Shown one piece after another: positions 1 through 64,000 of a stretch of DNA of 64,000 bases. The stretch's first letter is position 1, and every line of letters begins with the position of its first letter. The stretch covers positions 124,001-188,000 of the forward strand of contig LODT01000028.1 in assembly GCA_001606155.1 (NCBI GenBank). Direction: 5' to 3'. This DNA comes from Tieghemostelium lacteum. Taxonomy: Eukaryota; Evosea; Eumycetozoa; Dictyosteliales; Raperosteliaceae. A program made the translations under genes and the position numbers. The notes beneath the pieces were generated by a model. It made no database searches. It worked only from the letters and a program-made list of their open reading frames with translations, and was not told where the DNA came from.

Positions 1-1
1 T

Positions 2-3000
2 ACACCAAATCATACAAATTCCTCAACATCAAATTCCAATTCACCTTATATTACATTACCATCACAAGCTATTATAGTACCACCTCTAACATCCAATCAT
101 TCCAATAGTAATAGTTTTTTAAATTCACCATCATCACCTACCAAATACATTCATTCACCTATTCAAAGGTCTACATCATCGTCACAATTGGTTAACCAAA
201 ATCAACGTCTTCTTGTAGATAGCTCAAACCCATCTCAACATCAACATACCAACAACTGTTTTGATCCACTATTTAATATCTACATCACACATGGTGATTT
301 ATATCTTGGTTGCATAGGTGGTGAAAATAATACGTAAGTTTTTTTATTATGCTATTTCACTATTTTATACTAACTTCAATAATTTCAATAATATAGATGG
401 TTAAATTTAATTGGTGGAGAGGGTATTATAAAACTTAATAGAATGATAAGAATATATGAGAATAAACATTCCATAACTTCATTCCCAGTTAAATTATCAA
501 AAAGAAATAATAATACATCTAGTAGTATCAATATAAATAATAATAATAATAGTAATAGTTTAAGTAATACAATTAGTAATAGTATATTAAATAGTAATAG
601 TAATAATATTTTTAATATAAATACTAGTAATAATAGTTTAAGTAACCTTTCAAATATACTAAATCAACAAGTTTTAAATTTAAATAATAATAATAATAGT
701 AAAATTTCTGTAAATAACAATAATAATAATATTAAAATTAGTACTAAATTAATTAGTAGTAATAGTCCACCATCTTCACCATCACCATCAACATCACCAA
801 CTAATAATTTAATTTTACCACCTCAATATCAATTACAACAACAACTGCAGCAACAACAACAACAACAACAACAACATGTATTGTCAATGTCAAATGGAAT
901 GGGAGGTAGTAATAGTAATTATGGTAGTTTACCAACACCAATGGTAAATGGTAATACTTTACCTGTATTCACACCACAGACTCTTTCATTGATTTTCAAT
1001 CAGATTATTGTAAATGGAGGTGTATTCAACTTGATAAAAAGTTACTCTGTATGTGACTATTTGTTGACTTATTCACCCAACGATTACCAATCTAATAATA
1101 ACTGTTGGCAAAGAGATGAATTGACAAGTAGTACATCTTCATTCTCTACCAATTCTATGGCAACTGAAGAACTTTATATTTTTAAGAATATGAAGGAGTT
1201 ATCTAAACCTGTAAGTTTTCATGTCGAGAAAACAATGAAAGAATTACCTCCAGAACTGTTTATACAAATTCACAATCTATTATGGTGTCATTTACCTATT
1301 CATGTTAAATCTCTAGCACAAGCTTCTACATCAACTTCAATACCTACAAGTTTGATTTATGATACTTTACCAATAGCACCAAAAACCACGTCACCAGATG
1401 CCAATAGCGGTAGTCTACTAAGTCAAGATTGGAGATTAGAGCCTCGTAATGTTACCTTTATTGTAATACACTTTTTTCAGTTAACTTTTAAATGGGAGAC
1501 ATTGAATTTCTTTCATCCTGTTATTGTGAAGCTACAAGAACTGGTGAGAAAATCTGATGGTACCGTATCGAATATTATTGAGAGGGAGTTTGGAACTTTT
1601 GTAATATGCACTATGGGACTTCCACCATTCCCACCACAGAATCATGCAATTAATGGTGTTAAAGTGTCTATGGATATTCTCAGACTTTTACAAGCTCAGA
1701 ATCAACCATTTATCAGAGATGTAAATGTAATGGTTTTGACAGAAAAGATCATTTCTGGTATGATTGGTTGTAAAGGTCGATCAGAATATGTAATGATTGG
1801 TAATAGTATACATTACTCTTTTCAATGGCTTTCTAATATTCATAATTATACATCTACACCTACAAAACCAGATGACCAACAACCTCTTCAACAGTCACTC
1901 CAACCACCACCTATTGAAGGTGGTTTCATTCTATGTGATTCTCAAACTAAAAAACTTTGTGGAAAATCCATCATTTTTGAGAATATCAACTATGTTATTC
2001 AATATCGAGTTTCAAGATTCCAAAATGTAAATAATAACAATAGCAGTACTCTAAGTGTACACAGTGCCAGTAATGGTAACTTGTCAGTACTGATGGAAAA
2101 TGAGACTCTGAATGAAATGTCTATTGTAATACCTCTTCAAGTCCAAAACAGTGATGACAATTCCAGCACCAATGCTAATGGGGATAATATCCTAACAGTT
2201 CAGACTTATAGACCACTGAAGTTAGCTCACACTACAACAACCAAAGATCGTCAACAACGTCTACTTTCAATGACCACTCAAAATGGTGGAAATAAGAAAC
2301 GACCTTTTATGTCATCGGAAAGCAGTCAATTTCTAGATTCTATTAATCTTCTTGGTCGTTCTAAAGAGGTTAGTGAGATTATGGATAGATTTCAAATGAT
2401 TTCTGAAAATCTTCAAACTTCATTCACACTAATACAAGGTGACGAAGGTGTTGGAAAAAGTTCACTAGTCACAGAGATTTACAAGGAATGTGTTGATAAA
2501 GGTGGAAGAGTACTCTGTGGAAGTTGTTCAATGGTATCTAAATCCAAGCCTTACTCTGCATGGACTGGTGTTTTCTCTGATTTATTCTTTTCAGAGTTTT
2601 CATTGGACGAAACTCGTTATGAACAACCTCAAGATGAGTCTTCCCGTGCTTATAGGAATCTAAGTTGGTCACGTTACTCTCATGTACAAAAGATGCCAAT
2701 TGAAAGAATCAGACAGTATATATTCGAAAAGTTTACTGATCAACGAGAGGAAATGAAACCTTTATTGTCACTTCTTAACCCAGTTTTAAGAATTGACTTT
2801 CCCTCCAATGAAGTGGTTCAGAGGATTATGCAGGTTTCTACAACGGCATTGTTGGAAAAGACTTTTGATCTTTTGACTTATTTTCTGAGAAACTTTGCCT
2901 ATCGGTCTAAGCTCGTTGTTATCCTAGAAGACATTCAAGATATGGATGAAATCTCATGGAAGTTCTTAATGTATGTAACAGCTCAAGTTAAGCCTATAAT

Positions 3001-6000
3001 GATTATATGTACATCCAGACCATTTCAACCTACCAAAGAGCTATTGCGAATCAAAAAAGTATTCCAACAACAACAACAGCTTCAAGAAGAACAACAGAAA
3101 CGACATAGTGGTAACCAACAACGTGATTCTCAGAGATCTTCATCAAGTTACACTTTCTTTGATTACAATGAATATACATTACAACCTCTAAAAAATGAGG
3201 TGATGGTTGAACTGATTAAAAGAATTCTAGGTGCCAAAACTGTTAGTAAACAAGTTATTGATTATATCTTACCAAGAGCTGAAGGTAACCCATTTGTATG
3301 TTTTGATATAACCAAAGATCTTAAAGAGAAAGATTATATAGTAGGGTTTAACGATAGATATACTATTCAGCCTTATCAATTGACTAAACCATTTCCAAGT
3401 TTTCCAGAGTCTCTTGAGGGTTTCTATCTACTGAAATTCACTCCATTGTCTAACCAAAACAATAGTTTCTCTATTATTCTCAAGTCTATAAGTGTCATTC
3501 AAAGTTCAATTAAATTCCCATTTTCACTAATTCACAGTTTATGTCCTGTTAGTCAGAAAAGAACGTTTTTCAAAGAGATTATTCAGAAACTTTTAGATTG
3601 TGGGATACTGGAATCCAAGGAGAGGTCTCAGTTGACTGGTGCGAATTACTATCCTGTTCCTAGTAACCTTACTAGACAATCAAGTATATCATCATCAGGG
3701 TCATCTAGTAGTAGTTACTCGTCTATAATATTCAAGGATAAGGAAGGAGCGAGCAGTGGAGGTATATCCAGAGGTGACAGAGACGATTTTTCACAGTTCT
3801 CTGGAGGTGATTTGTCAGGCAGAGGTGGATTCTTTCATAAAACTGCACCAGGGTCACTAAGTAGTAGAAACACACAAACTAGGGAGTTCATGTCACCAAA
3901 TGGTCAGAAACATTACATTGCAAGAGATGAGAACATGTTTTCAACTCAGCCTTCTAATAGCTCATCAGTGTTCTTGGATAATTCATCATTGTACAGTAGC
4001 ATCATTTCCAATGACTGGGATAACTATTACAGTTTTAAAAGTCCACTGTTACAAGAGGTCATATATCACACCTTATTAGGTAACCAGAAACAATCACTAC
4101 ATTTGAAATTGGCAAAATGGATTGAAGATAACTACACTGAAGATGACTTGGATAGCTATAACCAACAATTAGCATATCATTGGTCTAAAACAGATCAGAG
4201 TCAAAACTATGAAAAAGCTCTACAATACACTTACAAATCTGGTGAATTATCTTTCCAAAACAATAACTACATAGATACTATAAGATATTTCTATGATTAT
4301 ATTGTAGTTTTCAAGTCTTTTAAATACCGACAATTAGGAAAAGAATTTTCAGTCACTGAAAGAAATAGTCTTAATGGAGGTAATAGTCAAGACCAAAATC
4401 AGTCTGGTAACAATAACAAGAATAGTAGTGGTAGCAGTTCTAAAAAGAGTTCTACAAAATTTGTAAATGCATGTGATGACTATATTATAAAGGCAAATGA
4501 TGATGAATTTCCTTTGAGTCTAGAAGAAAGAATTGCCTATTGTAAACCATTTAAATATATTGGATGGGCATATCATAGTTTGGGGTTCAGTAATCATTCA
4601 GAAGCTTATCTAATACAGGCACTAACACTGCTAAAAGAGTCACCACCAAAACAAAATGTTAATAGTACAACACTGATTTCAATCATTGGTCAGTTTACTA
4701 AATATTCTTTGAAGTTTCTGGCTAGAAAGAATTATCAGCCTTATCGTGAGGCTTTAGAGACTATTCTCAGCACCAATGTATCCATTCATATTGAGGCTAG
4801 TAAAATTCTATCCATGCTTGCTGATTTGTATTATAGATCAGCTCATTTGGTGCAGAGTATATCATGTTCAGCTAGAGCTATACAATTGATTGATTCTTAT
4901 GATAATTTGGCATCTTCTTTAATTGTACCTCAACTATCTGTGTGCTTCAGTCAGTTGTCATTGACTATAGTCGTCTATTCCTATGGTCCTACTATATCTC
5001 AGTCATTTTATAAACATGCAACTTCTATAGTACATGAACTTCTCCCTGGATATTTGGAATTGGGAAATAGTGAAGCTATCAATACTTTGATATATAGTAG
5101 ATGTTCACTAGCATTGAAAGAAATGGTTAGTCATCTTTGGGATAAACTAGATGCCAATTTAAAACAGACTCAAAATCTATTTGAAAAATATCCTGGAAAG
5201 ATATCACAAAACATTAAAGATTTCCATGACTTTATAGATGCAACAGCTCACTTGTACAGAGGTGATATTCCATATTGCATTCAGTTACTTACCGATCGTC
5301 TAAAGAATCCAAAGTTGGGGTGGAGTATGGTTCTGTCATTTAATCATCTGGTAGCTATTTCCTATCTCTTTCAAGGAAGATACAGAGATGCTCTAAAACA
5401 AAACAATGAAGCAGACCAAATTCGACCTTCCAATGAAGGTGTAGAACACTTTATCATCCATCAAGCCATTTGTGCAGTTGTTCAATTTGCATTCGGTAAC
5501 ATTAAAAAGTCAATAGAAGAAATTGGAAAAGTTATGGAGCTAGTTGGTGGTGATAGAGTTACTTGCGGTATCAGATACACATATGCCCTATCCTTTATTG
5601 TCAAAGTCCTACTCAGTATCTATGAATTTGAAAAAAAGAGAAAAACTCTACCTGTCTTTGCAATGAATGAATGTATGCCAAACATCATTGATAACTATGT
5701 AGATAATCCAATTGAATCCAATGATGAGCTACTTCAGATACCTGAAGATCTTAGTAGTCCCCAATCCACAGATCCTAATAATTTTAGCATTGTTTCTAAT
5801 AATGATAAACCTCAATCAAAATCTCAAGTTGGAATAGTAAATTTACCAACATCTGAACAACAAACTGATCAAATTAAGGTAAATCCTAATAATATACTAT
5901 CACAATCACTTTCGTCATTGGTACCTCCATCAATGAATGGTAATCAACATCCACCAGGTCTATTTAGAACAGCTACCTCTGCAACTATATCAACTTCAGA

Positions 6001-6466
6001 ATCATCCATTTCATTATCAACCATCTCTCCATCGAGTTCATTTGCAAATCTAAAGATATCAGGTACAGGTACTATAAAAATACGTACGACTCCCAACACC
6101 AAACCATTCCCAATAGACAGTGTACAATTAGAAGCCTGGATAAAGAAAATTATAAAATCCTTTAAAGAAACTGAAAAAGGATCATCCATCTCTGTGACTG
6201 CTTATCAGAGACTCTCAGGAATCTACCTCCTAATCATCCACGGAACCAATTCACATCACCGTCAAAAAGGTCTTGCAAATCTCTACAAGAGTACCAAAGA
6301 ATCAAAATCCAAAGAACTACCATTAGAAGAAGCCTTTGCATGGCATGAAATTTACAGATTTGAAGAAAATCCAACTAAAAAACAACAAGCTGCTAACTAT
6401 GCTCTGGAACTCTACCAAAAATTAAAAATCCAACCATGGTCTCTAATAGGTGAAATTCAAAAATAA
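2..6466 (+). CDS. sgcA: Soluble guanylyl cyclase (sAC-type), 5' end outside window
   Basis: Exons 2..333 and 397..6466, with a 63-nt intron starting GTAAGT; the frame is open at the left edge, so the N-terminus lies upstream. The window opens in a Ser/Asn-rich linker that leads into the end of a first cyclase homology domain (GDLYLGCIGG, then LIGGEG across the intron). A long Asn/Gln-rich insert follows, then a second cyclase domain at about nt 1430-1850 (EREFGTFVICTMGLP, GMIGCKGRSEYVMIG). Next come an AAA/NACHT-like ATPase with P-loop GDEGVGKSS (nt 2441-2467) and Walker B LVVILEDIQDMD, and a long helical TPR-like C-terminus. This order matches mammalian soluble adenylyl cyclase and Dictyostelium SgcA, a cytosolic enzyme that makes cGMP in chemotaxis signalling. 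The cGMP rather than cAMP product is inferred from the Dictyostelium homologue, because the purine-specificity residues are not all visible here. Confidence 0.85.
334..396 (+). other. Intron in the cyclase gene
   Basis: A 63-nt AT-rich intron (GTAAGT...ATATAG). It splits the codon for Thr and joins GGENN-T to WLNLIGGEG in phase. This shows that the ATG at 443 is internal and not a start. Confidence 0.85.
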
Positions 6467-6799
6467 TCCCACCTCTTTTGCACATTTAAATTTCAAAACA
6501 ATAAAACAAAAAAGTAGACAAAAAAGAACTCTATTTAATTTATTCATATCCAAATTCTACAAATTGTAAATCTGTGACCTTTAAAATTCAATTCTGCACC
6601 ACATTTCACCAATTTGCCAATTTAAGGAGTTACAAGAAATAAAATTTTCATTCTATTAATAAACTTAGAAATTTAATGTTTTTCGAATTCCAATTTTTAA
6701 AAATAAAAATCTATTTACTTATAAGGAAAATCTTAAAAAGATATTTATTAAAATTTTTTTTTTTTTTTAATAAAATTTAATTTCCACCTTATTTGAAAA
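6467..6799. promoter_or_regulatory. Intergenic 3' end / promoter region
   Basis: 333 bp of A/T-rich DNA between the cyclase stop and the next first exon. A 16-nt T-run near 6754-6769 lies about 30 bp before the ATG at 6800, the usual dictyostelid core-promoter arrangement. No other element is visible. Confidence 0.5.
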
Positions 6800-8408
6800 A
6801 TGACTTTAGGAATACCGGCTTCCATTCAGTTTTTTAAAATGATGAAGGTAAGTGCCTCATAATAGTCCAATTATTTTAAAATTATCTATATTTCCATATT
6901 AATTCATCAAAAATAATTTTCCATTAACCTATTTAAAAAAACAAACTTCTTTAAAAAAAATTCTATTTCTATAAACTCCTAAAAAAAAATAATAACAACT
7001 ATTAAATTTGTAAAACCCTAAACTTTAACAATACATTGAAATAATTTATATTGCAACATCAACCTACTATTTTATATATCTCTATAAAAAATTTTATTTT
7101 CAACTCAAAAAAAAATAATTTATCAAATTAAAATAATTAACACAATAGGTATCAAGTAATTTATTAAATATGAAATTATCTAGAAAATCCTCAATAGATT
7201 TACCACTTGGTTTGTTGAGAAGAAGAAATTCAATAAGTGGACCTTGTCATTTGGATGTTGGAGGTGGAAATATAAATCACCCTAAACTAATGGAATTCGA
7301 TAGTCAGGAACAATATTTAAATAGTTTAGGTGAGATTAAACCATACCAATCTTTATCACATCCAAGAGTATCAAGTGCACCTCCAACTACAAAGAAGTCA
7401 CATCATCGTTCATCATCAATACAAGAGAAAATCTCTGTATTCTTTCCACAAAGTTCCATTCCAGAATCTATAAATGTAATCAATGAAAATTTTGATAGTA
7501 AATCTAGAAGATTTTCATTGGATCTTCATCAAATTAGAGATTTGAATAAACAAATTCGTGATGAAAAAGTTAATAAACAACAACAATTGAGTATGGAAGA
7601 AAAACAAGCTCAATCAATTTTCCACCAAAGTTGGAATAATGTGGTAAAAAGCTATGGTCTGGAAAATCTACAGTTTCCAAATGAAATTTTGTTTCTCATT
7701 GGTGCTCCTGGTGCTGGAAAAGATACAAATACCAATTATATTCGTAATAGTTTGGGAATAGAGTCCCAACCCATTGTAATGTCTGGTCTACTAAACTCAG
7801 AAGAGTGTCAAGAAATTAAGAGTAATGGTGGTCTAGTAGATGATCAATTGGTATTTGATATGTTATTAAAAGAGATATCTAAACCTAATTTTAAAGGTAC
7901 AGAAGGAATCAGAAAATCTGTGGTCATAGATGGTTTTCCAAGATCCAAGAAACAGGCTAGACTCGTTGAACTACTTTATGAGAAGTTATGTTGGTTGAGA
8001 AAAGAATTTAATCCAAACACTGAATCTCAACCTATTTTTAGAATATCAGTTTTACATGTCTCTGAAGAGGAGTCTGTCCGAAGACAACTAAATAGAGGTA
8101 AATCGACTATTGAAGCCAATAAACAAAGAGAAGAGAAACAAATGCCTCTATTGGAACTCAGAGATACTGATATTGATCCAGTTTCATCTAAAAAGAGATA
8201 CCAAGTCTATTCGGAACAATATGAAAGTCTAAAGAGTCTAGCCAATAAATTCAATTTTGAAGAGATTGACGCTAATGGTTCAAGAGAAGATGTCAAATTG
8301 AAAATTGAACAAACCTACTCTAAACCAACTGAAGAATTTAAATACTATAATATCGAAGATGATCATCCATCAACAAAACATCATCAACCACAAGCCTATG
8401 CTTATTAA
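6800..8408 (+). CDS. Adenylate-kinase-family nucleotide kinase-like protein
   Basis: Proposed exons 6800..6847 and 7149..8408 (435 aa). The 16-codon first exon follows a T-run, ends in GTAAGT and splices in phase to the long exon. If this exon is wrong, translation would start at 7170. The N-terminal half is Ser/Lys-rich without a known domain. The C-terminal half is a nucleoside monophosphate kinase core: P-loop GAPGAGKDT, the substrate-binding motif DGFPRSKKQA and a QLNRG arginine segment that stands for the lid. Family members transfer phosphate between ATP and AMP, UMP or CMP. The long basic N-terminal extension is unusual and may target or regulate the enzyme. The nucleotide specificity cannot be read from the sequence. 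Confidence 0.7.
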
Positions 8409-8770
8409 TATATATCGTTTATATACATACATACATACACACCACCCCTAATATCTATATTCACATTATAATTTTAACTTTTTTTATATTATTTGCTATA
8501 TTATTATTTTATTATTATATTATCAATGGAGGTTGTTTTTAATATATAGTTTTTGTATCAAAAAATTTAAATGATTTATTGAAAATTCAAGTAAATGAAC
8601 TTATTAATAAATTTAAAAATATTATATTATATATTTTAAAAAAAACTAATATTGAAATGTTCTTTTAAAAATTTGTATTATTTTTGAGTTTTAAAAAACG
8701 AACGAAAACAAGATATCCTACTTTATTTTTTTTTTTTTATTTTTGATTAAACAAAAAAAGTCCATTAAAG
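8409..8770. promoter_or_regulatory. Intergenic region with promoter-like T-run
   Basis: 362 bp of A/T-rich DNA. It has a short ATAC repeat near 8423-8438 and a T-run near 8726-8738, about 35 bp before the next ATG. No gene is seen. Confidence 0.45.
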
Positions 8771-11072
8771 ATGGGTAAATTTACATCAAATAAGAATTAT
8801 TATAGAGTTGACCCAATAACTGGTGTAAATAGAGGATCAAGAGGTGAAAATGAAATGGAAGGTGGACAGAATAGTGATGATCCTCAAATGTACAGTGAAA
8901 CTAATCCAGCATTGGTATTGAATGATAATTACATGTCATTATTTAATATAACTGATCCATTAGAATTATTTAATAAAATGGATTCAGTAGATGGAATGGA
9001 AAGAGATTTTGCATTTCGTACAATCTCTGAACAAGTTCTAGAGAATCCATCCTTTAGAGCTACTCTATTACAAAATGTAAATATCACAAGAATTATCAAA
9101 CGTTTGATTGATGATGATGTTCAAGTTAGAGTATCTGCTATTGGTACTATTAGGTATGTTTAGCTATTTCTATTAAAATACCCACACACTCTCACACTCA
9201 AGTACTTTGATACTAACTAAAAAAATAATAATTCTATTTAGAAATTTAATAATTATAGAGGAAAATTGTATTGAAAGATTAGTAGGTGAATTAAATATTT
9301 TAGAGATGTTATTGATGAATCTTTCGCAAGGATTTCCAGCATTGATTGCATTAAAAGAAGAAGATGTAAAGAAAGATAATTCATTAGAGATACAACAGGT
9401 TATATATCAGACATTAACAGTTATCAGTAACCTCTGTGAATACTCTGAAAAGGCATTTGAAATGATGTCTAATCAGTTAATGAATGGTAATGCATTTTTA
9501 CTGTTTTTCCAAATCATTCAGAGATTTGAATTGTTTGGAAACGATTTTCTGAATTCCATTGCAGAGTTTCTGGCAATTATAACTGATGACAACCCAGTGG
9601 CATTGAATTCTAAAGTTGATCAAAATGTGCTAATGGCAGTGTTTGGTTTGATTAAAAATCGTGATAGTAAAATGTCAATGAAATTGAAGACATTGGTTAG
9701 TATAACTCTATTGAATTTAGGGTCAAGTTTAAATAGAGAATTGGTCATTAAAAAGATTACACCGGTTCTATTGGAGAGCATGGAGCTCTCTCCTATTCAA
9801 GGGTTACCTGAAATTATCAATATCACCAAACAATGTAAAGAATTAAGAGCAAAATACGATAAAGAAGAAATGGAGAGAGAAAAAGAAATGGATACTATGA
9901 TGGATGGAAATGAACAACAACAAGAGAAAGAAAGTATTGAATCAGAATCAGCAACTACAGATCAAGTTGATTTGGAAATGAGTGATAAATTGAATAGTAA
10001 TGGAAATAGAAAGAAAGATGTAAATGGTGATAATAACAACGGTAAAAAGAAAGGGAAGGAGAATGTTGAGGTTGATCCATTGGAGGCACTAGAAAATCAG
10101 TTGAATGAAAAGATTGCAATTTGGAAAGATAATCTATACTCTCAACAGATATCCATTGAGATATTTACAAATATTTTAATTGAAGATAATGCTAATGAGG
10201 ATTCTACTACAAATTATGATGATGAAGATGACAAGTTTTTGGATATTGAAGATGGTAATACTCAAGGTGACCAAACTGAGGAGTTATCTGGAACTATGAA
10301 ATTCTTAGTTGTTAGTGATCTACCAGTATCTTTAATGAAGGTAATTGAATTGGTAAGCTCAAATGATTTGGTATCTATGGTTAAAGATTGTTCTGAGATT
10401 CTAAGTTTAGTGGTATCTTTAAAACAGTTATACAAGAGATCTATTACATGTTTATCTAATTTACTGATTATATACATTCCAACAAGTCCACAAGGTATTC
10501 AAGAGAGTATGTGGTCACAACTTATAAGATCATCATCAACATTGATCAATTCACAAACCAATGAAATCAATCAGAATAAAATGGATATAGAACTAATGGA
10601 ATTAATTACATCATCACTATGGTCACTGATGAGAAAGAATCCAGCAATTGGGTTTAACCAAGTACTGGAAATTAGAAATCTAATTGTACTATCACAGAAG
10701 GCATCTACAACTGAGAGAATACGTACTAATATCATTGGTATCTTGGGTATAAGTGGCCAGAAACCACAGTGTCTACAAGAACCTCAAATATTGAAAGATA
10801 TTGGAAATTGTTTATTGTTGGCACTTAAAGATCCATCAGCAGAGATCATTTCAGAATCTTTGAATTCCATTTTTGATATCTATGCAGAACCACATGTTAA
10901 TCAGATATGTAAAGAACTAAATCTCATTACACATCTTGAATCTTTTGTACCAGTGATTAGAAACAAATTAAAATCTGATAAAAAGAAACTTGAAAGATCC
11001 TTATTAGATCGTTTAGATGAATCAAGAATTAATTTAACAAGATTTATAAACTATAAAAAATCTCAAAAATAA
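8771..11072 (+). CDS. HEATR3/Syo1-like ribosomal-protein import chaperone
   Basis: Exons 8771..9153 and 9242..11072 (737 aa); the 88-nt intron splits an Arg codon. The start MGKFTSNKNYYRVDPITGV and the end LDRLDESRINLTRFINYKK both match the conserved ends of the HEATR3/Syo1 family. Between them lie HEAT/ARM-type helical repeats interrupted by an acidic, low-complexity stretch (about residues 350-450). In yeast and animals this protein co-imports Rpl5 and Rpl11 into the nucleus for assembly of the 5S RNP. The internal acidic insert fits the known Syo1 loop that contacts Rpl11. The identification rests on terminal motifs and repeat architecture. Confidence 0.7.
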
Positions 11073-11163
11073 ATATATTATTTTAATTATATATTCAGAT
11101 AATGTTAGGTGTGTTTGTGTATACATATTTACAATTTAATATATTTTTTTTATTAATCTTTCT

Positions 11164-12870
11164 TTACCAATTTATAAAATTAAACTTTTTATTAAAAAGG
11201 TAAATGGTAATGGAAGATGCAATAGGTAGAATCAATAGATATGCCCATTTTGAAAACCAACTACCATAGGAAAGGTCTTTTTTCTTTTTATGTACAGTTG
11301 GACTTTCTAATTCGACCAGATCAATTTGATCATTTGCCCATTCTCTAATGATTCCATTGATATGACCTTTACCTACAACAGCTACAATTTTCTTTCCAGG
11401 ACAAACACGAAGCTTGGCAGCCATATACTGATCTCTTTCCGTTACAATAGTTTGTACAACCGATGGAAATTTACCATTAAATTCCTCAAGTAATTTTGAA
11501 ATCAATTCATCATCACCATTTTTAATCTCATCAATCTCCTGAGACGATACCTCTGAGAGAGATGCAACAAACAGTGAGTATACAAACTTGAATTTTTCCC
11601 ATCGACTGAGAGATGACCAAACACGTTGTAGAGTAATCTCTACAAGTCTGTCACCTAGAACCACTGTAGCACCAATTTTCTTTGCTTCTAAAAATGCGGT
11701 TATAAACTCACTTCCAGGTTGAGAATTACTTTGTTTACCAGCTTTGCGAATGAGTTCTGCCATCAGTATCTGTAAGAGACCTGGTAGACCGTGGTTCTTA
11801 ATAGTCTCCAACATTTCTTTAAAAGAAGTTGGTTGTTCTTCTTCAACTGGTGTTGGAGGAGTTGTTGTATAAGGTGTTGAACTTTGAGACTTTTCATCAT
11901 CTGCATAGTCTGAAGTTGTAATATCATTCTGAAATCTGTTGATATAGTAAGTTATATTTTGAATTTCTTCTTCTCTCTCAAGTTTCTCTTGTTCCTCTTG
12001 AATATGTTGTTGTTCTTGTAGTTCTTGTTGTTGTTGTTGTTTATGTTGTTGTAGATATAAACTGTATTTATATTGGTGTCTATTAAAATCATCGTCATAG
12101 TATTCGTCATCATCTTCATCTTCATCCAATTCATTTGACTCCTCTTCTGATTCTTCATCTTGAGGTATCTCATTACTATAGACTTCATTATCTTCCTCAG
12201 TCATATCGTTTACATCAATATCTTGAAAACTACTACTATTCTCTTCTTGTCCTGATGTAGTTGTATTATACTGATCTTCCAACTGTTGACTACTATGCAT
12301 TCTACTCTCATGATAATGTTTAAAATTTTGTTTATTCACCGGTTGGTCTCTATGTAAATCTACATGTTTCTTATTTATACTATTATTATTTAAAACTAAA
12401 CCAGCTCTACTTTTACATAATTCTATAAAAACTGTATCAGGTTTCCATTCCTTAATAATCTCAGAAACTTCATCTGAACTTGACTGATGTATATGTACTG
12501 ATCCAACTAATATAACTATAAATTCATTAGTTTGCTATTTTAACATTCCAATAAAGTTTATATCAACTATAACCTTACTTGTAGCATTAGTTTTTGGTGA
12601 ATATAATACTTTTGCAGATTGTGGTAATTTAAATTCAATTTTAACCTGTTGTTCAGGTTCTGTTGTATATGTTGTAGTTGTAGTAGTAGTTGTTGTTGTT
12701 ATATTATTATTTATATATGTTGTTGTTGATGATGGTGTTTCTAAATCATTTTCAGTGTCTTCAACAACAGAGTTATGTTGTTCTTTCTTTTCAATATCAT
12801 TACTATTATTTATACTATTTAATTTTGAAACTTGACTATTTACATCATCTAAAAACAATTCAGAGCTCAT
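11164..12870 (-). CDS. TraB-domain protein with C-terminal membrane anchor
   Basis: Exons on the minus strand 12870..12579 and 12515..11164 (547 aa). The 63-nt intron (GTAAGG...TATAG) restores the conserved TraB start LVGSVHIHQSSSDEV, followed by PDTVFIELCKSR. The domain is interrupted by a roughly 150-residue acidic, Gln-rich insert and resumes at LPGLLQILMAEL, then GATVVLGDR, VVAVVGKGH and VELESP. A hydrophobic segment near the C-terminus (WAYLLILPIASS) suggests a tail anchor. TraB/PrgY proteins occur in bacteria, archaea and eukaryotes; the animal TRABD and plant homologues are linked to the mitochondrial outer membrane. The start is the ATG at 12870, because the longer open frame upstream has no ATG. 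Confidence 0.75.
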
Positions 12871-13028
12871 GTTATCTCTCCCTTGTCTTACTGAAAACAA
12901 TTTAATTTAAAAAAAAAAATTTTTAATTAATTGTGTGTGAATGAGTAATAATGATTTTTATTTAAATTTTAAAAATCTAAAGATTATAAGACCTTTATAA
13001 TGATATTAAAAAATAATGTTGTTAATAG

Positions 13029-13418
13029 TTATTTCCAATTTAAATCAAAAACTTCTTCCATTGGTGTCCACCAATCACTCTCTTTTGCTTCTTTAACTTT
13101 TTGTTGAAATTTTCTGTATATTGTATTGTTAGAAAACATATAGATCATAACATTGTTTTAAAATATATACCTCATTAAATTATCCCATTCATTTGCTTTT
13201 GGAGTTAGATTTGTATAATTTTGAAAACCATCAAAAGAATCATTAGTTTCATAATACATGAATAGATGATTTCCTAATAAGAATATTTTCATTTTCTCTA
13301 TTCCAACAGTTTTCAATGCATTTATAACTTCAGGCCAAACATGTTTATGATACTTTTTATATTCCTCAATTAATTCTTTATCATCTTTTAAATCCAATGC
13401 TTGTGCAAATGATTTCAT
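13029..13418 (-). CDS. L-rhamnose mutarotase-like protein
   Basis: Exons 13418..13171 and 13113..13029 (110 aa). The 57-nt intron begins GTATAT and splits an Arg codon. The protein has the compact ferredoxin-like fold signature of the RhaM family: an early AQALDLKDD, the YKKYHKHVWPEV histidine segment, LLGNHLFMYYET, EWDNLM and a C-terminal SDWWTPMEEVF. Bacterial RhaM interconverts the alpha and beta anomers of L-rhamnose, and homologues occur sporadically in eukaryotes. Full family length (about 105 residues) is kept. It is divergent with the P450 gene at 13743 and shares a 324-bp promoter region. The true sugar substrate in the amoeba is unknown. Confidence 0.75.
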
Positions 13419-13742
13419 TTTCAATTTAAAAGAATTTTATAAAAAATAAAAAAGATGTTGTGTGGGTAAAGTCAATTTCATTTGTATAGAAGGAAATTTT
13501 AAAAAATGTGTTAATTTACAATTCTTTCTAAACCAACAAATCATTCTATTTATAGAATTTTAAAGAAAAAAATATCTGAACCATTTTATAAAAATTTGCT
13601 CTTTTCAGCTAAATTGTTCAGCTTTTTCTACTCTGAAAGTTAAGATAATTTTATTGTATCCTTACACAAAATGAAATCAATAACAGAACAAACTTTTTTT
13701 TATTTCCCTTGGTAATCATTTTAAAGTTAGTTTTAAATAGAC
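13419..13742. promoter_or_regulatory. Shared divergent promoter region
   Basis: 324 bp between the head-to-head mutarotase-like and P450 genes. It is A/T-rich with short A and T runs on both strands. No distinct binding site is recognised. Confidence 0.4.
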
Positions 13743-15320
13743 ATGTCACTACTTCTTTTAGTATTTCTATTTGCGTTTGTCTACTATGTTTTAAATTCTT
13801 ATGTAAGTCTTTGTCCACCCATATAAATTATAAAGCTAAATAGATATTAATTCAATTGTATTGTTTAAAGTACAAAAAAGTTAGAAAGTTTAATAAAGAT
13901 CAATTGGACGGTCCTAAACCCATACCAGTGTTTGGTAACCTTATTCAATTGGGAGATAAACCACATTATACATTAACTGAAATGCATAAGACTTATGGTG
14001 AAATATTCAGAGTATGGATGGGTGATTGTTATAGTGTAGTTGTATCTTCACCTTCAATCATTAGGGAAATGTATATTGATAAGTTTGATTCCTTTGTTGA
14101 TAGACCCACCACACCATCATTTAGATTCTTCTCAGCTGATCATAGATCATTGTCACTTGGTAATGGTGAATATTGGAAAAGAAACAAAACTATAGTTGCT
14201 AATGCAATGACAAAAACAAAAATGAAGCACATCTATGCTCTTTTTGATGTACAAGTTAGTGAATTAATATCAAGTATGCAATCATTTTGTGATTCATCTC
14301 AACCTGTAAGTTTATTAATGTTTTTTTTAAGATTATATATATTAATTTATTAATTGAATGATTTAGTTCCCTCCAAGAAGATATGCTCAAAGATTTACAA
14401 TGAACAGTATGTTAAAGTATATTTTTAATGATCAAATGCCACCAATATCAGAGAATCAAGATCAACAATCTAGAATGTCAAAATTGATTGAACCTGTTGA
14501 AGAATTATTCAAGTATTTATCATCAGCTAAATTAGCTGATTTTCTTGATATTCTATCAACACCATTTTACTATTACCTTTCAATGACCAATACTTGTTTA
14601 CCAAAGATTAAGAATTTTATTCGTGAGGAGTATAATGAACATTTGAAGACTATTGATAGAGAGAATCCAAGAGATTTAATGGACCTGTTGATTTGTGAAA
14701 TTGGGTCTGATACAGAGGATATTGAAGTGGTAATTGGAGTTTGTGTGGATATGTTGGCTGCAGGTACAGATACAGTTTCTGGTACTATAGAATGGATGAT
14801 GCTACTAATGGCTAATCATCCAGATATTCAAGAAAAAGTTTACAATGAAATTCACACTGTTATCGGTGACAGAAAGATTGAGTTATCCGATAGAAATCAA
14901 ACTCCTTACACATTAGCACTTATTAAAGAAGTGGTAAGATATCATCCAATTGGCCCATTTGGTCTACCAAGAGTTTGTACTCAAGATGTCCATATACAAG
15001 GACACTTTATTCCAAAAGGTGCTCAAATTCTTCCAAATTTCCGTGGACTCTACCAAAATCCCAAACATTGGGACCATCCAGAAGAATTCAATCCGATAAG
15101 ATTTATTGGTACCAAATGTGATGCATTTATACCATTTTCAGTAGGTCCAAGAAACTGTGTTGGACAAACTCTTGGATGGGATGAACTTTATCTTGGAATT
15201 TCCAATATTCTTCAAAAATTCAAAATCTCCTCCACTGATGGTAAACCAATTGATGAAACTGAATTGTGGGGTCTTACTCTACATCCACCACTTTTCAAAG
15301 TAAATTTACAATCGAGATAA
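13743..15320 (+). CDS. Cytochrome P450, microsomal type
   Basis: Three exons: 13743..13802, 13871..14305 and 14367..15320 (482 aa). All introns are phase 0. Exon 1 encodes just the hydrophobic signal anchor (MSLLLLVFLFAFVYYVL), and the second exon continues with the proline-rich hinge DGPKPIPVFGN. Visible P450 landmarks are the C-helix WKRNKTIV, the I-helix AAGTDTVSGTIEW, ExxR in LIKEVVRYHP, and the haem loop FIPFSVGPRNCVGQTL with the ligand Cys near residue 429. The protein is an ER monooxygenase that would need a P450 reductase. It resembles the large dictyostelid CYP508-type families, but the subfamily and substrate cannot be assigned by eye. Confidence 0.9.
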
Positions 15321-15578
15321 ATCTTTATGTACTTTAAGTCAAGTTCAATGACTTTACAAAATAAAATTAAAATTTTAATTATCTATTTTTTTTCTTTCCC
15401 ACACGACTCGCTCGGTTTTTACTAAAAATGATTTGTATTTTTTTTTTATTTTTTTTTTTTTGTTCGATATCTATCCCTCTAAAACAACAAGAAACGAATC
15501 AATTACAATTTTTCTTTGTAATATAATACTATAAACACAAACACTAATACACATACACATAAATATATATAAATAATA

Positions 15579-16328
15579 ATGGCCAAATCAAAAAGAGATA
15601 AATTAGTTTCATTAACTCATGTCACTAAAAATCCTAATGAAAAGAAAAAGAAACTCATTAAAACAGTAAAAGAGAATGCAGAGAAATATAATAATATTTA
15701 TATCTTAACTTTTGAAAACATGAGAAATAATAAATTAAAAGAAGTTAGAACTGAATGGAGTACATCAAAATTATTATTTGGAAAGAATAAAGTTTTGATT
15801 GTTGGTTTGGGTAAAGGTGAAGAAGATGAAGTTGTACCTGGTATTCATAAACTATCACAAGTAAATATATATTTAATAATTTATCAAAAAGCTTTATTTG
15901 AAAAGTGGCAAATTTATATAATTAACATAATATTGAATTTTACATTTTCATAGGAATTAGTAGGAGAATGTGCATTATTATTTACAAATGAACCTAAAGA
16001 ACAAGTATTTTCCTATTTCAATATGTTTACTGAAAATGATTTTCCAAGATCCGGATATGTTCCAAAGGAAACCATTACTAGAAAAGCAGGTCCAATTGAA
16101 GGTATGACCCATTCAATGGAACCATATTTAAGAAATTTAGGATTACCAGTAGTTTTAAAGAATGGTGTTATTCATGTAGATAGAGATTATGATTTGTGTG
16201 TTGAAGGTGAAGAAATCAATCCAGAACAGGCTAAATTATTACAATTATTTGATCACCCAATTTCTGAATTTAGATTTACCATTAAAGGTTATTTTTCAAA
16301 TGGCGAATATACACAATATCAAGAATAA
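15579..16328 (+). CDS. mrto4: Mrto4/Mrt4 ribosome assembly factor
   Basis: Exons 15579..15860 and 15954..16328 (218 aa), phase 0 intron of 93 nt. The start MAKSKRDKLVSLTHV, then YNNIYILTFENMRN, LLFGKNKVLIVGLGK, ECALLFTN, and the RKAGPIEGMTHSMEPYLRNLG segment are all typical of Mrt4. Mrt4 is a nucleolar relative of ribosomal protein P0. It occupies the stalk-base site on pre-60S particles and is later exchanged for P0. Lack of the acidic P0 tail supports Mrt4 rather than P0. The length matches other Mrt4 proteins. Confidence 0.9.
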
Positions 16329-16429
16329 ATGAAATAAAATCAAAATCACCTCTTTCCCTATAAAAAATCAAATATTTAGTTTATTAATTTATAAATATAA
16401 ATTTTTATTTACTACTAATACTACACAAT

Positions 16430-19048
16430 CTATGGTGATGAGATATTCATAATTGTATTTCCACTACTGTCATCATCACTATCTTGTAGTTGTTGATTAT
16501 TACTAGCAGTAATAGTTGCTGTTGGAATACTTGTGCTGTTATTGTTATTGTTATTAGAAGTCGAAGTACTGGTATTAGCACCATTTATAGCTGGAATATT
16601 ATTATTAATTTGTTGAATGTTATCTAATATATCTTGTGGAATTTGAATATTATGTTGATTAGCCATAAAATTTAGAATTAAATTGAATTTACGATCTAAT
16701 TGTTTGATTTCAGATCTCATTTCATCACGAATTTGGTGTTTTAGTTTCTTTGCTTTATCAGGTACTGGTGTAATTAATGTTTTCCTGCCAACCAATTTAT
16801 TCATTTTTATTTCACCACCTATTAATGTACCACTTCTATTTCTACCTCCACCACTAGTTTTATTATTACTATTATTTACAGATGAAACCGTTCTTTTTAA
16901 TTTTAGCTGTCTATGATTTTCACGACGTGTGATAATTTGGTTATAGGTAATATCTTTAGTTACATAAATTTTCATTAATAAATCAACATAATAGTTTTTC
17001 AATTCTTCTGTCATTATACCAATATTAATTTGACAATTTTCAAATTTACTAGAAAATTTAAGTGTTTAGTTAGTATCATGATAGAAAATATTGTATATTA
17101 ATTCCTTACTCTTTTAGTTGTGTGATATTGAGATCTGGTGTTAATAAAAAGTTATCATTGGGACCAAGTGCAATAATTTGGTTTACAATGTCAGTGATAT
17201 CATGAATTTGATAGAAATGAGTGATTGAGAATAGGTATCTTTGAGTTTTAGTTAACATGTAATCTTTCATTCCTTTCTTTTTCTCAATTGTCTCTGAGAT
17301 TTGGTTGAATGAGTTGGAGATGATAGCTACAAATACATTTACAAGAATAAAGAATACAAAGATGGTGAATAATAGATAATAGATTGGACCCAATGCTCTG
17401 TTAGTTGCTGCCATTTCTTCATAATTTGGTGGATTACCAATAATAAATTGTAATAATGTACCGAGTGAATTTACAAAACCATCAAATCCACTCATATTGG
17501 TACCAAATGTTGTCCAACCTGAGAATAAGAATCCAAAAAGTACAATAATAAACATTATAGTAAATGTAATTAGCTGTACTTTTGCCTGTGACAATGTGAT
17601 CCAAATCACATATAATCTCTTGTGTACAATTAAAAATCTAAATGTTTTGAATGCCAGTAATAGAATATTAATAGTACTGATTTGATACATTACTAGAGCA
17701 GTTTGACCTAAATTCTCTAAAAATGTTGGATAGGTATCTCTAATATCATCAATTTTACCAGAATCTCTATCTTTATCTGACAAGAATGCAATATACAATG
17801 CAATTGATGTAATAAATAACTAATTTCATAATTTGTTAATAATTATCATATTTAATTTCCAAATACTTTAATTACTAAATACATACAACAAAATTAACCA
17901 ATTCTACCAAATGTTTAATATGTGAAAAGAATAATTTTAATCTATTCAATTGAGCATGAATATATGCTTCATTGATGAAATTGAAAATATAATAAATGAG
18001 TAATAATACAAAAACAATTTCGCAAATACCTCTAAATGTATCTATTGGTTTAAGGTACATTTGAATTCTAAATGTTCTCATTGAATAGTATGGATTAACT
18101 TCACCTGATGCTGTCCATTCTGTTAACTAAAAATATTTTCAATTTGTATTAATATAACAAATTCAATTAATAACATTTTCAAATACATACTAAAGTTGTT
18201 GAAGTAGCTCTAGTTTGGAAAGCTAAATTTAAAGTTGTAAATGAGATCATTACAGCTCTAGTTTGAGTTTGGTTAAAGAAACCATTGTCAATGAGTGACT
18301 GTAGATCCAGTGTGATGTTAACCATTGGAATATCAACATAGTAACCAGATCTATCCCAAATATACTGATTAGAACCAAATATAAAACTACCACCACTATT
18401 TGAAGAGTATGTGTATATTCCATTAGGACCAAATGGTTGTCTGTCTTTATTCTCACCATTGTAACTATTAGAATAACATGTCAAATCAAAACCACTTGGA
18501 CATGTATTTGGCTTAACTCTAGCTTGTCTAACTCTAATAGTATCACCCAATATCCTATTCATTGCAGACGGATTATCAAATGAATATTCTTGTAATGTAG
18601 GTGCCAATTTATTAATTAAAAACTTTAATTTTTATAATTAGTAAATTATTATTTTTAATTTAAAAACTTCCCGATTAAGTAATTTTATGATACATACAGC
18701 CTCAAAGTCACCTTGATTATCAATATCCATGTATGATTTTGGGAATTCAAGTCCAGGAATTTCATCATACATTACCTCATTCTTTATTGCATTATTGATC
18801 TTATAGACACTGTTTGGATTCAATTGTAACATAATAACCAATACAAATACCACAATGAATACCAAATGAATGATAAGGTCTTTAAAAAGTCCACTATTGG
18901 ATCTAACATCAATAGCGGCCAATAATAATGCCCTAATATGATCATCTTGGTATTTTTCCATTTCTCTCAATGCTTTAATTCTCTTGGATGAGAATCTTCT
19001 CCTAATACCATTCCAAAAATCAGTTAATTTCTGCTCTAAACTATCCAT
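16430..19048 (-). CDS. pkd2: Polycystin-2 (TRPP) cation channel
   Basis: Five exons: 19048..18698, 18622..18191, 18126..17887, 17819..17110 and 17048..16430 (783 aa); introns are 75, 64, 67 and 61 nt and all phases close. The first exon has a cytosolic N-terminus and the first transmembrane helix. The large extracellular loop contains the polycystin signature (GYYVDIPMVNITLD, then RAVMISFTTLNLAFQ). Five further membrane segments follow, with a pore region around GTLLQFIIGNP and the S6 segment LFTIFVFFILVNVFVAII. The last exon gives a coiled-coil-like, Lys/Glu-rich cytosolic tail (MRSEIKQLDRKFNLILNFM) and an Asn/Thr-rich end. TRPP channels pass calcium; the Dictyostelium homologue has been tied to mechanosensing. 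No clear EF-hand is seen. Confidence 0.85.
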
Positions 19049-19287
19049 TTTCTTATCAGATCACTTTTTTAAAATGAAAGAAAAATAAAAATAATAAAAA
19101 ATAAAAATCAATTCCAAAGATATTTTTTGGTGTAAGACCTTAAAAAATTGGTTTTTTGATGGTTACAAACATCTGTGATTCCACAAAGATTAGGAGGGTA
19201 TGAATTTTACAATTTTTGATTCCTTTTCTTTATATTATTATTCTTGTGATTATTATGGCATATGTAAAGTGTTTAATTAGGGTGATA

Positions 19288-19917
19288 TTAGTCGTAACCT
19301 ACTGGAATCATATCAGATAGAACTTCTTCTAAAACTACTTTAATATCAGAAGAGGTTTCATCAGAGAGAGTACACTTCATAAAAGTACATTTAACCTTCA
19401 TTTGAACCATTTCTAAAGCACCTCGAATGACACCACAAAGGATATTCGAGTAGTATAATTTGTGTTTGTATTGTTCAGGTAATTCTACAAAATCAATGAG
19501 AGGATTATCATCAAGAATGAGATGAAATTCTCTCTTGTCAGGATCTTGATCGATAACGGTTGCAGTTACACCCAAAAACATTTTAAAACCAACTTTTGCA
19601 ATGACTTCTGCTGTCTCCATAAAATCTGCACATCTACCGATATTGGATTTTGCTAGAAATTCCTCAATCAGTCTGATACCTATATTATAACCCATTTGTT
19701 CTAATTTTATATTCACTTGTTCTATATCCTCATAATCTTTAATTAATTGTGTTACTAATGCTCCATAGGTTAATGTAAATAGTTCGGAATTCTTATAATT
19801 TAATGTTTTGTTAAAATCAATCTATCATTATAGTAAAAAGTAAAAGTTTTAATCACATACTATCTTTTCAACTTTATTGAATACATCAGTACCCATTTTT
19901 TCATATTTTTTATTCAT
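19288..19917 (-). CDS. trappc3: TRAPPC3 (Bet3) subunit of the TRAPP tethering complex
   Basis: Exons 19917..19861 and 19791..19288 (186 aa). A second AG at 19822 would give a 39-nt intron. I prefer the 69-nt intron because it joins MGTDVFNKVEKI directly to NSELFTLTYGALV, exactly as in yeast and human Bet3. Conserved segments are GYNIGIRLIEEFLAKSN, RCADF with the Cys that is palmitoylated in other Bet3 proteins, NPLIDFVELPE, and YSNILCGVIRGALEMVQM. Bet3 is a core subunit of the Rab1-activating TRAPP complexes at the Golgi. Confidence 0.9.
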
Positions 19918-20753
19918 TTTCTCTCTGTGTTTTTCTAATTTATAATAAATTTGAAGTTTAGAAAAAAATTTCAAAAAAACATTAAATTTTGATTAATATT
20001 CTGTTGGAATCAATATTAATACAATATAATGATCATTAAATTATTTGAATAGTTAATATATTAAGATAATGAAATATTTGATTAAAAATGTGAATTTAAA
20101 ATTGTTCAAATTAAGAAGGAATGACATCAGATAATAAGATTTGACTGGCAATTTTAGCTTTAATTTATTGCTATTTTCAAATCATTTTCTTTTTTTACAA
20201 TAATGTAAATCATTTATTTACATTGCACAACTCTGGGAAATTTGATTAATGTAACACTTACACTGAAAAAAAAATTTTAAAAAACACATTTAAGAATCTC
20301 TTTTTTTATTGAGAAATATTAAATCTGTGAGATATTTTAATTTCAAATAAAGACTTTAGTTTTTACAAATATTTCATTAATATTTAAATATTTCCGCACA
20401 GCAAAAAAAAAAAAAAAAAAAAAAAGAAGGTTAAAATAAATCCATCAAAAAATTTTGACAATCAGATTTTTTTCCTCACCTTATTATAAAACACAGATAT
20501 ATTTAAATATAATTATTTTTTTCATCTTGTGGGTACTAAAAAAAGAATTACACACTCACCCACACAGATCCCCACACTTCACTAAATCATACCAAACACA
20601 ATTTTCAAAAAATTTTTGGTATTTAATTTCATTATAATAACCCACAAAATCAACATAGTGTATAAATATATATAATTATTCAAAACTCAATCGGTTATTC
20701 TAAAACAACGCTTTTTCAGTGAATGAATAAAAATAATAATTTTCAAATAGAAA
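19918..20753. promoter_or_regulatory. 836-bp intergenic region between divergent genes
   Basis: A/T-rich DNA between trappc3 (-) and the RhoGEF gene (+). It contains a 22-nt A-run at about 20404-20425 and a C/A-rich patch at about 20551-20582 (CACACTCACCCACACAG) that probably lies in the RhoGEF leader. Short open frames here lack any coding character. Confidence 0.45.
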
Positions 20754-23700
20754 ATGGAACAACAACAACAACAACAACAACAGCAGCAACCAAATCAACA
20801 GATTACAACATCTAGTCTCAGTGAATCAATGGTTAGAAAATCCAATACCAATAGTAGTAGTAATCAGATGCAATCTTGTATGGCATTTTTGTTTCGGTCG
20901 TTGACTATAGAGAAATGGATTGAAAAGGTTATTGGAGAGAAACAATTTGAAATGACAGAGTCTAGTTCGAGTACATTGATATATCATCAGTTGATTGATG
21001 GTATTGTATTGTGTAAATTAATGTCATCGTTGAAACCAGACTCTATTCCACGTGTACATCCAAAAGGTACACTAAACTTCAAAATCAGAGAGAATATAAC
21101 CTTCTTCTTACAAGCTTGTGACGATTTGGGAATTTCCAAATTCTATCAATTCCAAGTAAACGATTTATTTGAGAAAAAGAATTTTCTAAAGGTTCTAGAG
21201 ACATTAGAGATTTTAGCTGATATAGCCAATGGACCAGATTATGAAGGAAAGTCCATTGATCAGATGACAGCTGAACAAGAATCACAAACACAATTCACAG
21301 ACAAACAAATCACCGATGTAGAAGAACTTCTAAAGAAACTAAATATCACACAAATTAAAAGACAACCCCTAAAAAAATCACTTTTTAGAAATGAACCTAA
21401 AAAATTGGTGGTTCAAAATAATGGCGGTTCATCTCTTAGTATGTCACAACAGAGAAATTCGGTGGTTTCGACTACGGGTGCTAGTGGAAGTAGTTTTTTG
21501 AATAATAGAAATTCAACTATTGGAAAACCACAGGCTAGAAAGATTGTGTTGTCTGATGCACAGGTTCTAGAAAAAGCATTACCATATCAGAAGGTATGGG
21601 TACGTGTACAGTCAATGGTTAGAGGATATCTAGCTAGAATCTTGTATAAAAAGAGAATTAGAATGGCAGCTTATCGTCAAAAGATTGTAAAGGAACTTCT
21701 ATCTACTGAGGAGGTTTATGTCAACAATCTAGAACATCTCTCACAATACTATTTTAATCCAATCAAGAAGGAATCGACTAAACTAAATATCAAATTGGAA
21801 CATTTCACATTACAACTTTCTAATCTCGATGTAATTATCAATTACAACAAAAAACTACTTGGTATGATTCAACCAAAAGTTAAAGAATGGTCAAATCTCC
21901 AAAGAATTGGTGATGTTTTTAAACAATTTGTATGTACCCCCCCTTCCAATATTTTAATAACACATAACATATTCTAATAATATTAATTTTCAAATAATTG
22001 TTTTACAGACATTATATTTAAAAGTTTATACACAATATGTTAAAGAATATAATAAGATATTTGATGTAATTAATAGTTATAGAAAAACAAATAGTAAATT
22101 TGAGGCATTTATAAACGAAAAGGAATATAACGATCCATTAAAATCAATTGGTACCTATTTAATTTTACCAATTCAAAGAATTCCAAGATATACATTATTA
22201 TTAGAGGTATGTATTCTATAGTATATATCTATGGAATTTTAAATAGTTTTTTAACTTTTATATTTATGTGTTATTCTAGAATGTTGTTAAAAATACATGG
22301 GTAGATCATGCTGACTATGCAGATTTATCAGAATCATTAAAAAAGATGTTAGAAGTTGCATCCTATGTAAACGAAAAGACTAGAGATGCAGAGAATATAG
22401 TAAAGGTAACTGAGATTCAGAATAACTTTATTGGTAAATTTGATAATTTAGCTGAACCACATAGAAGATTTGTTTATGAAGGTCCAATGAATGTGGTAAC
22501 TAGTGGAAAAGAATCACATAGAATATTTTATTTATTTAATGATTTTTTAATTGGTACTAAACCTATAACCTCTGGTTTGGTAAAAAGAAAAGTATCATTA
22601 AAAGTTAAAGAATCCATTCGATTAAATTTAGTTTCTGTTAGAAACTTTGGTCAGGTATCAAATACTGATACACCAGTAACAAATAGTAGTAGTGAAAGTA
22701 CTAGTACAGCTACAACTTCACCTAATACTACTAATACTACAACTACACCTACACCTAGTATATCATTGACAAGTTCAGCTACAACACCTATTAAACCTAC
22801 ACCTGTTACAGCAAAATTAAAATCAACATCTAGTCAATCACTATTGAGTGTTTCAAGTAGTGGTACATCTCCACTATCATCTTCACAGAATAAGAGTGCT
22901 ATTGCATCATTATCATCATCAGCACCAACTTCAAATGCAAATAGTCCTAGTTTACCATCTACTAAACCACCTAAACCTGTACCACCACCACGTCGTGATC
23001 TTAAATTTTCACCTCTTTCTTCATCTCCAACTTCAACTCCACCTCTATCTAGTAGCACTACAAATGCAAATACAACAACTACAACTACTACTACAACTAC
23101 TACAACTAGTACAGGTGAAAGTAGTTCAGCAACACCACCACCATTATCAATTGCTAATAAATCACATAGTACCAATTCATTTTTGAGGATATCATCACCA
23201 TTACCTGGTGGTAATAGTAGTGGTGGGGATAATGGTGGTAGACCAAACCAAAGAATTTCATCACCAACACCTGGATTTAAACCACCTTCACATGGTAGCT
23301 ATAGCAGTGGAAGCAGTGGTGCTAATAGTGGTTCTTCAAGTGGTAGTAACAGTTCACATAGTACTCCAAAATCCTACACACCAATTACAGCATCTCCATC
23401 TACAAGCCAAGAGAAACTAATTGATCAGATAAAATCAGTTTCTGAAGAAAAGAAAATTGCAGAGGAGAAGAAATTAGTTGAAACTGAAAAACAGAGTTCA
23501 AAAGCTCAAAGAGAGGAACTAATAATGGAATTGGTTGATTCATTTGGTGCTGTAATATTGAGATTACTATGTTCATCATTGAAAGAGAAAGAACACTGGA
23601 TGTCCCTATTTAAGAAAGTTCAAGAGGAAATTGATACAAAGAAATTGGTGAATGATGAGGCAATGAAAAGGTCACAGGAGAAAGCTGGTCTTGCTATTGC

Positions 23701-24340
23701 AGCTTTATCTCAACAATATGCAACTTTGAGAGTTAAAGGAAAGACAGTTGGATACTCAACTATTAAAGGTATGATGGCTGGCACTAGTGACGATAGTCAA
23801 GATGGTAGCACAGGTGAGGATAGTGTTAATTCACATGTTTTAAGTGATAATACACCTCTACCTGGTGAGAGTAATTATCAAATGTATAGACGTTTGACAT
23901 TATCAAGAAAATCTCAAAATCCAACTAAAATTGGAGAGAATGCCGACACTAGTACTGGTCCTTCAACACCAGTCTCAATTAAATCAGTACCACAATCTAC
24001 TAGTAGAGAAGATCTAACATTATCATCTGGTGATGAATGTCAATCTCCAAATACCAATAACACTACAAATCTTAAAGAAAAGAAATCTTCTGGTTGGTTT
24101 TCTTCACTTAGAAAGAAAAAGAAAGTACCTTCAATTCAAGATACTTTTGGTCAATCTTTAGATACTCCAATTGTATCAACATCATCAACAACTACAACAA
24201 CACCAAATACTAATAATACATCGACTGCAACAACAACAACTCCAAATCCTACAACATCATCTTTATCAACATCAACATCATCAACACCAACAACCACAAT
24301 AACACCTAATAGTACTGTAATATTAAAACAAGAGAATTAA
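20754..24340 (+). CDS. RhoGEF with CH, IQ, DH and PH domains
   Basis: Exons 20754..21929, 22009..22206 and 22280..24340 (1144 aa), all phase 0. After a poly-Gln start comes a calponin-homology domain (about residues 45-150: IEKWIEKVIGE, IYHQLIDGIVLCKLM, FFLQACDDLGI). An IQ motif follows (VRVQSMVRGYLARILYKKR, about 280-300). The Dbl-homology domain begins RQKIVKELLSTEEVYVNNL and includes LKSIGTYLILPIQRIPRY. A PH domain starts PHRRFVYEGPMNVV and ends SSLKEKEHWMSLFKKV, but is split by some 290 Ser/Thr/Pro-rich residues. The tail is Thr/Ser-rich. It would load GTP on a Rho/Rac GTPase and bind actin (CH) and calmodulin (IQ). The specific Dictyostelium gxc orthologue is not assigned. Confidence 0.85.
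22680..23420 (+). repeat. Ser/Thr/Pro low-complexity insert inside the PH domain
   Basis: Simple ACT/ACA, TCA and CCA triplet runs encode Thr, Ser and Pro stretches. They separate the beta strands of the PH domain from its C-terminal helix. Confidence 0.6.
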
Positions 24341-24442
24341 CCATATTTTTTAAGAATATCAAGAATAAACTAAAGTTTAAAAGAATAAATTATTATTATT
24401 ATATAGTTTACTATATTAAGACCTATAGAGTAGATTAATTAA

Positions 24443-25486
24443 TTATTCTACTTTTTCAGATTGCACTTTCATTTTATTCACAAATACAATTTCATTTTTA
24501 AGAGGTTTTTCATCTACACGAGTTTTTGGAACTTGAAAGAATGGTGTTATCCATGTACCACAAGAACATTTATCACCACTCCAGCACCAAGATCCAATCT
24601 TTTCTTTACAATTTGGATTGTCACAAATGATTTTACCACCATTCTCACCATTGGCAGTTTGTGTCAATACAAATTCATTATTTACATTCAAAAAGTAACT
24701 AGTGCATGCAATTTTCTCGGGTTCCTCTTCTCCTTCCTCTTGATCTTCTGTTATTGAATTCTGACCTTGTTGTTGCTTATTATTTGGTTTATGATCTCTT
24801 TTGTTCCAGTTAAATGAAGATTGACCTTCACCTTGTTCATGAGATTCTATATCACTATCTAAAAACAATTCTTTTGAACACCTTCTACATGTGTATCTAA
24901 ACTTATTTTCAAATTTAATTTGTTGTTGGTCTAAAGAGTCTTCTGAAGAATCACTAGAGTCTATAGACTCAATTTCTAAAGGTCCTGTAGGTTTAGCTTG
25001 TGAAGGTGGTTTTGTACCTCTAATTTTATGTTCATAGGCTTGTAACTGTTTAATGAAACCTTCGTTTGGGTATATTATAGATCTGGCATCTTGTACAATA
25101 CCATGGGCATCTTCATATGTAATCTTTAGTTTTCTTATACAATAGGCTATACATATACTAGCTGAACGTGATATACCAGCTTGACAATGAACTAGTACTG
25201 CACCTTCTTCTCTACCTTTTTCAATAAATTTAAATGTCTCTTCAAAGTATTGTTCAATGTTTTCTTCTTCCATGTCCATGACATTTAGAACGAGATATTT
25301 GTACATTTTAGTCCATCTCGGTTTGTAGTCATTGATTACACTGATAACGTGTGAAATATGGAAGGTGTCTAATGTCTCTCTGTTAACTGCTGATACTGAC
25401 CCAATATAGAATCCTGGGAATATTTTATGACAGTCATGTTGTTGTTGGTACATTGTTAATATTGATCTAGATGCTGATACTTTCAT
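24443..25486 (-). CDS. DUSP12/Yvh1-type dual-specificity phosphatase
   Basis: Single exon, 347 aa. The catalytic domain (about residues 20-155) contains FPGFYIGSVSAVN, the general-acid loop LNVMDMEEENI, and the signature VHCQAGISRSAS with nucleophile Cys101. The C-terminal half is the zinc-binding domain of the Yvh1/DUSP12 group: a YTCRRCSKELF pair and the later CDNPNCKEKIGSWCWSGDKCSCGTW cluster of cysteines, separated by a short Gln/Glu-rich linker. Yvh1 phosphatases release Mrt4 from pre-60S ribosomes in yeast. Both Yvh1 and Mrt4 (15579..16328) are therefore encoded in this window, although not adjacent. Confidence 0.9.
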   Translation of the reverse strand: MKVSASRSILTMYQQQHDCHKIFPGFYIGSVSAVNRETLDTFHISHVISVINDYKPRWTKMYKYLVLNVMDMEEENIEQYFEETFKFIEKGREEGAVLVHCQAGISRSASICIAYCIRKLKITYEDAHGIVQDARSIIYPNEGFIKQLQAYEHKIRGTKPPSQAKPTGPLEIESIDSSDSSEDSLDQQQIKFENKFRYTCRRCSKELFLDSDIESHEQGEGQSSFNWNKRDHKPNNKQQQGQNSITEDQEEGEEEPEKIACTSYFLNVNNEFVLTQTANGENGGKIICDNPNCKEKIGSWCWSGDKCSCGTWITPFFQVPKTRVDEKPLKNEIVFVNKMKVQSEKVE

Positions 25487-25654
25487 AAAAGATAATGTAA
25501 AAATTCTAAAAAAAAAACTGAAACAACAAAGTCGGTAAGAGTTACTTAAAATTTTGAGAAATTAATAATAAATTTATTTAAATTGATATCGATATTAAAT
25601 TAGAAATTTACAATAATCAAAATTTTTGATTTTTACGAACATTCACATATTCAT

Positions 25655-26206
25655 TTATCTTACTATTAAAACTGAACAGTTACTCATTTGCAAAACTTGA
25701 GATGAAATAGATCCAATTAATAATTTTTGTAAACCTAAACCTCTACATCCCATTACTATTGCATCAACACAATAATGTTCTGCAATTTTTGTTATTGTAT
25801 CTGAAATATCCGGAGAAGCCACTAACAAATAATGAACATTACACTAAAATTTAACAGGTTAGTCTTAAAATAAGGTACTTAGAATTAAATGATCTCTTAC
25901 TTTTTCATTAATCTGTTGAGATTTTATAAAATTAAATTCCTTAAGTGCTAATGACTTTTTCTTGTTAGATTTCTTTTGTTGTTTTATAGGATCATCTTCA
26001 TCTACTAAATCTGGTACTCCAGAGAACATTTCAATAACCATTTTGGTAAGTGTACAATTAGAAGATGGACATATACCATTTTCCGATGGCAATGGTGGAT
26101 AGACATTGAGGAAATACATTGAATCTTCGGTTGAAACCATTGTTATGGCTTTTGATAAAGCTTTTCTAGCTTCTGCAGAACCATCAACACAAACCAAATA
26201 TTTCAT
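25655..26206 (-). CDS. Universal stress protein (UspA fold)
   Basis: Exons 26206..25901 and 25843..25655 (164 aa). The 57-nt intron (GTAAGA...TTTAG) is phase 0. The first exon gives strand 1 and the Asp of the ATP site (MKYLVCVDGSAEARKAL). The second exon gives the conserved end: DAIVMGCRGLGLQKLLIGSIS then CSVLIVR, which fits the G-2x-G-9x-G(S/T) nucleotide-binding motif. A short Lys-rich insert (IKQQKKSNKKKSLA) precedes the intron. Members bind ATP and respond to stress; the precise role in amoebae is unknown. Confidence 0.85.
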
Positions 26207-28111
26207 TGTCTATCTTATGTTTATTATAGTTTTATTAAAAATATTAGTGTAAGTTGTGAACTAGAAATACTATCAATTCTAAACTAAACTTTTAATTTAG
26301 TTAAAAAAATTAAATTAAAAAAAAAAAAAAGAGAAATTAAATATCCTGATTAGGAAAAATACCCCTCACATTGGAAAAAAAACTTTTTAAAGTTTTTATC
26401 TGAATACTAAATAACCATATCAATGAAAACATTAAAACATTTAACAAAGATTAAAATAAGATATCAAGGAAAACATAATAATATAAATTCTATTGTTTAA
26501 ATACAATCATAATGTGGTTAAATAATTTAAACCTCCTTTCAATTTAAATCATATGATACTGTAATGTTGAAATCAATCAATTATTGAAAAATCATATAAT
26601 GATAAATTAAATTTCTTTTAAAATCTCTTTTCATTGCCAAATCAAGAAATTTTATTTTTTTTTATTTAAATTTTATATTTTTTTTTTTGACAACGTACTC
26701 AAGTGCCGAAACACAACAATCTGAAAAAATGTAAAAGAAACTCCCCTTTTGCACTCAAAAATTCCCTCAAATTTATTTTTTTTTTCATTGAATTTCCCCT
26801 TTTAAATTAAATTGTTCTTCTCAATATAAAAAGAACTTTTTTTTTTTTAAATTAATATATTTTCTTCCCATCAACGTGTAAGTATCAAATTATCTAGATT
26901 TCATTGTATATAGGAATATTTCATTGTGTATTATTTTTTTTTTTTTGATTTTTTGATCAATTAATTACAATCATAGCAATGAATAATCAAATAGAAATTA
27001 AAACATCATAGGAAATCCATTAGACACTATGCGATTTATCATCACTCATATATGGAAATTTCATAATCAGTATTGGTATTATTTGTGTTTATTACACAAT
27101 AAATAATATTCACACCATCCCACACAAGACAAAAAAAATTAAAAAAATACCAAGCTTAAAAGTGTGTAATTGTGGGGGTTTTTTAATTAAATTCTCAACA
27201 ATAGAAAGATTATTGTGTGTGGGGTAAAGCAACAATCCAAAACACTGACTTTTGTCTGTAATTGTTAATTAAAAATGGGTGATATCATTTAGTGATTTGG
27301 TATGATGTGTAATTATTAGAGGAGACAGATTAATATTTGTTTAAAAATTTTAAATTTTTATTGAATATTCAATTTATATCAAAAATCACTCATTGCTAGT
27401 TTTATTATAACCAATATTTCATAAATTATTTATTTTGTTTCTAAATATTCCCAATTCCTAATAATCATTGAAATCAATCAACAACTACAAAAAAAAGAAA
27501 ATCAAATCATTAACATTTTAATTTTTTTTTTTACCATTTTAGTAGAAATTTTCACACTCAAATTTTTATTAAAATCATCATTTTAAATCATCAATTATTT
27601 TAAATTGTTAATTGTAAATTATAATTTTTTTTTTTAGTAGTTTTTTATGTTCAATACCCTCGTTTAAGTTTACAAATCCAAAGTACCTATTTACATTCAG
27701 TATATCAAATTTTTATCAATTTTTTTACATCAAATACATAAACACATTAGACAACCACAGATAAATTAGAATAATAGTAGAATCAAGAAAAATAAGTCAA
27801 GCACACTGATACACCACAGATAAAGAAATTTTAATTAAAAAGATCGATTAACAACTCAACATCACCTGTCACACACTCAACTCAGGATTGTTCGTTATTA
27901 TAATCAAATAACCCCACCACTAGTAAGAATCTATTCTAGAATATATCAGTGACACTCAAACACACCAACCGTGGGAATTGAAAATTTAATATAATTTTTA
28001 TAATAGTGTTCCAATCATTGTAGATATATATTATTTATATACTCAACACCCCTCCCCCACTAAATACAACCACACCACACCAAGACACACAAACAAAAAT
28101 ATCAAAACAGA
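26207..28111. promoter_or_regulatory. 1.9-kb gene-free region upstream of the GATA factor
   Basis: No open frame with coding character on either strand. The DNA is about 80% A/T with many A/T homopolymers. C/A-rich patches occur at about 27105-27130 and 27830-28100, the last probably being the leader of the GATA gene. The size is large for this compact genome, whose other gaps are mostly 0.1-0.9 kb. This suggests a complex developmental promoter. Confidence 0.5.
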
Positions 28112-30307
28112 ATGGGTGAAAATCATACAAATCATCCAACATTTCCATCTCTATTACATCAATTAAGTAATAGTAATCTAAACAACTCCGCTACTAGTAG
28201 TAATCAACAATTAAATAATAATCAAACCAATACAACAACAACAACAACAACAACATCAACAACAAATAATAATAATAATTCAAGTGAACAAAAAAATAAT
28301 TTAATTAGTAACATTACAAACAAAAATATATTGAAAATTCCTTTTGAATTAAATTTCGATCCTATTCACGAAACAGAAAAATCTGAATCTGTTTTAAATA
28401 ATTTCTCATCATTTGTACAACAACAACAACAATTAAATAATAATAATAATAATTCACATAGTAGTAATAATCTAAATTTAAATCCTATTAATCAACATCA
28501 TCAAAATAATATACACACACACCACCAACAAAATCAACAGATAAATAATTATAATAATCACCAAAATATAAATCACCAAAATAATAATAATCAACAACTG
28601 CTGAATAATAATAATTTTCAATCACAATCATCAGTAAATAACAATTTAAATTCTATAACTTCTACTTCTTCTTTCCCAAAAAAAGATAATTCTTCTTCTC
28701 CTAAAAAAAATAATGAAATTAGAAGAAAAGGTTATTGCTCCTCCAGTTAGAATTTGTGAATTTTGTGGTTCCTCAAATACTCCTACTTGGAGAAGAGGTC
28801 CATCAGGTATGTAATTAACAACAATTTTAATTAAATTTATTTAATTTATTTTTTTTTTTTTTTGGAAACTAATATTTATTTTTTTATAAAAACAGGAAAA
28901 GGATCATTATGTAATGCCTGTGGTATTAAATGGAGATTAAAAGGTAAAGATGGTGTATTTAAACCAGCATCAACACCAAAAGCACCAAGACAACCTAAAA
29001 ATCAAAATTTAAATGTACAAAATAATCAACCACAATCAACTATACAAATTAATCAACAACAAATTCAACAACGTCTAAATGAATACCAACAAAAACAAAA
29101 TATGCAACAACAACAGCAAATTCAGAAATTACAAAACCAACAGTATCAAAGTTCACTATATAATCAACAGAAGCTTGGTAAACCTTTACTTCCAAGTTTT
29201 TCTAGTTCTTCTTCCTCTTCACAGAACCAATCACTAGGTGGTGGATATACATTACCAAGCGACTTTTCACATGGTGTACCTAACCAATATTCACCAGTTG
29301 AACAGTATTCTTCTAGTTCCGCTAATAACTATTTGAATTCAATGTCAAATCAGTTATTACAACAGTCCAATAGAAAGAGAAAAGCTGATAAATTGATGGA
29401 GACCTTTGGAAATATTTCTTCCTCTTCTAGTACCTCTAGTTCATCTTCTTCCTCCTCTTCCTCTTCTAGTTCATCCTCTTCTTTAGGGTCATTAGTTGGT
29501 GGAATGGTGGATATGTCAAAAGGTTATTATTGTAAATATTGTGGTAAAACATGGGCACAAACTGATTTCAAAAACTCACAACAATTTGGAGCTCACTGTT
29601 CTAACTGTTCTAGAAAACCAAGAGAGGAATTAGACAATATAGTGAGATTAAACAAATTAAATGGAAGTAAAAAGAAATTATTTGGAATTGGTCAATTACC
29701 ATCTGGAAGTGGAATGACTGGTGCTAGTAATAGTGCTAGTTCATCAATACCATTGGGTTTACAAAATGCTCCTCTTCTCAGTAGACTTATTCATGTAGTT
29801 GAAAATCAACTATTAGAGCCAAACGAAGTAAACTCTCTACATGATGACATTGACGCAATGAAACAAGATCTAGTTCAGAGAAAGAAACGTAGAATGAACC
29901 AATTCAATGAAATCACAATGAAATTGAATTTGGAAAACCAACAAATGAAACAAACCATTGAGAACAATCTCAAGAGCCGAGAAACCATGACCAAATCCTT
30001 TATTGACAGTTTGAAATCTGAAGTAGAAAAAAGACTCAGCCAAAAAGAACTCTCTTACTTCCCTGAAACTATTCATACTGTACCATTTTCTGTCCCATTT
30101 TCGAAGTTATCTGCCTCAGGCAACAATAACAAAATTACCAATATAACAAACAAAAATTCACCTATTCATCTCAGTACAAAGAATGCAATGATACCTCTCA
30201 GTCCTGAACTCATTCATTCTCCTCATCATTCCTCCATGAAATATATAGATGAACAGGGTAAACATTTTTCAATAGATATGCCCTCCATTGTACAGACTAA
30301 ATCTTAA
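28112..30307 (+). CDS. GATA zinc-finger transcription factor (frame break in exon 1)
   Basis: Exon 1 is 28112..28806 and exon 2 is 28896..30307, with an 89-nt intron in the finger loop. The first about 205 residues are Asn/Gln/Ser/Thr-rich. The finger is C-x2-C-x18-C-x2-C ([24 protein letters not shown]). The frame that opens at 28112 ends in a stop at 28748, while the finger reads from the next frame (codon phase of 28731). One base too many, most likely in the eight-A run at 28703-28710 or the seven-A run at 28678-28684, would explain it. Exon 2 adds Gln/Ser-rich stretches, a second cysteine module (CKYC...CSNC, nt 29531-29608) with the same 18-residue spacing, and a basic helical region (about nt 29845-30050). 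Confidence 0.75.
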
Positions 30308-30453
30308 TAAATTATTATTCACACTTTTCTAATATTATTATTATATATTTTAATTTACCAAATAAGTAAAGTCTCAAAATTATCTTTAACCCCAAATCTT
30401 CACATATTTTGAATTTTTTTTCTTTCTTTTTCATATTTAACAATTTCTATATT

Positions 30454-33400
30454 ATGTCCTTGTTTGATTCATCAGATGATGAATCAGACTATTACCTTAA
30501 TTATAGTGATTATGATAGTGATGGTGATAGATATATAGTAGTATCTAGAACCAATCCAATCGCAACAACAACAACAGAAAATCGAGTTAAACATGATTAC
30601 AAAGATTTGGACACCCTTTATCAGAATTTAAAAGAGTATGCCTTTGGAAGTTTTCCTTGGAGAAATGAACCACAATTGTTCAATGAAACTGTATTTAGAG
30701 ACTTTTTGGCATACTCTACCAACTACTTTAGTACAATGATTGAGGAAATACCATCATGTTATCCAAATAAATTCAGTTACAGAGAACTGTTAAATGGATA
30801 TGAGCGGTCTAAAGATCCTGTAATTTTGTTAACTAGTCTCTTTAAAGAGGAGATGACAAAAATTGACCAAAAACAGTACTACAAAGGTATACATTACAGA
30901 AATGGTGCATTAGCTCATATTCTTAAATATTACAAAGATGGTACACTTCTCTATGAGATATTTGACTATATCTTTAGAACAAAACTCTTTCAAGATAGAT
31001 CACTAATCACTTATAAAAGTGAACTTTTACCAATATCTTCTATTATTGATGTAAGTTGTTATAAAATATATGTATATAATATATGTATTAATTAATTAAT
31101 TTTAATTTTAGTCAATATCTACTATTAAAGAGGCAAAGAAATCAGTTGAAAAGGTTTATAATACTATAATGGCAATCATTGAGAATGTATATCCAGATGC
31201 ACAGGTTAAGACCAAAGCTACTAAAAAGAATACTACATGGACAAATAGTACTATTCAGGATGATAAAAAGAAAAAAGAAAAACCATACAAAGCAATAGAC
31301 TTCTCATTGGATTTCATTGAGAGTATTCTGAAATTGATTGCAGATGATAGTAAAGCATCTGTTAATATCAGTACTTTTGTTACATTTATATGTCAGAGAG
31401 TTCTACCTACAATTAGTAGTGAATTACTAGAGACTCTCAGAGAGAAGTTAATGAAAGTAATTCCCATTATATTCAAGTACTCTACTGGTATACCAGATGG
31501 TGAACATCGATCTATTGGATACAAGAATCTCAGTGTTTTTAAAGATAGATTTGGTAAACAGTTTATTGAGGAACACTCTTTTCAGTACTTTTTGTCCTGG
31601 GTAGAGAGACAGTCTAAACCTTTAGATTATATTTTTGCAGCCTATTCAGCATCGGTATTGGATGCTATTGGTGTTGACAGTCCAGTGATTAGTAAAAACA
31701 TTGAAGTTATCTATGATACAATGTGTGCATTTTATACTTTTCCAAAATTGAAGTTGACTACACTGTTAACTATGAATACCTTCTTTGCACCAATTATAAA
31801 GAGGTATCAGAAGCTATCTGATACCAATGCAGCTATGATTTACAAGGGGCTGAGTATATACATTCCCAATAACTTTACATTACATGTATTGTACATGTTA
31901 GAAGTTTTGGCAATAACCAATCCACTGTTTATTAAGGATCATTTAGGTGAAATATTCCTGAGACTCAATCCAAATTTGAAAAGACCTGGGGCCTCTCATC
32001 TGTTGGGTACTATTCTAGTGGCTTTAGATGACCATTTCAGAAGCCATCCAAAATTTCAAGAATTCTATCAAGCTATTCAAAAGAGCTACGCAAATGAACC
32101 AACTGGAAATTTCTATTTGGAGGCGTTGGTAAAGTTTAATAGAGAACCTGCTTCACTCTTAAAATTCACTTCATGTAGTGGACGTAGATATTTCTGGGAG
32201 GAAGCTTATCAAAATTCTAAACAGCATTTCTATCTCTATGAAAAGTTAAAGGAGCTACCTGATAAAGATATCACTAAAGAGGAGAAAACCAAAATCTTTG
32301 AAATTTTTAAATTTGGATTTACTGAATTGTTAAAGGTTCCTGAACACTTGAATCCAGATAAACTAATTCTACAGTATGCCAAAACTAAAAAAGAGATACT
32401 CCAAACACTCAGTTATGCTGCACTTGAAAATCTATTCATACAATTGGCACCTCAATATGCTCAATCTGAACTTGGTAAAGAATGTGTTAATATCCTTCTA
32501 GATAATTTATTAAAACCTTCAAACCCTCAATCAGAGCCAAATTATTCTCAAGCCAGAACTTATCTTTCACAATTGACAAGATACATGAATGTCGATACAA
32601 AAGTAAAGACATTATTGGAGAATGATAAACTTCTCTTCGTATCCAAAGAATTTGAATCACAACTTCCAACAGTAGCTAGATTGTTTGTTTCTTTAAATGA
32701 TTTTCCACAATATTTTCTATCCTTTTTGGAGAAACAAGATTACTACTCTGACAGAACTTTTGTATTTCTAACCAAGTTGGTTAAATACATTATGATAAAG
32801 AATCCAAATATGATCCGTTCTTTTGATAATGTAAATCCCAGTTCGTACTTTTCAATTTTGTTTGAAAAGTCTCTATCGAATGATTATAGATCTATTGTAA
32901 ATTCTGTTCAGTGTTTTAAATACTGTACTGACTATAAATTACCAAAGAAAATCATTGACAATTTATTGAAACAGTTTAAAGTCTCTGGAACTATTGTAAA
33001 AAAGATGGTTGTTAAAAAGATCAAGAAACATAATATTGCAGCACTGTCATTTATGCTAGATGAATATTACTTAAAGTTTAGAGTGGAAGAGGAATCTGAA
33101 AGGACTGGTTCCTATGTCCCCAACACCATTCTCCAGAATATCCTAAGATTCATATACATAGATAAATCAGTTGAATTCAGAGAACTATTTCATATGGCAT
33201 TGATATCAAAGAGTTTCTTGTTAGAATCAAAGAAACTTCTGTCCAAGATGAGAACTGTTAGAATGACAATCAGAGATACCATTTCAACAGACCCACTATC
33301 AATGTTCCCAGAGGATATCTATCACATGAATTACTCTGATTTACAGTTTATACCATGGAAGAAAGCTGTTGAGAGATTCTTCACTCTACCATCACTACAC

Positions 33401-34267
33401 ATTGACCAACCATTCTACTATAGAGTAACTTCGAATCTTGATGTACTAACTCATCTGGAGATAACTCAGAGAGTTCATGAAAATCAACATCCAAATATTC
33501 CTTTTCTTGGATATCAGCAAATGTTTAAATTCACCAGTAATCTAATAACTCTGAAATTTAGAATACTGACAATCTGGGATGAAAAGGTTGAGTCATGTTT
33601 TACAACTCTATTGGAAAAAAACAAAAATCTAAAACTGGTCAAAATTTACCTAAAACAATTCAATTATGATAAAACTAATATGTTACCTCTATTTGAATTG
33701 CTAAAAAAACATCAGGTTACAATGGAATCTGAAAAAAAACCATTCATCTTCAAACTAATTCTAGATGGTTGTGTTCCTCAAACACCCATTCTTGCAAAGT
33801 ACTGCGAATTCATTTACAGAATTAATTCCACTTCATCATATGATTTTGAATCACTTTCAAACCAAGACACAACCGATTTTATCAGATTAGAGAAACTCAA
33901 ATGTAATCCAATTTCATCAGATAGATTTAATTTCCTAATGGCTCCACATTTGAAGTATCTTACTTTTTTTGTCAAGAGTGATGACCCATTTTCAGCAGTC
34001 AAGGAATTCATCAAATATTTTAGTTCCACCATTACCACTCTAAAAGTTTTAAATGAAAAAGCTTACAAGGGTACTAGTACTTTTGATAAACCTGGTAAAC
34101 TAAAATCCTTCTTTAATGATTTACCACAAAATATCCAGAAGGTTATTGTTTGTCGTACAAATGGTGCCTCTACTGTTTCTCCAAACTTGGATTTGACTTC
34201 AATCAAAAATGGATTTGTTCTAATAAATGAACAAAACAGAACTATCTTTAGAAGAATAAACAATTAA
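30454..34267 (+). CDS. Large protein of unknown function
   Basis: Exons 30454..31050 and 31112..34267 (1250 aa), phase 0 intron. The start is the ATG before SLFDSSDDESDYY, an acidic N-terminus. I recognise no catalytic motif, signal peptide or membrane segment. Residues of about 60-900 are predicted, by composition, to be an all-helical repeat scaffold (regular Leu/Phe spacing, e.g. FPKLKLTTLLTMNTFFAPII), and the last 250 residues show leucine-rich segments such as LKYLTFFVKS and NLITLKFRIL. Dictyostelid genomes carry families of large leucine-rich proteins of this look, but none is named here with confidence. Even amino-acid use and length show that it is a real gene. Confidence 0.7.
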
Positions 34268-34318
34268 TTGATTAAAACAAAAATATTATTAAAACACATA
34301 ACCATTTATTTATTTAGT

Positions 34319-37300
34319 TTACTGATTAAAATTATTTAATTTTTTACCAATTTTAGCTACTAGTTTTTGTTGTTGTTTCTTTTTATAAATATAATAGGTT
34401 ATGGATACAATTGCAATAATTCCAAAAGCAATGGAGCCAATTATAATTCCTGCCAACTGAGATTTTGTTAAAGAGTTTTTGGAGTTTTGTGGACATAGTG
34501 AATTCTCCTTGTCAGTTGCTTCAGTGAAATCGATCAAAACTGAAAAGTCAGGATCTAATTTAACAGATTTACTGTAGTTTGGAATATTAATTCCTATTCT
34601 TGATATAGAATTGGTACTTGATGATTCATTGTTATAGAATATATTCTGAATGGATCTTACACGGTTATCTACTATACCTCTTTTTATGAATCTTGCATAG
34701 AGGGAGTTACTGTCAATTTGTAATTTAACATAGTCACTATTGGTATCTTTTGATGTACCTGTTTCTTGGTAGGTGCATGTATCCGTAGAACTAGATTCGA
34801 TAGATGCTGACATTATCAGTTGAAGATAGTTCAAATCTGAAGAGAATTTATATGGTGTTATATCAATATTATATTTAATAGATGATGGTAATATATTTAA
34901 TAACTGGTTGGCAAATATCAATGTAGTTTCTTCACTGAAATATTGTAAAGTTACAGTTACATTCGTTATAACACCATTATTGGAAATATTAGTTGCATAT
35001 TGGTACTCTTGAACAGTTGTCTGAGTTACATTAGTAAATATCCATTTTGTAAATGGGTGTTCTTGAATTGGATTATTATTAATATCCATTTCTATAATTG
35101 ATAAAATGGATATTAATGTCTTTAGAGTCACAGTTTTACCATCGGGCAGAGTTGAATTGAAATTATTATCAATATCAGGATCAGTAGTGTTAATATTTGG
35201 TATAGGAACATTGATAACTTGTGATAGGCAATCTGAACCAATCCAAGGTGATATACATTGACAAACAGATCCAACACAAACTCCATTAGAAGGACCACCA
35301 CACTGAGGAGCACCAGGACATTTTATAGTAGGATTAGTAGGTATTGGTGATATTGGAGGTATATATCCAGTAGGAATAGTATAGGTATTAGATCTAATAC
35401 CATTATTAATAACTGTAACATTAAAGTCAGCTTGTTTTTCCAAAATGTTATCAATGACTGCCATGACATGATAGAGACTGGATGTACTATAATTGAACTT
35501 TAGATCCTTGTATTGAACTTCCACAATAGTTTTAGTTTTATCTTGACCAAAGTTTCTACCAAATAGTGTTAATAGTCCACCTTGTGATGTCATTTTTGAA
35601 GCATTTGTAATGGTTGGATTATTTGAAAATGTAACATTCATAAATTCTGCATAAAATCCACCTGATCCCATAATATTCAAAGAAGTATCTGAAAAACCAT
35701 GAATTGCAAATAGAATTTTTTTTGAATCAGATGGAAACCCAAAACCAAATGGTAGATTGAAATCACACTGGAAGAATGATTCTGATCCTGATGTATTTAT
35801 AAAAGTGGATACTGCTGTATGGTACATTAAATTCTCAGCATTTGCCAAACAATATGGTAAATGGTTTTGGTAGATCTCTTCACCCTCAGTCACAGAAAAT
35901 AGTAATGATACCAATCTATTTTCAGAACCAGTGTCAACAGTAGCTACTGATGTTGAAATAGATGATAAAGCTGGAAAATTATTATCACCAGGTGTGTCAC
36001 ATAAAAGTACAGTTGAATTTATAGAATCTAGAATTTTCATAAATGGTGAAATTAATTCACTGTTTCCTCTTGAATAAGTAGAATATGCTTCGTTAACGTC
36101 ATATAATTCTACAAAATCAAATGAAAACGTTTGAGTTACACAATTGGATGTCATAGGTAAAGCTAATCTATAAACATCCAATGTAGCATTTTTACCAACA
36201 CTAGATAATGTAAAATTAAATCTGTATCCATCAAGATTACTTTTAACAGAAATAAAACCTCTATCAAATCCAGTTTCATCTTCAATAGTTATATCAAATC
36301 CAAAATAAGAACTATTACTAAATTCAATAATGGATGTTATCAATGGTGGTAATCTATCACAATCTTTAATATAATGATAGTAGAGATAATTTTAGTATAA
36401 CCTATATGTTTGAGATATTGTTGTGGTATTAAATACTAACTTTGCGAATAGACTGTTAGGTTTGATGTTGGATACAATTGATTTAATAATGGTGAGTATA
36501 TAACATGTGCAGGATATGTTATTATATAATAAACAGGTCCTGATAGTAATCTAGATGGTAAATAGAAATCTATTTCAGTTTGTTGAAGTTCTTCATTCCA
36601 ATCACCAACAAAGTATCTATTAATTTGGTTTATATCATTAGAGAAGAATAAACAAACTGAGATATCTGGTTTTGGTGATTTGAATTTAATAATCATAGTA
36701 TTGTTTTTAGGTGATGTTGATACATCCATTAAATAACCATTTTTAAATGAAATTGAAGTAATATCACTTTTCTCTTGGTATTTAACTATATAGTAAAAAT
36801 TTCTAAGTTAGAAATCTATTTAATTTTGAGATCAAAAATAGGTATACATACGATTTGTATAATCATAGAGATAGTTTGGTAAATAATTAGAATTTAAATA
36901 TTGGTAAGTAGCTTTTCTTCCATAGTGATCTTCAACTGAAACTCTAAGATCTCCACCAGCCATCTCAAATCTATATGTAATTAGTTTTTGGAAAGTGCCA
37001 TTTCTTATATTACCATTTGCCAAATCCCAACTATTCAATTCATAATACCTATATGTTGGATTTGAGGCTGGGTGTAAATATATTCTTTTAATACCAGATA
37101 CATCATCAATAGCCGTAGCAGTAACTATCATTGATCTAGAATTTATACGAGTATATTGTATATCAAATAAAGCTGGTGGATTATTATCTAATTGTTTATG
37201 GTCAAAGTTAGTATCAAACTATAAATTTAGTAGTAGTTAACATACCAGTTATTGAAATGTTATTATTATATATTGAGTTTCCATTTAAAAATATTTCAGT

Positions 37301-38633
37301 TCCATAGGAATTTGGTACTAAAAGAATATAATTCATAGTTACTTGTGGTAGTGTTATTGGTTTAGCATATCTATAAGCAAAGGGATAGTAATTTGGATAT
37401 TCTGATACAAATAAATTCTGACCAAAATTCATTGGAGATGAAAAGGGATTTTCAACTTGTCCATTGACATCGATTGATAGATAATCAATAGAAGATTCCG
37501 ATGTTGTAAAATTGGTATATAGTGTACTTGGTGCTACATAAGTTGCTGTTTAAAAATAGTTTTAGTATATATTTAAAAGTCATTTAATGTAAAGTAACAT
37601 ACTTGATACTGTAAAATTAGGTAAAGATATAACACCTGGTGTAGTAGGATAATAGCCGTTAAAGTAAATTAACTGTGGGGAAACAACTTTTGACTCTACT
37701 AGACTAAATGTTGAAATTAACTTTAGATTTCCAGGTGATCCTCCTACTACGTAATTTAAAGGACTGAGTCCAGTTGCAGATATAAAGGAGTATCCATGGT
37801 AGTTGCTAGCTGAAAAAGTTACATAGTAATTTGTTTTACTCGGTAACTCTGGAACTGATGGATAGATCTGATAAGTTGGTGCTGAAATAAATTCAACAGG
37901 TACAAAAGATGAAAATATAACTGAAAATCTAGTATTGAGGTTTTCTATACCATTAACTGTCAATGATGGTGCGAGTTGTAATGCATCCAATGTCTTACAA
38001 ATTAAACATAGAGTATTGTTAACTGTTTGTGAATTACAATAATAACCAGAGCCAGTGGTTATAACTAAATTATAATATAATCTTTTAGTGATATTCAATG
38101 GAATTACTGCATATCCAGCACCAGTCTTGAATAAATAACTTGCATCAAAACCACCATCTGATTCGTTAACTATTTTTGTAGTTCTAAAATATAAAAGTTA
38201 GATCTACAAATTATAAAAATAAGATGTTAAGTATACATACGGTGACATAATTTCACATGGAATTTGTAAAAACTCATAGATATCATATCTACTTCCATTG
38301 GAACTGATAAAAGTTATATTAAAATCATTGTTTCCTTCAGGTAATGGATTAATGTAAACTTGATATAGAAATTCGAAGCTTCTGTCACCAGCTATTACAG
38401 AAACAAAAGAGGTTGCATTAACTGATGTAACCTCAAAATTTTGAAGACCTAGACCAGTGAGATCCTTAGTATGAAGGTAAAAATATACTAAACATCCATC
38501 TGTAATACCATAAACATTGTTTTCAAGTGGGTGTGTGAGATCTGTGGTTTCAAATAAATGAGTATTTAAACTTCTACCATCAATCCTAGATATCAATAAA
38601 AATAAAAAAATAAAAAAATGATATGTGTTTTCA
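34319..38633 (-). CDS. ComC-like TIG/EGF transmembrane surface protein
   Basis: Six exons: about 38633..38241, 38183..37603, 37545..37246, 37187..36852, 36785..36441 and 36363..34319; introns are 57-77 nt and all phases agree (about 1330 aa). The extracellular part has repeated beta-sandwich segments, an IPT/TIG-like unit (GGLLTLFGRNFGQDKTKTIVEV) and an EGF module (CGGPSNGVCVGSVCQCISPW). Near the C-terminus are a transmembrane helix (AGIIIGSIAFGIIAIVSITYY) and a short basic tail. It resembles ComC-type cell-communication glycoproteins of Dictyostelium. The likely ATG at 38631-38633 starts a signal peptide, but is one base out of frame with the rest across runs of T. Many N-x-S/T sites suit a glycosylated ectodomain. 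Confidence 0.75.
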
Positions 38634-38819
38634 TTGTTCTAATGAGACTATTAGATCTCTTTGTATTCTTTAGTTTTTTTTTTTTATGTTATATATTAAA
38701 ATCAAATAATTTTATGAAATACTGGATATTTTAAATATCATTAAAAGGTTTTCAAATTTTAAGAGTCATAAATGATCTCAACTTCAAAAAAAAATTGAAA
38801 GATTTCGAAATATAAGTTA

Positions 38820-40270
38820 AATAATTAAATTTATTTATACATCATCTTCATCTGAATCGGAATCAGAATATCGGCACCATTTATAACAAATTCAGCGATT
38901 GAACTTGATTCATCGACAATGGTGATTTCGTTTGTACCTTCAGGTACTTCTTGTCTGAAAATAAAATTGTTAAAATTTTCTTCTTCTTGTTCTTCATCTT
39001 CAGTTTCATTAGCTCCACTACATCTAGATTGAGATTCAGAAGTTGCAACTATCTTGATTGTTCCTCTTCAACCTTTGGAACATTTTGCTCTGAGACAGTA
39101 TCTTGAGTTGATTGAGATTGAGCCGAGGGCTATTAACAGAGACTGAAGGTGTCGGAATAGAGACCTCACCTTGAACAACAGTAGAAGTGACAGTTGATAC
39201 CTGTTCACCTGGGAAAACCAAAAGAGGTTTGTAAGGAGTCATATCAAGACATAGCTAGAGTTTGAGAGAGTTGATTCTTTCTGAAAATTAAAATTCTATT
39301 TTTTCTAATTCCAGAGGATTTTTTGAATCCTTTCCACACATCCTCAATATATTTGGTATGAGTTCAATTGGAGGGATTCAATACCAACTCTTTTGGTTTC
39401 TGTTGTTGTTTTAGAGCTAGTTGTTGTAATATTAGTTGTTCCATTTGTTGTTGTTGTTGTTGAAGTGCCTGTTGTAGAAGTATAACCTGTTGTTGTTGAA
39501 TATAAATAATAGGTTGAACCTGTGGAGTGGAGACTTATGTACATTGTTCCATTTGTTGTTGTTGTTGTTGTTGTATTTGAGTATTTAATAATACTGTTTG
39601 TAGTTGTTGTTGAATTCGTTATTTAATTGTTTTAAAGTTTGTTGTTCCTGTTAATTAACAATTATAATTTTTTCTTCTTCCTCTTGCTGTTCTTTAATTA
39701 GATCTTTTCGATTTGCAACTTCTTTGACTCATTGAGTCAATTTGGAGCTTTTGGGTGAATCTTCCAAATTTTTTAATTTCAACTCAGTTGATGCTCTTGT
39801 GGAATCCAGACAATTTGAGATATCAGAAACTAGAGTTTCAGTGGAAGTGATAGTGATATTGGTTATAGTGGCAGTATTTGCAGTGGTAGTCTATTCTTCT
39901 TCTTCGACATCAGAATATCATCAATAAGTGCACTGAATCTTGATTTAGTCTTGAACGGTACACCAGCAGATAGATGTAACCAGTATAGTTATTGGATGAC
40001 TACCATGGTGTTCAAAGGAAGATTTACTATAATTAATTTGATTCTTAACCTCTGTTGTAGATGTTGAACCAATTATAGTTGAAAACATTTTACAACTTAA
40101 TTCCAAATTTAGAGTTGATACTTTTTGGTTCAATCCTTTTACCAAAATACTTTTACCAACCAATTCCATTCTCAAACCCAAAATTAAATCTTCGAGACAT
40201 TGAATCTTCAGTATAACTTCTTCCAAATCTGAAGATTTCCTTTTAAATTTGCTAGAAGATCATTAATTGT
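38820..40270 (-). pseudogene. Decayed Gln/Thr-rich coding region of unknown origin
   Basis: The minus strand shows coding-like stretches between many interruptions: a segment with coiled-coil look (VILKIQCLEDLILGLRMEL, 40226 downward), a Thr-rich segment, several CAA/ACA triplet runs near 39400-39600, and an acidic stretch with SEQNVPKVEEEQ near 39060. G+C is higher than in true intergenic DNA. No catalytic motif or terminal repeats were found, so it may be an old host gene or a remnant of a mobile element. It looks clearly broken, with well over five interruptions. Confidence 0.4.
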
Positions 40271-40699
40271 GATTTTTGTTGATTTTCTAGTAATGAATAA
40301 TTTATATAAATTGAAAATGAAAATGCATAAAAATTTTAAATATTTTTGTACAAAAATAGTAAAAAGTACTAATTTTGATCAATTAATTTGTACAATTTAA
40401 AGGTTTATTTTTTAATTTAATAATTACTAAGAAAGATCTAATATACAATTTATATTACAATTAAAGTTGATATGTGATCATTGTGTTCATTTTGATCACT
40501 AACACTACAACCTTTTAATTCTATTAGAGAAGATATCTTATTCAAATTATCATTCTTCTTTTTGAATATATATATTAGATTATATATAGGTAATATTTTA
40601 GTATTATTTAGACATATGTTGAAGAAAGATAAAAGAAATATTTGTAATTTTTTTTTTTTCGGCAAACTTAGTTTCGATTTGTAGAGATATGAATGATAA

Positions 40700-41818
40700 A
40701 TGAATGGAAACTTTTGGAATAGATTAAAAAAACCAATTTTAGTGTCAGCACCAATGGTTGATGTTACAGATTGTGTATTTAGATATCTATTAACTAGATA
40801 TTCTAAACCTAATGTGATTTTTAATGAATTTATATCAGCTGATGGATTGACACTTGGTAACAGAGATAGGTTTATGAAAGATCTTAGGTTTCATTACTCT
40901 GAAGACCAGCATCATGTAGCACAATTCTTTGGATCCAAACCTCAGAATTTTAAAGTTTCTGCACAACTTGCAAAACAATTGCAATGGGATGGCATTGATA
41001 TCAATATGGGTTGTCCATCTAGGAAAGTGATATCACCTAAACAGGCATCTGGAATTGCGCTCATACTCAACCCATCATTGGCACAAGATATCATTAGTGC
41101 AACAATGGAAGGTGCACCTGATCTGCCGGTTAGTGTAAAAACTAGAATTGGATGGGATGAAATTGAAATTGATCATTGGATACCTTCTCTACTGAAAATG
41201 AAACCATCAGCTCTAACTGTCCATTTACGAACTAAAAAAGAACTCTCACTGGTACCTGCACATTGGGAACACTCTCTAATCTCCAAAATTCTAGAAATGA
41301 GAGATTCTATCTCACCAACTACCAAAATTATAGGTAATGGTGATATAGAGTCTCTACAAGATGCCCATATTAAAATTCAACATTTTCAAATAGATGGTGC
41401 AATGATTGGTCGAGCACTCTATGGAAATCCTTGGTTTTTCTCAACTAGAACATTTCAAATAGATAACAATAACGATAGTCTCAGTGATTACATTACAATA
41501 GGTGAAAGATTCCGAGTGATACTTGAACATGCTATACTACTCGAACATCTCATTCCCTATAAACCTATAGTAACCATGTCAAGACACTATACCAACTATC
41601 TTAGTGGTCTAAGTGACCTAGGTGACAATGCAATTCTAAAAAAAAATCTAATTGCTGCTGAGAACTCCATTCAAATTCATAGTCTTCTAAACCAATACCT
41701 TGAACAAAAAGGAAAATCCATTTATACACTGGATTATCAACTTATTAAAGCTAACATTATAAACTCCCTAACTTCAAACGAGTTATCAATTCAACAAAAT
41801 CTTCTCCCAACATCTTAA
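40700..41818 (+). CDS. tRNA-dihydrouridine synthase, bacterial-type
   Basis: Single exon, 372 aa. A flavin TIM-barrel of the Dus family: the start LVSAPMVDVTDCVFRYLL, the FMN-site HHVAQFFGSKP, the catalytic-Cys motif DINMGCPSRKV (Cys104), VSVKTRIGW, LTVHLRT, IIGNGDI and GAMIGRALYGNPWFF. Dus reduces uridines in tRNA D-loops using NADPH. The motifs KPNVIFNEFISADGL and LSLVPAHW look to me more like a bacterial lineage, including candidate-phyla Dus, than eukaryotic Dus1-4. That is a memory-based impression. Codon use is now fully amoeba-like, so any transfer would be old. Confidence 0.8.
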   Translation: MNGNFWNRLKKPILVSAPMVDVTDCVFRYLLTRYSKPNVIFNEFISADGLTLGNRDRFMKDLRFHYSEDQHHVAQFFGSKPQNFKVSAQLAKQLQWDGIDINMGCPSRKVISPKQASGIALILNPSLAQDIISATMEGAPDLPVSVKTRIGWDEIEIDHWIPSLLKMKPSALTVHLRTKKELSLVPAHWEHSLISKILEMRDSISPTTKIIGNGDIESLQDAHIKIQHFQIDGAMIGRALYGNPWFFSTRTFQIDNNNDSLSDYITIGERFRVILEHAILLEHLIPYKPIVTMSRHYTNYLSGLSDLGDNAILKKNLIAAENSIQIHSLLNQYLEQKGKSIYTLDYQLIKANIINSLTSNELSIQQNLLPTS

Positions 41819-42148
41819 AAACATCATATAAATAACAACCAACAATATCATCAAAATCTAACAAATTAATTAGAATAATGGTTTAAATGTTTTACAACGT
41901 TTACTTTATTTTTTTTTATAAAATATGAACTCGCTAGGGTTTTTCCTATGTGTCCGAAATTCAACAAAAAAAAACCCATCAACACTAAATTAGTCAACTA
42001 AAGATTATCATAACTACTATCGTTTTCTATTAACCTCTTTTTTGGTTTTAGTTTTTTTATTACTCTAGTTAATTTCACAAGAAAAAACACTTTTAAAATC
42101 TACACCAACTAAATAATTATTTAATTTATTGTTATTATAAACAAGATT
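41819..42148. promoter_or_regulatory. Intergenic region
   Basis: 330 bp of A/T-rich DNA between co-directional genes. T-runs occur near 41909-41917 and 42052-42058. No further feature is seen. Confidence 0.4.
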
Positions 42149-43062
42149 ATGCAATTTAATAATAATCATCAAAATAATATAAATATTGTACCATATCCTC
42201 ACCAACAATTACCAAAACCAGAATTTATAGTACCTATAACAAAATCATCTCAATCTCCAACACCTCCAATCTATAAAAATAATGTAAATAATAATAATGA
42301 AAATAGTAGTACAATTCTTTCAAATATAGAGGGTATTTACTGTTACAATAGAAGTTGTGTACTTTGTTCTAGAGGTACACCATCGGCATTAAATAACTAT
42401 CCAACATGGAGTGCCATTATGAAGGTAGTTTTGTTTACATTACATTTTTCAAATCCAGAGAAACGTTACTTTTCTTTGAAATATGATATCTATAATTTTA
42501 TAAAAATACATTGGGATTTATTGTCACTCTCCAAGAAGAAGTCAACCAATTGGCGTAAACAAATTCAAGATATGGTAAACTACCTTTTAAATCTAAATTT
42601 CTAGAAATTCACTACTAATATTGAAAATAGTTATCACATAGTAAGAATATATTTTCATCCGGTGCCAATATAGTTGGTCAGAGTGGATATTGGGGATTAA
42701 ATAATATATGTGATCCATGGGCTGTGAATATCACTAGATTTAAAATTATTGATGCCACTGCATTTACTTCAAATACCACAGCTTCTGCATATTTACAATC
42801 TCTGAAATTGTTACCTGATCATTTTATAGTTCCTAATTCAAATTCAAGAATTAATGGTGAAGTTTGTGCACCTTCATTCCAATTTCATCATTTAGATCCC
42901 ACCAGTACATTTAATGAAATTTCAAAACCTTCTACAACTACCACCAGCTATAGTAAAGACAAAAAACCAAAAATTAACAAACAAGATTTAGTTGAAATTT
43001 CAAATATTGATACTGATGAAAAATTGAAATGTATAAAGATAGATTTTCTCATATCCAAATAG
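42149..43062 (+). CDS. Unknown protein with possible winged-helix domain
   Basis: Exons 42149..42574 and 42631..43062 (285 aa), phase 0 intron of 56 nt. After an Asn/Pro-rich start comes a short cysteine cluster (CYNRSCVLC). The conserved-looking core follows: WSAIMKVVLFTLHF, KRYFSLKYDIYNFIKIHWDLL, NWRKQIQDM and, across the intron, LSHSKNIF and GQSGYWGLNNICDPW. Helix-helix-strand spacing with a basic WRKQIQ helix and a WGL ending suggests a winged-helix fold, hence perhaps DNA binding. This is inference from pattern only. The C-terminus is Ser/Thr/Lys-rich. I do not recognise a named family. Confidence 0.6.
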
Positions 43063-43144
43063 ATATCTGTAAAGTTGTGATCTAATTTACTATTTTTGTG
43101 TTTTTTTGTTTTTTTTTTTGAAAACATTTTACTTCAATGTAGTC

Positions 43145-44752
43145 ATGACCATTGTTATTGAATGTATATTAGAATCTGCTGTGTTTTTTCCAGGTGATAC
43201 TATATTTTGTAGGATTTATATATCAAATAAAGGATCTTCACCATTGATTACATTGAATCACAATAACAATGAAAAATCTACGAATAGTAAAGATAAAGAA
43301 GGTATATCATTGTCTTGGGTAACTACACAAGTCTATGGAAATGTAATTTCTGAACCAACCTATATCAAACCACTTAGTACAAATAATAAAAGAAAGAAAA
43401 AGGAAAAGAATAGTAGTAGTAGTACATCATCATCTACAGCTAACACCAACAGTACTAATACCAGTCCTAATAATCAAACTTCGACTAGTGGTAGTTCTAA
43501 TAATAGTAGTCATATAACTTATTCTACTATTGTAACACCTACAACTTCAAAAAGAAATACAGCTGGTATATCAAGTTCAACATCATTACCTAATATAACA
43601 GAAGGCAGTGTAAATTCAAAAACTATATTTGCATCACCTATTACTTTTCTAGCATCAGATTTACTTATTCAACCTGGACAAACTAGATCTTGTATGTTAG
43701 TTTCCTATCTTTTTCAAATTGACACTATTGTATATATTAATATTGAATATATATATACCTATATAGATATTTATTATATTACATTACCAACATCATTACC
43801 ACCATCATATAAAGGAACTAGTATAAAATATAGTTATTTCCTATCGATTGCAGCACAGTTATTTACAAATCCAGCACAGATTTTAACAGTACCTATTAGA
43901 ATACTTACACCAGCACTTAAACCAATTAAATTTAAGTCTAATATGCATTATGATTTTGAGGAAGGGTCTGCGGAGACTACATTAGAACTCTCAAAGAATC
44001 CTCTTGAGGTAGTTTCTAAATGGCCTGTATCACCATTTAAGAAATCACAGTATTTCCCAGTACCCTACCCACAAACACTCTCACAATACGATTCCAATAA
44101 TGCAAAGAAATCAGTAATTGATATATTGAATAAATATTCTAATCCAGGTAAGTTATTGCAGATCGAAACAAGAGGAGAGGTAACAGTAAAGTATAAATTC
44201 TAATAATTTTGATAATATATAAAGTATCTATAAACATATCAAAACAAACAGAGAAATTAGCAACTTTTTCAATATGTAAGACAGCATTTAGTTTAGGTGA
44301 TTCAGTTTGTGGAACATTTGATTTCTCAATTGCAACAATACCATGTTATAAGATATTGGTAAAATTGGAATGTGAAGAAACTATTGAACCAAAATACCTA
44401 CATCAATCTAGAATATCCTCAAATAAACCAATTAGAAAACTTTATGGTGAATTACATGAATTCACATCAAATATCAAACAAACTCATTTTATGTTTCATA
44501 TCCCTGTTGAAGCCTCTCAAGAATTTTCAACAAAATATGGTAATTATCAATTTATATAATATAGATTAAAACAACATTTTACTAATTTGAAACAATACAA
44601 TAGTTTCAGTTAAATGGTCATTAAGATTTGAATTTGTTACTCCAGTTTTAAGACCTCAAAATATATCACAAAATACAACACCAGTCACAACATCACCACT
44701 TCACAGTAGAACACCATCAAAAACACCACCAAATGAACTTAACCAACATCAA

Positions 44753-44838
<86 letters not shown>

Positions 44839-45214
44839 TAGTAATAACAATAGTACAGTTGTTCATCAGAATAGAGAAATTGATGAAGATAATATATTAT
44901 CAAATAGTGGAGTCATAAATAGATCAATTTCAGAGATACCAAGTGATAATGAAAGTTCACATTCCAGTACTAATACCAATATGATAAATGAAGAAACTAT
45001 TAGTAATACAGGAATGTCAAGATCAACATCTATAACACAATTTCAAGCACCTAGAAAGAAACCTTTATCTTCTGGGCCTGTTATTGGTGTTTTAAAAGAT
45101 GATGGAACACTTCCACTTGTAGATACACTACATTGGAGTTTACCAATTAGAGTCTTAGTAAGTTCACCACCACATGAACTTTTACACACTAATAAAAATG
45201 AATTGATATTGTAA
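43145..45214 (+). CDS. rgp1: Rgp1 homologue, Ric1-Rgp1 Rab6 GEF subunit
   Basis: Exons 43145..43691, 43767..44147, 44225..44539 and 44604..45214 (617 aa). The first intron is 75 nt and happens to be open in frame. It is recognised by GTATGT...TATAG and because its removal restores the family segment QTRSY...TLPTSLPPSYKGTSIKYSY. The arrestin-like fold starts MTIVIECILESAVFFPGD and continues with FSLGDSVCGTFDFS, then VKWSLRFEFVTP and the closing LPLVDTLHWSLPIRVL. Human RGP1 has the same blocks. Rgp1 pairs with Ric1 at the Golgi to activate Rab6/Ypt6. A poly-Asn run (about 25 residues) is inserted in the last exon. Confidence 0.85.
44751..44836 (+). repeat. AAT trinucleotide repeat coding poly-Asn
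   Basis: About 25 nearly perfect AAT triplets within the last rgp1 exon. They read as an uninterrupted asparagine run, typical of Dictyostelium coding microsatellites. Confidence 0.9.
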
Positions 45215-45482
45215 ATCCTTAATATTATATAATACATATTCTTTTACAATTATTTTGTTTTTTTTTCAAAACATTAAAATATAAGGTGGAAATGGTCCAT
45301 ACTTTTTTTGTAAAGTCTTAAAATCGCGATTATGCATCATTTAATTTAAATCCAACTGAAAATCAGTGTGGAATGAAGATTTTGAAAGAAAAAAAAAAAA
45401 AAACAAACTGTTTTTTCTCTGTTTGTGATTGTTTAGTTTTGTAATATTAAAATCATTTTTGTAAATTATTGTATAAATTAAA

Positions 45483-46894
45483 ATGAGTGATAGATTTAAA
45501 GATAATTTTTGGGTATGATATATATATTAGATTGATATTTTGGATATAGATTTTTATTGATGTGGGGTTGACTAATTTTGGGATTTTGATATGAATTATT
45601 CATTATAGGGTCCAAATGGATTCGAAGTTATAGAGAAAAGAATGAATGAAGGTTCAGAGAGTACTAAATTATTTAATTATTTTATGAAAGAGAGAGCAGC
45701 AATTGAGGAAAGTTATTCCAAAAGCTTATCTAAACTCTTAAAAAATACACAAGCTCTCAATGAGTTTGGAACTCTTAGAGATGCTTGGTTTGCAGTCAGA
45801 GGTGAATGTGAATCACTTGTAAGAGTACATCACGAACTAAGTGTTAAACTAGATAAAGATATAGCAGGTCCTTTTTCAAAGTTTAAAACAGAACAAAAGA
45901 AAATTAAAAAACAAGTAAATATTACCTCTCGGAGTTTGTTATATATCGACAGTTAAGTTATATAGAACATGTTAATATTAATATATCTTTATTTATATAG
46001 TATATGAATGATGCAACTAAATTAAACAGAGAGAAAAAAGATTTAGAAAATAATATTAATAGAGCTAAAGCTAAATTTGATGATTATTCAAAACAAGCAG
46101 AAACTACTGCTGCTTCAATGGAATCTGCAAAGAACTCTGGTAAAAATGCTTCTGAGATTGGAAAGATCTCTCAGAAATTACAAAAAATTAATAGTTCTCA
46201 ATCTATTGCTGAACAAGAATATAAAGATCATGTTAATAAATTGACTGCTTATCAACCACAATGGGAAGAAAAATTATCAGTAACCTATAATGTATGTATA
46301 AATTTAAACTAAGTAATCAATATATATAGAAGAGAGAGTAACTAATATTATTATATATATAAGACTTTACAATCTTGTGAAGAAGAAAGAATAGATTATA
46401 TTAAAGTTCAACTAGAGAAATATGTAGGAGCATTAACATCAACAGTTCCAGATAAAACTACAACTAATAATAATTTAGTAGCTGTTGTTAGTAAGATTGA
46501 TAAACATGAAGATATTGCATGTTTTGTTAGGGAGAATAAGACTGGTTCAGAGAGACCTGATCCACCAAAGTTTATTCCATTTGGTGGTAAAGCATCTTCA
46601 GAATACGTTCAATCTAAAGCATCATATCAACCACCTGTACAAACATCTTCATTGACATCTTCCTATGCAAGTTCATCTTCAGTTTCCTCCATTAGTAAAC
46701 CACCACCTTCTAAACCCTCTGCACAGAAACAATGTAGAGCCTTATACGATTATGTTGGATCTGATGCCTCAGAATTAGATTTCTTTGCTGGTGATATTAT
46801 AAATATTATAGAAGAAGATGATTCTGGTTGGTGGAAAGGTGAAATGGACTCTAGAGTTGGTATATTCCCTTCCAATTACACTGAAAGTATTTAA
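45483..46894 (+). CDS. F-BAR and SH3 domain protein
   Basis: Exons 45483..45512, 45609..45914, 46001..46291 and 46364..46894 (385 aa). The first exon is only 10 codons (MSDRFKDNFW) and joins GPNGFEVIEKRMNEG in phase. The F-BAR half has the FCH motif (FMKERAAIEESYSKSLSKLLK) followed by long heptad-rich helices. A Ser/Pro linker leads to one C-terminal SH3 domain (CRALYDYVGSDASELDFFAGDII, then DDSGWWKGEMDSRVGIFPSNYTE). This resembles syndapin/PSTPIP proteins, which bend membranes and recruit actin regulators during endocytosis or cytokinesis. Confidence 0.9.
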
Positions 46895-47382
46895 ATATCC
46901 AACTATATTTATCAATATCTCTTTTTTTTTCTATAACATAGAAGAGTAATACAAAACAAACTATTACCTAAGTGTAAACAATCAAATAGCACAAAAGAAA
47001 TTATTTATCAAATTCCAAATTATTTAATTTAATATTTTTTCAAATAAATTATACATGTATTTTCATTTTTTTTTATTATTAATGTCTTTTAATATAAATG
47101 AATTTTCCTAATCGATTCTGATGATGATGAAATCAACATTATTTTCTAAATTTGAATTCCATTTACAAATAACCTGGTGAATGGAATCAAGTTTAAATTC
47201 GATACCTGGTTAAATTAAAATTTTAAGAGATGATGTTAGATATTTTTGTATTTTTTTGATTTTTGAAGATAAAAAAGAAGATATTTTAATTTTACAATCA
47301 CTATAAATTTCATCACAATTTGATTTTATTTTATTAATAGTTTTAAAGATATTAAACTAAAGTATAATATATACATATTAAA
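46895..47382. other. Intergenic region with a possible minus-strand gene remnant
   Basis: 488 bp. The minus strand from about 47356 to 47095 has a frame of near-continuous coding look, interrupted by a single TAA: SSKIKKIQKYLTSSLKILI, then the stop, then PGIEFKLDSIHQVICKWN. No start ATG is in frame and no homologue is recognised. It may be a relic exon or chance. Confidence 0.25.
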
Positions 47383-48084
47383 ATGTTAAAGAATATAATT
47401 ATTTGCTCATTATTATTGATTGCATTGGTAAATGCTAAAGATTGTTTAAAGGAAGACAAAGGATTTAGCTCTGGTGTCGCCATTTTCAGTGTAAATGGTG
47501 TTTCAAATGGTCAAAATGGTCCTGCAACATTTGTTGAATTCTCACAAATCACTATTGATTATGTAGGTCAACAATTGTTTACTGATTACTGGATTACTGA
47601 AGATATGAAACAATTCCAAGGTGCTCTCTACGCTTACAATTCCAATCAGACAATATACATTGTTGCCAACGGACAATGTTCACAACAACCATTGAGTTTT
47701 GATATTCCATCTGGTATTCCAAAGAATTTTACTGATATAGGTAAAGTAAAGATTGGTAAATTTGATACCAGAGGTTTGGAATATAACAATACCGCCCAAG
47801 GTTACAATTCTGTTGTTCTTTATGATGACGTTAAATGTGCTGTTGTATCCATCTCTACTGAGAATCTAGATTTAAACAATCCAGGTTACACTTTGGCCAA
47901 CTATTATGATTTCAAAGATACTCCAAAGTATTCTGATTTCCAACTCCCAGAAATCTGTTATAACTCTGGTTCAAGCTCTGATGCCAAATTTGAAATCAAA
48001 ACCAATACTTATCAACAACAATCTGAATCATCAGCTATTAAATTACCACATGTTTTAGACTTTTTACCAAAAAGACACAACTAA
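47383..48084 (+). CDS. Secreted ependymin-like protein
   Basis: Single exon, 233 aa. A clear signal peptide (MLKNIIICSLLLIALVNA, cleavage likely after Ala18) precedes a Cys-poor beta-rich body. The order TIYIVANGQC, SFDIPSGIPKNF, KCAVVSIS, NYYDF and a terminal FQLPEIC resembles ependymin-related proteins, which are small secreted or lysosomal lipid-binding proteins also found in Dictyostelium. The match is by pattern of cysteines and motifs only. NQT, NFT and NNT glycosylation sites are present. The C-terminal extension (QQQSESSAIKLPHVL) is outside the family. Confidence 0.55.
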   Translation: MLKNIIICSLLLIALVNAKDCLKEDKGFSSGVAIFSVNGVSNGQNGPATFVEFSQITIDYVGQQLFTDYWITEDMKQFQGALYAYNSNQTIYIVANGQCSQQPLSFDIPSGIPKNFTDIGKVKIGKFDTRGLEYNNTAQGYNSVVLYDDVKCAVVSISTENLDLNNPGYTLANYYDFKDTPKYSDFQLPEICYNSGSSSDAKFEIKTNTYQQQSESSAIKLPHVLDFLPKRHN

Positions 48085-48196
48085 ACAGTAACCTTTAAAT
48101 TCAAATAAAAAATATTTTTTTATTTTAATTAATCTATATTGTCTATATCCAAATATACTGATTTATTTTTTTTTTATTTTTAAATAACAACGAGTT

Positions 48197-49069
48197 ATGA
48201 ATAAAGTTGAAAATATTGAAACTAAAGTGAATAGTAATAAAAAGAGAGTATCAGATAATGATGGTATTGATAGAAAGAAAAGAAATAAAAAGTATAAGAA
48301 TATAAAACAAGATGAGAAACCTATAGGAATTGTTGAATGTCCATTATGTGAATGTAATGATCCTTTAGTGGTTGTTGAATATATATATTTACATAGAAAA
48401 TACTATTTTACATGTAACCAATGTACATTGGTATTTGTACATTCTAAATATCATGTAACGAATGAAAAAGAAAAAGAAAGATACGAACATCACCACAATT
48501 CACCACTAGATCAAAAGTATAAAGATTTCTTAAAACCAGCAATTGATAAACTGTTACCTTTACTAAAAGACACTATGGAAAAGAGTCAAAAGACTAAGGA
48601 GGATTTAGTAGGACTGGACTATGGATGTGGTCCAACACCTACACTTTCAGTAATGTTTAAGGAACTTGGTTACCAAATGGAGAATTATGATCCTTATTTT
48701 CAACCAAATGAAACTGTTCAATCCATTGAAACTTTGAAAGATAAACCATCTCAGATACTAGAAAAGAGATTTGATTTTATAACATGTACAGAAGCAATAG
48801 AACATTTTAATAAACCATTACAAGATCTGAGGAAACTATTGGACTATGGCTTATTGATGGACAATGGTTGTCTACTAATAATGACACAATTACTAAAAAA
48901 TGATGAAATGTTTAAGAATTGGTTTTATCCAAGAGATCAAACTCATATTTGTTTCTTTAGAAAATCAACTTTTGAGTGGATAGCAAAGAAATTTCAAAGG
49001 GAAGTGACCATATTTGAAGAAGAAAATATAATTATTATTAAAAATACCGAAAAATCATCAATAAAATGA
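48197..49069 (+). CDS. Class I SAM-dependent methyltransferase, bacterial type, with N-terminal Cys pair
   Basis: Single exon, 290 aa. A Lys-rich start (about 45 residues) precedes a zinc-ribbon-like CPLC...CNQC pair and the segment LVFVHSKYHVTNEKEKERYEHHHNSPLD. The Rossmann core starts LVGLDYGCGPTPTLSVMF (SAM motif I), with YDPYF acidic strand 2, FDFITCTEAIEHF (post-II), LLIMTQLL and THICFFRKSTFEWIA. This order is characteristic of a methyltransferase family common in Proteobacteria. Its acceptor is unknown to me. The codon use is amoeba-like and a T-run precedes the ATG, so it is domesticated. It is followed, on the same strand 204 bp later, by an adenosylhomocysteinase-family gene. Confidence 0.75.
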   Translation: MNKVENIETKVNSNKKRVSDNDGIDRKKRNKKYKNIKQDEKPIGIVECPLCECNDPLVVVEYIYLHRKYYFTCNQCTLVFVHSKYHVTNEKEKERYEHHHNSPLDQKYKDFLKPAIDKLLPLLKDTMEKSQKTKEDLVGLDYGCGPTPTLSVMFKELGYQMENYDPYFQPNETVQSIETLKDKPSQILEKRFDFITCTEAIEHFNKPLQDLRKLLDYGLLMDNGCLLIMTQLLKNDEMFKNWFYPRDQTHICFFRKSTFEWIAKKFQREVTIFEEENIIIIKNTEKSSIK

Positions 49070-49273
49070 TACATCAGAAGTGTAAGATAATCTGCAATAA
49101 CTTTAGAGATGGCATGCGATTGATGTGACCCCGCTTCTATTTTCTGAAAAGTTTTTCATTGATTTTTTCTGAATTCCCCAAAACTGCATGGCATGAAAAT
49201 CAGGTAAAGTGGTTGCCAACTAGTATATTTGTCAGATTAAGTAATCTATTTTGAACTTGTACGAATATTATTT
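49070..49273 (+). promoter_or_regulatory. Bacterial-looking spacer before the SAHH-family gene
   Basis: 204 bp that lack the long A/T runs typical of this genome and contain GC-richer words (GGCATGCGATTGATGTGACC). A TTGAAC hexamer and AT-rich downstream words sit just before the ATG, but no convincing Shine-Dalgarno site is seen. The segment seems to belong with the following gene rather than with the amoeba DNA. Confidence 0.35.
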
Positions 49274-50761
49274 ATGAAAGAATCGTCAATAGCAGCACAA
49301 CAAATAAATCAGCTTCAGCCTGATGAAAAAAAGAAGGTTCCTTTGTCAAATACACAGGCTTTTTTTGCCCCAAAAGACTACACCATTCCTCGTTTAGTGC
49401 TTCTTGATGATATGGTGGCACTTTTCAAACACGAAAACTTTTTACCGAATTTAGAAAATACACTATTGATTGGTGTACAGCATATTTTGGAAACAACAGT
49501 CACTTTATTTGATAGCCTGCATGCATTAGGTCTTCCTTACGAAAACATGTATTTTTCTGGTAAGTGTTATTCCACAGCACCAGAAATAGAAGCACAAGTG
49601 CGTAAACGAGGCATCAGATTAATGTCAAGCAACAAGCCAGAGGAATTTGGCCAGTATGAAAAATATGCTTATATAGGGATACAAAAGATGTGGCATATTT
49701 TTTGCAGAGATGTTGAAAAACGGCAGCAACCAGTAGATAGGGTTATTATTCTTGATGAAGGTGGACGTTGTTTAGAAAAGTTGCCAAATTGGATAGGTTT
49801 AAAATATAAAATGGCAGCTGTGGAGCAAACAACTGCAGGGTTTCATAGTAAAGCCCTTCACTCATTGCTCTTTCCTCTCATTGATGTTGCCCATAGTGCG
49901 GTTAAAAAAAATCTGGAGCCACCACTAATTGTTGATGCAATAGAACGTAAGTTCAAAGAGTTCATGGAAGATCAGCGTCTACCTAAAGATACGATTATTG
50001 GTGTTATTGGTAATGGTGCTATTGGAAGGAGTTTATGTCGATATGTGTTATCACAAGGCTATACTGTTTTTATTTATGATCAGGATGAAAATTCATTTCA
50101 ACAGGATCTTCATAAAAATTTTTATCGATTAAGCCGTATTGAAGATGTTATTTCTACAGCCAATTATATTTTCGGTTGTACAGGAAAAGACATCACGAAA
50201 GGCATTGATGTCTTATCTCTTGTGAAACAAGATAAAGTTTTTGTGAGTTGTTCCTCTGAAGACAAAGAATTTAACTCTCTTTTACGAGCTATATCCTATG
50301 GAGCTATGTATGTTGATACTCTCTCAGATATTGTTTTTTCAAGCCACAATCGAAGTAAAATTACAGTGCTACGAGGAGGCTTCCCTTTTAATTTTGATAG
50401 AACCCCTTTCAGTGTACCCGCAAAGAGTATAGAAGTCACAAGAGGTCTCTTATTGGCAGCTTGTATTCAAGCGATTACTTGTGCACATAAGTTAGAGGAG
50501 GGCGAGTTTATTATTAATCGTCCAAACCGACAGTGCCTTAATCCAATGATGCAATCTTATGTTGCATTGCATTGGCTTTGCCGCCAACCATCAGAAAAAT
50601 ATGATCCAGGATTGATGAAAATTTTTGAAGATGTCATTTGGATTCAAAAGAATTCTGGTGGAAAACCTTGTTCTGATCCTGATATTGAAAAGCATTTTGA
50701 GATAGCTTTGACAAAGCTGCAAACTGAAATCTTTAACTTAAAACCTAAATCTAAATTTTAA
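49274..50761 (+). CDS. S-adenosylhomocysteine hydrolase-family protein, likely acquired from bacteria
   Basis: Single exon, 495 aa. It aligns by eye with adenosylhomocysteinase: LLIGVQHILETTVTLFDSL (family HMTxxTAVL), VIILDEGG (family DDGG), AAVEQTTAGFHS (family EETTTG), PLIDVAHSAVKKNL (family NDSVTKSK) and the NAD loop GVIGNGAIGRSL. Several substrate residues differ: EETT has become EQTT, the Asn/Asp of the NDSV...D segment are not kept, and the C-terminal Lys/Tyr tail is missing. It may therefore bind the cofactor but not be a normal hydrolase. Codon use (CGT, GGC, GTG, CTT, GCA) and simple intronless structure differ from the neighbours and recall Legionella-like gamma-proteobacteria. Lateral transfer is the best reading; contamination is less likely, since host genes flank it on both sides. 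Confidence 0.8.
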   Translation: MKESSIAAQQINQLQPDEKKKVPLSNTQAFFAPKDYTIPRLVLLDDMVALFKHENFLPNLENTLLIGVQHILETTVTLFDSLHALGLPYENMYFSGKCYSTAPEIEAQVRKRGIRLMSSNKPEEFGQYEKYAYIGIQKMWHIFCRDVEKRQQPVDRVIILDEGGRCLEKLPNWIGLKYKMAAVEQTTAGFHSKALHSLLFPLIDVAHSAVKKNLEPPLIVDAIERKFKEFMEDQRLPKDTIIGVIGNGAIGRSLCRYVLSQGYTVFIYDQDENSFQQDLHKNFYRLSRIEDVISTANYIFGCTGKDITKGIDVLSLVKQDKVFVSCSSEDKEFNSLLRAISYGAMYVDTLSDIVFSSHNRSKITVLRGGFPFNFDRTPFSVPAKSIEVTRGLLLAACIQAITCAHKLEEGEFIINRPNRQCLNPMMQSYVALHWLCRQPSEKYDPGLMKIFEDVIWIQKNSGGKPCSDPDIEKHFEIALTKLQTEIFNLKPKSKF

Positions 50762-51180
50762 TAAATTATTCAGTATTTTGATCTAGAACTATTCTGTGTG
50801 AATGAACACATTGTAAATATTCAACACAAATTTCAATGATACTGACACAGATATTTAATTTTTATTTTTTAATTTAACACTCTTTATTCTTTATTTTTTA
50901 TTCATTAAATTGAAAAAGTGGGTGTGAGTGAATTTATAAAATACTAAAAATACTTAAATTAGTAATATAAAATGTTTTTAACATTGATTAAATAAAGATT
51001 TTGTATTCTTTTAATCGATTCATCAGTATACATTAGATTTAAATCTTACATAAATATTTAAAATACTCTGAGACAAGGTTGCATAATAATTAAATTCTAT
51101 AAATAGCTAGTAATTTTTATTTTTCTAATCATTAAATCAAGTTTATTAAATTAAATTAAATTAAAAATCTAAATACTAAA
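50762..51180. promoter_or_regulatory. Intergenic region
   Basis: 419 bp. Composition returns to the A/T-rich host style about 100 bp after the stop. It holds the promoter of the small gene at 51181, with an AAATTAAATTAAATTAAA stretch just before it. Nothing else is seen. Confidence 0.4.
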
Positions 51181-51420
51181 ATGTTATTCAGTATGTATAA
51201 ATTATTAAAATTCCTTCCAAACATTATATTCTAACATTTAAATTCTATAGAATCATTACAATCAATCCAATTCAACTCAACCAACAAAATCAACAGTCAA
51301 GTCACTGGTACTCAAATGAGAAATGGCATGCAATCAATGAACCAAGTTGCTCTACTTGACTTAGACTTGTGTGTAGATCTTGCTCCATTATTAGTTTTGG
51401 ATGCTAATGTACATCTTTAA
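51181..51420 (+). CDS. 59-residue small protein of unknown function
   Basis: Exons 51181..51190 and 51251..51420. The 10-nt first exon (ATG TTA TTC A) ends at GTATGT and the 60-nt intron ends CTATAG, which completes the Lys codon. The product starts MLFKSLQSIQFNS, has a Gln/Met/Asn middle and ends in a hydrophobic acidic stretch (VALLDLDLCVDLAPLLVLD). A micro first exon plus short second exon recalls the many tiny dictyostelid-specific developmental genes (HssA or SigN-like). I cannot assign it to either. Varied codon positions and the consensus splice sites support a real gene. Confidence 0.6.
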
Positions 51421-51978
51421 ACAACCAATCTTAAAAATATAGAACTTTAATAAGATTCTTTTTTCACAACCTCAATTGTAAATAAATATTATCATACATT
51501 AACTTGTATTATTTCTATTAAATATAAAAAAATTTCTTTTTTTTGTGTGAATTTCATCAAACAAAATTTAGTTTATTCAAATTTTAATAAACTCCAAAAC
51601 CATAATAGATTGATATTTAGGATGATAATTAAATTGTATGTTATTTGTATTGATAGTTAGCTTACCAATTTAAATTTAATTATATTAAATTTATAACCAA
51701 AAATAAATGATTTTCGATATCACTTTTTAAGTGCCAAGAAGATTATTTAAAAAATTTAATTTTTTTTTGTTGGTTCATTCTATAAATGATATCGTTTTGA
51801 TATTTGGTGAATCAACATTACCCAAACAATAATAATGAAAGTTACTTCTGTGAATAAAATTCAAATTAAAAATATTTTTTTTTTTGAAATTATCAAAAGC
51901 CCTGTTCCATTGATCAAATCGATATTCCATTTATTGTTTGGTAACGTAACATGGAATTACAATTAACAATTCTTACCA
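51421..51978. other. Gene-poor stretch upstream of the truncated SDR
   Basis: 558 bp of A/T-rich DNA. It was searched for the missing Rossmann glycine motif (TGxxxGIG) of the next gene and none was found. T-runs occur near 51761-51768 and 51878-51885. Confidence 0.4.
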
Positions 51979-52659
51979 TTGGAAGTGGATTTAGTCAATG
52001 AGGACAGTGTTTCAAATGCACTGAAAAAAACTGTTGGCAAATTTGGAAGAGTTGATGTCATTGTAAATAATGCTGGTCAATCAATATTAGGTGCAGTTGA
52101 AGAATTCTCTGATGTTGAGATTAGATCTCTATTTGATTCCAATCTATTTGGACCATTGAATGTTATCAGACATGCATTGAAATATCTCAGACCTCAAAAA
52201 AGTGGATTGATTTACAATATCAGTAGTATTGCTGGTTTCATTGGAAATGCAATGACTGGTAGTTATTCAGCAACTAAATTTGCACTATCTGGTGTATCTG
52301 AATCATTAAAAGAAGAATTAAAACCATTTGGAATACAAGTTTGTTCAGTTAACCCAGGTATGGTTTCAACACCAATCCTCAATAAAATTGTATATCCAGA
52401 TCTCACAATCACTGATTACCAATCCAGAGAGATGTTAACTTCATTTTACAAATACAGAGAATCAATTAATCTTCCTGGAACAGATTCTGATAAATTAGCC
52501 AAACTCCTAATCCAAGTCTCCTTAGAATCCTGTATACCAGCTTACTTATTCTGTGGTATAGATGCCAATAATACAAGTAAAGATAAAATCACAAAACTCA
52601 CCGATACCATCACCAAAAATGAAAAGAGAGCTGGAATTGATATTTTAGAATCAAAATAA
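51979..52659 (+). pseudogene. 5'-truncated short-chain dehydrogenase
   Basis: About 226 codons open. The frame enters at LEVDLVNEDSVSNALKK and keeps the classical SDR features: VIVNNAG, the Ser in YNISSIAG, the catalytic YSATK and CSVNPGMVSTPIL. About 60 residues with the cofactor motif TGxxxGIG that should precede it are absent, there is no ATG at the open frame's start, and an in-frame stop lies just upstream (51964-51966). An undetected upstream exon is possible but no matching DNA is visible for 550 bp. An SDR without its glycine-rich loop should not bind NAD(P), so a decayed or truncated copy is likely. Confidence 0.6.
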
Positions 52660-52827
52660 AATATCTATCTAAATTATTTTTCATTTTGAGATTCAATATT
52701 ATTTTTTTTTTTTTTTTTTATTTTAATTAATTTTTTTTTTAAAGTAATTTGCTCTGAAAGTGTTATTTGACTCAACCACTCACTTTATTTTTGTATTTTA
52801 TTTTTTTTATAAATCTAAGTATATATA

Positions 52828-54132
52828 ATGACAACTCCTGGTCAATATGGTCCACCACAAGGTTCATCACCAAATGTAGGAACTAATCAATCAACTCCAC
52901 CACAAGGTCAACAACAACAGCCAGGTCAATATGGTCCACCACAGGGTGGTCAACAACAACAACAGCCAGGTCAATATGGCCCACCTCAAGGTCAACAGCC
53001 AGGTCAATATGGTCCACCACAAGGACAATATGGACCACCACAGGGACAATATAATCAAGGACAATATGGTCAACAACAACAACCAGGTCAATATGGCCCA
53101 CCACAAGGACAATACGGTCAACAACAACCAGGACAATATGGCCCACCACAAGGACAATATGGCCAACAACAACCAGGTCAATATGGTCCACCACAAGGAC
53201 AATATGGTCAACAACCCCCAACACAACCTGGTCAATTTAATCAACAACAATGGAATCAACAATATGGACAACATCCAGGTTTATATGGTCCACCACCACA
53301 ATATGGTCCACCACAAGGTCAATATGGCCAACAACAACAACCAGGACAATATGGCCCACCACAAGGTCAATATGGCCCACCACAAGGTCAATATGGTCAA
53401 CCACCACAAGGACCTTATGGTCAACCACCACAACAACAACAACCAGGACAATATGGACCACCACCAGGTGTTGGACAATATTCAGCTAATCCAACACCAA
53501 ATCTCACTAAACAACCAGGTGTTCAGTTAGTTAAATTCTTTGATCATGTCAAACATAAATATGCTAGAGATTATACATTGATAATTGATAAATCAGGATC
53601 AATGTCTGGATCACTTTGGACACAAGCTCAAGCTGCAGTTGCAAAGATTGCACCCTTTGCATGTCAAGCTGATCCTGATGGTATTACATTATATTTCTTC
53701 TCCTCACCATCCAATAATCATCCAAAATATGATAATATTAAAGATTCCAATAAGGTTATGGATCTCTTTAGAAGAGAGAAACCAAGTGGTACCACTGATC
53801 TTCATGGTGTCTTAAGACAAGCCATCAATGATCATTTTACAAAAGTTGGTAAACCAGAGACTATTTTAGTCATTACTGATGGTATTCCAAATAATGAAAA
53901 AGATGTAAAAACTCTAATTATCAATACTGCCAATCGTTTACAAAGAGACGAAGATCTTTCCATTTCCTTTATTCAAATTGGTCGTGATTCAGATGCAACT
54001 AAATTCCTTCACGATCTTGATGATTATCTTACCTCTCAAGGTGCTAAATTTGATATTGTCGATACTTTAACTGTTGATGAAATGCAAAATCTTTCATTTG
54101 AACAGTTGATTGATAAATCAATTTTAGATTAA
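52828..54132 (+). CDS. GQYGPPQ-repeat protein with von Willebrand A domain
   Basis: Single exon, 434 aa. Residues 1 to about 225 are dozens of Gly-Gln-Tyr-Gly-Pro-Pro-Gln units with Gln runs, a disordered prion-like or sticky linker. From about residue 240 follows a VWA domain: YTLIIDKSGSMSG (MIDAS DxSxS), GITLYFFSSP, the MIDAS Thr in GTTDLHGVL, VITDGIPNN and FIQIGRDSDATKFL. The intact MIDAS suggests divalent-metal-dependent ligand binding. There is no signal peptide or membrane segment, so it is probably cytosolic. This architecture is seen in dictyostelids; the partner is unknown. Confidence 0.85.
   Translation: MTTPGQYGPPQGSSPNVGTNQSTPPQGQQQQPGQYGPPQGGQQQQQPGQYGPPQGQQPGQYGPPQGQYGPPQGQYNQGQYGQQQQPGQYGPPQGQYGQQQPGQYGPPQGQYGQQQPGQYGPPQGQYGQQPPTQPGQFNQQQWNQQYGQHPGLYGPPPQYGPPQGQYGQQQQPGQYGPPQGQYGPPQGQYGQPPQGPYGQPPQQQQPGQYGPPPGVGQYSANPTPNLTKQPGVQLVKFFDHVKHKYARDYTLIIDKSGSMSGSLWTQAQAAVAKIAPFACQADPDGITLYFFSSPSNNHPKYDNIKDSNKVMDLFRREKPSGTTDLHGVLRQAINDHFTKVGKPETILVITDGIPNNEKDVKTLIINTANRLQRDEDLSISFIQIGRDSDATKFLHDLDDYLTSQGAKFDIVDTLTVDEMQNLSFEQLIDKSILD
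52837..53475 (+). repeat. Tandem coding repeat, GQYGPPQ units
   Basis: Imperfect 21- to 36-nt units (CAATATGGTCCACCACAAGG and variants) read in one frame. The regular DNA pattern creates long spurious frames on both strands, which are not genes. Confidence 0.9.
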
Positions 54133-54373
54133 AAAAAAAACATAACTTTAATAAAATAACTTGTTGTTTAACTATATTATAAATAATATAATTATTTTAT
54201 TAATGGTTTTCAAGTTGATGTAATTTTAAATAAGAATTTGATACATATAAAATCCAATGATTTGTGTAAATGTTTAAAAAAAAGAATGTAAATTACCGAG
54301 ATTGTTTATAATTTATATTTGAACATCAACTGGAATATATACAACATAGTGATGTTACTTTATCATAACTTTA

Positions 54374-55431
54374 TTAAACATCTTTTTTTGATAATTTAAT
54401 TTTTTTTACTTGATCCCAGACTCCATGAGTAACATCTACATTTCCCAGGACGAAAACATTGACAACATTTGGGAAAGGAAAAGAATACCCTATCCCTGTA
54501 GGGTCAATGTATAACAGAGGATTGGGTTTCGATAAAACAGGATACTTATTCATCCAATCTAAATTTTGTTGGTTGGGTGCCAACACCACTAAGTGTTGCA
54601 TTGGTTTTGTTTGTTGAGTTCTAGAAGATTTAATTATTGTGGTTCTTGAAAAAGTGGAGCAAATATAATAGATTTTATAATTGATAAAATTGTTGAAGAA
54701 TTTTAATGGTTACTCTATTTGAGTAATCTTTACTATTATTTAGAGGATACACAGTATAATCAGGTAATTTTGTAATTTCATTTGTTCTAGAATGGACACA
54801 AAAGAATACACCCTGGGGTGCCGATGGGTCTACTAATCCACTATCATAAAATTGATCATTAGCCTGGTTGGCATGTAATATTTTGGTTCTGAACTCTGCA
54901 ATGGTGCAGTGGTACAATCCAGGTGACATTATTACTCTTTGTTCTCCAATGTATGAATGAAGATCCTCTATGGTTGTAATTTTTGTTATTGTATTTTGTT
55001 GTTGTTGTTGTATACAATATGTTGAAGAGAATGGTGAGAATATAATGTTCTCAAATCTATCATCATTTATGAAATTTTGATTATTATTGTTATTATTTGA
55101 TTCTGGTGATTGTTTTTGATATGGAGGAATGTATTGAGAATCTAATGAATTTAGTGAATTTGGTGAATTATATTGAGGTGTAAGATCAAAACTAAAATCT
55201 GAGTTAGTTGGCGAATGATCTTGATAGAAAGCTAGACTTGGTTGAATGTTCTCTCTGTCCAAAATCGACACGCTTTTCAATAATATTAGTATTATAAATT
55301 GATATATTAATCTTGTAGGTGACCAGTTCAGTTCCTTATCAATTTTATCGTGATTTTTCTTATTTCTCGAGTACCATATGAAGTCAAACAATATAGCAAT
55401 AAATGATCCCAATACTGGGTTATTGATTTGA
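54374..55431 (-). pseudogene. Chimeric ORF fragments with a LINE-derived 5' end
   Basis: The minus frame 55412..54675 (245 codons) begins with about 30 residues (GSFIAILFDFIWYSRNKKNH) nearly identical to the C-terminal part of the LINE ORF2 next door. It then departs into an Asn/Gln/Pro-rich stretch and a compact region (PGLYHCTIAEFRTKILHAN, PQGVFFCVHS) of unknown family. After its stop, a second minus frame (54601..54374: QHLVVLAPNQQNLDWM, NVFVLGNVDVTHGVWDQVKK) may belong to the same ancestral gene. I recognise no domain. A host gene fused to, or interrupted by, a retrotransposon fragment is the simplest view. Confidence 0.45.
55301..55431 (-). mobile_element. LINE ORF2 3' fragment (second copy)
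   Basis: About 130 bp about 90% identical to 56469..56610 inside the full LINE, same orientation. Differences include a small deletion (GTGACAGCTAGCCAG against GTGACCAG), so it is an older, truncated copy. Confidence 0.8.
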
Positions 55432-55886
55432 ATGTAAGAGATACAACTTTCTTAACTATAATTTAAGATATAAAAATGAACTAACTAACTATTTATTTAT
55501 AATGATTTAATAAAGTATTGAATTTATAATAATATTTATGGTATATAAAATAGGTAAGAAGTAATAAGATGGATTCTTACATATCTGTAAGAGATACAGT
55601 ATTAACAGTTACGCTAAAAGGTCTTAAGATGATAGTCATCCATTCCTGACTACCTTTTATGTATACTTTATACTAATCTATACTGTACTCTTGTGTAACT
55701 TGGTAAGGAGCATTCTTACATATCTACAAGTTTGTAAAACACTAAGAATAATGAATAAATAATGAAGTGCTTTATGTATAATTTAGTATATGGAAAATAT
55801 AGAATATTGAATGTATTTTATTAAATTATTATATAAATGATGATTTAGATATTATTATTATGATTATTGGATATTTGGAATATAAT
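55432..55886. other. Non-coding spacer with short direct repeats
   Basis: No open frame of merit. ATTCTTACATATCT occurs at 55573 and 55712 within a longer imperfect repeat, and GTAAGAGATACA occurs at 55431 and 55587. This may be decayed retrotransposon 3' sequence. Confidence 0.35.
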
Positions 55887-56190
55887 TCAAGTAAAGTCCT
55901 TTGATTTACCAAAGTACTTATAAGATAGATATCTACATTCACCCCCCTTTGAAATGAGACTCTTCTTAAGAGAGGCTCCTACAGGTAATATAGGTTTAAA
56001 GACCGATGGAGTGGGAGTGGTGGTGAGTACCTTTTTTGGATCAAACGATGGAGTTTGATTTTTAGTCATATCATAGAGGAGTGGAAGAATGGGAGGACCG
56101 TTATAGTACTCCTGAGAATCGACAGGTTTTTTCTTATTCAATTTTTCAATTCTGTGTTTGAATGGTTTGATGTTTCTAATAGAATTTTTT
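55887..56190 (-). CDS. Short proline/lysine-rich ORF downstream of LINE ORF2
   Basis: On the minus strand the frame is open from about 56230 to 55887, starting 3' of the LINE ORF2 stop (56257), with no clear ATG at its beginning. The readable part includes FKHRIEKLNKKKPVDSQEY, then PPILPLLYDM, and ends KYFGKSKDFT. Its G+C content matches the LINE rather than the flanks. It may be a third reading frame or a coding relic in the LINE 3' region. No homologue is recognised. Confidence 0.35.
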
Positions 56191-56256
56191 GTTAAAGGCG
56201 TACCAATTGATACCCTTATGCCCAGACCCCTAACATGTAGGAGTTGGATCTAAAGT

Positions 56257-59200
56257 TTATTTATGTACATTGAAAAGGGCCATAAGATGGTCTGGTATTA
56301 GAATTTGTATTAGGTTGTTATTTTTGCACCAAGTCTTGGTGAACATTTTGATTTGAAATTTGATCGAGGATATACATTGGTTTTTCACCTTGTCTATAGT
56401 GGTACTGTGGTGGAGTCTCCAGTGTTTGGACATTAGGCCGAACGTTTTTTCCCATTCTGCTCTTTTAGCTATATTCATCTTGTAGGTGACAGCTAGCCAG
56501 TTCAGTTCCATATCAATTTTATCGTGGTTTTTCTTATTTCTCGAATACCATATGAAGTCAAACAATATAGCAATAAATGAACCCAATACTGGGTTGTTGA
56601 TTTGGTTTAATATTCTTTGGTTCCATTGGTATCTACTTGATAGAACTCTTTCTTGAATATTCTTTATGAAACCCAGTCTTTTACAGGTAAAGAATATGTG
56701 TTCTGACGTTTCTGTTTCCTTGCAGAATGGACACACACTACCATGGACTTTTGGTAAAGCTTTAAGTATATATCTCCACATCAGGTCTCTACCTTTGTTA
56801 TTATGACAGTTCTTCAGGTTTTTGAGGATGTGGGGTAGATTTACATTCTCTTCTCTTAATTTTCTTTGGCCCTCAGTGAGTATCATCACTTCTCTTTGAC
56901 CGTCTATACGTTTCATCATTATTTCATATATTTCTTTTAGTCTTATTCTTCTATTGGTTCCTTCTGGAATTGTCTTGGAACCTATTTCTGTTTTAGAGTT
57001 TGTGTAATCTTTCCATGCTTCATAACAGTTTTTCATAAATTCAGACGGCATGTTGTTTCTCCATCTATGTATCCATGCATCCTCGTAGGAGACTGCTAGA
57101 GCTGAAGATCTATTTAATCTGTTGATGAAGGTGGTAAAAATCCAAGCTTTTTGAGCCCTTGCTCTAATATCCATTTTCCATAGACTGATTCCACCATGTA
57201 GAATTGATTTGGACGCTCTTGCTTGTGATATTTTGTTTCTATTTTTCTTGGTAGGGTCCCAGTCTTTGCTAGAGTATAAGAACCATTTACATAGTTCCTC
57301 CAGTTTGTCCATTTGGAATGAGTCTATATATAAGTGGTATGTCATTTTAGACAGGATGTATGACTTTAAGATGGCCATTCTCCCTCTGAATGTAGAGGAT
57401 CTTGTTTTCCACAGCTTCATCAATCTTTCACAGTTGTCTATTAACCTTTCACCTTGTGAGACTACTCCATAGCTGTTAAAAAACATACCTAGGTACCTTT
57501 CACTTTGAATTGCTGTGGCAATGGGGTAAGGTAGATTTCTGTTAGTTATTAGTTTCTTGTTCTTGCTGTTGGCTGAATTAAACGCCATTATTACACATTT
57601 GTCCGTATTGATTGATGATGATGTTGCCCGACAGAACTTTTTGATTACCTCATCCACAATCTCGAATTCCTTTTCGTCTTTAGCCATTGTTAGGGTGTCG
57701 TCTGCAAATGACAACAATCTGCAATGCACTCCATAATTTGATAACTCTTCAGTCATTGGCAGACCACCTATCCTTGGATGACTTAGGATTACTCTGGCCA
57801 TACATTCCATTACTAAAACAAATATAGTGGGTGAGAGTGGGTCACCTTGTCTGGTCCCTCTCTCGTTTGAGAAGGGTTTGGAGAATGTTCCTCTTATATA
57901 ACATTGTGTTGTAGCTCCTTCCAACATTGACATAATGGCCCTCACTAGTGTTGTAGGCAGCTTTAAGTGAATGAGTGTTCGTCTTATTGCTCCGTGAGAT
58001 ACACTATCGAATGCTTTGCAGAAATCATATAATGTTATCAGGGCTCTAGGTAATCTATTTTGAGTTTTTTTGTGGTTTATAACGTCGATTACCTCCTTTA
58101 GTGATATTAGGTTGTCCTGGATCAGTCTGCCTGGTACGAAACCAGTTTGGAATCTTGATATACAGCTTGGTAGCAATTTTATCAACCTGCTGTTGATAAT
58201 TTTTGAGAATAGTTTGTAGTCTACATTTAATAGTGTTATTGGTCTCCAATTGGAGAGGTCTGATCTGTCTCCTTTTCCTTTATACGAAGCTATTAGGACT
58301 CCTTTTTTAAATTCATTTGGTACTCCATTCCTGAACCACTCATAGAATAGATTGCTCAGGAGTGGTGCAATAACTTCTATGTGTGTTTTGTACATAGTAG
58401 ACGTCAGCCCGTCTATCCCTGGTGCCTTACCATCTGATATCTTTTGAATTGCTAGTGTTACTTCATCTAGAGAAATTGGATCTTCTATTTCCTGTAGAAT
58501 TTTCAATTGTATCATTGGATTCCACGATTTTAGCAGTACTTCGTGCGTGGTTGGATCATCTGGTTTCATTTTGAATAGGTCTTCATAGAACATCCCCGCT
58601 GCTTCTACTATCTCTGTGTGTGTAGTCACTATTGTATTCGTTCTACTGTTTATAAGTGCTTCCACCTGCGAGTCTCTTTCTTTTGACTTAAGTGTGGCCG
58701 TCAACAATTTAGATGGGACTTCCCCATATAACAGCTTGTTCACACTTGATTTCACGTAGTTATCCTTAAGTTGGATATCTGCTATTTCATTAATTCTTTC
58801 TGCTATTGCTTTCTTTTGTGTAGGATTACTTTGCAAGGATGCTAGTAACCTCTTTTTTTCTTTCTCAATTTCGGTTATTCTCTTCCTTTCAAAATCTTTG
58901 TAGAATTTTTTAATCTCTACTTTCATTTTACTCCATTTTGCAGACACTTCCCCACTCCCTAATGCTTCTATTTTGGATTTGAGGTAGTTCTGCATTGTTG
59001 AGAACACTGAGTGTTCTTTACAAATCTCTGTATTTAGAGACCATCTTCTAGTAGGTATTATTGGGGGTGAAAAGAATGCAAAGGTGTATTCTAGGATTAG
59101 GTGATCACTTTTACTTGGAACTACTGTATTTAACCTTGCCTGTGATCTAACCCTCTCGGATACAAATATTCTGTCTATGTATTTTCTCCCACCCCAGGTT

Positions 59201-59712
59201 GGTGTTGGGGTGGGTAATTCTTTTAATTGATGTGATGATGTTGCGAATTTTAACTTCCTGTTTATTTCTTTGGAGGAATTCCTATCTACATTAAAGTCCC
59301 CAATCATTATATCCACCTCCTCTAGCCATTCTTGTTTAACAATTTCATCGTACCATATGTTTTGTCTTTGGTCTTCATTAGAAGCTGGTGCGTATATTCC
59401 CAATATCACCAAGGATCTCTCTCCTTGTTTTACTCTGAATTTTATTGCCCTACCTTCCAGTTGCTTGATTTCTTCTATTTGTTGATTGTTGTTGTGATTA
59501 ATTACTATCATCCCATTTCCCATGTTGGTACTTGGATTGAATATTCTGTCTTTTAATCTTCTATCGTTCTTTATATTGTCTTCTTTAGTTGATTTCGTCT
59601 CTCCTAGAATCGAAATATTTGACTTCAGGGGTGTGATGTTAGTGAAGACTTCGTTAAGGCTTTTGATTCCTGAGCACCCCTGAACATTATGATATATTAG
59701 TTTGAAATTCAT
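56257..59712 (-). CDS. LINE ORF2: endonuclease / reverse transcriptase
   Basis: 1151 aa without interruption. Residues 1 to about 225 form an APE-type endonuclease (YHNVQGCSG, ILGETKS, IMIGDFNVD, YIDRIFVSE, PSKSDHLIL), keeping the expected Asn, Glu, Asp and His. Reverse transcriptase follows from about 430 to 720 (NWRPITLLNVDYKLFSKII, FQTGFVPGR, GTRQGDPLSP and the catalytic FADDT near 668). Near residue 1000 lies a C-terminal zinc motif (VCPFCKETETSEHIFFTC), the zf-RVT type. The endonuclease nicks target DNA and the RT primes on the nick. Its ATG overlaps the ORF1 stop in an ATGA tetranucleotide. Confidence 0.95.
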   Translation of the reverse strand: MNFKLIYHNVQGCSGIKSLNEVFTNITPLKSNISILGETKSTKEDNIKNDRRLKDRIFNPSTNMGNGMIVINHNNNQQIEEIKQLEGRAIKFRVKQGERSLVILGIYAPASNEDQRQNIWYDEIVKQEWLEEVDIMIGDFNVDRNSSKEINRKLKFATSSHQLKELPTPTPTWGGRKYIDRIFVSERVRSQARLNTVVPSKSDHLILEYTFAFFSPPIIPTRRWSLNTEICKEHSVFSTMQNYLKSKIEALGSGEVSAKWSKMKVEIKKFYKDFERKRITEIEKEKKRLLASLQSNPTQKKAIAERINEIADIQLKDNYVKSSVNKLLYGEVPSKLLTATLKSKERDSQVEALINSRTNTIVTTHTEIVEAAGMFYEDLFKMKPDDPTTHEVLLKSWNPMIQLKILQEIEDPISLDEVTLAIQKISDGKAPGIDGLTSTMYKTHIEVIAPLLSNLFYEWFRNGVPNEFKKGVLIASYKGKGDRSDLSNWRPITLLNVDYKLFSKIINSRLIKLLPSCISRFQTGFVPGRLIQDNLISLKEVIDVINHKKTQNRLPRALITLYDFCKAFDSVSHGAIRRTLIHLKLPTTLVRAIMSMLEGATTQCYIRGTFSKPFSNERGTRQGDPLSPTIFVLVMECMARVILSHPRIGGLPMTEELSNYGVHCRLLSFADDTLTMAKDEKEFEIVDEVIKKFCRATSSSINTDKCVIMAFNSANSKNKKLITNRNLPYPIATAIQSERYLGMFFNSYGVVSQGERLIDNCERLMKLWKTRSSTFRGRMAILKSYILSKMTYHLYIDSFQMDKLEELCKWFLYSSKDWDPTKKNRNKISQARASKSILHGGISLWKMDIRARAQKAWIFTTFINRLNRSSALAVSYEDAWIHRWRNNMPSEFMKNCYEAWKDYTNSKTEIGSKTIPEGTNRRIRLKEIYEIMMKRIDGQREVMILTEGQRKLREENVNLPHILKNLKNCHNNKGRDLMWRYILKALPKVHGSVCPFCKETETSEHIFFTCKRLGFIKNIQERVLSSRYQWNQRILNQINNPVLGSFIAILFDFIWYSRNKKNHDKIDMELNWLAVTYKMNIAKRAEWEKTFGLMSKHWRLHHSTTIDKVKNQCISSIKFQIKMFTKTWCKNNNLIQILIPDHLMALFNVHK

Positions 59713-60785
59713 TTCTTGAAGGTTGATGACCTTGTGGGGACCTTTTTTGTTTGAATGACCCCAGTAGGTTTGTCTATATTGATCAACTTACTTAACTTCG
59801 TTTTAATCTGTGGTTTATCCCACCATGTTGGGCCCTCAGACTCTTTATCTGTTCCATTATCATCTAATTTTTCATCTTTTTTTTTTTTTTCAATTTCTTT
59901 AATTTTTTCATTATTGAAGACATCAATATCCTCTTGAGATTTTTCATTTGTTTCTTTTGTTAATAGATTATTCTCGTCAGTTGATATGACTTCTGGTTCT
60001 ACTATTTTATCCACTTTTTCATTTTCTACATTGTTCTCTCTCTGTTTCATTAGTACCTCTTCTATTTGAGACTCGAGGGTATTCTGGACTGAAGCTTCTT
60101 TGGGTTTTAGTTCTTCAGCTGTCATCATCATTATCTCACCATGTTTTACCAATGCCTCCCTCTTCAGTGTTTCTGGAGCCTTTTCATTCATTTGAGTTGT
60201 TTTTTTGTGTTTTTTGGTTGTTTTGTTGTCGTCGGTGAATATCTTGAAACAGTCACTCACCATGAGACTCTCTTTTTCACTGTATTGTTTCACATACTGA
60301 ATATTGCTATAGATTTTTAAACAGTTGAACTGGTCCACTTTCCATGTGACTTTCCCTGGAGTGTCGTTGAAAAACTCGTTGATTACTATGTCTTCCCACT
60401 TGTAGAACTCGTCTGGTTGGACTATGGTAATCTGATGGTCTGTGAGTTTGACATTGCATCTTTTACTTCTGATCAGTATATCCAGCTGCTGGTTTGAATC
60501 AGTTAGTAAGTGTAACCATTTGTTATCCTTACTGATTTTAACCTTAACTTCATCTGACCAATTCAGAAGCTTTTTCATATCTTCAAGAGATCTTTCTTTT
60601 AGTGCGCAGCATAGATGGAATTTATATACTTTCATATTTCCTTTTAGTGCTGCAAAGAAGCTCTTGTTCTTCAGCTTGATTGATGCAAGAACGTTGTTGT
60701 TATTCCATGTCTTGCTGAGTTCTTGGAAATCAGGAGGTTTGGGCGTGGCCACTTCAGCGTAGCTGGGTTGACCTCTTTCAGGCAT
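59709..60785 (-). CDS. LINE ORF1 protein
   Basis: 358 aa. The start MPERGQPSYAEVATPKPPDF is followed by a region with RNA-recognition-like alternation (FHLCCALKERSLEDMKKLL, LHLLTDSNQQLDILI). The second half is highly charged and rich in Lys/Glu with coiled-coil potential, including a Lys-rich run coded by an A-tract. No CCHC zinc knuckle is present. ORF1 proteins of LINEs bind element RNA as nucleic-acid chaperones, and that role is inferred here. The TGA stop shares two bases with the ORF2 start. Confidence 0.85.
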   Translation of the reverse strand: MPERGQPSYAEVATPKPPDFQELSKTWNNNNVLASIKLKNKSFFAALKGNMKVYKFHLCCALKERSLEDMKKLLNWSDEVKVKISKDNKWLHLLTDSNQQLDILIRSKRCNVKLTDHQITIVQPDEFYKWEDIVINEFFNDTPGKVTWKVDQFNCLKIYSNIQYVKQYSEKESLMVSDCFKIFTDDNKTTKKHKKTTQMNEKAPETLKREALVKHGEIMMMTAEELKPKEASVQNTLESQIEEVLMKQRENNVENEKVDKIVEPEVISTDENNLLTKETNEKSQEDIDVFNNEKIKEIEKKKKDEKLDDNGTDKESEGPTWWDKPQIKTKLSKLINIDKPTGVIQTKKVPTRSSTFKK

Positions 60786-60948
60786 TCTTATTGTGAGTTG
60801 TCTCTAATCTTCCTATTTACTTGTTAAATTTGTTTTTTATCTTTACAGTTATAAATTTTGCCTGTGTTGTCACCACAAAATTTTTTTTTCTGTTTCTAAT
60901 AGAAAAAGGGGGTATAAATTGTATAGAATATATTGAATGAATATTCCA

Positions 60949-61028
60949 ATACTCTTGCCCGAGTTGGTTATGGGGTTGCATTAAGGCTGCAATGTGAAAA
61001 CGCGAGGGTTCGAGTCCCTCAGAGTACA
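60949..61028 (+). tRNA. tRNA-Leu (anticodon AAG)
   Basis: Folds as a class II tRNA of 80 nt: acceptor ATACTCT/AGAGTAC (the first pair is an A-C mismatch), short D-arm CCC/GGG, anticodon stem TTGCA/TGCAA with loop TTAAGGC (anticodon AAG, reading CUU), long variable arm, and T-arm GAGGG/CCCTC with loop TTCGAGT. Internal promoter A box (TTGCCCGAGTTGG) and B box (GGTTCGAGTCC) are present, and a T5 terminator follows (61032-61036). There is no intron. Confidence 0.9.
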
Positions 61029-61031
61029 AAC

Positions 61032-61036
61032 TTTTT
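61032..61036 (+). terminator. Pol III terminator of tRNA-Leu
   Basis: TTTTT four bases after the discriminator base, with further T-rich sequence behind it. Confidence 0.75.
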
Positions 61037-61088
61037 GTTTTTTTTAAAAAACCAAAAATTACCCAAAATTTTGTCTCTGTGTTGTTAT

Positions 61089-61187
61089 ATGGAAGTGGAG
61101 AAAAGGATGGATATGGTGGCAGGGGAGAAGGAAGATGAAGAAGAGATGAAAAAAGTTGAAATTGAAATGAAAAAAAAAATTTTTTGA
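61089..61187 (+). other. Upstream ORF (32 codons) before the Tim44-like gene
   Basis: ATG at 61089 opens a Glu/Lys/Met-rich frame (MEVEKRMDMVAGEKEDEEEM) that stops at 61187, five bases before the main ATG. The purine-rich G-containing DNA is unusual for a leader here. It could be a regulatory uORF or, if the A9/T6 runs are miscounted, an N-terminal extension. Confidence 0.45.
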
Positions 61188-61192
61188 TAAAA

Positions 61193-62191
61193 ATGAAAAC
61201 GCTGGCGGTAGGAGTGACAAATTGCAGTGGAATATTGTTGAAACAAAATTTGACGCAGCATGTAAATAAGACATGGACATTGAATAGCTATAGACATTTG
61301 ACACATGCACTAAATAAGACACAGCATAAAAGTCACACATGGTGGTTGAGTAGTGATAATTATACAGCTGCAACATTAACCACACCAACACTGACATTGA
61401 TGAATAACAATAAAACAAGTAATGAAATGATAAAACCAAACTATTACCAAATTAGAACAATGAGAAGAGTAGCAGGTAAAAGAATAAGAGCATCATATTA
61501 TGTGCAATCTACTGGGGAGGTATTTGAAAAATCTGATTTACTCTCCTCCATCTTTAATATCATACTACATCCAACCAAATGGATATCATCCATTAAATAC
61601 TACTATAGAACAATAGCCTCAAACAGTGTTATTAAATCAAAATTAAAAGCATTAGATAAAACACAATTCTCAAAGAAAATGTAGGTATTAGACTCACAAT
61701 CATAAAAAAAAACGAGTAAAAAAATTAATTTAAAAGATATCTTGTATTGTGTTAGATTTTTAAATGAAAGTAAAGAAATATTTATAGAATTAAATGAAGC
61801 ATTGGCAAAGAATGATCAAGAGACAATTAAAGAGTTGACTAGTATCTATTTTTATAGTATTTTGGCAAAGAAAACTGGACTTGATAATAGACCTAAAGAT
61901 GTTAAAACCACATGGAATGCAACATTAAATCAACCTGTAATGTTGTGGAGTAGAGCAGGTCAAATTAAAACCTCACATTCAGGAGGTCATGAATTTTTTG
62001 GACAAATATGCGTTAGTTTTAGTGGTAAACAATCAGTGACAAACTATGACAAGAAAGGTCAAATCATATCCAGTATTGATAATGTCGATTTTCAAGATAA
62101 TTATGTATTTGAAAGATGTCTAAGTTCATTACCCTCCAACTGGAGAATTTGTGCTCAAATTGAACCAGGTAAAGAAATTCAAGTTAGATAG
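61193..62191 (+). CDS. Tim44-like mitochondrial protein (mL45-type)
   Basis: Exons 61193..61680 and 61756..62191 (307 aa). The intron starts GTAGGT and the Ile codon is split. The start MKTLAVGVTNCSGILLKQNL and the basic, Ser/Thr-rich first 100 residues fit a mitochondrial presequence. The C-terminal half (LAKNDQETIKELTSIYFYSIL, VMLWSRAGQIK, FFGQICVSFSGKQSVTNYD, VFERCLSSLPSNWRIC) matches the Tim44/mL45 helical-sheet fold in layout. Members either tether mtHsp70 to the TIM23 channel or sit on the large mitoribosome near the exit tunnel. The latter seems more likely, because no Tim44 N-terminal coiled-coil is seen. Confidence 0.6.
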
Positions 62192-63074
62192 TCCATTCAT
62201 TTCAAAATTTTTAATCTAATAATCATAAATAACTCATAATAATGACTGAAAACTATTAATCTAAAATCTTTAAAATATTAATAAAAACAAATAAACAATA
62301 TTCGTATTATTCTTTTGTTTTAAATATTAAATTTTTTTTTTTCATAGATATTTTGCAAAGGTGTAAGGAAATTTAAAAAAAATTTATTTTTTACCAAAAG
62401 AATATAGATCTTTCACTAATTCACCCTGGCAAAAATTTAAAAAAGAGGCTGAAAGACATTAGGTTGTTTTTTTTTTTTTTTCTTTTTCATTGTTTGAAAC
62501 ACTCACTCTACATAAAAGGTATGACAGGAAATTTCGGAAAACTCACATATGATATCATTGACATAGTTTATATGTACACATAAAAAAAAAAAATTATAAT
62601 AGTTTTTCCATAGATGTAAAAGATATCTTTAGAATATTCTATGTTCCATTGGTGATCACCACAAGCGTGGGAATTTACCAAGTGAACCACAGAACAATTT
62701 TAAAGATACGTGTCAAACCCAATTTGATTTGATATATAAAAAAAAAAGTTTATTTTTATTCTTCTTGTTAACAAGCAACAAACATTTAGTTGATAGTTAA
62801 AGGAATAGAGGTAAATATCTATTTTTAAAACAGTGAAAAAAAAAAAAACAAAAACAAATCAAACCAAAATTTCAAATTAGTTTAGAAGGGGTGTATTTGT
62901 GGGGAGGGGTGGTGATTTTTTTTTATTTAAATTGATTATTTAATTAATAATTAATTGAATTATTATACTGAAATTTCTATTTTTTAAACTGTGTTTTTGA
63001 TAAGTTTTTATCTATTTTTAAAAAGAATACTAATCTTTTAAACATTTATAAATTTATAAATTTAGATTAGAAAA
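62192..63074. promoter_or_regulatory. Intergenic region upstream of the Rh-type gene
   Basis: 883 bp of A/T-rich DNA with many T-runs. One G-rich patch (GGGGTGTATTTGTGGGGAGG at about 62888-62907) lies about 170 bp before the ATG and is conspicuous in this composition. It may be a regulatory element. Confidence 0.4.
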
Positions 63075-64000
63075 ATGGTTAAAGACAAACAAACAACCTT
63101 CACAATTTCATCAAAAAAAAGTTGAATCCCTACTGTTCTTGATAGGATTATTTGCCTTTCAGGTATTTATGATTATTTTATATGCAATTTGGGTTAGATA
63201 CGATTCAAATGAACAACATCAAGAGGAATTAATTCCAGCTGTCGATGCTAATGGTACTGTTATTTTAGTTCCAAATCCAGTTCAAGATGATGTCACAGCA
63301 ACCTACGGATATTTCCGTGATGTCAATATTATGATATTCTTTGGTTTTGGTTTCTTGATGACTTTTCTACGTCGTTACGGTTACTCTGCATTGGGTTATA
63401 CCTTTATCATCTCTGCAATGGTTGCTCAATGGTCTGTACTAGTATTTGGATTCTTTGAAACTGTTTACGATAGTCCAAGTGTTTTCCATGATACCTTTTA
63501 TGTATGTATACTCCCCCCCCTAATAATATTATCAATCTAAACTAAACAATTTATTAATATATATATTTTGATGAAAAAATAGTTTGATATCACAACATTA
63601 TTAAATGGTTTATTTTGTGCAGGAGCTGTAATGATTAGTTATGGTGCAATTTTAGGTAAAATTACACCATTACAATTATTAATTATGGGCATTGTTGAAC
63701 CAATGTTTTACTTTTTGAATATGTTTATTGGTGAAATGCATCTAAAGGCAATTGATGTTGGTGGTGGAATGTATATTCATTTGTTTGGATGTTATTTTGG
63801 TTTAACAGTATCATGGTTCTTAACTAATAAGAAAGGTAAAGAATCACCAAATAATGCACCTTCTTATAATGGTGATTTGTTTGCTATGGCTGGTACATTA
63901 TTCCTCTGGATGATGTGGCCATCATTCAATGCTGCTATTGCTCCAGCTGGTGACGCTCAATTCCGTGCTATTGCCAATACCTTCATTTCATTAACTGGTT
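63075..64000 (+). CDS. rhgA: Rh-type ammonium channel, 3' end outside window
   Basis: Exon 1 is 63075..63501 and exon 2 is 63583..64000 (continues beyond the window); the intron is 81 nt, phase 0. Membrane segments run from LLFLIGLFAFQVFMIILYAIW onward. Conserved Rh features are the extracellular loop with FRDVNIMIFFGFGFLMTFLRRYG, the TM3 motif FIISAMVAQWSVLVFGFF, GAVMISYGAILGK and LFLWMMWPSFNAAIAP. Rh proteins pass ammonia/CO2; the Dictyostelium homologue is on contractile-vacuole membranes. The short N-terminus (MVKDKQTTFTISSKK) is one base out of frame with the rest at an eight-A run (63113-63120). Confidence 0.85.

What the first reader, a model, noticed from the sequence alone, without database searches (positions are those of the whole stretch)
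48197..50761. Methyltransferase and S-adenosylhomocysteine-hydrolase-like gene side by side
A bacterial-type SAM methyltransferase is followed 204 bp later, same strand, by an adenosylhomocysteinase-family protein. The first makes S-adenosylhomocysteine and the second belongs to the family that binds and clears it. Housekeeping SAHH is usually a separate, standard gene. The pair could be a laterally acquired modification unit. Against this, the first gene has amoeba codon use and the second does not, so they may have arrived at different times.
Basis: partly seen in the sequence, partly recalled or inferred. Interest (0 to 1): 0.75.

Follow-up and report, generated by a model that had tools for sequence, protein, structure and literature searches.

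The report
Captured bacterial SAHH-like gene in amoeba
A social amoeba carries one gene of bacterial origin, related to genes of bacteria many of which live inside amoebae, whose protein has the shape of the enzyme that clears S-adenosylhomocysteine but lacks part of its active site; the methyltransferase gene beside it appears to be an unrelated neighbour.

The parts
48197..49069 (+). Methyltransferase gene (290 aa): N-terminal zinc-ribbon-like CPLC...CNQC plus class I SAM methyltransferase (PF13489); host codon use
   Evidence: aligned from about residue 46 to its end with 13 bacterial relatives, one of them marginal; up to 42% identity to Pseudomonadota relatives
49070..49273 (.). Spacer, GC 0.33, the highest of 34 gaps over 60 bp between the ORFs that I listed; possibly foreign DNA that came with the SAHH-like gene (inference)
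   Evidence: weak on its own, since 13% of 695 non-ORF 150-bp windows reach this GC; only weak short matches to bacterial neighbour genes in it
49274..50761 (+). SAHH-like gene (495 aa), one uninterrupted ORF, non-host codon use, single match in the genome
50762..50857 (.). Approximate downstream end of the foreign stretch, before host AT-rich sequence resumes (inference)
   Evidence: GC 0.25; read by eye
47383..48084 (+). Upstream flanking host gene: amoebozoan ependymin-domain protein (PF25544)
   Evidence: E 8e-40
51979..52659 (+). Downstream flanking gene: short-chain dehydrogenase ORF with host codon use; not part of the foreign stretch

Best explanation
The SAHH-like gene at 49274-50761 is a single bacterial gene, captured fairly recently by the amoeba, most likely from an unsampled gammaproteobacterium of the Legionella/Coxiella/Fastidiosibacteraceae kind. 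It landed just downstream of a resident methyltransferase gene, so their adjacency is accidental. The protein is an NAD-dependent enzyme of the SAHH superfamily that keeps the machinery for oxidising a ribose-type 3'-OH (H70, D161, E184, K211, E215 and a GxGxxG...D269 NAD site) but has lost adenine-side residues and the C-terminal Lys/Tyr NAD clamp. It therefore probably carries out redox or elimination chemistry on a different nucleoside- or sugar-like substrate rather than hydrolysing SAH. In bacteria it belongs to small gene sets (methyltransferase, SDR/ADH and EamA/MFS transporter in Chlamydiota; divergent PAS histidine kinase in Legionella relatives) that look like they make, move or sense a small molecule. 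Shown: fold, family, codon use, genomic embedding, neighbourhoods. Inferred: donor type, accidental adjacency, substrate class, pathway role. Unknown: whether the amoeba expresses it.
Against: Tree support for the exact place is below the starred level, the window branch is long (1.22), and the tool warns of long branches meeting among its neighbours (L024 with L020/L021). The closest relative is only about 35% identical, so the donor is not identified, and no eukaryote collection was searched. Codon use is intermediate (-0.051; simulated Legionella -0.166, host 0.131), and the window's retrotransposon ORFs are also atypical (0.072, -0.012). The spacer's GC is not extreme. No other dictyostelid genome could be searched, so recency rests on codon use alone. 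The gene could be unexpressed. The substrate inference rests on recalled SAHH residue roles and on an alignment at about 20% identity or less.
Confidence: 0.6

Rival explanations
1. One reading: methyltransferase and SAHH-like gene are a functional pair, acquired as a unit, the second clearing the by-product of the first.
For: Side by side, same strand. In Chlamydiota other methyltransferases (MTS or FkbM type) are near this family in 9 of 19 genomes, directly adjacent and co-directional in 6.
Against: Different codon histories; relatives of the methyltransferase in only 3 of 21 SAHH-like-bearing genomes, on other contigs, and in none of the 51 compared loci; adenine-side residues of SAHH lost; the host already has two true SAHHs.
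Confidence: 0.06
2. Dead insertion: the bacterial fragment was captured recently, is not transcribed, and its open frame is intact only because there has been no time to decay.
For: No AT-rich promoter-like stretch directly upstream, by eye; non-host codon use; a single copy.
Against: 495 codons open and 27 of 27 family-invariant columns kept; about 4.6 stops would be expected at 5% neutral divergence. At 1-2% divergence (0.9-1.8 expected stops) this does not exclude decay.
Confidence: 0.25
3. Assembly artefact: bacterial DNA wrongly joined into the amoeba contig.
For: Non-host codon use; single match in the genome.
Against: A fragment of about 1.8 kb sits inside a 1.86-Mb contig between host genes. 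If the species is T. lacteum, the published assembly used fosmid end maps and primer walking (PMC4931340, passages seen). Contamination normally gives whole bacterial contigs (general knowledge).
Confidence: 0.05
4. In the donors the SAHH-like protein is a host-directed (secreted) enzyme rather than part of a biosynthetic set, and the amoeba captured it from a parasite.
Against: The stand-alone genes sit with a PAS histidine kinase, methyltransferases, SDR and transporters, which suggests metabolism or signalling; the giant proteins' domains are distant members (about 90 bits); secretion signals were not tested.
Confidence: 0.1

Closest known systems
S-adenosylhomocysteine hydrolase (SAHH, AhcY)
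   Different: T57, H301, H353 and C195 equivalents replaced, D190 to Glu, C-terminal Lys/Tyr absent, no PF05221 match; 15-20% identity in structural alignments
AHCYL1/AHCYL2 (IRBIT family, catalytically altered SAHH-like proteins)
   Same: Best PDB sequence matches (3gvp, 3mtg): a precedent for SAHH-fold proteins that do not hydrolyse SAH (recalled)
   Different: AHCYL proteins are far closer to SAHH (recalled); the relatives found here are bacterial
Uncharacterised SAHH-like genes of Legionella, Coxiella-type MAGs, Cysteiniphilum and Chlamydiota (including Simkania plasmid pSn, WP_053225318.1, 'hypothetical protein')
   Same: Same family; the 27 columns invariant among 16 bacterial rows are all kept
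   Different: In bacteria they often lie with a histidine kinase or with MTase/SDR/EamA genes; the amoeba copy is alone
Bacterial-origin genes of dictyostelids such as dgcA, iptA, chlA (PMC4931340, table passages seen)
   Same: Bacterial gene captured by social amoebae
   Different: Those have known developmental roles; this one is recent-looking and of unknown role

Membership tests
S-adenosylhomocysteine hydrolase | SAHH fold | tested here: met
S-adenosylhomocysteine hydrolase | Match to PF05221 / NCBIfam adenosylhomocysteinase above cut-off | tested here: not met
   No PF05221 hit at E 0.001; NCBIfam 13.2 bits against 440
S-adenosylhomocysteine hydrolase | NAD-binding GxGxxG and acidic residue after strand 2 | tested here: met
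   G246/G248/G251 and D269 (E244 in host SAHH) invariant in the 21 bacterial rows
S-adenosylhomocysteine hydrolase | Ribose/catalytic residues H55, D131, E156, K186, D190 (human numbering, recalled) | tested here: inconclusive
   H70, D161, E184, K211 kept; D190 is E215, Glu in all 21 bacterial rows
S-adenosylhomocysteine hydrolase | Adenine-side and gating residues T57, H301, H353 (roles recalled) | tested here: not met
   L72, S328, S380
S-adenosylhomocysteine hydrolase | C-terminal Lys426/Tyr430 clamp on the neighbour subunit's NAD (recalled) | tested here: not met
   Gaps in 19 of 21 bacterial rows and other residues in 2; in the window the aligned K490 and S493 lie at the poorly modelled C-terminal end and S493 is not Tyr
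S-adenosylhomocysteine hydrolase | SAH hydrolysis | not testable with these tools
   Needs the purified protein
Methyltransferase + SAHH-like operonic unit | Homologues of both window genes adjacent in some bacterium | tested here: not met
   3 of 21 SAHH-like genomes hold any MT relative, on other contigs; none among the neighbour ORFs of 51 loci
Methyltransferase + SAHH-like operonic unit | Some methyltransferase family adjacent to the SAHH-like family | tested here: met
   MTS or FkbM type in 9 of 19 Chlamydiota genomes, 6 directly adjacent and co-directional; PF05050 near the gene in 7 of 19 genomes, which hold 0-6 copies each
Recent horizontal transfer into the amoeba | Nearest relatives bacterial and codon use not that of the host | tested here: met
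   but no eukaryote collection was available and retrotransposon ORFs of the window are also atypical in codon use
Recent horizontal transfer into the amoeba | Absent from sister dictyostelids | not testable with these tools
   The genome has no relatives in the held set

The most novel reading that the evidence does not exclude
The SAHH-like family is the core of an undescribed small-molecule (nucleoside- or sugar-derived) pathway shared by bacteria that live in protists: NAD-dependent ribose oxidation by the SAHH-like enzyme, O-methylation by FkbM/MTS enzymes, reduction by an SDR, export by EamA, sensing by a PAS histidine kinase. An amoeba has captured its key enzyme, perhaps to read, make or destroy the symbionts' signal, as dictyostelids did earlier with c-di-GMP synthesis.
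Probability: 0.13. Interest if true: 0.85.

Novelty: new variant of a known kind. Interest (0 to 1): 0.45.

Why it matters
It gives an apparently recent single-gene transfer into a multicellular amoeba from a bacterial lineage with many protist-dwelling members (recalled), and it singles out an uncharacterised branch of the SAHH superfamily that is far commoner in the Legionella order and Chlamydiota than in Pseudomonadota at large, and tied there to methyltransferases, transporters and a histidine kinase. If that set makes a signal or effector metabolite, it would be an unrecognised layer of symbiont-host chemistry with an amoeba gene ready for testing. As a methyltransferase-SAHH pair in the amoeba, however, it is probably accidental.

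Tried and rejected
Single-protein scans of genome contigs and viral contigs with the SAHH-like protein found nothing. The two-row profile A1 found nothing in viral contigs but 22 loci in genome contigs. Plasmids: one match at E 1e-5, Simkania pSn, 3 records at E 0.1; with the Simkania protein 22 records at E 0.01, some of them annotated true SAHHs. Phages: no match to either protein. The methyltransferase in viral contigs: nothing; in plasmids 3 records. PADLOC gave no defence family for the window protein; of 10 proteins given, only two L026 neighbours matched (PycTM; weakly ThsC/HIT), so a defence reading was not pursued. Spacer and downstream stretch were searched for remnants of bacterial neighbour genes: only weak short hits, best E 0.008 over 18 residues. 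Literature: no paper on this gene seen in the listings (searches found more papers than were listed; titles and abstract starts only); searches also showed none on an SAHH-like gene in Chlamydiae, an SAHH domain in polyketide synthases, or a methionine synthase-SAHH fusion in Dictyostelium. I first suspected that the giant proteins of G149/G150 were polyketide synthases; Pfam on two of them (L092, L093) showed ankyrin-rich proteins instead. A first count of '13 EamA loci' (notebook) merged EamA and FkbM genes through fusions and was corrected.

Full report
WHAT IS THERE. The window is part of a 1.86-Mb contig of a 23.33-Mb, 43-contig genome. This fits Tieghemostelium (Dictyostelium) lacteum, published as 23.4 Mb in 54 gap-free contigs built with fosmid maps and primer walking (PMC4931340, passages seen); the species is my inference. 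Upstream lies an amoebozoan ependymin gene and downstream a short-chain dehydrogenase ORF with host codon use.

THE SECOND GENE LOOKS FOREIGN. Against a host codon table from 15 window ORFs (chosen by me, without the retrotransposon) and a Legionella table from ORFs of five loci, it scores -0.051 per codon; the 15 host ORFs score 0.072 to 0.197 and the methyltransferase 0.128. Simulated values for its own amino acids are 0.131 +/- 0.020 (host) and -0.166 +/- 0.029 (Legionella), so it is clearly not an ordinary host gene, and partly ameliorated or from a donor of intermediate usage. Against over-reading: the two retrotransposon ORFs of the window score 0.072 and -0.012. The spacer before the gene has the highest GC of 34 gaps (0.33), but 13% of 695 non-ORF 150-bp windows reach that value, so this is weak support. 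The ORF is uninterrupted and the only match in the genome.

RELATIVES. A scan of genome contigs with a two-row profile gave 22 loci. The best are a Coxiella-labelled MAG, Legionella yabuuchiae, L. shakespearei, L. saoudiensis, L. worsleiensis, an unnamed Legionella, two unclassified gammaproteobacterial MAGs, Cysteiniphilum and a Caedibacter-labelled MAG, at 30-35% identity, then Simkaniaceae (30%); a further relative (29%) is on the Simkania negevensis plasmid pSn. In a 41-row tree the window branches beside ten Legionella/Coxiella-type rows (89/76) inside a gammaproteobacterial group (91/91); neither fork reaches the starred level, the window branch is long, and long branches meet among its neighbours. 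Distribution is patchy: E-values of 1e-80 or better in 7 of 143 genomes of the Legionella order (94 of 143 have some match at 1e-10, by my reading mostly true SAHHs or other NAD enzymes). In Chlamydiota 19 of 190 are strong (23 of 190 at 1e-10). In Pseudomonadota it is 1 of 398 at 1e-25, the centre genome itself, with at most 4 candidates scored per genome. So the family is much commoner in the Legionella order and Chlamydiota, groups with many protist-dwelling members (recalled), than in Pseudomonadota at large.

THE FIRST GENE IS UNRELATED TO IT. Its relatives are a zinc-ribbon methyltransferase family, found in 38 of 398 Pseudomonadota genomes and aligned with the window protein from about residue 46 to the end. 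In 21 genomes that hold the SAHH-like family, 3 hold a relative of it at 1e-5 (G012 at 42%, G018 at 36%, G016 marginal at E 5e-6), each on another contig than the SAHH-like gene. No ORF of the 51 compared loci matches it above chance (best E 0.20). It has host codon use. I conclude that it was resident and that the bacterial fragment landed behind it.

NEIGHBOURHOODS IN BACTERIA. Among 13 gammaproteobacterial loci (L014-L024, L089, L090) the gene directly upstream and divergent is a PAS histidine kinase of one family in 8 (L015, L017, L018, L019, L022, L024, L089, L090); in L014 it lies one gene further, behind a Methyltransf_23 gene; L016, L020, L021 and L023 lack it. Pfam confirmed L017, L024, L089, L090 (with receiver domain) and L018 (without); L015, L019 and L022 rest on BLAST clustering and their visible PAS sequence. 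In 19 Chlamydiota genomes (several contigs short, so lower bounds; BLAST/phmmer similarity to Pfam-named examples) there is an EamA transporter in 8 (3 of them fused to an FkbM-like half), an FkbM-like methyltransferase in 8, a small MTS methyltransferase in 5, an SDR in 5, and MTS or FkbM in 9; one is directly adjacent and co-directional in 6 (L098, L102, L104, L106, L107, L109). Simkania's plasmid has a further annotated methyltransferase about 5 kb away, not counted. FkbM (PF05050) genes number 0-6 per genome and lie near the SAHH-like gene in 7 of 19 (the L098 fusion is FkbM-like by similarity only), where a rough estimate from copy number and genome size gives less than one by chance (my arithmetic). 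So a methyltransferase/SAHH-like link exists in Chlamydiota, with other methyltransferase families than the window's. More distant relatives sit with HIT, adenylate-kinase-like, PycTM, or PRTase/HAD genes, which also points to nucleotide-like chemistry.

THE HOST DOES NOT NEED IT FOR SAH. The genome holds two true SAHHs: one ordinary (432 aa) and one fused behind a cobalamin-independent methionine-synthase catalytic domain (790 aa; PF01717 1.9e-144, PF05221 2.3e-129). That is the only strong PF01717 match of the genome (a second has E 1e-10).

VERDICT. Observation mostly right; interpretation right about lateral origin and different histories, probably wrong about a working pair. Interest is moderate: the transfer is well supported and the enzyme family is uncharacterised and ecologically focused, but function in the amoeba is unproven and adjacency is probably chance.

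Noticed in passing
G000:C18 about 271170-273461 (-); locus L005:1498-3867 (-): The host's second SAHH is one 790-aa ORF: a MetE-type catalytic domain (PF01717) fused to a complete SAHH. It could recycle SAH to methionine in one chain. It is the only strong PF01717 domain in this genome (a second match has E 1e-10)..
   Followed up: partly
window 56257-60785 (-), with tRNA-Leu at 60949-61028 (+): A LINE-type non-LTR retrotransposon: ORF2 (1151 aa, endonuclease and reverse transcriptase) and, before it, a 358-aa ORF that begins about 160 bp from a tRNA gene, like the tRNA-targeting TRE elements of dictyostelids (recalled)..
   Followed up: partly
L092:693-10736 (-), L093:2594-9712 (+), L094 (genomes G149, G150, order of Legionella): An SAHH-like domain is embedded in giant proteins (open frames of 2385-4196 aa); L092 carries ankyrin repeats and a NACHT match, L093 ankyrin repeats, a protein kinase and Sel1 repeats. 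Described only..
   Followed up: partly
L026:6767-9833, L027:6194-9164, L113:6258-9025, L114:1545-4156: SAHH-like genes sit with HIT-family genes, in L026 also with a PycTM-like membrane effector (L027's by similarity), in L113 with an adenylate-kinase-like gene (L114's by similarity). Possibly a nucleotide-based system; L026/L027 may be a defence set..
   Followed up: partly
L098:10754-12778, L106:4613-6706, L111:1470-3491: About 670-700 aa proteins of Chlamydiota that join an EamA-like half to an FkbM-like methyltransferase half, near SAHH-like genes..
   Followed up: no
L009:4444-10741 (Streptomyces sp. NBC_01724 plasmid): A tight gene set: GNAT, NAD(P)-dependent oxidoreductase that resembles the Simkania SAHH-like protein (E 2e-10; below my profile cut-off), hypothetical, methyltransferase, phosphoribosyltransferase, HAD. 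It looks like a nucleoside-type biosynthetic operon..
   Followed up: no
window 48197-49069: The methyltransferase is itself of a family found in bacteria, with an N-terminal extension and internal inserts not seen in 13 aligned bacterial rows; it may be an older, fully ameliorated transfer..
   Followed up: no
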